Origin: Actinobacteria bacterium casp-actino2
Lineage (GTDB): Bacteria; Actinomycetota; Acidimicrobiia; Acidimicrobiales; Ilumatobacteraceae
Reading direction: 5' to 3'
Assembly (NCBI GenBank): GCA_001510335.1
Contig: LFFB01000004.1
Coordinates: 1-34,791 of the forward strand
Length of the DNA stretch: 34,791 nucleotides
Below the pieces are notes generated by a model. The model saw nothing but the letters and a program-made list of their open reading frames with translations, was not told the origin of the DNA and made no database searches. The translations under genes were made by a program, and so were the position numbers. Shown one piece after another: positions 1 through 34,791 of the stretch (positions are counted from its first letter, which is position 1; each line of letters opens with the position of its first letter).

Positions 1-57
1 TTGATCGAAGTCAACGGTGACACCGGTGCAGTCACGATCTTGGAGGTTCCCGCATGA
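1..57 (+). CDS. 3' end of a probable PEP-utilising enzyme (partial)
   Basis: Frame 1 is open from the window edge to TGA at 55-57. The 18 residues end in VNGDTGAVTILEVPA. A short V/I-x-G-x-x-G-x-V-x-x-L strand pattern at the extreme C-terminus resembles the swivelling phosphohistidine domain of PEP synthase or pyruvate phosphate dikinase relatives. That assignment rests on only a few residues and is tentative. The stop overlaps the next ATG (ATGA at 54-57), so the two genes are probably translationally coupled. The start lies outside the window. Confidence 0.45.
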   Translation: MIEVNGDTGAVTILEVPA

Positions 58-1025
58 ATAAGCCATTTCGCTTCGGACTACAGGCGTACGCGCCGAACTC
101 AGGCAAAGAATGGCGTGAACTGGCCCGCAAGGCCGAGGCTTCGGGCTTTTCGTCATTCCACTTAGCCGACCACATCATCGGGCCCGGACCAGCGCTCACA
201 GCGACTGGTCACCCGATTCAAACCGTGGCCGCTATTCCGGCGATGGCCGTTGCTGCTGAAGCGACAAGCACCATCAAAGTTGGTTGCCGTGTGTTGTGCG
301 TTGATTATCGCAGCCCAGTGATGTTGGCTAAAGAAGTAGCAACTCTCGATTTCTTCTCTGAAGGTCGCCTCGAGTTGGGTCTTGGTGCCGGTTGGCTACA
401 GGGTGAATATGAAGCAATCGGAATTCCTTTTGATCGTGCCGGAGTTCGCATTGATCGTTTTGAAGAAGTCATCGCATTGTTGCGTGCATCTTTTGCCGAA
501 GGCGAATTGAACATTGATACACCTCATGTTCACGCGGTTGGTTTTGAAGCAGTTCCGAAACCGTTCACCAAGTCGGGTCCTCCGATCATGATTGGCGGCG
601 GTGCGAAGCGAATTCTCACTATCGCAGGACGTGAAGCCGACATTGTTTCGTTGAACTTCAACAACTCATCGGGAAAGTTGGGTGCCGACGGAATCGGTTC
701 GTCAACTGCGGAGCTGACGGATCAAAAGATTCAGTGGATCAAAGATGGTGCAGGCGCCCGATTTGATCAGATTGAAATCGAAATTGCTGCCTACTTCACA
801 ATCGTGACACCTGATGGTGCGGGCACCCGCGCCAAGATGGCTCCGATGTTTGGTATGACTCCAGAAGTTTTCGCCGAACATCCCAATGCATTGATTGGTT
901 CAGTCGATGAGATTTGTGATCGCATCGTTGAACGCCGCGAACGATTTGGGATTAGTTATGTCAGTTTTGGCGCCTCCGTCATTGATGCAGTCATTCCAGT
1001 TATTGAACGCCTCGCTGGCAAATAA
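54..1025 (+). CDS. LLM-class F420-dependent oxidoreductase
   Basis: This is a 323-residue luciferase-like monooxygenase-fold protein. Members are TIM-barrel enzymes that use coenzyme F420 (or FMN) for hydride transfer in the cytoplasm. Family signs are the N-terminal FGLQAYAPNSGKEW strand, the HLADHI segment, the LGLGAGWLQGEYEAIG motif and PPIMIGGGAKRIL. The pattern fits the actinobacterial F420-binding subgroup (TIGR03621-like). The substrate is unknown. A GGAGG sequence at 42-46 sits 7 nt before the ATG. The start overlaps the upstream stop. A P450 and an SDR follow on the same strand, which suggests a shared oxidative pathway (inference). Confidence 0.88.
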   Translation: MNKPFRFGLQAYAPNSGKEWRELARKAEASGFSSFHLADHIIGPGPALTATGHPIQTVAAIPAMAVAAEATSTIKVGCRVLCVDYRSPVMLAKEVATLDFFSEGRLELGLGAGWLQGEYEAIGIPFDRAGVRIDRFEEVIALLRASFAEGELNIDTPHVHAVGFEAVPKPFTKSGPPIMIGGGAKRILTIAGREADIVSLNFNNSSGKLGADGIGSSTAELTDQKIQWIKDGAGARFDQIEIEIAAYFTIVTPDGAGTRAKMAPMFGMTPEVFAEHPNALIGSVDEICDRIVERRERFGISYVSFGASVIDAVIPVIERLAGK

Positions 1026-1083
1026 GCGATTCGTTTTTATTCATTAATTCAATCATTCATTCGTTCCTTAGAGAGAGCACATC

Positions 1084-2358
1084 ATGGCCGTCGACATCAG
1101 CACCTTTAATCCATTCGATCCTTCAACGCAACAGTGCCCATTTCCGCACTATGCACAAATGCGGGAAGAAGCACCGGTGCACCCAGTGGCAGGTCTTGGC
1201 GTCCATTTGGTGACGAAGCACGACCTCGTGATGCAGGTGTTGCGAGACCCGCAGACCTATTCATCGCTGTTCGGTGGTGCAGGTATGCCATTGAGTTCTG
1301 CAGATCGTGAGAAGTTTGCTGAAGTAATGGCTGCGGGTTACCCGCGCGTTCCGACGATGTTGACTGCTGACCAGCCAGATCACACTCGTTACCGCCGTTT
1401 GGTTGCTCGCGCCTTCCACCCGAAGGTCATTGCCGAAATGGAACCCGTTGTTCGTCAGATCACTGTCGAATTGATCGAATCATGGATTGGTAAGGGTCGC
1501 ATTGAATTCGTCAAGGAATTTGGAGTGCCGTTACCTGTGCGAGTGATTGCCAAGGCCCTGAATGTTCCTGACGATCGTTTGGCTGATTTCAAGCGCTGGT
1601 CCGATGACTCCATCGCCGGAATTGGTACCAACATCACCCTTGAACAGCGCTTGCAAGCCGAGTACGGAGTTAACGAGTTTCAGCATTACTTTGCCGAGCA
1701 GATTGATCTTCGTCGTACCAATCCACAAGACGACATTTTGACGAACTTGCTCAATGCATCAATTGATGATGACGATCCCGAAGTAACCGACAAGCGTCAA
1801 CTTGATATGCCCGAAATGTTGAGCATCATTCAGCAGTTGTTAGTTGCCGGAAACGAAACAACCACCAAGTCTTTGACCGAGATGGTTCGTTTGCTCGCAG
1901 AAAACCCCGAAGAGTGGGCAGCCTTGAAGGCCGATCCGTCGCGAGCAGAAAAAGTGTTTGAAGAAACACTTCGTTTGTCGACGCCAACCCAAGGGATGTG
2001 GAGAATCCTCACCAAGGATGCCGAACTCGGGGGTGTACAACTCACCAAGGGTCAGCGCATCATCATTGTGTTCGCTTCAGCGAACCGCGATGAGGCCCTG
2101 TACGACAATCCTGATGAGTTCCACCCGATGCGTGATCACCTCCGCGAGAACCTTGCTTTCGGTAAAGGAATTCACTTCTGCCTGGGTGCCAACTTGTCTC
2201 GCCTTGAAGGCAAGGTTGCCGCTGAAGAATTGTCGAAGCGCATTGACACCATCACGTTGTCAGAGTCAAACAAGTACCAGTACTTCCCAAGCTTCATGCT
2301 GCGTGGTTTGACCGATCTTGACATTGAGTTCACCGCTGCTAAGGGTGTGAACGCATGA
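1084..2358 (+). CDS. cytochrome P450
   Basis: This 424-residue soluble bacterial-type P450 has no membrane anchor. The I-helix oxygen-binding motif AGNETT is near residue 255, the ExxR motif (ETLR) near 294-297, and the haem loop FGKGIHFCLG has its cysteine ligand near residue 366. It would hydroxylate a hydrophobic substrate using ferredoxin electrons. No ferredoxin or reductase gene is in the window. It sits 58 nt after the LLM gene and overlaps the following SDR by 4 nt (ATGA), so all three are probably cotranscribed. The N-terminus and the NPQDD region resemble actinobacterial sterol- or terpene-type P450s, but the CYP family cannot be fixed by eye. Confidence 0.95.
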   Translation: MAVDISTFNPFDPSTQQCPFPHYAQMREEAPVHPVAGLGVHLVTKHDLVMQVLRDPQTYSSLFGGAGMPLSSADREKFAEVMAAGYPRVPTMLTADQPDHTRYRRLVARAFHPKVIAEMEPVVRQITVELIESWIGKGRIEFVKEFGVPLPVRVIAKALNVPDDRLADFKRWSDDSIAGIGTNITLEQRLQAEYGVNEFQHYFAEQIDLRRTNPQDDILTNLLNASIDDDDPEVTDKRQLDMPEMLSIIQQLLVAGNETTTKSLTEMVRLLAENPEEWAALKADPSRAEKVFEETLRLSTPTQGMWRILTKDAELGGVQLTKGQRIIIVFASANRDEALYDNPDEFHPMRDHLRENLAFGKGIHFCLGANLSRLEGKVAAEELSKRIDTITLSESNKYQYFPSFMLRGLTDLDIEFTAAKGVNA

Positions 2359-3167
2359 GTCGCGAACTTGAAGGCAAGATTGCGGTTGTTACTGGTTCAA
2401 GTCGAGGTATCGGACGCGGTACCGCGATTGCTCTCGCTGAAAAAGGCGCGACGGTGTATATCACCGGTCGTTCGGCCGGCGACGGGCCGCTCACTATTGA
2501 CACGACAGTCAAGATGGTTAATGAAGCCGGCGGCAAAGGTATCGCCGTTCAAGTTGATCATGGGGATGACGTTCAGATCGCAGCGTTGTTCGCACGGGTT
2601 AAGGCCGAAGTCGGCAAGATTGACATCTTGGTGAACAACGTCTACAAGATTCCCGATCCGCCGGCCTGGGGCGGTGGCTTTTGGGATCACCCCGTCAGTA
2701 TTTGGGACGATCAAGTAGGTATTGGACTACGCGCGCACTACATCGCTTCATGGCACGCAGCGCCATTGTTGTTTGCTGCTGGCGCTGGTGGATCAATTAT
2801 CAACGTGTCGTCGCCAGGTGGAAGTTCGTATCACTTCAGCTCTTCCTATGGTGCAGGTAAAGCGGGCCTAGATCGACTCAGCGCCGACATGGCTCTTGAA
2901 CTGAAGCCGAAGGGAATTGCCTGCTGTTCGGTGTATCCAGGTTCTGTTGCGACTGAATTCATTCAGGCAGTTTCGAGTGAACGCGGAACTGATCTCACTG
3001 CAGCCCAGACGACACTCGGTGTTGGTCGCGCCATTGCTGCACTTGTACTTGCTCCCGACCTCATGGAACGCTCAGGAACGATTCAGTGGATTGAAGATAT
3101 CTCTGAGCAGTTTGACACGCGTGATGAGAACGGCAATCGTGCCGTGAAGTACAAGACTCGCAAATAA
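2355..3167 (+). CDS. short-chain dehydrogenase/reductase (DHRS1-like)
   Basis: This 270-residue classical-type SDR has the NAD(P)-binding motif TGSSRGIG at residues 13-20, NN at 94-95, serine in VSSPGG near 152-153, and the catalytic YGAGK with Tyr165 and Lys169. The FW-x-H-P-x-x-x-WD and GLRAHY segments resemble the DHRS1 subgroup of SDRs. The likely reaction is NAD(P)-linked oxidation of an alcohol or reduction of a ketone. The start codon overlaps the stop of the preceding P450, so the dehydrogenase may act on the P450 product (inference). Confidence 0.93.
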   Translation: MSRELEGKIAVVTGSSRGIGRGTAIALAEKGATVYITGRSAGDGPLTIDTTVKMVNEAGGKGIAVQVDHGDDVQIAALFARVKAEVGKIDILVNNVYKIPDPPAWGGGFWDHPVSIWDDQVGIGLRAHYIASWHAAPLLFAAGAGGSIINVSSPGGSSYHFSSSYGAGKAGLDRLSADMALELKPKGIACCSVYPGSVATEFIQAVSSERGTDLTAAQTTLGVGRAIAALVLAPDLMERSGTIQWIEDISEQFDTRDENGNRAVKYKTRK

Positions 3168-3170
3168 GTT

Positions 3171-4388
3171 TTAGAACTCGAGTTGCAAGTGATCGACGCC
3201 ACGGATGGTGAGACGATCGCGCCACGTGATGTCACCGACGGCTTTCATGTTGGGGAATCGAGTCACGATTGAGCCGACGGCAATCTCGGCTTCAAGTTTC
3301 GCGAGGCTGGCCCCGAGGCAATAGTGAATGCCACCAGCGAACGCTAGATGGCGATTGGAATTCGCTCGGTCGAGTCGCAGTGTGTTGGGATCATCAAACA
3401 TTGCAGGGTCATGATTACCGGCGCCAAGCAGGGTGGTGACGATTGTTCCAGGTTCCACCACAAGTGGGCCATTCAACGTTTGGTAGGTCACGGGCACGAT
3501 AGGTATACGGACAGTCTGTTGGACTGGTCCGTCAAAGCGCAAAAGTTCATCAACGGCACGGTTCGCAATACTCGGATTGTTGTGCCAGAGAGACAACTGG
3601 TCGGGGAAACGCAGCAAAGCGTTGATGGAATTGCCAATCAGATTGACTGTCGTCTCGTGACCAGCGATGTACAGCAAAACGACGAAAGAGATCAGTTCAT
3701 CAAGGCCCAAATTGTCTCCTTCGTCTTCAACGGCGATCAAAGCGGACAGTAGGTCATCGCCAGGATGAGAGCGTCGATCTTCAATGATCGTGAACAAATA
3801 GGGGATCATTTCGTTTAAAGCCCCATCAGTGCGATCGAGGTCTTCAAGAGTTGAAGTTGGTTCCAAAGAGAGCGTGATCAGTTGACCCCATTCGCGCAAT
3901 TCATCGGAACGATCTGTGGGCATAGCCAATAGATCTGATATCACCTGGAAAGGAATCGGGAAGGCCATCTTGTCCACGAGTTCCATGCCGCCATTTTTTG
4001 CGGCCTGATCCAAGACATCATCCACCAACTGTTGAATGCGCGGGCGCAATCGGTCAATCGAAGTTGGAGTAAAGGCTTTACTCACCAGTCGACGTAAGCG
4101 CGTGTGATCTGGGGGATCAAGGTTGAGAATTGTTTTCGCCCCCTCACGACCTTTTCGGCGTTCGCGTTTTGCAATCCATAGTGGGTCCGTCGGCTCATTA
4201 GCCGTGGCTTCAATATCACGGCTGAAATCATTACTTCGAAGTGTCGAGGAGACATCTTCGTAGCGCGTCAGGACAATGCCGCCCAAGTCAGTGGTGTGCA
4301 CCGGATCTTGTTCGCGTAAGGCCTCATAAAAGGGATATGGGTTAGCGCGAAAGACTGGATTGAAAGGATTAAAGACTGGTTTGTTCAT
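3171..4388 (-). CDS. cytochrome P450
   Basis: This 405-residue soluble P450 has AGHETT at 242-247 (I-helix), ELLR at 281-284 (ExxR) and the haem loop FAGGIHYCLG with Cys357. The substrate is unknown. It lies 8 nt downstream of the class III aminotransferase on the same strand, which implies cotranscription. Its stop lies only 3 nt from the stop of the convergent SDR gene, leaving no room for a separate terminator. It differs clearly in sequence from the P450 at 1084-2358, so the two are not recent duplicates. Confidence 0.95.
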   Translation of the reverse strand: MNKPVFNPFNPVFRANPYPFYEALREQDPVHTTDLGGIVLTRYEDVSSTLRSNDFSRDIEATANEPTDPLWIAKRERRKGREGAKTILNLDPPDHTRLRRLVSKAFTPTSIDRLRPRIQQLVDDVLDQAAKNGGMELVDKMAFPIPFQVISDLLAMPTDRSDELREWGQLITLSLEPTSTLEDLDRTDGALNEMIPYLFTIIEDRRSHPGDDLLSALIAVEDEGDNLGLDELISFVVLLYIAGHETTVNLIGNSINALLRFPDQLSLWHNNPSIANRAVDELLRFDGPVQQTVRIPIVPVTYQTLNGPLVVEPGTIVTTLLGAGNHDPAMFDDPNTLRLDRANSNRHLAFAGGIHYCLGASLAKLEAEIAVGSIVTRFPNMKAVGDITWRDRLTIRGVDHLQLEF

Positions 4389-4396
4389 GTGCCTGC

Positions 4397-5614
4397 TCAG
4401 TTTGCTTTCAGTGCTGTGGCTAGTACGTCGATGATTTGATCAATCTGTGCGTCGCTGATAACGAATGATGGGCAGAAGGTATTGGCATCAGCACCAATAG
4501 CGCGCGTGATCACTCCAAGATCCATCATGCGATCACGAATGACAACAGGGTCGTTGTGGGGATGATGAGAAACCGCCCAGACCGAACCATCGCCACGAAT
4601 CGCCGCAACCATCCCGTCGTCGGCAAGGGCTTGTAATCCAGTTGAAAGTCGCTTGCCAATATGAAGTGAGCGATTGAGCATGTCTTCACGTTCGAGGATG
4701 TCAATATTTGTTAACGCCGCGGCGCAAGCCGTTGGGTGACCAGAGTAAGTGAAGCCAGTTCGCAAGAAGAAGGCAGGATCGGCTTCGAGAGGTTGACGAA
4801 CTGCTGGTCCAACAAAGACGCCACCTAAAGGTTGGTAACCAGAGGTGACGGCTTTGGCGAAGGTGACCATGTCGGGACGAACGTCGTATTTGTGGGCGGC
4901 GAACCAAGTCCCCAATCTTCCAAAGCCACTGATGACTTCGTCATAGATGAGAAACGCTCCATGCTGATCGCATAGACGTCGAACACTTTCGAGGTAACCC
5001 TCAGTTGGTGGGAACACTCCACCAGCGCCTTGCAATGGTTCGACAAGAACTGAAGCAATTGTGTTGCCACATTGCGACATGAGAGTGGCGAGGGCCTCAA
5101 CATCATCGGCCGGTACTTGCACGACATCGCCAACAAGTGGGCCGTAGCCTTCACGGTTCGGGGGGATTCCCTGAGCACTCGTGCCGCCGTACGCAGTGCC
5201 GTGATAGCCGCGCTGGCGCGAGATGATCAAAGTTCGTTCGGGTTGACCAGCTTGGACATGGGCCAGTCGAGCCAACTTCATTGCCGTATCAACGGCTTCG
5301 GACCCAGAAGACGTGAAGAACACGCGTGCATCGGGCATCGGACCGATCGAAACGAGTTTCTCGGCAAGCTGCTCGGCCGGTTCATTGGTGAACGGATCGA
5401 AAGTTGAATAGGCGGCCAGCGTTCCGGCCTGTCGAGCAATTGATTCGGCCATATCGCTCCGACCGTGGCCTACTGCGCAATACCAGAGACTCGCCATGCC
5501 ATCGATGTACTGATTGCCCTGATTGTCGTAGACCATGGCACCCTGACCGCGTACGAGGGTGCGGAAATCAGTTCTGGTGGGTTTGGCAAACGGGTGCAGA
5601 AACGCTGAAACCAT
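4397..5614 (-). CDS. class III (omega-type) PLP-dependent aminotransferase
   Basis: This 405-residue fold-type I aminotransferase matches the usual family length. Visible motifs are GMASLWYCAVGHGR near the N-terminus, FTSSGSEAVDTAMKLAR for phosphate binding, LIYDEVISGFGRLG with the PLP-pyridine Asp, and TFAKAVTSGYQPLGG containing the Schiff-base lysine. Relatives transfer amino groups from omega-amino acids, diamines or beta-alanine to an alpha-keto acid. The donor here cannot be named. It is the first gene of a two-gene unit with the P450 downstream. It diverges from the zinc operon across about 100 nt containing a Zur-like site. Confidence 0.9.
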   Translation of the reverse strand: MVSAFLHPFAKPTRTDFRTLVRGQGAMVYDNQGNQYIDGMASLWYCAVGHGRSDMAESIARQAGTLAAYSTFDPFTNEPAEQLAEKLVSIGPMPDARVFFTSSGSEAVDTAMKLARLAHVQAGQPERTLIISRQRGYHGTAYGGTSAQGIPPNREGYGPLVGDVVQVPADDVEALATLMSQCGNTIASVLVEPLQGAGGVFPPTEGYLESVRRLCDQHGAFLIYDEVISGFGRLGTWFAAHKYDVRPDMVTFAKAVTSGYQPLGGVFVGPAVRQPLEADPAFFLRTGFTYSGHPTACAAALTNIDILEREDMLNRSLHIGKRLSTGLQALADDGMVAAIRGDGSVWAVSHHPHNDPVVIRDRMMDLGVITRAIGADANTFCPSFVISDAQIDQIIDVLATALKAN

Positions 5615-5682
5615 GAACAGACCGTAGTTCGTGCGAGTCGTTGGCGCTCAAGAGTGGGCCAAGAGTTGTTTCATGTCAGGTG

Positions 5683-5711
5683 TTGCTTTCGTTAATGAGA
5701 ACCATTATCAT
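5683..5711 (+). promoter_or_regulatory. predicted promoter of the zinc ABC operon
   Basis: TTGCTT at 5683-5688 and TATCAT at 5706-5711 are separated by exactly 17 nt, a good sigma70/HrdB-type arrangement. Transcription would begin near 5718-5719, where the ATG of the lipoprotein gene lies, so the mRNA is predicted to be leaderless. No ribosome binding site precedes 5719 or 5722, consistent with this. Confidence 0.6.
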
Positions 5712-5712
5712 T
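5694..5712 (+). promoter_or_regulatory. candidate Zur operator
   Basis: AATGAGAACCATTATCATT is a 19-bp imperfect palindrome; 14 of 19 positions match its own reverse complement. The AATGA...TCATT arms and length resemble actinobacterial Zur (Fur-family) zinc-repressor boxes. It lies between and over the -35/-10 elements of the zinc transporter operon. A bound repressor would block RNA polymerase when zinc is plentiful. No zur gene is in the window. Confidence 0.75.
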
Positions 5713-5718
5713 GCGAAC

Positions 5719-6741
5719 ATGATGAACCTCAACAAACTTCATAACCTCGCCATTCGGCCCATTGTCGGTGCCCTCGCCTCGGTAGCCGTGGTTGCTTGTG
5801 GCGGTGGAGAACCATCAACGTCGCCAGATCGTCCGAGTGTGGTCGTGACGTACTCGATTTTGGGAGCCGTCGTGAGTGACGTTGTTGGCGACGCCGCTGA
5901 CGTCGTTGTCTTGATGCCGAACGGAATCGACCCGCATGAATGGGAACCGTCGGCGAAAGATATTGAGTTACTGAATAACGCTGACCTGATTGTGAGCAAT
6001 GGGCTTGATCTTGAGGGCAATGTGATGGAGGCGATTGAAGCTGCAGAGAAAGACGGGGTCGCTGTCTTTCACGCCACCGATCACATTGAGGTCATTGAAT
6101 TCGGCGCCGGTGGAGATGTTCACGGGGATGAGGAACCCCATGCCGAAGACGAGGTAGTGACGGCTGATTCAGTTGTCACTACCGAAGCAAAAGCCGAAGA
6201 TGAGCACGGTGATGAGCACGGTGATGAGCACGCTGACGGAGACCCACATTTCTGGACGAGTCCAGTCGAAATGGCCGCTGTCGTTGAAGCGTTGGGTGTG
6301 GCGTTGGCTGATATTGGTATTGATACAGGTGATCGTGCTGCAATGACCAAAGAATCATTGTTGAATACTGATCAAGAAGTTCGAGATCTCATCGCAGATA
6401 TTCCTGCAGAGTCGCGAATTTTGGTCACTGGTCACGAATCACTTGGATACTTCGCTCACGAATATGAATTTGAAGTCGTTGGAGCTGTCATTCCCTCATT
6501 TTCGAGCGAGGCCGAAGCTTCGGCCGGAGATCTTGCCACACTCAAGGAGACCATCGCAGATGAAGGCGTCAGCGTCATCTTCACCGAGATGGGGACATCC
6601 CCTGATGTTGTTGAGGCTTTGGCTGCCGAAGCCAAAGTGTCGGTGGTTGAGTTGTCCACGCACTTTTTGCCTGAAGACGGCACCTATAAAACGTTCATCT
6701 TGCAGTTGGCGTCCATGATTTCAGTAGCTCTACAAACCTAA
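5719..6741 (+). CDS. znuA: zinc ABC transporter substrate-binding lipoprotein (ZnuA-like)
   Basis: A high-affinity metal-binding protein of the cluster 9 (ZnuA/TroA) family, lipid-anchored outside the membrane. The start at 5719 gives 340 residues, a hydrophobic signal peptide and a lipobox ending VVAC with Cys27. An upstream extension to 5641 would read through the operator and is unlikely. Mature landmarks are DPHEWEPSAKDIELLNNAD with the first ligand His, an Asp/Glu/His-rich loop typical of zinc rather than manganese carriers, DPHFW, TGHESLGYFA and IFTEMGTSPD. The loop is partly coded by three 12-bp tandem units at 6199-6234. Permease and ATPase genes follow directly. Confidence 0.93.
   Translation: MMNLNKLHNLAIRPIVGALASVAVVACGGGEPSTSPDRPSVVVTYSILGAVVSDVVGDAADVVVLMPNGIDPHEWEPSAKDIELLNNADLIVSNGLDLEGNVMEAIEAAEKDGVAVFHATDHIEVIEFGAGGDVHGDEEPHAEDEVVTADSVVTTEAKAEDEHGDEHGDEHADGDPHFWTSPVEMAAVVEALGVALADIGIDTGDRAAMTKESLLNTDQEVRDLIADIPAESRILVTGHESLGYFAHEYEFEVVGAVIPSFSSEAEASAGDLATLKETIADEGVSVIFTEMGTSPDVVEALAAEAKVSVVELSTHFLPEDGTYKTFILQLASMISVALQT
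6199..6234 (+). repeat. 12-bp tandem repeat inside the His-rich loop
   Basis: Three head-to-tail units of GATGAGCACGGT (6199-6210, 6211-6222, 6223-6234; the last has one change) encode Asp-Glu-His-Gly/Ala repeats in the zinc-binding protein. Such units can change copy number by slippage and so alter loop length and histidine count. Confidence 0.9.
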
Positions 6742-6750
6742 AGTGATCCT

Positions 6751-7587
6751 GTGGGGAACTTTGTTAGACCATTTCTGGACAATGAGTTCCTTCAAAGAGC
6801 ATTCCTAGCCGGAGTTCTTGTTTCTCTGACTTGTGCGGTTGTCGGTACCTATGTCGTACTTCGTGGCATGGCGTTCATTGGTGACGCCCTCGCTCACGGA
6901 GTTTTGCCCGGAGTTGCTGGGGCACTGATGATCGGAATGCCTGCGATGGCTGGTGCTGCGGTAGGTGCCGCAGTGATGATTGGTGGGGTAGGTCTTATTA
7001 CGTCGCGTTCAAAACTGTCAAACGACACGGCGATCGGCTTGCTCTTCATCGGTCTTTTGGCGCTTGGAGTCTTGATGGTCTCGAGTGCTGATTCTCTTAC
7101 CGGAGACCTCGAGGCAATCCTTTTTGGACAGTTTCTAGGCGTCAATAACAGCGATCTTGTTGCGCAGTCGATAGCGCTTTGCTTCGTCGTCATTGTCGCG
7201 GTAGTCGCATCACGACCATTTTTGTTGTTGTGTTTTGATGCAGATCTTGTGAGTGCTATGGGATATCGGGCGGCTTGGTATCACCGATTGATGTTGTTGT
7301 TAATCGCAGCCACTGTTGTCGTTTCGTTTCAGACTGTTGGTGCGTTGTTGGTTTTTGGCATGTTGTTGGCACCAGCGGGAGTCGGGGCGCTGATCTCGAA
7401 ACGTATCGGAACAATGATGTTATGGGCGGCAGTTGTTGGTGTCGTGTCAACTTATGTTGGTCTAATGGCTTCGTATCATTTTTCTTGGGCGGCTGGTGCC
7501 TCAGTGGTTCTGACCGCAGTGACAATTTTCTTTGTTGTTTTTACGGCGGTATCAATTAGGCGTTCAGTTGTTGGTGATCGCTCATGA
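6751..7587 (+). CDS. znuB: zinc ABC transporter permease (ZnuB-like)
   Basis: A 278-residue integral membrane protein with about eight hydrophobic helices, of the ABC-3 permease family that pairs with cluster 9 metal-binding proteins. Family signs are the N-terminal FLQRAFLAG and the GDALAHGVLPG segment that contacts the ATPase, and a C-terminal QTVGALLVFGMLLAPAG segment. It starts with GTG 9 nt after the lipoprotein stop. Its 3' end overlaps the ATPase start (ATGA at 7584-7587), confirming an operon. The protein forms the channel through which the bound metal, probably zinc, enters the cytoplasm. Confidence 0.92.
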   Translation: MGNFVRPFLDNEFLQRAFLAGVLVSLTCAVVGTYVVLRGMAFIGDALAHGVLPGVAGALMIGMPAMAGAAVGAAVMIGGVGLITSRSKLSNDTAIGLLFIGLLALGVLMVSSADSLTGDLEAILFGQFLGVNNSDLVAQSIALCFVVIVAVVASRPFLLLCFDADLVSAMGYRAAWYHRLMLLLIAATVVVSFQTVGALLVFGMLLAPAGVGALISKRIGTMMLWAAVVGVVSTYVGLMASYHFSWAAGASVVLTAVTIFFVVFTAVSIRRSVVGDRS

Positions 7588-8351
7588 CAGAAACTGCGGT
7601 AGTGGCCCGACGACTGAGTGTTGGTTATGGGGCGAAAGTGATTTTGTCGGGGGTTGATGCATTTTTGAAGCCAGGTGGGTCGACGGCACTTGTTGGCTCG
7701 AATGGTTCAGGTAAATCAACGTTGTTGAAAACGCTGGCTGGTTTGCTGCCGGTCATTGATGGCGGTTTAGAAGTTTTGGGACGTCCCGTTGGTGAACTGA
7801 CTGGGCGGGTTGCCTACCTCAGTCAGTTCCATCAAAGCGGCTTTGTGTTACCGCTTCGAGCAATCGATGTTGTGCGCATGGCTCGTTACGATCAACGTGC
7901 TCGCTGGCAACGTCAAACAAAGATTGACGACGAGATTGTCAAGGAATCCATGATGTTGATGAGCGTTGATGATCTTGCGATGAAGCCATTGCGTGACCTA
8001 TCGGGTGGGCAACAGCAAAGGATTTATTTGGCGCAAGTGTTGGCACGCCGGGCCGATTTGCTACTCCTGGATGAACCGACTGCAGGTCTCGATGCTCCGG
8101 GTCGCGCTGCCTATATTGATGCCCTGAGTTTTGAAAAGAATCGCGGAGCGGCTGTGGTGACGGCGACTCATGATGTGGGAGAAGCCTCAACGTGCGACCG
8201 CGTGTTACTGCTCGCTGGTCGCGTGATTGCTGATGGCCCGCCCAATGTCGTGATGACACCCGAGAACTTATTGGAAACCTTTGGTATCGGACTGACCAAA
8301 GTGGGCGATCAACTTGTAGTGACCGAACATCACCACGACCACGATCACTAA
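7584..8351 (+). CDS. znuC: zinc ABC transporter ATP-binding protein (ZnuC-like)
   Basis: This 255-residue ABC ATPase has Walker A GSNGSGKST at 38-46, signature LSGGQQQR, Walker B LLLLDEPTAGLD and the switch histidine in TATHD. It powers import through the permease encoded just upstream. The extreme C-terminus is a short metal-binding-like tail, HHHDHDH. This fits a zinc transporter and could sense or buffer cytoplasmic metal (inference). The gene ends 20 nt before the palindromic element at 8371-8413, which probably ends the operon transcript. Confidence 0.94.
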   Translation: MTETAVVARRLSVGYGAKVILSGVDAFLKPGGSTALVGSNGSGKSTLLKTLAGLLPVIDGGLEVLGRPVGELTGRVAYLSQFHQSGFVLPLRAIDVVRMARYDQRARWQRQTKIDDEIVKESMMLMSVDDLAMKPLRDLSGGQQQRIYLAQVLARRADLLLLDEPTAGLDAPGRAAYIDALSFEKNRGAAVVTATHDVGEASTCDRVLLLAGRVIADGPPNVVMTPENLLETFGIGLTKVGDQLVVTEHHHDHDH

Positions 8352-8370
8352 CTTAAAAACAGTTGTGATT

Positions 8371-8413
8371 CTGGTGTCATTTTTTTCGGTATAACCAACT
8401 AAAACGACATCAG
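8371..8413. terminator. palindromic bidirectional terminator-like repeat, copy 1
   Basis: This 43-nt imperfect inverted repeat has arms TCTGGTGTCATTTT and AAAACGACATCAGA, the mismatches being tolerable as G-U pairs. The loop region is GGTATAACC-like. It lies in the 72-nt gap between the convergent znuC and His-rich genes. It is the same length as the element at 29667-29709 and matches it at 34 of 43 positions. A bidirectional terminator role is inferred from stem strength, flanking T/A runs and the convergent setting. Confidence 0.7.
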
Positions 8414-8423
8414 ATGCACGGGG

Positions 8424-8702
8424 TTAGTGTTCGTCCCAGTGGTCGCCATGAGCGGCGTGTAAGTGGCCATCGTGTAAATAGTCGATGTGATCACCGTGGG
8501 GGACTGCAACATGACCACAATTCGGTCCGTGTTGGTGCTCGTGTTGGGCGTGCGCGACACAACCGTCGACTGAGCACTCGTCCCAATGATCGTCGTGCTG
8601 ATGATGTAGATGCCCATCGTGCACGTAATCCACATGATCGTCATGGGGAATTGCGGCGTGACCACAATCTGGGCCATGGACATGTGGGTGCTCGTGCTTC
8701 AC
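8424..8702 (-). CDS. histidine-rich probable metal-binding protein, internally duplicated
   Basis: This is a 92-residue protein if it starts at GTG 8702; an upstream GTG at 8720 adds six residues. It consists of two copies of a module of about 40 residues, each HGP(D/N)CGH - H(D/G)DH(V/I)DY(V/L)HDGHLH - HDDHWDE or HGDHWDEH. Around a third of the residues are histidine or acidic. Small proteins of this HGPxCGH/DYLHDGHLH type accompany zinc uptake genes elsewhere and probably chelate or hand over zinc; that role is inferred. CATAAT at 8714-8709 lies 6 nt before the 8702 GTG, suggesting a leaderless transcript. It is convergent with znuC. Confidence 0.85.
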   Translation of the reverse strand: MKHEHPHVHGPDCGHAAIPHDDHVDYVHDGHLHHQHDDHWDECSVDGCVAHAQHEHQHGPNCGHVAVPHGDHIDYLHDGHLHAAHGDHWDEH

Positions 8703-8726
8703 AACGCAATTATGCCACACGCTTGG

Positions 8727-10412
8727 TCATTGCGACGGAAAGGTATCGCGTAATTTTCGTTTCAGAATCTTTCCTGACGCATTGCGGGGTAAGGGTTCAA
8801 GAACAAAGGCGATCCGACTCGGCACCTTGAATCCAGCCAAATTCTTTGCAACGTGAGCCCGCACCTCGTCGGCGTTCAAGGTCATGCCAGGTTTGAGCAT
8901 GATGACACAGGCGACTTCTTCACCGAGTCGTTCGTGGGGAAGTCCGAACACTGCGCATTCATGGATTTGCGCGAGTTCGTAAATAGATGCCTCAACCTCG
9001 GCGCTGTAGATGTTTTCGCCAGCACGTAACACCATGTCTTTGGCTCGATCAAGTACGTATACGAATCCTTCTTCATCAATCTTTCCGAGGTCACCAGAAC
9101 GAAGCCAACCATCCACGATTGTTTCGGCCGTAGCTTCGGGCCGATTCCAGTATCCCCGAATGAGATGTGGGCCCTTGAACCAAATTTCACCAATGTCGTC
9201 TGGTCCTAAACGTCGTCCATCGGTGTCTCGGGTTTCGATTTCAAGAATGGGGACCCCGCGGCCAGTTGATGTGGGATGCGAAATGTAATCAGCTCCGGTG
9301 TTTTGTGGACCGTAAGCGTTTGTCTCGGTCATGCCGTATCCAATACCAGGCTGACCCTTCTTGAAATTAGTTGCGACTCGCTTCACCAGTTCGGGTGGTG
9401 CTGGTGCTCCGCCGCCGCCCACGCTGTTCAGACTTGAGACGTCGTACTTGGAAAAATTCGGACATTCCAAAAGGTCCCATGATTGAGTGGGCACTCCCAC
9501 GAAGTTGGTGATCTGTTCGCGCTCAATGAGTTGCAGAGCCCTCTCGGGTTCCCACTTGTACATGATCACAAGTTTGAGACCACCGACGAAACAACTCATC
9601 ATGACCGGGATGCACCCGGTGACATGGAAAAGGGGCACGACCAAAATGAATGCGGGGACCAAACTTGGCGCCTCGTTCGAGTCTTTGGGATCCTTGGGAT
9701 AGCGAACATTCGTAATTGTGGTTCGACATGAAAATGCCAAGAGCGCTTGAATAATCGAACGATGAGTACTGACTGCACCTTTTGGTCGTCCGGTGGTTCC
9801 GCTGGTATACAAAATGGTGGCATCGTCATCGGGTGCGATATCGACTGCTGGCATTGCCTCGCCGAGCATGATTGAGTCTTCCCAACGATCAAATCCTTCG
9901 GGTAAGGGCTTCTTTGATCGACATACGACTCCATGAATGCCCAAACGCTTCAGCGACACTGTTGAACGCTCGGCACGCTCGTCATCGCACAGCAAGACCT
10001 TTGCTCCGCAATCTTCGAGAGCAAAGTCATTTTCATCTTCGGTCCACCAGGCGTTGAAAGAAACTGAAATTGCCCCAATTGACAAGATGGCGGCGTACGA
10101 CATCACCCATTCGGGGTAGTTGCGCATAGCGATGGCAACACGATCACCTTTCTTGACGCCGTAGTTATGAACCAACATTGCGGCGATTGCGTCCACGTGG
10201 TCCATTGTTTGTGTAAAGGACCAACGTTCATCTTCGAAGACAAGGAAAATCGTTTCTCCACGAGCGCGTGACAAGCTAAAAACATCACGCAGATTGTTAG
10301 GAGCATTTTTGAAAGCAGTCACTTCAACGCCGCCCACGAAGATTTTGTGAGTCTCAAATGTCGACCCAGGTGCGGTGAGTTGCGCGATGGCCTCGTGATG
10401 GCTAATTGACAT
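8727..10412 (-). CDS. acyl-CoA synthetase (class I adenylate-forming ligase)
   Basis: This 561-residue ANL-superfamily ligase activates a carboxylic acid as acyl-AMP and then as a CoA thioester. Motifs are the P-loop YTSGTTGRPKG, the adenine-binding GYGMTETNAYG, the hinge region WLRSGDLGKIDEEGFVYVLDRAKDM, and C-terminal PRNASGKILKRKLRD with the catalytic lysine. Chain length and substrate cannot be told. It lies 41 nt downstream of the sulfatase-maturase gene and is probably part of the same minus-strand unit (PhyH-like, anSME, ligase). PhyH-family enzymes often act on CoA esters, so the ligase may feed the PhyH-like enzyme (inference). Confidence 0.93.
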   Translation of the reverse strand: MSISHHEAIAQLTAPGSTFETHKIFVGGVEVTAFKNAPNNLRDVFSLSRARGETIFLVFEDERWSFTQTMDHVDAIAAMLVHNYGVKKGDRVAIAMRNYPEWVMSYAAILSIGAISVSFNAWWTEDENDFALEDCGAKVLLCDDERAERSTVSLKRLGIHGVVCRSKKPLPEGFDRWEDSIMLGEAMPAVDIAPDDDATILYTSGTTGRPKGAVSTHRSIIQALLAFSCRTTITNVRYPKDPKDSNEAPSLVPAFILVVPLFHVTGCIPVMMSCFVGGLKLVIMYKWEPERALQLIEREQITNFVGVPTQSWDLLECPNFSKYDVSSLNSVGGGGAPAPPELVKRVATNFKKGQPGIGYGMTETNAYGPQNTGADYISHPTSTGRGVPILEIETRDTDGRRLGPDDIGEIWFKGPHLIRGYWNRPEATAETIVDGWLRSGDLGKIDEEGFVYVLDRAKDMVLRAGENIYSAEVEASIYELAQIHECAVFGLPHERLGEEVACVIMLKPGMTLNADEVRAHVAKNLAGFKVPSRIAFVLEPLPRNASGKILKRKLRDTFPSQ

Positions 10413-10453
10413 TGTTCCCCCTAGAGCAAGTACCTACGAGACAATAGTGCTGT

Positions 10454-11710
10454 TCAGCCTTCTGACATGATCTCGTCGGCAAAACGACCCTGGCTAATCA
10501 GTTCAGCCATTCGTTTCATCGGTGCATCGACACGGCGGAAAAAGGTTTGGAATCCTTCACAAAGATAATTCAGCCCGGGCTCACCATCGGGAGTATTGAT
10601 AAAGCGGTCTTTTGGACAGCCTCCGTTGCAAGCAAAGCGCACATCGCATTGTTGGCACATGTTTGGCAATAGCGATTGCTTAATGCGCCCAAATTGAACT
10701 TGTTGTGGCGAAGTTACTAAGTCAATCATTGGTGTTTGATGAATATTGCCGAGTTTGTAATCGGGCTCAACGAAGTGGTCGCACGAGTACATGTCGCCAT
10801 TGTGTTCAAGCGCAAGTGCTGTCCCACACGTGGGCGCATGCACGCACAAGCTGTACATGCCGACATGGGCACCAAGAGTGACATCAAAGATTTGGATGAA
10901 TATTTCGCCGACATCGTGGGCCAGCCATTCATCAAAGACTGCGCTCAAAAAATCGCCATATTGTTTTCCGGTGATCGATCGACTTGTCACTAGGTTGCCC
11001 TGCTGGGTGTACAAGATTCGTCGGCGTCCTGGTTTTTCGCTCCACCCTTTTTCGGCGATTTCCAGGTCAACCGGTGTTGATCGTTCGACGATCGGGATGA
11101 ATTGAATGTGCTTGGCGCCAAGTTGATCTCGAAAAAATTTGTAGACCTCGGTGGGATGATCGGCATTCGCAGCGCTCAGTGAGCACAAGATATTGGTGTC
11201 TACGTGATGTCGCTCGAGTAGTTCCCATGCTTTGACAACATCGTTGAAACTGCCGCGACCATCTTTCCATACTCGATACTGATCGTGCATGGCTTGGGGT
11301 CCGTCTATGGACAACCCGACAAGTACAGAGTTTTGTTTAAGGAACTTCGCCCAATCGTCATTAAGCAACGTTCCGTTGGTTTGCATGGTGTGCTCAATGA
11401 TCTGTGTCGGGCGGGCGTACTGTTTGATGAGTTCAATGACCTGACGATAAAAGTCGAGACCCATGAGCGTGGGCTCGCCGCCCTGCCAGGCAATCGAAAC
11501 GGGACCATCTGGTTGACTCGCGAGCAATTGCTTGAGGTACGACTCAAGAGTTTCTGTCGACATACGCATTCGGTCGCCGGGATACAGCGCATCCTTCGAC
11601 AAGAAAAAGCAATAGGTGCAGTCGAGGTTGCAAATGGCGCCAGTTGGTTTGGCGAGAAGATGGAATGAAGTTTGGGTCAACCGTGAAGTGGTCGGTTGTG
11701 AATTAGTCAT
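10454..11710 (-). CDS. anaerobic sulfatase maturase-type radical SAM protein (anSME)
   Basis: This 418-residue radical SAM/SPASM enzyme starts at ATG 11710; a further 39 in-frame codons to 11827 lie inside the PhyH-like gene and are rejected. The radical SAM cluster motif CNLDCTYC gives Cys27, Cys31 and Cys34, followed by AWQGGEPTLMGLDFY. The SPASM half carries CVHAPTCG, the anSME hallmark YSCDHFVEPDYKLGNI with the catalytic-base Asp, and CQQCDVRFACNGGCPKDR. Known anSMEs oxidise a Cys or Ser of sulfatases to formylglycine without oxygen. No sulfatase is encoded in this window. The gene overlaps the PhyH-like gene by 8 nt. Confidence 0.88.
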   Translation of the reverse strand: MTNSQPTTSRLTQTSFHLLAKPTGAICNLDCTYCFFLSKDALYPGDRMRMSTETLESYLKQLLASQPDGPVSIAWQGGEPTLMGLDFYRQVIELIKQYARPTQIIEHTMQTNGTLLNDDWAKFLKQNSVLVGLSIDGPQAMHDQYRVWKDGRGSFNDVVKAWELLERHHVDTNILCSLSAANADHPTEVYKFFRDQLGAKHIQFIPIVERSTPVDLEIAEKGWSEKPGRRRILYTQQGNLVTSRSITGKQYGDFLSAVFDEWLAHDVGEIFIQIFDVTLGAHVGMYSLCVHAPTCGTALALEHNGDMYSCDHFVEPDYKLGNIHQTPMIDLVTSPQQVQFGRIKQSLLPNMCQQCDVRFACNGGCPKDRFINTPDGEPGLNYLCEGFQTFFRRVDAPMKRMAELISQGRFADEIMSEG

Positions 11711-12527
11711 TCCAAGAACGATGCCACAAAAGGGGATTGGCCGCAGAGTCGGCTGGCGATCCGGGCTTAGCATTGCCGAGCCACAGAGCCAAGTCGAGAT
11801 TACGCGCAGGGTGGTTGGTGTCACCAACAGTTGTTCCGTCGGCGTAATAGATGATTGTCATGACCGAGCGCATCACGTCGGTGTTATTGGCAGGAGCACT
11901 ATGCAATGTCCAACCCAAGTGGAAGGTTGCATCACCAGCCATAAAGGGACCGTGCGATTCAAGCGAATATCCGCGCTCTTTAATCAAGTTGTCAAAATAA
12001 GCTTGTGACGCGTCACCAATCACCTCTTCGCCAAGGTTTCCGTCCCTCCAAGACTCGTTAGCGAACACCACACCACCGATTTCAGAGGGAACATCAATAG
12101 TCGGCATCCACATGGTGATCGTGCGATCGGTATTGAGAGGCCAGTACACCTGATCTTGATGCCACGGGGTGAACCCGCCACCAGGTTCTTTGTACAGGGC
12201 TTGGTCGTGGTACAAACGCACACCGTCAACTCCGAGTAATTCAGCGGCTATGCGAGCAAAGCGTTGAGCAAAGACGAACTCCTTTACTTTGTCACTGTGA
12301 TTACACAGCGCTGCGGACTGAATAAAAGCCTTTCCGTAGGTGTCGCGTTCTTCAATTGGCCGCTTGTCCCAGCGACGTTCCATCGTGGCTTCATCGATGG
12401 CATTTTTGTAGGTAGTGATTTCTTCGTGGCTTGCCAGGTTTCGTACAACGCAATGACCTCGTTTATTGAAGTCATTGATGGTCTCTGTTGACAATGCGTA
12501 GTGAGACTTGAGCGGTGTGTTATTCAC
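11703..12527 (-). CDS. phytanoyl-CoA dioxygenase (PhyH) family protein
   Basis: A 274-residue Fe(II)/2-oxoglutarate oxygenase of the PhyH family, with a double-stranded beta-helix core. Iron ligands are visible as His123-x-Asp125 (WHQDQVYW) and His209 (HSAPANN), with Arg220 likely to bind 2-oxoglutarate. GTG 12527 is preferred because GAGG lies 6 nt before it; a GTG at 12539 would add four residues. Members hydroxylate CoA esters, free acids or small natural products; the substrate here is unknown. It heads a unit with the anSME (8-nt overlap) and an acyl-CoA ligase. A small inverted repeat lies just upstream at 12546-12564. Confidence 0.9.
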   Translation of the reverse strand: MNNTPLKSHYALSTETINDFNKRGHCVVRNLASHEEITTYKNAIDEATMERRWDKRPIEERDTYGKAFIQSAALCNHSDKVKEFVFAQRFARIAAELLGVDGVRLYHDQALYKEPGGGFTPWHQDQVYWPLNTDRTITMWMPTIDVPSEIGGVVFANESWRDGNLGEEVIGDASQAYFDNLIKERGYSLESHGPFMAGDATFHLGWTLHSAPANNTDVMRSVMTIIYYADGTTVGDTNHPARNLDLALWLGNAKPGSPADSAANPLLWHRSWND

Positions 12528-12545
12528 TTTTGTCCTCACTGTCCA

Positions 12546-12564
12546 ATCATCGGGTAGCGATGAT
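12546..12564. promoter_or_regulatory. inverted repeat in the PhyH/acyl-CoA dehydrogenase divergent promoter region
   Basis: ATCATCG and CGATGAT are perfect 7-bp arms with a 5-bp spacer. The repeat lies in the 161-nt gap between divergent genes, 19 nt before the GTG of the PhyH-like gene. It may be an operator. The arms are short and no second copy was found in the window. Confidence 0.35.
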
Positions 12565-12688
12565 CATCTTGCCATCCGTGAGACCCTGGTTTGTGACTGA
12601 AGTCGGTCCATGGGTATGAGTCTTTGGACTCTAAATCGGACATTGGGGACTGCGACAGGGCAAAATAGGTCAGGACAAAGGACGACTG

Positions 12689-13786
12689 ATGGATTTCACC
12701 TGGACACCCGAGCAAGAAGCCTTGCGCAGCGAGGCGCGCGATATGGCGGCTCATGCAGTGACGACATACGGCAGAGCTAATGATTCGTGGATCAATGGAT
12801 GGTCAAAAGAGTTCGCTCTTGAACTAGGTGCTAAGGGTTGGATTGGGCTTACCTGGCCCACCGAATTCGGTGGCGGCGGTCGTCCTGCCATTGACCGTCT
12901 GATTATCGGTGAAGAACTCATTAAGGCCGGAGCGCCGATTGGTTCAATGTGGTTTGCCGATCGTCAAATGGGCCCGACGTTGATCGCTTACGGTCGCGAA
13001 GATCAGCAATCTGAGTTCTTGCCGCAGATGTTGACGGGAGAATCAACATGGTGCATTGGAATGTCTGAACCCAATGCGGGATCAGATTTGGCATCGCTGA
13101 AAACTCAAGCTGTGCGCGATGGCGACGACTGGGTGATTAATGGTCAGAAAATTTGGACCAGCTTTGGTGAAGTCGCTGACTATTGCTACCTCATTTGTCG
13201 CACATCAAGTGATGGTCCGCCTCATGCAGGAATTAGCGAAATAATTGTGCCGATGAACACGCGAGGTATTGAAGTTCGTCCAATCAAAGACATGACAACG
13301 AACCGTCACTTTTGTGAAGTCTTCTTCACCGATGTGCGAGTGCCTGCGATCAACTTGGTCGGAGTTGAAGGAAATGCCTTTAAGCAAACCATGCGTCAGC
13401 TTGAGCACGAACGCGGTGGCATTGACCGTTTGGTTTCGAACTATGCGTTGTATGTCATTGCCCGCGAGCACGCTGATACGTCAGATCCCCGGGTTCGTCA
13501 AGAAATTGCTCGTCTCGAAGTGAAGTACCACATTGGTCGCATTCTGGTGATCCGAGAAGTCCTGCATCAGGCACCAGCAGGGTTCTCGGCCGCCACGAAG
13601 TGCTTCTGCACCGAACACGAATGGGATGTTGCCCAATTTGTGATGCAGACGCTGGGGCCAGAGGCCACGCTGTGGGATCAGACCTCACAAGGTTTTGCTT
13701 ACGCTCCTGGCTACACAATCATGGGCGGAACATCAAATGTCATGCGCAATATTTTGGGAGAAAGAGTCCTGTCGCTTCCCAAGTGA
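12689..13786 (+). CDS. acyl-CoA dehydrogenase
   Basis: This 365-residue flavoenzyme oxidises acyl-CoA to enoyl-CoA. Landmarks are GLTWPTEFGGGGRP, the FAD-binding CIGMSEPNAGSDLASLKTQA, VINGQKIWTSFGEVADYCYL and C-terminal GGTSNVMRNILGERVL. The MCAD-type catalytic Glu position (YEGT) is replaced by a glycine (IMGGT). The helix-G position used by isovaleryl-CoA dehydrogenase holds Asp246 (GGIDRLV), which could act as base. This resembles actinobacterial FadE proteins of branched-chain or steroid catabolism, but the substrate is not determined. It is first in a unit with an acyl-CoA ligase and a PEP-mutase-like protein. Confidence 0.92.
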   Translation: MDFTWTPEQEALRSEARDMAAHAVTTYGRANDSWINGWSKEFALELGAKGWIGLTWPTEFGGGGRPAIDRLIIGEELIKAGAPIGSMWFADRQMGPTLIAYGREDQQSEFLPQMLTGESTWCIGMSEPNAGSDLASLKTQAVRDGDDWVINGQKIWTSFGEVADYCYLICRTSSDGPPHAGISEIIVPMNTRGIEVRPIKDMTTNRHFCEVFFTDVRVPAINLVGVEGNAFKQTMRQLEHERGGIDRLVSNYALYVIAREHADTSDPRVRQEIARLEVKYHIGRILVIREVLHQAPAGFSAATKCFCTEHEWDVAQFVMQTLGPEATLWDQTSQGFAYAPGYTIMGGTSNVMRNILGERVLSLPK

Positions 13787-13805
13787 GTTTTGCAGTGAGT
13801 TTTGC
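13782..13805 (+). repeat. perfect 12-bp tandem duplication across a stop codon
   Basis: AGTGAGTTTTGC occurs twice head to tail (13782-13793, 13794-13805). The first copy contains the TGA stop of the acyl-CoA dehydrogenase gene. It looks like a recent slippage duplication with no obvious functional effect. Confidence 0.8.
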
Positions 13806-13860
13806 CATCGAGTGCTGATATACGGTTGCGAGTACATCGTTGCGATCTTGAGGGGGATTC

Positions 13861-15489
13861 ATGTCGAACTGGAACTTTGCTGATTTGTATGAGGGAATAG
13901 CGGCACGTATTGCGGATCACCCTTGTCAAATTCAAGGTGATCGAGTCATTACTTGGGGACAGTTTGATGCTCGAACAAACGCCTTAGCGGCCGACATGTT
14001 GGCGGCCGGTTTGACCCATGAGTCCAAGGTTGCTGCATATCTGTACAACTGTCCCGAATACTTAGAGACGTATATTGCCGCATTCAAGGGTGGCTTGGTG
14101 CCTGCCAACACCAATTATCGCTACGGACCTGAAGAGGTGACATACCTCTTTGACAATTCTGATGCCGAGGCTGTCGTATTCCATGCTGCCTTCGTTCCAC
14201 TCGTTGAATTAATCCGGGGCAACTTGCCCAAAGTGAAGCGTTGGTATTGCGTCGCCGATGGAACCAATGCCGTTCCCGCGTGGGCGACTGATTTTGAAAC
14301 TTTGGTGTGCAACGGAATTAAAGAATCAGTGCGTGGCCCATGGGGCCGTAGCGAAAACGATCTGGTGTTTCTGTACACCGGCGGAACCACCGGTATGCCT
14401 AAAGGCGTGATGTGGCGTCAATACGACCTGTTTCATGTTTTGGGCCTCGGGGGAAATGCAGTTCTCGGAATTCCTCCCGCTGCATCGATAGAAGAAATCA
14501 TTGAGCGAATGCAGCCTGACATTTACGGTAATGTTTTGTTGTCAGCGTGTCCATTAATGCATGGGACAGGTCAATTCTCTAGTTTGCTGGCGATGAATCT
14601 TGGAGGTTGCGTGGTCACGCTGCCAAGTCGCACCTTTGATGTCGGAGAACTGTTCAGTGAAATTGAACGTCGTCGAGTACAAACGCTCATCATCGTTGGT
14701 CAAGCTTTTGCCGGACCGATGTTGGATGAGCTCACGGCGAATCCGAATCGCTTTGATCTGTCAAGTCTGATGATGATTTCTTCATCAGGCGTGATGTGGA
14801 GCCAAGAGAACAAGCAGGGCCTCTTGACGTACGTTCCACAAGTTATTTTGTTCGATTCATTCGGATCATCTGAAGCCGTCGGTATGGGAGGTTCAGTGAG
14901 TTCGGCCGGCACAGCGTCAGAAACAGCAAAATTCGCGCTGGGTCCGACCTGTTCTGTATTCACCGAGGACGGTCGTCGAGTTGTGCCAGGTAGTGGTGAG
15001 CGTGGCCTTGTTGCCGTTGGTGGCAATATCCCGATGGGTTACTACAAAGATGACGTAAAGTCGGCGCAGACTTTCCGTACCTTTGAAGGTCAGCGTTGGT
15101 CGGTGCCAGGCGACTGGGCTGAGATTTTGGCGGACGGAACACTGGTGTTATTGGGCCGAGGCTCGGTATGTATCAACACTGGCGGTGAAAAGGTTTTCCC
15201 AGAAGAGGTGGAAGAGGTTTTGAAGCGTCACCACAGTGTGCGTGATGCCGTTGCTGTGGGTATTCCTGACACTCGCTTTGGTGAAACGATTTGCGGTGTG
15301 GTTGAAGCAGAGCTCGATCAAGCGCCGACTTTGGCTGAACTAAATGAACACGTGAAGAAATCACTTGCTGCTTATAAGGCGCCTCGCCATATTGTTGTCA
15401 TCGACACAATTGGTCGTGCTCCTAACGGAAAAGTTGATTATAAGCGGCTCAAGGCTTACGCCATGAAAGAACTAGGAATCGAAACATGA
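13861..15489 (+). CDS. acyl-CoA synthetase (FadD-like)
   Basis: This 542-residue adenylate-forming ligase has the P-loop FLYTGGTTGMPKGVMWRQ, a variant (TGG for TSG, VMW) common in actinobacterial FadD-type ligases for steroid side-chain or unusual fatty acids. FDSFGSSEAVGMG holds the A5-type region, LVLLGRGSVCINTGGEKVFPEEVEE the hinge, and GRAPNGKVDYKRLK the catalytic lysine. A GAGGGGG sequence sits about 5 nt before the ATG. The gene overlaps the next start by 4 nt (ATGA). Its position after the acyl-CoA dehydrogenase suggests a beta-oxidation-like module. The substrate is unknown. Confidence 0.93.
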   Translation: MSNWNFADLYEGIAARIADHPCQIQGDRVITWGQFDARTNALAADMLAAGLTHESKVAAYLYNCPEYLETYIAAFKGGLVPANTNYRYGPEEVTYLFDNSDAEAVVFHAAFVPLVELIRGNLPKVKRWYCVADGTNAVPAWATDFETLVCNGIKESVRGPWGRSENDLVFLYTGGTTGMPKGVMWRQYDLFHVLGLGGNAVLGIPPAASIEEIIERMQPDIYGNVLLSACPLMHGTGQFSSLLAMNLGGCVVTLPSRTFDVGELFSEIERRRVQTLIIVGQAFAGPMLDELTANPNRFDLSSLMMISSSGVMWSQENKQGLLTYVPQVILFDSFGSSEAVGMGGSVSSAGTASETAKFALGPTCSVFTEDGRRVVPGSGERGLVAVGGNIPMGYYKDDVKSAQTFRTFEGQRWSVPGDWAEILADGTLVLLGRGSVCINTGGEKVFPEEVEEVLKRHHSVRDAVAVGIPDTRFGETICGVVEAELDQAPTLAELNEHVKKSLAAYKAPRHIVVIDTIGRAPNGKVDYKRLKAYAMKELGIET

Positions 15490-16361
15490 ACGGAGCGCAA
15501 CGTTCGGCAGATCTGCGAAACCGACTATCTGCATACGAATCGGTTTTGATGCCCGGTGTTTGGGATCCGCTCTCGGCGCTGATCGTGCAAAAATCTGGTT
15601 TCTCGACCGCCTTTGTGTCTGGTTTTGCGGTGTCGGGTACGTTGCTCGGTCGTCCCGATGTGGGCTATCTCACACAAACTGAGATGGCTGAAGTTGCGCA
15701 GCGAGTGTGCAATGCGGTGCCAGACCTCAATTTGGTTGTCGACGCCGACACTGGTTACGGCGATCCAATGACAGTGCGACGAACAGTTGAACTGTGGGAA
15801 CAAGCCGGAGCAGCGGGGCTTTTCTTGGAAGATCAAGTGTGGCCGAAGCGCTGTGGACACATGGACGGAAAGCAAGTTGTCGAACGCGAAGATTGGTTGG
15901 CGAAATTGCGAGCAGCGTGTGATCATCGCGAACATTTGCATGTCACCGCGCGAACTGACGCTCGGGCGGCAGTCTCGTTGAGTGAAGCGATTGAACGCGC
16001 CAAGATGGCTCGCGATACGGGAGTTGACGCATTGTTTGTTGAAGCACCGCAAAGCATGGCGGAGATGGAAATAATCGCCAAGGCATTGCCAGATATCACG
16101 CTCGTTGCAAACATGGTTGAGAAGGGTAAGACACCGTTGCTGACTCCCGCAGAATTAGCGACTCTTGGCTTTCGTTTGGTGGTTTCGCCGTTATCGCTTT
16201 TGCTGGCAGCAACTCAAGCGATGACCCGTGCTGCTGTACAACTCCGCAACGAGGGAACTTTAAGAGATCACTTGGCTGAGATTGAGCCCTTTGATGCTTT
16301 CAACGATTTGGTCGGGCTCCCCGAACACATCGCCAGTGAAAAGCAATACCGCCAACCGTAA
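15486..16361 (+). CDS. isocitrate lyase/PEP mutase family protein
   Basis: This 291-residue TIM-barrel protein of the ICL/PEPM superfamily has the metal-binding VVDADTGYGD, the active-site loop LEDQVWPKRCGHMDGKQVV (equivalent to PKKCGH in methylisocitrate lyase), ITARTDA-like HVTARTDARAA, and FVEAPQS. Members cleave or form C-C or C-P bonds next to a carboxylate (2-methylisocitrate, oxaloacetate, dimethylmalate, phosphonopyruvate). The intact KRCGH loop favours lyase over mutase activity, but the exact substrate is uncertain. It is coupled by a 4-nt overlap to the acyl-CoA ligase. It could process a short dicarboxylic product of the preceding enzymes (inference). Confidence 0.85.
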   Translation: MNGAQRSADLRNRLSAYESVLMPGVWDPLSALIVQKSGFSTAFVSGFAVSGTLLGRPDVGYLTQTEMAEVAQRVCNAVPDLNLVVDADTGYGDPMTVRRTVELWEQAGAAGLFLEDQVWPKRCGHMDGKQVVEREDWLAKLRAACDHREHLHVTARTDARAAVSLSEAIERAKMARDTGVDALFVEAPQSMAEMEIIAKALPDITLVANMVEKGKTPLLTPAELATLGFRLVVSPLSLLLAATQAMTRAAVQLRNEGTLRDHLAEIEPFDAFNDLVGLPEHIASEKQYRQP

Positions 16362-16393
16362 ATGCCGTGGCTATCAGCCAAAGATTGGGTAGC

Positions 16394-16539
16394 CTGACGC
16401 TGTTCATCAGGAGAGGTCTGAGCAATCAGACCCGGCAACCTGGGCGGAAGCCCCAAGGTGCCTCCCAATTAGACCTTCGGGTCTGAGAGGGGATGTGGTC
16501 AGCGCTAGCTGGCAACGAAACTTCCCTGATGAGCGTCAG
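16394..16539 (+). promoter_or_regulatory. SAM riboswitch (SAM-I/SAM-IV clan)
   Basis: The element lies 33 nt before metX. A long P1 forms from CTGACGCT/CATCAGG (16394-16409) and CCTGATGAGCGTCAG, with a GTT bulge. P2 is GGTCTGA-GCAA-TCAGACC at 16415-16432, followed by the conserved CGGCAACC. P3 is GGGC-GGAA-GCCC, followed by the conserved AAGGTGCC. P4 is capped by AGACC-TTCG-GGTCT at 16471-16484, and an extra hairpin GTCAGC-GCTA-GCTGGC lies at 16498-16513. The core matches SAM-binding riboswitches. The short tetraloop P2 and extra hairpin point to SAM-IV or the SAM-I/IV variant rather than classical SAM-I. High SAM should lower metX expression. Confidence 0.88.
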
Positions 16540-16572
16540 TGCTAATTATCGACGCGAACGAAAGGGCTCATC

Positions 16573-17739
16573 ATGGCATCACGGACACCATTACCGGTGA
16601 CTGGCGCATGGCGTGTTGGCGACCCCGTAGGTCATCGTCAGTTCTTTACTTACCCCGACGACCGTCGTCTTGCACTTGATAACGGCACGGTGATGTCAGG
16701 AATTGTGTCGGCGTATGAAACCTGGGGTCAGTTGAATTCGGACGCCTCGAATGCGATTTTGTTGTGCCATGCTTGGACCGGAGATAGCCATGCGGCTGGT
16801 CGGGCCGAAGACGGTCACCTAGCCCCAGGTTGGTGGGAGAGCGCTGTTGGTCCCGGACTAGCGATTGACACCAACCAGTGGTTCGTAGTGTGCGCCAACG
16901 TTCTGGGTGGATGTCAAGGTTCAACGGGTCCTGCCTCGGCACACCCCGATGATGGTCAACCATTTGGTTCTCGTTTCCCAGTGATCACGATTCGCGACAT
17001 GGTGCGCGTGCAGGCTCGTTTGGCTGATCACCTAGGTGTTGGGGTGTGGCACTCGGTGATCGGTGGATCCATGGGTGGAATGCAAGTTCTTGAATGGGCG
17101 GTGACGTTTCCCGAACGGGTGCGCTCGGTCGTGCCAATTGCGACGTGTGCGCAAGCGTCAGCGCAGCAGATTGCGTGGGGCTCCATTGGGCGTCGCGCGA
17201 TCATCAACGATCCCAAATGGCGCGGTGGTGATTACTACGAAGCCGCACCCGGCGATGGTCCTCATGAAGGCTTGTCAACAGCACGCATGGTTGCACAAGT
17301 GACATTTAGAAGTGACAACGTTTTCACCGATCGCTTTGGTCGTGCGATGACGGGTGGTAGTTCGTCGTCAAAATCACTCGACGGAAAATTTGAGGTCGAG
17401 CGTTATCTCGAATACCACGGTGACAAATTGGTCAGCCGGTTTGACGCAAATAGCTACATGACAATCGGTAAAGCCATGGATCTCCATGACATCGCGCGTG
17501 GGCGAAATACTCTTGAGTCAGCGGTTGCTCGCATTAACTCTCCGGTACTGACGATGGGCATTTGGAGCGACTTCTTGTACCCGGAGTATCAGCAGATACA
17601 GATTCGTGACATGGTTGCGGCCAATGGAATACGTGCCGAATACATCGAAGTGGATTCGCCGCATGGTCACGATGCCTTTCTGATTGAACTTGATCAAGTT
17701 GGACCGGCGATTCGTCATTTCATTGAATCAATCGACTAA
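16573..17739 (+). CDS. metX: homoserine O-acetyltransferase
   Basis: This 388-residue alpha/beta-hydrolase-fold enzyme acetylates L-homoserine with acetyl-CoA, the committed step of methionine synthesis by direct sulfhydrylation or transsulfuration. Characteristic motifs are YETWGQLNSDASNAILLCHAWTGDSHAAG, the nucleophile elbow GGSMGGMQVLEWA, MTGGSSSSKSLDGKFEVERYL, SDFLYPEYQQ and the catalytic SPHGHDAFL. AAAGGG at 16561-16566 precedes the ATG by 6 nt. A SAM riboswitch just upstream supports the methionine assignment. The 3' end overlaps the convergent membrane-protein gene by 4 nt. Confidence 0.95.
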   Translation: MASRTPLPVTGAWRVGDPVGHRQFFTYPDDRRLALDNGTVMSGIVSAYETWGQLNSDASNAILLCHAWTGDSHAAGRAEDGHLAPGWWESAVGPGLAIDTNQWFVVCANVLGGCQGSTGPASAHPDDGQPFGSRFPVITIRDMVRVQARLADHLGVGVWHSVIGGSMGGMQVLEWAVTFPERVRSVVPIATCAQASAQQIAWGSIGRRAIINDPKWRGGDYYEAAPGDGPHEGLSTARMVAQVTFRSDNVFTDRFGRAMTGGSSSSKSLDGKFEVERYLEYHGDKLVSRFDANSYMTIGKAMDLHDIARGRNTLESAVARINSPVLTMGIWSDFLYPEYQQIQIRDMVAANGIRAEYIEVDSPHGHDAFLIELDQVGPAIRHFIESID

Positions 17740-18116
17740 CGATTTCGTTCAAGCAAATCTTCAAGGGTTGCAATGCCACGGCTGTCATTTGGTATTCGTA
17801 GGAAGACTTCTTTCTCGCCACGAAGGATATAAATTTCTCTATTCTTCGGGGGAGAGGGACTCTTGCCGACCACTCGGTATTCGCCGCGTAATCCAACTGC
17901 CCGCATTCCACGTGTTCGCAAAATGATATCATCGTCATCGATAAAGACTCGGACCTCACTCCATGAGGTCAGTGAGCTTTGGGGTTCGGGCATACGTTGA
18001 GCCTGAGCAATCATTCGGCGGCCATCCTTACTGCACCAATGCGGCTCAATTCGAAACGCAAGCCACGCAAGTAAGCCAAAGACCGCCAATGCCACAACAC
18101 CTAGAAAGAACGACAC
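17736..18116 (-). CDS. single-pass membrane protein of unknown function
   Basis: Starting at GTG 18116 it has 126 residues; a TTG at 18173 would add 19 residues with little membrane or coding character. The N-terminus is a transmembrane helix (SFFLGVVALAVFGLLAWLAF) followed by EPHWC and a cytoplasmic, strand-rich region with SEVRVFIDDDDIILRTRG, YRVVG and EIYILRGEKEVFLRIPND. The fold may be a small beta domain but I do not recognise the family. It is convergent with metX (4-nt overlap) and divergent from the Fpg/Nei gene, so it probably has its own promoter. Confidence 0.65.
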   Translation of the reverse strand: MSFFLGVVALAVFGLLAWLAFRIEPHWCSKDGRRMIAQAQRMPEPQSSLTSWSEVRVFIDDDDIILRTRGMRAVGLRGEYRVVGKSPSPPKNREIYILRGEKEVFLRIPNDSRGIATLEDLLERNR

Positions 18117-18182
18117 ATGAGCAGTCTGACACGCACCGTCGTAGATAACACATGATGTACTGAAATCCGTCAAACTAAGAAT

Positions 18183-18947
18183 GTGCCTGAAATTCTGGAA
18201 GTTGAGATGTACCGTCAGGCCGCTCTGCCTATCGTGGGTCGTCGGGTTCGGTCGTTCCAGACCGATGACACGATCGTTGTTAAGGAAGCGCTACCGATTC
18301 AGACTTTGGTTGGTTCTCGGGTGCGGGAAGTTGCACGTCACGGGAAACTGTTAACGATTCATTTTGAGAACGGGTCGATTGATCTTCATTTCGGAATGGC
18401 CGGTCGAATCATCGTTGACGGACGATCACCGATTGACGAGTTGGTGTATGGGGCGTCATCTAATGATCGTTGGATTCGCTTTGGAATTGAATTTGATCAA
18501 GGATTCTTAGCAATTACTGATCCCCGAAGATTTTCGCGAGTGGCAGCCAGTCGAGTGCACGATGACCTCGGTCCAGATGCGTTCAATCCTGATCTGTGTG
18601 ATGTCGTGCGTAGGCATCTTCCAAAGCGCGGCAATATCAAGGGAGTGCTGCTGAATCAGGGTGTGGTCGCGGGATTGGGCAACATGCTGGTCGACGAGGT
18701 TTTGAGTCGAAGCCGGGTTGACCCTCGACGAGATATTGCGACCATGAAGCCGCAGTTGATTAAAAAGGTGTTCGTGACGGTTGTTTCAGTTCTTCCTGAA
18801 TTACTTGAACGGGGAGGAAGTCACATGGGTGATCTGGCGGCCGAACTGCGAAAGCCGGGGTCTGGTTGTCCCTACGATGGACACGAGTTGGCTCGGGCCA
18901 CGGTGGCGGGTCGGACCACATACTGGTGTCCTCGCCATCAGAAGTGA
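18183..18947 (+). CDS. Fpg/Nei-family DNA glycosylase/AP lyase
   Basis: This 254-residue base-excision-repair enzyme begins (GTG) with PEILEVE, so that after Met removal the catalytic Pro1 and Glu2 are exposed. The beta-hairpin lysine lies in RHGKLLTIHF, the N-terminal body has DLHFGMAGR, and the helix-two-turn-helix is RGNIKGVLLNQGVVAGLGNMLVDEVL. The C-terminal zinc finger is altered: the usual C-x2-C ... C-x2-C is here CPYDGH ... CPRHQ, so two cysteine positions hold Asp (with His nearby) and His. It may bind zinc as a CCHH/CDCH site or act with a degenerate finger. Whether it prefers oxidised purines or pyrimidines is unclear. Confidence 0.9.
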   Translation: MPEILEVEMYRQAALPIVGRRVRSFQTDDTIVVKEALPIQTLVGSRVREVARHGKLLTIHFENGSIDLHFGMAGRIIVDGRSPIDELVYGASSNDRWIRFGIEFDQGFLAITDPRRFSRVAASRVHDDLGPDAFNPDLCDVVRRHLPKRGNIKGVLLNQGVVAGLGNMLVDEVLSRSRVDPRRDIATMKPQLIKKVFVTVVSVLPELLERGGSHMGDLAAELRKPGSGCPYDGHELARATVAGRTTYWCPRHQK

Positions 18948-18965
18948 GATCTTGCTGTAGATGCC

Positions 18966-19646
18966 GTGGGTTCGGGTACCTTTTCAGACAGACTGACAGA
19001 GATGATTCTCGTTCGTCTTGCCTCAACAATGGGAGTAGATACCACCTCAGTGTCCGACGCTGGCAGCACGCGAGTGGTCTGGATAGTGACGCTTTTATTG
19101 ATTGCAATCGGAATTGGTTTAGGCGTGCTGAACGTGTGGTTCTGGCGCAAGACCAAGCCAGATCCCGAAGCCCTCGGTCCGCTCGTTGAAATGAGTTCAC
19201 GCAAGTTTGCTGCGCTCGATCTGATTGAACAGCGCCATCGCTTAGATCAACTTCGTCCTTCGCTGATGTCGTCGCCATCAGTAGAGCCGTTGCCAGTGAT
19301 GCAGGCGCCGATCATTCTTGACGAAGAACCTCAGGAGATTGACGACGAAGTCATTGAAGATCTAGTGATTGATGAAGAAGTTGATCAAGTCGTCAGCCGT
19401 ATTGAAGACCCGTTGTTGTCAACATCAGTGAATGACATCGATTGGGACGATGATGAGTGGCCTGATGTAGATGATTGGTCGTCACCAGTTGATCGTCTGA
19501 AAAAAGACGAGCCTGTCTTGATGCATGAATTGTTTGACCAAGATCAAGATTCAGATCAAAAGATAGACGATGAGGTCGTTGCCGAGGATCCGAAGGAGCG
19601 ACCCGCAAAGGGTCCGGTGTCCATTGACCCATTGCTTGGTTTTTAA
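18966..19646 (+). CDS. membrane-anchored acidic protein of unknown function
   Basis: It has 226 residues from GTG 18966. An ATG at 19002, 19 nt after a TACCTT -10-like hexamer (18977-18982), is an equally plausible start (214 residues). One transmembrane helix (VVWIVTLLLIAIGIGLGVLNVWFW, about residues 37-60) is followed by a basic KTK stop-transfer and a long cytoplasmic tail. The tail is strongly acidic: DEEPQEIDDEVIEDLVIDEE, then DWDDDEWPDVDDW. It is probably disordered and interacts with partners. No family is recognised. Confidence 0.65.
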   Translation: MGSGTFSDRLTEMILVRLASTMGVDTTSVSDAGSTRVVWIVTLLLIAIGIGLGVLNVWFWRKTKPDPEALGPLVEMSSRKFAALDLIEQRHRLDQLRPSLMSSPSVEPLPVMQAPIILDEEPQEIDDEVIEDLVIDEEVDQVVSRIEDPLLSTSVNDIDWDDDEWPDVDDWSSPVDRLKKDEPVLMHELFDQDQDSDQKIDDEVVAEDPKERPAKGPVSIDPLLGF

Positions 19647-19692
19647 CCAGCCATGTTCACTCTTGGCTGACCTCTGAGACTAAATTTAAGTT

Positions 19693-19920
19693 ATGGCTGA
19701 ACTTGACCTTGACGCAATGATTGAACGTTTTAAAGGGCGAGCTGCTGCTGTGAAGCAACGTCCTCTACCTCCAGTCGCTGGTGAGGAACGTCAGCGTTTC
19801 ATCGAGCAAGCCAATCACGACTTCCAGGATTTTGCTTTAATCGCTGGTTCAACGCCCAGCCTTGTTGACGGTATTTTGACTTTTACGGTTGATCTCCGCC
19901 CGGCCAGCCCGAACTCGTGA
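19693..19920 (+). CDS. small conserved-looking protein of unknown function
   Basis: A 75-residue soluble protein with a helical, basic N-terminus (LDLDAMIERFKGRAAAVKQR), a central acidic/aromatic helix (FIEQANHDFQDFALI) and a short C-terminal strand region (DGILTFTVDLRP). I do not recognise a named family. The coding assignment rests on codon structure and the tight junction with the next gene (GTGA at 19917-19920). TAAATT at 19681-19686 lies 6 nt before the ATG and no ribosome binding site is seen, suggesting a leaderless promoter. Confidence 0.7.
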   Translation: MAELDLDAMIERFKGRAAAVKQRPLPPVAGEERQRFIEQANHDFQDFALIAGSTPSLVDGILTFTVDLRPASPNS

Positions 19921-20824
19921 GTTCGCCTCGCGGCGCCGACAATCGTGCCGAGATCGCGGTTCCCGCTGTTCTTCTAGCGGTTTTGGCTTGGGGTATCGGC
20001 CCGCTGATGGTTCGCGACATGAGCGTAGGCGGATATACCACTGCAATGTTCCGTATGTGGTTGGGTGCACCGGCCATGTATCTCGCGAGTCGTTGGTGGG
20101 GTAATGGGGTCACTTGGAAATCATTGAAGGCATGTGTCGTGCCAGGCTGTTTTTTCGGCGCATCAATGGTGCTGGATTCATGGCAGTACGCGCGACATCA
20201 ATTGCTAATGCAACTTTGATCGGAGCATTAACGCCAGCATTGATATTGCTCGGGGTGAACCGTCTTGTCGGAGAACGCAGTGATCTTAAGCGTTTGCCAT
20301 TCGCCTTCATTGCCTTTGCTGGTTTGGCGATGGTGATCCTTGCTGGATCAAATACCGATGGAGCCTCCCTGCGCGGTGATTTTTTAGCGGCGGTCAACGT
20401 CACCAGTTTCACGGCGTACTTCATGATTCTGAAGCGGCGTCGTAACGAAGGGATCGATGGCTGGTCGTTTTTGGCTGGGGTATTTATCGTGGGTGCAATC
20501 TTGGTCACGCCGGTATGTCTCTTCATGGGAGATGACACGTGGAAGGTAAATGGACGAGATTGGATCCTTCTGTTAGCCATGGTGGTCGGGCCGGGTTGGG
20601 TTGGTCACGGACTCATTTCGTGGGCGAGTCGGCACTTGCCAGTGACGACGACACCGCTGTTAACCCTTGGAAGCCCAGTGGTGTCAGTTTTGGGTGCTTG
20701 GCTCATCTACGACCAGCAGTTAGGCCTGGTGCAAGTCTTTGGAGCGCTATTGGTCATTGCTGGGCTGGCGGGCACGGTGTGGGATCGGCGCAGTTCTGTG
20801 CCGACTCCTGAACCAGTTTCGTGA
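19917..20824 (+). pseudogene. DMT/EamA-family permease interrupted by a single frameshift
   Basis: Two overlapping frames together make one ten-helix drug/metabolite transporter of about 302 residues. The first frame (GTG 19917) gives AVLAWGIGPLMVRDMSVGGYTTAMFRMWLGAPAMYL and runs to GASMVLD near 20177. Homology then continues in another frame as FMAVRATSIANATLIGALTPALILLG to the stop at 20822-20824. The bases GTGCTGGATTCATG at the junction would be in frame with one extra T (GATTTC), so a one-base deletion in a T run explains the break. It could be a true pseudogene, a sequencing error or a programmed shift. The start overlaps the previous stop by GTGA. Confidence 0.82.
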
Positions 20825-20867
20825 CGGGTTGTTGGTGGCCAAACGGCAGGTAAACTTCACGCACCGT

Positions 20868-20943
20868 GCGGATGTGGCTCAGTTGGTAGAGCATCACCTT
20901 GCCAAGGTGAGGGTCGCGAGTTCGAATCTCGTCATCCGCTCCA
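20868..20943 (+). tRNA. tRNA-Gly (GCC)
   Basis: Acceptor GCGGATG (20868-20874) pairs with CATCCGC (20933-20939), followed by discriminator T and an encoded CCA at 20941-20943. The anticodon stem-loop CACCTTGCCAAGGTG gives anticodon GCC. The T arm contains GTTCGAATC. The D loop GGTAGAGCATC region is normal. A strong terminator hairpin follows 4 nt later. Confidence 0.96.
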
Positions 20944-20947
20944 GTTC

Positions 20948-20980
20948 AAAAGGCCCTGAGACTCAGTCTCGGGGCCTTTT
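20948..20980 (+). terminator. intrinsic terminator after tRNA-Gly
   Basis: AAAAGGCCCTGAGAC and GTCTCGGGGCCTTTT form a 15-bp stem (one T-G wobble) with a TCA loop, ending in TTTT. The A/T runs on both sides make it able to terminate from either direction, so it may also serve the minus-strand gene ending at 20990. Confidence 0.9.
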
Positions 20981-20989
20981 ACTTACTCG

Positions 20990-21415
20990 TTATGAGGATG
21001 GATGTGGCGCTCGTACGAAGAATCCCCGGTTCCAGTCTTGGCGATGCTCGCCATCAACCGATATGCGCCATTCATAACTGCGTCCTGGGGCGAGAGCGAT
21101 CGGTGGAATCTGAACTGCCAGGTTCTGGTCAATGTCGCTTCCTGGTCGTAATCCGTCAGGTCGGCCGACGCTAAAGCCGATATCAAGCGACAGCGGAGAT
21201 TGGTTGACGAGCACTGGTCGGCCATCTTCGTCGACGAGTTCAGCGTGGATTGCGATTTGTTGGTTGGCCATATCCCACGGGACTTTGACGATGAACGCCA
21301 AGGCGCTCGCAAAGGGTCCAGATCCGACTTGGCTCCAGCCAGCGCCCGCCATCATGACTTTGCCATCGTGCGTGACCGCATAATCAGCGAGGACTACTTG
21401 CATGTGAACCGTCAT
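20990..21415 (-). CDS. DUF6941-like protein
   Basis: A 141-residue soluble protein starting MTVHMQVVLADYAVTHDGKVMMAGAGW. Its start is chosen at ATG 21415 because GGAG lies 6 nt before it; the frame stays open to 21664 but that extension overlaps trmB. Strand-rich sequence with VKVPWDMANQQIAIHAELVDEDGRPV and a C-terminal LAPGRSYEWRISVDGE matches what I recall of the actinobacterial DUF6941 family, of unknown function. It is divergent from trmB and ends at the tRNA-Gly terminator. Confidence 0.75.
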   Translation of the reverse strand: MTVHMQVVLADYAVTHDGKVMMAGAGWSQVGSGPFASALAFIVKVPWDMANQQIAIHAELVDEDGRPVLVNQSPLSLDIGFSVGRPDGLRPGSDIDQNLAVQIPPIALAPGRSYEWRISVDGEHRQDWNRGFFVRAPHPSS

Positions 21416-21500
21416 AACAATCTCCGACAACAACTTAATCTGGGCATGTCTGCTTACTGGCACTGTCAAGTTGAGGCTAATCGCCGTTACCGTCTGCGCC

Positions 21501-22187
21501 GTGTTACGTGGAGACTCAGAGAACCGACTGGTTCGGACCTTTCGTCCACGTCGGCGCAAACTTGGTCCAGAGCTATCGAAGGTATACGAACGACTCATGG
21601 ACGAGTGGAGCATTGCCGAACATGGGCCGACGCTCGATCTGATTGAAGTATTCGGCAACGACAACCAAGTGTGTCTAGAAATTGGCTGTGGACGGGGAGA
21701 CTTGGCGGCTTCGTTTGGACCGAGTCATCAAGACACCAATTTGATCGCGATTGATATTCACACTCGAGGAATCGCCAATATCTTGCAAGGAATTGAAAAT
21801 CATTCGCTCTCAAATACGCGCGTCGTTGAAGGTGATGTTTTGGTTTTGTTGAAGCGATTCGCTGATGCTTCGCTATCTGACGTCTGGGTTTTCTTTCCCG
21901 ACCCGTGGCCCAAGCCTCGCGAACAACGTCGTCGCTTGTTGCGACCTGATGTGGTTCAAGAATTGGCGCGAGTTCTCAAAGTTGGTGGAGTCTTACGACT
22001 GGCTACAGATATTGAGGATTATTGGCGTAAGTCGATCACTGTCGTAGCGGAGAACGAGTCGTTTGACATCCCAGAATTTTCGCGACCCGATTGGCGTATT
22101 GAAACGGTCTTTGAGCGGCGAGGAATCAGCGAAGGTCGTCAACCAGTTGATATCTGTTGGGTTCGCAAGGGTGATCAACCAACGTGA
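21501..22187 (+). CDS. trmB: tRNA (guanine-N7-)-methyltransferase
   Basis: This SAM-dependent enzyme makes m7G46 in the variable loop of tRNAs. It has 228 residues from GTG 21501; a TTG at 21471 would add 10 residues. Motif I is VCLEIGCGRGDLAASFG, and IAIDIH follows. The family signature VFFPDPWPKPREQRRRLL (PDPW-K-x-x-H/R region) is clear, and RLATDIEDYW and SRPDWRIETVFERRG complete the C-terminal part. The N-terminal SENRLVRTFRPRRRKLG is a normal basic leader. Its stop is 2 nt from the stop of the convergent kinase-like gene. Confidence 0.93.
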   Translation: MLRGDSENRLVRTFRPRRRKLGPELSKVYERLMDEWSIAEHGPTLDLIEVFGNDNQVCLEIGCGRGDLAASFGPSHQDTNLIAIDIHTRGIANILQGIENHSLSNTRVVEGDVLVLLKRFADASLSDVWVFFPDPWPKPREQRRRLLRPDVVQELARVLKVGGVLRLATDIEDYWRKSITVVAENESFDIPEFSRPDWRIETVFERRGISEGRQPVDICWVRKGDQPT

Positions 22188-22189
22188 TC

Positions 22190-23239
22190 TCAAATTCCGA
22201 GGCGAATACCGGCATCGAGATCATCGGCGGCTGAGAAGGCTCGGCGAACGAGCGAGTCCATGAGCGCAGCACCGCGTTCATTGGCGGTGTCAAGCGACAG
22301 GATGCTGGCAGCGAATGACGTGCAATAGAACAGCACTCCCTCGGCATAACCCTGCATGATGGTTTCGTAGTCGGCCCATTGATCGGGCACGCCATTAGAG
22401 CGCATCTTGTCGCAGTAGCGGTGAATGAGTTCTTCTTGCATTGATCGTCGCATGTCTGTTGGGAGATTCGTTCCCAAGAAGTACACGAGATCAGAGGTGC
22501 TTGGCGAACGCATCGACAACTGCCAGTCAATAAGAGTCATCGTGCCATCATCATGAAAGAACATGTTGTCAAGGCGAAAGTCTCCGTGAGTGAGTGTGCA
22601 CGGCCAATCGAAATACTTTTGCATCCATGTTTCGATCATCGGCGCAAATGTTTCGCACCATTTCAAAACTCGAGGGGGCAGCGAATCTTGATAGCGCTCA
22701 AGAAACATCGGCCAACCAATTGGGAAGAGGGTTCCGACCGTTGCGGTCATCGGGTCACTGAGGCTGGGCATCCAATCGAGTGAGGCCAACTCTGGTTTGT
22801 TGAACCAAGCACTATGCAGCGTTGCAGCAACATCAATCGCCGTACGCGCCTGGTCGGGAGTTGGCCCGGCGACTTGATCACCTGAATGCGCTGGACTCAA
22901 GTCTTCAAGCACGAGTGCATATGGTTCAACTGAACTGTGCAGGCAACGTGCCAGTTTGATTCCCTTTATTTGAGAAGCGACTTCCGTGTAGAACCGATGC
23001 TCACGATTCCAAACGCCCATCATTTCGCCCATCACTTGACCACCGGGGTCGGATGTCGGGAATTTGACGATGACGCTCGCTGGAACGTTCTCACCAACAA
23101 GTGAGACGCGGGCAAGTTGGCCCATGAATCCTTCGCCGGCCCCGATGACTTGCAGGCTGAAACTGGTGACTTGTTTTTTGAGAACCTCGCTCAGCCACTC
23201 AGCGGAAATGTCAGATAAGACTGTCGGTGTGCCCCCCAT
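22190..23239 (-). CDS. APH/ecdysteroid-kinase-like phosphotransferase family protein
   Basis: This 349-residue protein-kinase-like-fold enzyme has the Brenner-type catalytic motif LTHGDFRLDNMFF (HGDFRxDN) and the metal-binding DWQ (TLIDWQLSMRSP), with N-lobe VIVKFPTSD carrying the ATP lysine and LVLEDL at the hinge. Relatives phosphorylate small molecules such as aminoglycosides, choline or steroids. Actinobacterial members often lie in lipid catabolism regions and their substrates are largely unknown. A very strong ribosome binding site GGGGAGGTGA lies 5 nt before the ATG. Confidence 0.85.
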   Translation of the reverse strand: MGGTPTVLSDISAEWLSEVLKKQVTSFSLQVIGAGEGFMGQLARVSLVGENVPASVIVKFPTSDPGGQVMGEMMGVWNREHRFYTEVASQIKGIKLARCLHSSVEPYALVLEDLSPAHSGDQVAGPTPDQARTAIDVAATLHSAWFNKPELASLDWMPSLSDPMTATVGTLFPIGWPMFLERYQDSLPPRVLKWCETFAPMIETWMQKYFDWPCTLTHGDFRLDNMFFHDDGTMTLIDWQLSMRSPSTSDLVYFLGTNLPTDMRRSMQEELIHRYCDKMRSNGVPDQWADYETIMQGYAEGVLFYCTSFAASILSLDTANERGAALMDSLVRRAFSAADDLDAGIRLGI

Positions 23240-23315
23240 GGCGTCACCTCCCCAAACGTGAGCATAGGTTGTGCAAGTTCGTTTGGGAAGAGGTAATTCG
23301 GGGTACCTTGATCAG

Positions 23316-24671
23316 GTGAATCTGAGTCCTGAATTTGTCGAAGCGCTGCGAATAATCGTCGGTGGTAACAATGTCTTGACTGAGGATCTCGCAAGCTACG
23401 GCACTGATTGGACAGGTCGGTTCATTGGAAGTCCATCTCTTGTGGTGCGCCCTGGGTCAACGAGTGAAGTGAGTCAAGTCATGCATTTGTGCTCCAAGCA
23501 CAACATCGCAGTCGTACCACAAGGTGGCAATACCGGATTGGTGGGTGGAACCTTGGCGTCCGAAGGCCAGGTGATTGTCTCGACCCGGCGGCTCAATTCG
23601 CTCGGGCCTGTTGAGACGGCTAGCCAGCAGATTTCGGTCGGAGCCGGAGCAACTGTTGAACAGGTGCATGAAGCAGCCGACAGTCATGGATTGCGTTATG
23701 CCGTTGATTTTGGCGCTCGAGGATCAGCAACGATTGGTGGAACGATTGCAACTAATGCTGGGGGTATCAATGTTCTGCGATTCGGTTCGACACGACACCA
23801 AGTCGTTGGGATCGAAGCAGTTCTGCCTAATGGTGAAGTGATCGAACATATGGCTGGATTGATGAAAGACAACACCGGCTATGACATCGCATCTCTCTTG
23901 TGTGGTAGCGAAGGAACTCTCGGAATTGTCACGGCAGCTCGCTTGCGTTTGCTGCCGCTGCACACATCTCGGACCACGGTTCTGTTGGGATGCAACTCAA
24001 CTGACGAGGTTGTTCATGTTGTCCAAGGAGTTCGGCAACAGTTTGATTCTCTTGATGCCGCCGAATTGTTCTATGCAGACGGAGCGAACCTTGTCGCCGA
24101 AGCGTTCAATGTGGTGATTCCTTTTGTTGCTCCGGTGTATTTACTCTTAGAATTCTCAGCCGATGTTGATCTCGCCTCGGACATTGAAAGGCACCTTGCT
24201 CAGTCAAACTTTGCTGGTTTGAGTGCCGTTGCTCAAGATGAACTAGGCCGAACCAGACTGTGGCGTCTGCGCGAAGAACACACTGCGGCGATTTCGACGC
24301 ACGGCGTGCCCCATAAGTTTGATGTCACGGTTGCGGTGTCTGATTTGCCGGAGTTCATTGAAAAGACTCGTCAACGGATCTCTGAGACAAACACAGATTG
24401 GACGGTATTTATCTTCGGCCATGCGGCTGATGGAAATATGCACGTCAATGTATTGGGCCCATCGGCGACCGATGAACTCCTTGATGAAGTTGTTCTTCAA
24501 GTTGTTGCAGAGTTCAAGGGCAGCATTAGCGCCGAGCATGGCATCGGCAGTGCGAAGAAGAAGTGGTTGTCACTGAGTCGCTCGCAAAATGAGATTGCGC
24601 TGATGAAGGCCATTAAGGGTGCGATAGATCCGCAGGGAATGATGAATCCAAATACGTTGTTCGCGAATTGA
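23316..24671 (+). CDS. FAD-binding D-2-hydroxyacid dehydrogenase (GlcD/D2HGDH type)
   Basis: A VAO-fold flavoprotein of about 451 residues from GTG 23316; a GTG at 23271 would add 15. The PCMH FAD domain shows VPQGGNTGLVGG, GARGSATIGGTIATNAGG and GTLGIVTAARLRLLP. The C-terminal cap has FGHAADGNMHVNVLGP and SAEHGIGSAKKKWLSLSR, the zinc- and carboxylate-binding region of D-2-hydroxyglutarate and D-lactate dehydrogenases. It oxidises a D-2-hydroxyacid to a 2-oxoacid. D-2-hydroxyglutarate is a good guess but not proved. TACCTT at 23304-23309 lies 6 nt before GTG 23316, supporting this start as leaderless. Confidence 0.9.
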   Translation: MNLSPEFVEALRIIVGGNNVLTEDLASYGTDWTGRFIGSPSLVVRPGSTSEVSQVMHLCSKHNIAVVPQGGNTGLVGGTLASEGQVIVSTRRLNSLGPVETASQQISVGAGATVEQVHEAADSHGLRYAVDFGARGSATIGGTIATNAGGINVLRFGSTRHQVVGIEAVLPNGEVIEHMAGLMKDNTGYDIASLLCGSEGTLGIVTAARLRLLPLHTSRTTVLLGCNSTDEVVHVVQGVRQQFDSLDAAELFYADGANLVAEAFNVVIPFVAPVYLLLEFSADVDLASDIERHLAQSNFAGLSAVAQDELGRTRLWRLREEHTAAISTHGVPHKFDVTVAVSDLPEFIEKTRQRISETNTDWTVFIFGHAADGNMHVNVLGPSATDELLDEVVLQVVAEFKGSISAEHGIGSAKKKWLSLSRSQNEIALMKAIKGAIDPQGMMNPNTLFAN

Positions 24672-24676
24672 ACGAA

Positions 24677-25246
24677 TTACGACGTCATGCCACCAAGGCC
24701 AACTAGACCGCGGGCCAATTCAATTTCGCCCATATGCCGTAAGCCATGTTGGTAGAGCCAACACTCAACTCCGTCTAACACGGTGACGCCGTGCTCGCCG
24801 GCTACTCGAGCGCTGAAGGTTGTGGCAATCTGTGGAGGAAATGGGCGGGGTATGACGACACGCTCGAGTTCGGCCGGGTCAAGTTGTTCGAGCCAAGCCG
24901 ATGTTCGGGCATACACCGCACGCATGTATTCGGCGAATGCGTCGAGGTCGCCGATTCGTTGATGGACCATTTCGTCAACGGTGCGATGCTTGCCATGATC
25001 GTTGATCGTCAGACCCACCCGTGTTTGCCACTCGTCATTCCAAAGGGGTGGTTGACCCGAGAGCAACATGAAGGACGCATCATGCACATTGGCGTAATGG
25101 AAGAGACAAAAAGCGATGGGAACCACGCCTTCGCGCTCGAAGTGATTGACGTGTTCGAGATCCATTGAATTGATGGCATCGTCATACAGGCTGAAGAGGG
25201 CCTTCATCCGGCGCTGTAGCGAGTCAAGAATGAGCTGGTTTGACAT
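24677..25246 (-). CDS. DinB-superfamily protein
   Basis: This 189-residue, mainly helical protein fits the DinB/YfiT four-helix-bundle fold. Candidate metal-binding histidines are in CLFHYANVHD and in the C-terminal QHGLRHMGEIELARGL, where the last helix carries the family-typical H-x-x-x-E. Members include thiol-dependent transferases for mycothiol or bacillithiol and uncharacterised proteins; the function here is unknown. Ribosome binding site GGAGG is 5 nt before the ATG. It ends 5 nt from the convergent FAD dehydrogenase gene and is divergent from the gene at 25347. Confidence 0.75.
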   Translation of the reverse strand: MSNQLILDSLQRRMKALFSLYDDAINSMDLEHVNHFEREGVVPIAFCLFHYANVHDASFMLLSGQPPLWNDEWQTRVGLTINDHGKHRTVDEMVHQRIGDLDAFAEYMRAVYARTSAWLEQLDPAELERVVIPRPFPPQIATTFSARVAGEHGVTVLDGVECWLYQHGLRHMGEIELARGLVGLGGMTS

Positions 25247-25346
25247 TGATCCTCCGAGGTACGAACTGCTACCACCGTATCACCCAAAATTATGTTGTGT
25301 CATTTTCAATGCCACTTGATCATTGTGGAGTTGCTATGTTGGCAAT

Positions 25347-26012
25347 ATGCGCTACGGAAAGATTGACTTCGATTACGCCCTCGACCTTGCTGGCCGAGCA
25401 CCAGAAAATGACGGTCCGATCTACATGGTGAACTTCATGAAGTACCGCGACGTCGCCGGCTACGAAGGTGTGGAGGGAGCAGAGAAGTTGGCCAAGCCGG
25501 GAATCTCCGGGGTTGAAGCCGACAATTTGTATAACCCATCCGATGTTCTGACCAAGATTGGCGCTCAAGTTGTCTTCATGGGCGAGATTGTTGCGCAAGG
25601 AACCACGGGCGAGTGGGACCGTATGGCCATCGTGAAGTACGCCAGCCGAGTCTCATTTATGGAAATGCAGAACCGTCCAGACTTCAAAGAGAAGCATGTG
25701 CATAAAGAAGCCGGCATGTTGTACACGATCGTGATGGGCACATTGCCCCGTGGTGAGCATCAGGCGATTGACCGTTCAATGTATTGCACATTTGAATTAA
25801 CTGCAGCACCACAGCAGGGTGATGCATCAAACCGTCAGGCGCGTCTCGCGGTCGAAGGAACCATCGTCGGTGATGGACGCAAGTGGGACGACCTCACGAT
25901 GACTTGGTCAGATGACATTCCGGTCGTCGCATCGCGTGAAGCTGGTGGCGAAGTCATGACAGTCGTGACCAAGATTCAGATCGATCGCATGGGTAAGTCG
26001 TTCATCGCCTAA
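25347..26012 (+). CDS. DUF1330-like (dimeric alpha/beta barrel) protein
   Basis: A 221-residue protein beginning MRYGKIDFDYA. The part PIYMVNFMKYRDVAGYEG ... VVFMGEIVAQGTTGEWDRMAIVKYASRVSFMEMQNRPDF ... HKEAGML follows the ferredoxin-like layout of DUF1330 proteins, with the second strand pair near residues 75-110. A C-terminal region of about 90 residues (YCTFELTAAPQQG to the end) may be a second barrel half. The biochemical role is unknown. ATG 25347 is preferred over TTG 25323: TATGTT at 25335-25340 lies 6 nt before it, a leaderless pattern. The P450 and dioxygenase genes that follow are on the opposite strand. Confidence 0.72.
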   Translation: MRYGKIDFDYALDLAGRAPENDGPIYMVNFMKYRDVAGYEGVEGAEKLAKPGISGVEADNLYNPSDVLTKIGAQVVFMGEIVAQGTTGEWDRMAIVKYASRVSFMEMQNRPDFKEKHVHKEAGMLYTIVMGTLPRGEHQAIDRSMYCTFELTAAPQQGDASNRQARLAVEGTIVGDGRKWDDLTMTWSDDIPVVASREAGGEVMTVVTKIQIDRMGKSFIA

Positions 26013-26024
26013 ATCTGTCGACGA

Positions 26025-27272
26025 CTACTTGGCGGTGAAGGTCACCGGCACTTCATTGAGTCCTAAAACAAAGTTTCCACGTCGCCACGGCAGAGGTCCG
26101 TCAGTCGCAAGTTGCATTGTGTCGAACCGACGCAGAATCTCTTCGAAGAGAACGCGTAGCTCAAGTCGGGCCAGTGGTGCGCCGAGGCAATGATGCCGTC
26201 CGTAAGCCCCGAAAGCCACGTGATCGTTCGGGGTACGGGTGATGTCGAACTTGAAAGGATCTGTGAACACTTTCTCATCGCGATTAGCCGACGGATACAA
26301 CAAAAGAATACGGTCACCCTTGCGAATGTTGAAGCCGTTGACAACGACATCTTGAGTGGCGGTGCGATTCATGTTGCGCACTGGTGTCGCCCAACGCAAC
26401 ATCTCTTCAATCGCATTGGGTAATAGCGAAAGATCATTCTTTAACATTGTTAGCTGATCTTGATTCTGTAACAACGCAGCAATTCCAGCCGAGATCACAT
26501 GCCGTGTTGTTTCATCGCCACCGACGAGTACCAGCATGGTCTCGAACATGACGTCGAGGTCAGAGAGTCTTTCGCCTTCCCATTCGGCGTTAGTGATCAG
26601 ACTGACTAAGTCGTCACCGTCTCCACCACGACGCTCATTCACCTTGGCCATGATGTACTCATTCCAGGCGAATACTGCATGTTCGACTTCGGAGCGAATC
26701 TCTTCACCGCCAGTAGCAAAGAGATCTGACCAGTGAAGAAGCTTTTCGTAATCAGATTCGGGAAGCCCCATCAGTTCGCCAATCATCAACATCGGCAACG
26801 GGGTGGCGATATCGGCAACGAAATCACACGAACCTTGATCAATTACTGAATCAATGAGCTGATTGATTCTCTCGCGCAAGAACGGTTCATGATTGGCGAC
26901 GCGACGTGGAGTGAATCCGTTTCCGACTAAACGCCGACGCTTGGTGTGTTCGGGCGCATCGAAGTTGATCATTGACGGCACAGAACTTTCTGGGCGGGAT
27001 CCTTGACCGGATGAAAAGGTGTGCCACTCGCGGCTCATCATTGAGACAAGTTCGTGACTTGCAGCGCCCCAAATGCCAGTTTTGTCATCCCAATACAACG
27101 GCGCTTCGTTGCGCATCCACTGGGTGAGTTCGTCAAAGTTGGCGTAGAAGTCGGGGGACAACAAACTGATGTCATCACGAGTTAGATGGCCGGCGGGCCC
27201 ACGACCGCCACCAAGCGTGACCGTGAAGTCAAGTTCTGGATCGAGAGTGAAGTCTGGCTCGCTATTGCCCAT
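26025..27272 (-). CDS. cytochrome P450 (CYP125-like haem loop)
   Basis: This 415-residue soluble P450 has GGDETT at 251-256, EMLR at 290-293 and the haem loop FGAYGRHHCLG with Cys362. The loop is one residue longer between F and C than FGxGxHxC, as in CYP125/CYP142-class actinobacterial P450s that oxidise steroid side chains. Substrate assignment by that likeness is only a hint. The gene follows the TauD-like dioxygenase by 9 nt on the same strand, so they are probably cotranscribed from the divergent promoter near 28268-28294. Confidence 0.94.
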   Translation of the reverse strand: MGNSEPDFTLDPELDFTVTLGGGRGPAGHLTRDDISLLSPDFYANFDELTQWMRNEAPLYWDDKTGIWGAASHELVSMMSREWHTFSSGQGSRPESSVPSMINFDAPEHTKRRRLVGNGFTPRRVANHEPFLRERINQLIDSVIDQGSCDFVADIATPLPMLMIGELMGLPESDYEKLLHWSDLFATGGEEIRSEVEHAVFAWNEYIMAKVNERRGGDGDDLVSLITNAEWEGERLSDLDVMFETMLVLVGGDETTRHVISAGIAALLQNQDQLTMLKNDLSLLPNAIEEMLRWATPVRNMNRTATQDVVVNGFNIRKGDRILLLYPSANRDEKVFTDPFKFDITRTPNDHVAFGAYGRHHCLGAPLARLELRVLFEEILRRFDTMQLATDGPLPWRRGNFVLGLNEVPVTFTAK

Positions 27273-27281
27273 CGCTAGAAA

Positions 27282-28250
27282 CTAGCGAGTCGGGCGACCA
27301 CCGACGATGCTGGCGCGCTCCATGATGCGGATCTCGGGCCAGTAATCGCTGCTTGCGTAGTGCTGACAGGCACGATTGTCCCAGAACGCGATGGAGTCTG
27401 GTTCCCAATGGAAGCGACACTGATACTCAACGTTGTCGCTCTCGCGCCACAATTCGGTCAGCCAGCGATCGCTTTCAGCCTCGTCAACTCCGATGATGCG
27501 GCTCAAGAAAACGGGATTGCAGTACAGGTACTTGCGACCGGTCGCAGCGTGGGTTGGTGCGAGGGGATGGACGACGACTGGGTACTTTGCGCGCATCGCA
27601 TCCATTTGGTCGGGGGCAACTTGTTTGCCGAATGACTGCACGAAATCGTGTTCAGCATCGTGCGTATCAACAAATTCGCGTTGCTCATCGGTGAGACCTT
27701 CGTATGCGGCATACATATCGCAGAACAAAGTGTCGCCACCAGATTCGGGAACGTGAATGGCATGTAGCACGGCACCAAGACTTGGGCACTCTCGCCACGT
27801 GACGTCTTGGTGCCACGTGTTTTCATAGCCCTTCACATCAAATGACTTTTCAAATCGAACGAGTTCGGGCTGACCTGTATTAGAGGGAATGAAAGGGTGA
27901 ATTTCTAATTCGCCAAAGCGGGCAGCAAAATCAACATGCTGTTGCGTGGTCACTGGTTGATTGCGAAAGAAGATGACCTTGTATTCGTGCAAGGCCTGAC
28001 GGATGTCATCGATGACGGGTTGGGGGAGATTGGTCGTGAGATCAACGCCGCTGATTTCAGCGCCGATGGTCGCTCCGAGTCGCTTGATCTCGAAATGATT
28101 CCAGGTCAATTGGGCAAGGCGGGCCCGTTCGTCGGCCAAGTGCAGGATCGGACCAACTCTTTTGCCACGAAGGGTCTGACGATCTTTGGTGATGTACGCG
28201 CTCGGGTCCTTGACGGCGATGATGTCGGAGTGAGCAGTAGTTGATTGCAT
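27282..28250 (-). CDS. TauD/TfdA-family Fe(II)/2-oxoglutarate dioxygenase
   Basis: This 322-residue dioxygenase starts at ATG 28250, chosen because a GGGGGA ribosome binding site precedes it by about 4 nt; the open frame further upstream crosses the operator palindrome. Iron ligands are His147-x-Asp149 (NTWHQDVTW) and His297 (CQHYASSDYWP), with Arg312 likely to bind 2-oxoglutarate. The ISGVDLT and FFRNQPVTTQQHVDFAARFG segments are typical of the family. Relatives hydroxylate taurine, alkyl sulfates, 2,4-D or carnitine-type compounds; the substrate here is unknown. It is cotranscribed with the P450 downstream and divergent from another P450. Confidence 0.92.
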   Translation of the reverse strand: MQSTTAHSDIIAVKDPSAYITKDRQTLRGKRVGPILHLADERARLAQLTWNHFEIKRLGATIGAEISGVDLTTNLPQPVIDDIRQALHEYKVIFFRNQPVTTQQHVDFAARFGELEIHPFIPSNTGQPELVRFEKSFDVKGYENTWHQDVTWRECPSLGAVLHAIHVPESGGDTLFCDMYAAYEGLTDEQREFVDTHDAEHDFVQSFGKQVAPDQMDAMRAKYPVVVHPLAPTHAATGRKYLYCNPVFLSRIIGVDEAESDRWLTELWRESDNVEYQCRFHWEPDSIAFWDNRACQHYASSDYWPEIRIMERASIVGGRPTR

Positions 28251-28267
28251 AAATCCCCCAAGGATCC

Positions 28268-28294
28268 GAGTTTCTGACGGGTCGTCAGAAACTC
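28268..28294. promoter_or_regulatory. perfect inverted repeat, candidate TetR-family operator
   Basis: GAGTTTCTGAC and GTCAGAAACTC are perfect 11-bp arms with a 5-bp spacer (GGGTC). The centre TGACGGGTCGTCA resembles TGACG-n3-CGTCA sites of actinobacterial TetR repressors (general pattern, regulator unknown). It lies in the 144-nt gap between the divergent TauD-like and P450 genes. A TAGAGT hexamer for the minus direction abuts it, so a bound repressor would cover that transcription start. No regulator gene is in the window. Confidence 0.7.
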
Positions 28295-28394
28295 TACCCG
28301 AAAAGAGTCCTGCCGATTGCAGGCTGAGGTCCCTGCTATTTCTGCGAGCCCAATCAGGCACAATAGGGGCAGGTCAGTGATCAAGGGGGCAGTT

Positions 28395-29654
28395 ATGTCA
28401 GATCGTCAACCAGCCAACGTCGAGGAAGCCGGATACGCCTTTGTGATCCCCGATTCGTATGCCGATGAAGAATTCTTCTACCGAGCCTGCGCGATGCTAC
28501 GCGAGCAGGACCCCGTTCATTGGGTGAACGGCGAAGGGCTTGGTTTCAATTCATTTTGGGCGATTACGAAGTCGGCAGACATTTTTGACATCGAAGTTCG
28601 CAACAAGATTTTCCTGAATGAGCCACGCCCGGTTTTAAGCGATTTAGAGTCCGACCGTCGCCGTGCCGAAGACGGCGACATGTTGCGCACCCTGATTCAT
28701 GTTGACGACCCAGAGCACCGTGATTTGCGCGGAGTGACGTCGGAGTGGTTCTTGCCAAAGAACTTGGCGAAGTTAGAGGGCATGCTTGATATGTACGCGA
28801 ATCGCTACGTCGACAAGATGTATTCATTGGGCGGTCAATGTGATTTTGCGAAAGACATCGCCATGATGTTCCCGCTCAATGTGATCTTGTCGATTTTGGG
28901 ATTGCCCGAAAGCGATTACGGTCGCATGTTGACTCTCACCCAAGAGTTGTTTGGCGCACAAGATGAAGATATGCAACGCGGTTCGGATCCAATTGACATC
29001 ATTGCCGTCATTCAAGATTTCTTCGCTTACTTCACAAGACTCACGGAAGAACGGCGAGCGAACCCCACCGATGACATGGCATCGGTCGTCGCTAATGCGC
29101 GAATCAACGGCGAAGAACTCACGTTGATTCAGACAATTTCTTATTACGTCATCACGGCGACAGCGGGTCACGACACCACCGCATCAGCGATTGCTGGTGG
29201 ATTGCACGCGTTGATCGAGAACCCCGATCAGTTGGCTCGCTTGAAGAACGATATGAGTTTGTTGAACACAGCTGCCGATGAAATCATTCGCTGGGTCACG
29301 CCGGTGAAACATTTCATGCGTACGGCTACAGAAGATTTCCCTTTGCGCGACAAAGTGATCAAGGCTGGCGATTCGGTGCTGCTGTCGTATCCATCAGGTA
29401 ACCGCGACACTGAAGCGTTCGTTGATCCCGACAAGTTCGATGTTGGTCGCTCGCCGAACAAGCATTTATCTTTCGGCTTTGGCGTGCACTATTGCCTCGG
29501 GGCAATGTTGGCCCGTATGGAGATCAAAGCATTTTTGAAAGCATTGTTGCCACGACTTGAAAGCGTCGAACTCAAGGGTGAACCGAAGTGGACGAAAACA
29601 ATTTTCGTCGGCGGCCTGAAGACCCTGCCGATCAAATACAAGATGACGGCTTAA
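28395..29654 (+). CDS. cytochrome P450
   Basis: This 419-residue soluble P450 has AGHDTT at 257-262, EIIR at 296-299 and the haem loop FGFGVHYCLG with Cys367. The start is ATG 28395 with GGGGG 5 nt upstream. It shares WVTPV/WATPV, SYPSGNRD/YPSANRD and the PESDY helix with the P450 at 26025-27272, so these two are closer to each other than to the two P450s near the left end. It is divergent from the TauD-P450 pair and probably shares its operator. It ends at a strong palindromic terminator. Confidence 0.95.
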   Translation: MSDRQPANVEEAGYAFVIPDSYADEEFFYRACAMLREQDPVHWVNGEGLGFNSFWAITKSADIFDIEVRNKIFLNEPRPVLSDLESDRRRAEDGDMLRTLIHVDDPEHRDLRGVTSEWFLPKNLAKLEGMLDMYANRYVDKMYSLGGQCDFAKDIAMMFPLNVILSILGLPESDYGRMLTLTQELFGAQDEDMQRGSDPIDIIAVIQDFFAYFTRLTEERRANPTDDMASVVANARINGEELTLIQTISYYVITATAGHDTTASAIAGGLHALIENPDQLARLKNDMSLLNTAADEIIRWVTPVKHFMRTATEDFPLRDKVIKAGDSVLLSYPSGNRDTEAFVDPDKFDVGRSPNKHLSFGFGVHYCLGAMLARMEIKAFLKALLPRLESVELKGEPKWTKTIFVGGLKTLPIKYKMTA

Positions 29655-29666
29655 TTCTTTGTGAAA

Positions 29667-29709
29667 CTGGTGTCGTTTGAGTTGGTATTACCGACTCAAA
29701 CGACACCAG
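29667..29709. terminator. palindromic bidirectional terminator-like repeat, copy 2
   Basis: CTGGTGTCGTTTGAGT (29667-29682) and ACTCAAACGACACCAG (29694-29709) form a perfect 16-bp stem around an 11-nt loop (TGGTATTACCG). It fills most of the 59-nt gap between the convergent P450 and amidohydrolase genes. It is homologous to the element at 8371-8413 (34 of 43 positions), and both contain GGTAT-ACC in the loop. Confidence 0.8.
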
Positions 29710-29713
29710 AATC

Positions 29714-31390
29714 TCAACGGGGACTTGGTTTGACGAGGCGGCCGGGTAATGAGTCAAGGGCGGGTTGTAGCAAATTGCCGTCGCGTTGAACTTCGACACC
29801 GTTCACGAATGAATGATGCATGCCAGTTGGCTGATCGGCAGTCAATCGTTCACCATTGGCAGGAAAATCAACGACTCGGCGAACCGGCCCGGGGGACACT
29901 GTCGCCGCATCGAAAACGACAATGTCGGCCAACGCTCCAACTCGTAAGATTCCGCGATCGGTGAAGCCAAACAAATCGGCTTGAACCTGAGTGAGTTTGT
30001 GTACTGCGTTTTCTAACGTGAGAACCTTTTTGTCACGTACCCAAGATCCGAGTAAGTCGGTTGACAAAACTGCGTCACATAGTTGACCTACGTGGGCGCC
30101 CGCATCAGACAAACCAAGTGTGCAGCCTTCGGTGTTCAACAGCATCGCAACACCCTCGGCATCATCATTGGCCAACATCGCTCTGACCCGAAGTTTGAGA
30201 TCGGGTTCGAGTAACGCAAGTTCAAGCAACAGATCAAATGGATCAGCGCCTGTTTCGTTGGCGATATCGGTGAGGCAGCGACCCACCAAATCTGGTGATG
30301 ACGGTGCGTCCATGATCTCGTAGCTGTCCCAACGAGGAATGAGACCCTGCTTGTTTTCCCAACCGACACGCACGCGGTTGCGCCATTCATGACTCGCAAA
30401 CGCGGTGCGTCGTTCGTCAATTGACTTGGGCATCAACTCGGCGAAAATAGGACTGGTGTTTAACGTGAATGGTTCAACCATGGTCATCGAAAAACAAAGT
30501 GGTCGACACGAAACTTGTGGCCAGACGTCTATGCCGCGAGCGAGACCTTCTTGATGCACTTCTACTGCTTTGAGATGGGTTCCCTGTGAAGTTGTGAGCA
30601 ACGCCGTATAAGTAATTGGTGCGCCTACTTTGGGCTGCAGCACGTAGCAGTCGGCGAAACTTAAGTTCTCGCCTCCATTGACTCCAATCACACCACGACC
30701 AGAGTCACCAACTGCCTTGCACAATGCTTCAATCTCATCAGCGGCCGCCCAACGACTGGGAATCGGCTGTCCATCGGCACCGCGGTGAGTGACGGCGAAG
30801 CTGGTTGCGAATCCGGCGGCGCCAGCTGCCATGGCTTCAGAAACTAAATTGGTCATTCGAGAAATCTCATCCGTTGTGGCAGCGCGCCCAACTGATTGAT
30901 CACCCATCACAAAAATACGAAGTGGTGTGTGGCCGACGTATGCCGCAAAGTTCAACAATGTGCCGTGTTGTTCGATCGATGCAAGGTATTCGGGGAAAGA
31001 TTCAAAGTCCCAAGGGATTCCAGCGTTGAGGGTCGCTGGATCCATATCTTCAACTTTTTCCATGGTGTTGGCGATCAACGCACGATCTTGAGGTCGTGTG
31101 GGAGCGATCGAAAAGCCACAGTTTCCGGCGACCACAGTGGTGACGCCGTGATAGCACGATGGTGTGAGTGCGGGATCCCAAAATGCTTGTGCGTCGTAAT
31201 GGGTATGGATGTCAATAAAGCCGGGAGCGACAACGCGACCACTTGCATCAATGACGACGTCACCTTGCAAGTTCGGTCCGATTTCGATGACACGGTCGCC
31301 TTCAATCAGAACATCGGCGAGGAAGCCAGGATTACCTGTTCCGTCGACTACTAAACCGTTCTTGATGACTGTTGTTTTCCCCATGATCAC
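29714..31390 (-). CDS. N-acyl-D-amino-acid deacylase-type amidohydrolase
   Basis: This 558-residue metal-dependent hydrolase of the D-aminoacylase branch of the amidohydrolase superfamily starts MIMGKTTVIKNGLVVDGTGNPG. ATG at 31390 or 31384 is possible. The metal-binding FIDIHTHYDAQAFWD (HxH) is followed by GVTTVVAGNCGFSIAPTRP, and the C-terminal LSDAGAHVG holds the late catalytic Asp. Closing strands VGALADIVVFDAATV are typical. Known members hydrolyse N-acyl-D-amino acids, but this 558-residue subgroup is common in actinobacteria with unproved substrates. The gene lies on its own, in a convergent position to the P450. Confidence 0.9.
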   Translation of the reverse strand: MIMGKTTVIKNGLVVDGTGNPGFLADVLIEGDRVIEIGPNLQGDVVIDASGRVVAPGFIDIHTHYDAQAFWDPALTPSCYHGVTTVVAGNCGFSIAPTRPQDRALIANTMEKVEDMDPATLNAGIPWDFESFPEYLASIEQHGTLLNFAAYVGHTPLRIFVMGDQSVGRAATTDEISRMTNLVSEAMAAGAAGFATSFAVTHRGADGQPIPSRWAAADEIEALCKAVGDSGRGVIGVNGGENLSFADCYVLQPKVGAPITYTALLTTSQGTHLKAVEVHQEGLARGIDVWPQVSCRPLCFSMTMVEPFTLNTSPIFAELMPKSIDERRTAFASHEWRNRVRVGWENKQGLIPRWDSYEIMDAPSSPDLVGRCLTDIANETGADPFDLLLELALLEPDLKLRVRAMLANDDAEGVAMLLNTEGCTLGLSDAGAHVGQLCDAVLSTDLLGSWVRDKKVLTLENAVHKLTQVQADLFGFTDRGILRVGALADIVVFDAATVSPGPVRRVVDFPANGERLTADQPTGMHHSFVNGVEVQRDGNLLQPALDSLPGRLVKPSPR

Positions 31391-31429
31391 AGTGTTTCAC
31401 ATGGGCTTCAGGCTGTACCTGTTCAGTGA

Positions 31430-32656
31430 TCAGTCTTTGGAGTCGATTGACACGGCGAGTTCGTATTGATCGCTCACTGAGCTATCAAGACCAACTGGAG
31501 TTGCATCGTCGCCAAACCAGAAACGCAATTGAGCGGTCACCGCGTGTTTGATGATGGGGAAGCCAAATTCAACTGGCCCGGCGGGTGGAATGCAGCCATC
31601 TTCGCCGAGAGCCCTGAGTGGCCCAAATCCTTCCAAGAAGGATTCCAACCCTGAAGCGATTGCGACCCCGATGATTCCAGTGCCATTGCCAAAAGTACAA
31701 AAGTCGGTAAAGCCGTTGTGTCCCATTTCGTCAATGATCCATAGACGACTGGGTCCTGGAACAGCCTCAAATGAAGGACGAGTTGATTCTTCGGCAGAGA
31801 TGATTGCGTCAAGAGCACCAGCGATAAAGAACGAGGGCTTGTCGGGCAATGTTCTGGCGGTGCTCGGCTCGCTCGTCATGCCCAGGGCACCGGAGGCGAG
31901 TGAGATATAGCCGTCGATGCGATCGTCAAAAGCGGCGCTAAGAATGGTTCCTCCACCGGCTGAATGGCCTACGGCGGCAACCCGTGAAGTGTCAATATGT
32001 TGACTGAGTGGCGAGGTCGGACTGCTGCTTCCATTAAACAATAAGTCAAGGGCGCCCAGTAAATCGCCGTCAGCTAAATTCCGGTCTTCGGCGACTCGAC
32101 TGAGAAGGCTTATAAGGTTTCGTGACCGGTGTTCGGGTGCAGCGACGATCATGCCCCAACTTGCCAGATGTGAAGTGAGGAACGTGCTTTGAAATCTGAA
32201 ACCAAATGCACCATGACTGAATAACACGACGGGAAAAGCCCCGTTGGCTACTTTGGCATCTCGCCCAGCCTCATATTCGTAAACCACGGGGACATTAGAG
32301 GTGAGAATTGCGACAACTGCTTCAGGAATGAAGTCACGCATGTCGTAACTGTCGGTACCCATTGTGCCTTCCACTGCGGGATACCAGACTTCGACTTCGT
32401 TGCCCGCTGCAAGTTCAAGTGTTGTGACTCCGACGGGGTACGGGCCGGCTGCGGTGTACATCATTGCTTCGACTGCTGGATCAAGAGTTGCGGCTGGCGC
32501 TTCGGTCGCTGGGGCTGCGTTGGTCGGAGCTTCTGTCGTTAACGACTCGGTCGTTGGTGCGACAGATGCGGTCGACGCTGAGTCATTTTCTCCACAAGCA
32601 GAGAGGGCGATGGCGGCGAGCAGGGATGAGATAAGCATGCAGTGACGCATTGACAT
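31430..32656 (-). CDS. secreted lipoprotein alpha/beta hydrolase (PAF-acetylhydrolase-like)
   Basis: This 408-residue protein has a lipoprotein signal peptide ending LSAC (Cys at about residue 21), then a Thr/Ala/Glu-rich linker (about 22-60) and a hydrolase domain. The nucleophile elbow is GHSAGGGTI, the acid probably in GALDAIISAEES, and the histidine in DEMGHNGF. The opening VWYPAVEG, VLFSHGAFG and oxyanion region resemble platelet-activating-factor acetylhydrolase, chlorophyllase and cutinase-like lipases. It probably hydrolyses esters at the cell surface; the substrate is unknown. It is transcribed in the same direction as the amidohydrolase downstream (39 nt gap). Confidence 0.87.
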   Translation of the reverse strand: MSMRHCMLISSLLAAIALSACGENDSASTASVAPTTESLTTEAPTNAAPATEAPAATLDPAVEAMMYTAAGPYPVGVTTLELAAGNEVEVWYPAVEGTMGTDSYDMRDFIPEAVVAILTSNVPVVYEYEAGRDAKVANGAFPVVLFSHGAFGFRFQSTFLTSHLASWGMIVAAPEHRSRNLISLLSRVAEDRNLADGDLLGALDLLFNGSSSPTSPLSQHIDTSRVAAVGHSAGGGTILSAAFDDRIDGYISLASGALGMTSEPSTARTLPDKPSFFIAGALDAIISAEESTRPSFEAVPGPSRLWIIDEMGHNGFTDFCTFGNGTGIIGVAIASGLESFLEGFGPLRALGEDGCIPPAGPVEFGFPIIKHAVTAQLRFWFGDDATPVGLDSSVSDQYELAVSIDSKD

Positions 32657-32755
32657 GGATTAAGTATCACAGGTAGGAGAGGTAGGGGTGAACGAAGAAA
32701 GGTTGGGTCCACCTGGACAAGCCGGGAATGCTCGATCGCAGGTAGGCTGACTACT

Positions 32756-32777
32756 CCGATTTGGTTCGCCAAATCGG
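32756..32777 (+). other. hairpin in the 5' leader of tRNA-Cys
   Basis: CCGATTTGG-TTCG-CCAAATCGG is a perfect 9-bp stem with a TTCG tetraloop that ends 2 nt before the tRNA. A TAGGCT -10-like hexamer (32742-32747) lies just before it, so the hairpin may be the first structure of the precursor tRNA. There is no T run, so a terminator is unlikely. Confidence 0.6.
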
Positions 32778-32779
32778 TT

Positions 32780-32851
32780 GGCGACGTGGCCGAGTGGTTT
32801 AGGCAAGGGCCTGCAAAGCCCTGTACCTGGGTTCGATTCCCAGCGTCGCCT
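32780..32851 (+). tRNA. tRNA-Cys (GCA)
   Basis: Acceptor GGCGACG (32780-32786) pairs with CGTCGCC (32844-32850), with discriminator T at 32851. The anticodon arm GGGCCTGCAAAGCCC gives GCA. The T arm is CTGGGTTCGATTCCCAG. No CCA is encoded. The 3' part, from 32831 on, is duplicated at 33928-33950, so the gene seems to serve as an integration site and remains intact after insertion. Confidence 0.95.
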
Positions 32852-32853
32852 CT
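32831..32853 (+). repeat. attachment-site-like direct repeat, proximal copy (tRNA-Cys 3' end)
   Basis: This 23-nt sequence starts GTTCGATTCCCAG, covers the T loop to the acceptor end of tRNA-Cys plus two bases, and is identical to 33928-33950. Allowing one mismatch it extends to 32826 (28 nt). Such copies of a tRNA 3' end mark the borders of integrated elements made by tyrosine recombinases. Confidence 0.85.
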
Positions 32854-33217
32854 AGTTTTTGCTGGCCTTATGAGGGTGGTGGCACTTCGATGGCACTTAG
32901 TTCTGCGTATCTGAGTGATTGCACCTACGCTCTGTCGGAAGATGTGATAACTGCTGCCACTCAGTAAACGTCAGCGAGCCTAAGGGTCTTTTCAACATGA
33001 CTAAGCCATCAAGCAAGGCATTCATTCGTTGACTTGTGGCTTCGTAACGGTGGCAGTGAAGTCGACCTAGCGCGACTGGCGGTTGGAGCGGGACCGCTAA
33101 GGTCGGGGAGTTAGGCACACCATCGTGCTGCGGAACGGACACTCACGGCCCACCCTGTGGTTTCACGGTTAGACCGATTGTGAACTCGCTTCTTCTAACA
33201 TCGCTAGTCTTAGAGAA
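32854..33217. other. 364-nt islet left end without a convincing gene
   Basis: No ORF here has recognisable protein features. An 81-codon minus-strand frame (32897-33142) lacks a family match and a good ribosome site. The only structure seen is a pair of TGGCACTT direct repeats at 32880-32887 and 32891-32898, 11 bp apart (one helical turn), close to the left attachment copy. A weak promoter-like TAGTCT (33205-33210) lies 7 nt before the pentapeptide gene. The region may be a decayed remnant of the element's recombination genes (inference). Confidence 0.5.
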
Positions 33218-33706
33218 ATGATTGTCAACGGCCACAAAATTGAACCGAACGCAGACCTAGTTGGCGCAAAACTGATTGGCGCTGACCTTCATGGTGCAAA
33301 CCTGATTGGCGCAAAACTGACTAGGGCAGATCTGACTGGGGCAAACCTGACTGGTGCAGACCTGAGTCATGCAAACCTGCAAGGCGTTGGCTTGTCTGGT
33401 GCAAATCTGACTGGTGTAAAATTGCATTACGTAAACCTTCGTGGCGCAGACCTGACGGGGGCAAACCTGTCTGCCGCAGACCTGTTTGGCACGGACTTGA
33501 TTGACGCAAACCTGACTGACGCAAACCTGACTGAGGCAAACCTGACTAGGGCAAGGATATATGCAGCAGACCTGTCTCATGCAAACCTGACTGACGCAAA
33601 CTTGAATGACGCAAACTTGACTGACGCAAAACGGCTTGGCGCAAAACGGCTTGGCGCAAACCTGTTTGGTGTAATCCGAAGAGTCTTGCAAACCTTGAAC
33701 CGTTGA
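33218..33706 (+). CDS. pentapeptide-repeat protein
   Basis: A 162-residue protein with about 26 consecutive A(D/N)LxX pentapeptides from about residue 12 (NADLVGAKLIGADLHGANL) to about 150. This predicts a right-handed quadrilateral beta-helix of about six to seven coils. The N-terminal cap is MIVNGHKIEP. Family members include DNA-mimic gyrase protectors such as MfpA and Qnr, but most have no known role and none is assigned here. The DNA shows 15-bp near-repeats based on GCAAACCTGACTG. The last 11 residues (VIRRVLQTLNR) are unlike the repeats and lie in a region that codes better in another frame. Confidence 0.88.
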   Translation: MIVNGHKIEPNADLVGAKLIGADLHGANLIGAKLTRADLTGANLTGADLSHANLQGVGLSGANLTGVKLHYVNLRGADLTGANLSAADLFGTDLIDANLTDANLTEANLTRARIYAADLSHANLTDANLNDANLTDAKRLGAKRLGANLFGVIRRVLQTLNR

Positions 33707-33801
33707 CACCAAGAGAAGTCGGCAACGCCTTAGAAAAGGAAGCCGCTAGGCGAAAAGTGACAGTAGGTCAAGTCATGCGTGAAAGGTTGGCAAAAGCATG
33801 A
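33703..33801 (+). CDS. RHH-like micro-ORF or gene fragment
   Basis: In a different frame from the pentapeptide gene, TTG 33703 to TGA 33799-33801 encodes 32 residues, starting LTPREVGNALEKEAARRK and ending VGQVMRERLAKA. The strand-helix-helix layout with VTVGQVMRERL looks like the end of a ribbon-helix-helix antitoxin or regulator. The frame is open further upstream (NPKSLANLEP from about 33671) but without a good start, so the original N-terminus may have been lost where the pentapeptide gene ends. Its stop overlaps the next ATG (ATGA), an operon-like junction. Confidence 0.4.
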   Translation: MTPREVGNALEKEAARRKVTVGQVMRERLAKA

Positions 33802-34079
33802 TTGTCAACGGCCACAAAATTGAGCCGAACGCAAACCTGTCTGGCGAAATTGTCGGCTACGACCTTTTCAGTAAAGACTTGTCCGGTGTAAACCTGACTG
33901 GTGCAAACCTGTCTGGTGCAATCCTGAGTTCGATTCCCAGCGTCGCCTCTCTTTTGAGGTTTGAGATTTGGTTGTTATTTCAGAGGCAATCGTGGCAGAA
34001 GATTTCGTCCACTTTTGCGACGCAATCGGGACAGACCAGCGTTCGGCGGCGGCACAACAGATCCGAACAATTGTGGTAA
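33798..34079 (+). pseudogene. pentapeptide-repeat gene truncated at the distal attachment copy
   Basis: The first 10 residues (MIVNGHKIEP) are identical to the gene at 33218, and the DNA start is nearly identical over about 40 nt. Pentapeptides (NANLSGEIVGYDL, LSGVNLTGANLSGAIL) run to about 33926, where the reading frame enters the tRNA-Cys copy (33928-33950) and then the antisense strand of trhO. The codons after that point (SSIPSVASLL onward) are not repeat-like. The gene therefore seems cut by the recombination event, with a chance tail of about 50 residues. Confidence 0.7.
33928..33950 (+). repeat. attachment-site-like direct repeat, distal copy
   Basis: This is identical over 23 nt to the tRNA-Cys 3' end at 32831-32853. 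It lies 30 nt from the stop of the convergent trhO gene and inside the reading frame of the truncated pentapeptide gene. It lacks the 5' part of the tRNA and so is not a second tRNA gene. Confidence 0.85.
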
Positions 34080-34791
34080 TCGCTCGTCGGAGATGAACAC
34101 ATGTGACACGAGCTCAAGACTTTGGTCTCGGGGCTGTAATCCAACTTAAAACGACGATCGAAGACGTATAGCGAACCTTCCCACAATCCGCCATCTTTGA
34201 ACTTCTCGGCATACCGAACGATGCCTCCATCGATTTGGTACACCTCTTTGAAGCCACGGTGCTTCATGATGAGCGATAAAACTTCGCAACGAATTCCGCC
34301 GGTGCAGTAGGTGATGATCGGTTTGTCTTTGAGATGGTCGTAAGCCCCGCTCTCGAGAACCTGAACAAATTCTGGAGTTGTCTCAATCGGGGGAACAACG
34401 GCATTCTTAAATTTGCCAATGGCTGCTTCGTATTCATTACGGCCATCAAAGAAGACCACGTCGTCGCCACGCGATGCGACAAGTTCATTGACTTCGGCCG
34501 GAGACAGGTGAATACCTCCTCCAACGATGCCGTTTTCATCGACAACAATTTCTTCAGGAACACCAAAGGTAACGATCTCGTCGCGCACGCGAACCTGCAA
34601 ACGAGGGAACTCGTCGCCATGCCCTTCGGACCACTTGTATTCCATGTCTTTGAATGGAGCGAAATCTTTCATGACTCGGATGTAGCGCTTGACCTGATTG
34701 AGGGTTCCGCCCACGGTTCCGTTGATCCCATCTTTCGAGATCAGGATCCGCCCCTTGAGGTCGTTGGCCTCGCACAGTGTGCGCTGCCACA
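33980..34791 (-). CDS. trhO: tRNA uridine(34) hydroxylase, rhodanese-like (5' truncated)
   Basis: The frame is open to the window edge, so 270 codons of the C-terminal part are present. The N-terminal part shows [28 protein letters not shown], the typical TrhO (YceA/UPF0176) fold. The rhodanese domain has FFDGRNEYE and the active-site loop YCTGGIRCE with the catalytic cysteine. The tail carries [21 protein letters not shown] and CHDC, a zinc-ribbon-like Cys-rich end common in the family. TrhO makes 5-hydroxyuridine at tRNA wobble position 34. A GTG at 34714 inside the frame is not the start. Confidence 0.92.

Follow-up and report, generated by a model that had tools for sequence, protein, structure and literature searches.

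A 1.1-kb islet with a decayed integrase gene at the 3′ end of tRNA-Cys in an Ilumatobacteraceae genome

CIMEs are described, as far as the cited text goes, as decayed ICEs or IMEs that carry no integration genes and keep attL and attR (PMC5704250). The islet described here resembles them in keeping attL and attR after the loss of its integration genes, in this case at the 3′ end of a tRNA gene, and differs from the CIMEs of that text in having no known transfer gene or conjugative parent. A second comparison is offered by the tDNA islands found by Islander, which, in the cited part of its description, rejects candidates that lack an integrase ORF or are under 2 kb (PMC4383910). Like those islands, the islet combines an intact tRNA with a displaced 3′ fragment in the same orientation, and its target is restored; unlike them, at 1.1 kb it fails both the integrase-ORF and the 2-kb filters (PMC4383910). 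Because of these two filters, as that part states them, integrase-less islets of less than 2 kb are outside the reach of Islander.

The ssrA islands of Dehalococcoides carry an integration module in many cases, not all (16 islands with it, by the portion of the report cited), and are likewise bounded by direct repeats taken from the 3′ terminus of a small-RNA gene (PMC3146451). They differ from the islet, in the features that portion gives, by their tmRNA target, serine recombinase and other cargo (PMC3146451). In freshwater Methylophilaceae, an additive island is marked by repeats of a tRNA-Lys end, and tycheposons use a tyrosine recombinase and are given as 4–200 kb (PMC10872708). The islet shares tRNA-bounded cargo with these elements, a likeness of description only, and its size is below the 4–200 kb range.

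Layout of the islet and its empty site

The window (the whole stretch of 34,791 nucleotides that was analysed) is a contig of a metagenome-assembled genome (MAG). ARAGORN placed an intact tRNA-Cys(GCA) at 32780–32852 on the plus strand, and its 3′ end forms the proximal, attL-side repeat of 23 nt, which reaches from the T-loop to just past the discriminator base (32831–32853, plus strand). The same 23 nt recur exactly at 33928–33950 (plus strand; attR side), with a repeat-to-repeat distance of 1,097 bp, and the arrangement is the intact tRNA plus displaced same-orientation fragment of a tDNA island. Direct comparison of the repeats bore out what an earlier note on this DNA had read from them, with one mismatch over 28 nt (32826–32853 against 33923–33950); extension to 33 nt gave a 91% match. 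The only other exact direct repeats of at least 18 nt in the window, inverted repeats being left out of this count, were a short tandem near 6200 and repeats within the pentapeptide ORFs or from one of these ORFs to another. Since the 23-nt repeat is near-unique by this measure, chance is a negligible explanation for it. The islet is not marked by composition, since its G+C content is 51.5% vs 52.3% for the window. Ten stretches with the tRNA-Cys 23-mer were found in actinobacterial MAGs, including Ilumatobacteraceae, Acidimicrobiaceae and acIV, which we take to be freshwater lineages, and a search of viral contigs for the exact 23-mer returned 0 stretches.

From left to right, the islet consists of a spacer with no match in 24 genus genomes (32854–33006), the decayed 3′ end of a tyrosine integrase gene (33007–33183, plus strand), and two pentapeptide-repeat ORFs. 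ORF1 (33218–33706, plus strand) encodes a protein of 162 aa with the N-terminus MIVNGHKIEPNADL and matches PF00805 at E 6.6e-41. A 32-aa ORF without a Pfam match (33703–33801, plus strand) overlaps ORF1 at its 3′ end as well as the start of the ORF that follows, and may be the end of ORF1 itself after a frameshift. The second pentapeptide ORF (33798–33927, plus strand; PF00805, E 3.5e-5) runs into the distal repeat, and its first 52 nt are 88% identical to the start of ORF1; it is a truncated copy cut by the distal repeat. The pentapeptide-repeat genes that had been reported inside the islet are thus present by Pfam, the second of them as a truncated ORF rather than a whole gene. The right neighbour, in the window as at the empty site, is a trhO-like rhodanese gene on the minus strand (33980–34714; PF12368, PF00581), given here as the longest listed ORF from a start codon, with a frame that continues to the contig end.

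A close trhO (75–100% identity) was found in 7 of the 24 genus genomes searched. In one of them, G007, only 30 bp separate tRNA-Cys from trhO, and this empty site breaks exactly at the repeat, as at tDNA islands. When 32854–33950 was removed from the window, the remainder aligned with G007 without a gap across the join, and the flanks were syntenic with that genome (29507–31780 at 83%, 32115–32853 at 68% and 33923–34791 at 84%). A second adjacency was present in an acIV bin (BJGC01000002.1), with tRNA-Cys and trhO about 20 bp apart and a trhO that is 63% identical. We conclude that the islet is a true and precise insertion at the 3′ end of tRNA-Cys. The earlier note had proposed this site on the basis of the repeats and of a compact tRNA-Cys/trhO junction left by removal and had looked to relatives for the absence of 32854–33950; G007 supplies both the real junction and the absence, and the acIV adjacency agrees with the site.

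The same interval holds other sequence elsewhere in the genus. G004 and G008 (loci L006 and L007) carry a different pentapeptide gene, on the minus strand and without the distal repeat, and the opposite strand and the absent repeat rule it out as the same insertion. The tRNA-Cys/trhO interval can therefore gain pentapeptide genes by other routes. In G020 (L063, G020:C18), the exact 23-nt tRNA-Cys end lies around 5635–5657, 3.3 kb from trhO, and bounds a different element, with an HNH endonuclease gene just inside it, on the far side of the tRNA-Cys fragment and before the contig end. G022 (L066, G022:C87) has a degenerate tRNA-Cys fragment recognized by eye. The edges of these two elements at tRNA-Cys also look alike by eye. 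Other cargo at the same site, as the earlier note had suggested looking for, is thus supported in part, by an exact fragment in G020 and by eye in G022. In G014 the contig stops short of the junction, which brings the seven trhO genomes to one with the islet, one empty, two with the other gene, two with the edge of another element (one by eye) and one unreadable.

The whole islet is found in 1 of the 24 genus genomes. Nine other genus genomes gave partial matches to tRNA ends and pentapeptide stretches, and, in G018, to an integrase. At 12 loci of other genomes, no distal tRNA-Cys copy was found in the same orientation at up to 4 mismatches; the downstream sequence available was at most 406 bp in two of them, 3.5 kb in one and 15–19 kb in the rest. 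In G013 (L003, G013:C2, 1–303) and G003 (L005, G003:C9), a frame ends just downstream of tRNA-Cys where the contigs end. By eye and by a sequence motif, these frame ends look like integrase C-termini; the 60-aa piece from G013 has no match in Pfam.

An integrase pseudogene and its relatives

The view that the islet holds no recombinase did not survive. The stretch 33006–33187 matches the 3′ end of the G018 tyrosine integrase gene with 74% DNA identity and an alignment score of 122 vs a maximum of 30 over 200 shuffles. By tblastn, it corresponds to residues 221–278 of the 278 residues of the G018 integrase (63.8%, E 1.9e-18), and its identity to other relatives is 57% for G217 and 53% for G015. 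The remnant retains HQ.RH and the terminal SRLDRL-stop, its frame is shifted between two one-base indels, and a stop stands at the position of the residue taken to be the catalytic tyrosine of tyrosine recombinases. The stretch 33007–33183 is therefore an integrase pseudogene. No intact tyrosine integrase lies within the islet, where only the decayed last 58 codons and the stop are left. In G018, the intact protein is assigned to PF00589 (E 1.1e-24) and to PHROG 1, integrase. Because just 153 bp lie between the tRNA and codon 221, the integrase gene would be missing about 0.5 kb or more. No arm-type sites were identified.

Four close relatives of the G018 integrase, 62–100% identical to it, were found in 200 family genomes searched. 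In G015 (L142, G015:C97, 5268–11593), two identical 92-bp repeats lie 6,234 bp apart, and a complete tRNA-Glu(CTC) is contained in each. Between them lie the integrase and a C5 cytosine methylase (PF00145), together with an overlapping or adjacent ORF that has no Pfam match and may be a partner nuclease. G018 has a 2,810-bp island with 81-bp repeats (98%) beside tRNA-Glu, and in G165 the start of an integrase lies beside tRNA-Glu at a contig end. These three integrases are on the 5′ side of tRNA-Glu, and ARAGORN found no tRNA at the integrase locus of G217. The G015 and G018 islands are like the islet in integrase family and small size, and differ from it in their tRNA-Glu site, their 81–92 bp repeats, a complete integrase frame and other cargo. 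No relative among the four was found at tRNA-Cys, and tRNA-Cys as the target of this integrase is for that reason an inference; with three of the four at tRNA-Glu, either there was a change of target or the insertion was the work of another integrase. A phage origin of the integrase was considered and not supported, as a viral scan with only two peptide patterns gave two loci at 24–25% identity.

The closest parallel in gene order came from G217. There, an ORF starts with MEVNGYTIEPGANL 36 bp after the integrase stop and enters pentapeptide repeats until the contig end; in the islet, 34 bp separate the remnant stop from the start of ORF1. Order and spacing agree, and both N-termini are of the xVNGxxIEPxAxL type. 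Since a VNGxxIEP start is common in the pentapeptide genes of the family, also where no integrase is seen, the parallel rests on order and spacing.

In the islet's own genome, which is 68% complete, PF00589 genes were found at two places, next to a NUDIX-like gene and between a dprA-like and a sigma-factor gene; these gene names are our own reading. No tRNA was found within about 1.5 kb of either, and by their length, their neighbours and the lack of a nearby tRNA they look like XerC and XerD. No helper integrase was visible in this genome, a third of which is missing. A search of it with the G018 protein gave three matches (best E 3.2e-17, positions not listed), and the third may be the islet remnant.

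Pentapeptide-repeat genes beside tRNAs in the family

The position of PENTAPEPTIDE genes relative to tRNAs was examined in 20 stretches that were hand-picked from ORF1-similar matches and are not random. A tRNA lay within 1.5 kb of a pentapeptide ORF at nine of these 20 loci (L146, L150, L152, L153, L155, L156, L158, L159 and L162) vs 1 of 30 control PF00583 loci (Fisher p 0.0005). Leaving out two previously seen loci, G164 with a tRNA and G156:C69 without one, gave 8 of 18 (p 0.0008). Among the 12 loci taken from the ORF1 similarity search itself, one was the window and four others had a tRNA (L108, L109, L111 and L112). The contrast was weaker for the best PF00805 matches, with 7 of 30 near a tRNA including the window, or 6 of 29 without it, vs 1 of 30 controls (p 0.052). 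When pentapeptide clusters were delimited by eye in G033, G113 and G008, 4 of the 14 were at most 1 kb from a tRNA; with 131 tRNAs in 8.4 Mb, about 3% would be expected (binomial p 0.0007–0.001). This count is a lead rather than a test, since the tRNA-linked cases of G033 and G008 were already known. Pentapeptide genes thus seem to be enriched beside tRNAs in Ilumatobacteraceae, in samples that were non-random.

One hand-picked locus is a second integrase-less islet, at tRNA-Lys. In G214 (L159, G214:C377, 2751–4394), the last 28 nt of tRNA-Lys are repeated exactly 1,568 bp downstream, and two pentapeptide ORFs lie between the repeats. A search of this second islet for an integrase remnant gave no match with E below 1, and the other hand-picked loci checked had no second copy of at least 14 nt of their own tRNA region. 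At six of 30 tRNA-Lys loci of the G214 genus, the methyltransferase gene known from downstream of the G214 repeat has other sequence in front of it, which makes the place variable; no strict empty site for the G214 islet was seen among the 30. Pentapeptide sequence also stands right after tRNA-Lys, with no repeated tRNA end, in G164 (L238) and, by eye, in G113 (L245).

A broader proposal would be that the pentapeptide genes of Ilumatobacteraceae are recurrent cargo of tiny integrase-less tRNA islets, which spread by means of integrases from elements that share their tRNA sites and escape finders whose filters ask for an integrase and 2 kb, with the window and G214 islets as examples. We regard it as unlikely. 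A literature search joining Ilumatobacteraceae and pentapeptide found no paper.

Origin and meaning of the islet

The islet is very probably the remnant of a small, CIME-like integrative element at tRNA-Cys that lost its own integrase. As for descent from an ICE or IME, the integrase remnant is present and the gene order matches that of G217; no complete parent was found at tRNA-Cys. A circular element would have entered tRNA-Cys at its 3′ end through the action of a tyrosine integrase, an act to which the repeats and the empty site point; the tRNA would have stayed whole, with a 23-nt duplicate of its terminus beyond the element. In the ancestral element, the integrase gene presumably stood directly before a pentapeptide gene that had the VNGxxIEP start, the order that the islet and G217 share. 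Later, the integrase gene would have lost most of its length, with the rest decaying into the frameshifts and stop now present. The outcome would be a non-autonomous stretch of cargo, flanked by a pair of att-like repeats and expected to stay in place as long as no related integrase acts upon it.

The earlier note had raised the possibility of satellites moved in trans. On that reading, the islet would be a living satellite that retains both att sites and depends on another element's integrase for its excision and insertion. The two 23-nt repeats are indeed still identical, other elements of the genus are bounded by tRNA-Cys (G020, and G022 by eye), and G214 has a second integrase-less pentapeptide islet, at tRNA-Lys. 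However, the decayed integrase explains the missing one more simply, the two PF00589 genes of the 68% complete genome look like XerC and XerD, and the sequences just inside the islet ends are, by eye, unlike those of G020, G022, G013 and G003. The proximal repeat also lies within the tRNA gene, and selection on the tRNA would hold that side constant whether the islet moves or not. We consider a satellite of this kind quite improbable.

The tRNA fragment and the islet might instead have arrived without site-specific integration, for example by illegitimate recombination or gene conversion that brought along a tRNA-Cys end, a reading for which G004 and G008 speak, where the interval holds a different pentapeptide gene and no distal repeat. 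The exact fit of the repeat, the empty site and the integrase remnant together form a signature of tRNA integration, as the cited part of the Islander description has it (PMC4383910), and make such a route very improbable. An assembly artefact joining two places is barely credible, even in a MAG contig and with the G013, G003, G023 and G020 contigs ending within 0.6 kb of tRNA-Cys sequence, as synteny with G007 holds on either side of the islet and its contents agree with the G217 gene order.

As the remnant of an integrative element, the islet is most likely a decayed representative of a known kind, with an integrase family and a gene order known from relatives. It illustrates, for a freshwater lineage, how tRNA islets can come to look free of an integrase; surveys that demand an integrase and 2 kb skip such remnants. 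If the link between pentapeptide genes and tRNAs holds true in an unbiased count, the abundance and patchiness of these genes in the family would become testable as cargo of small tRNA-bounded elements.
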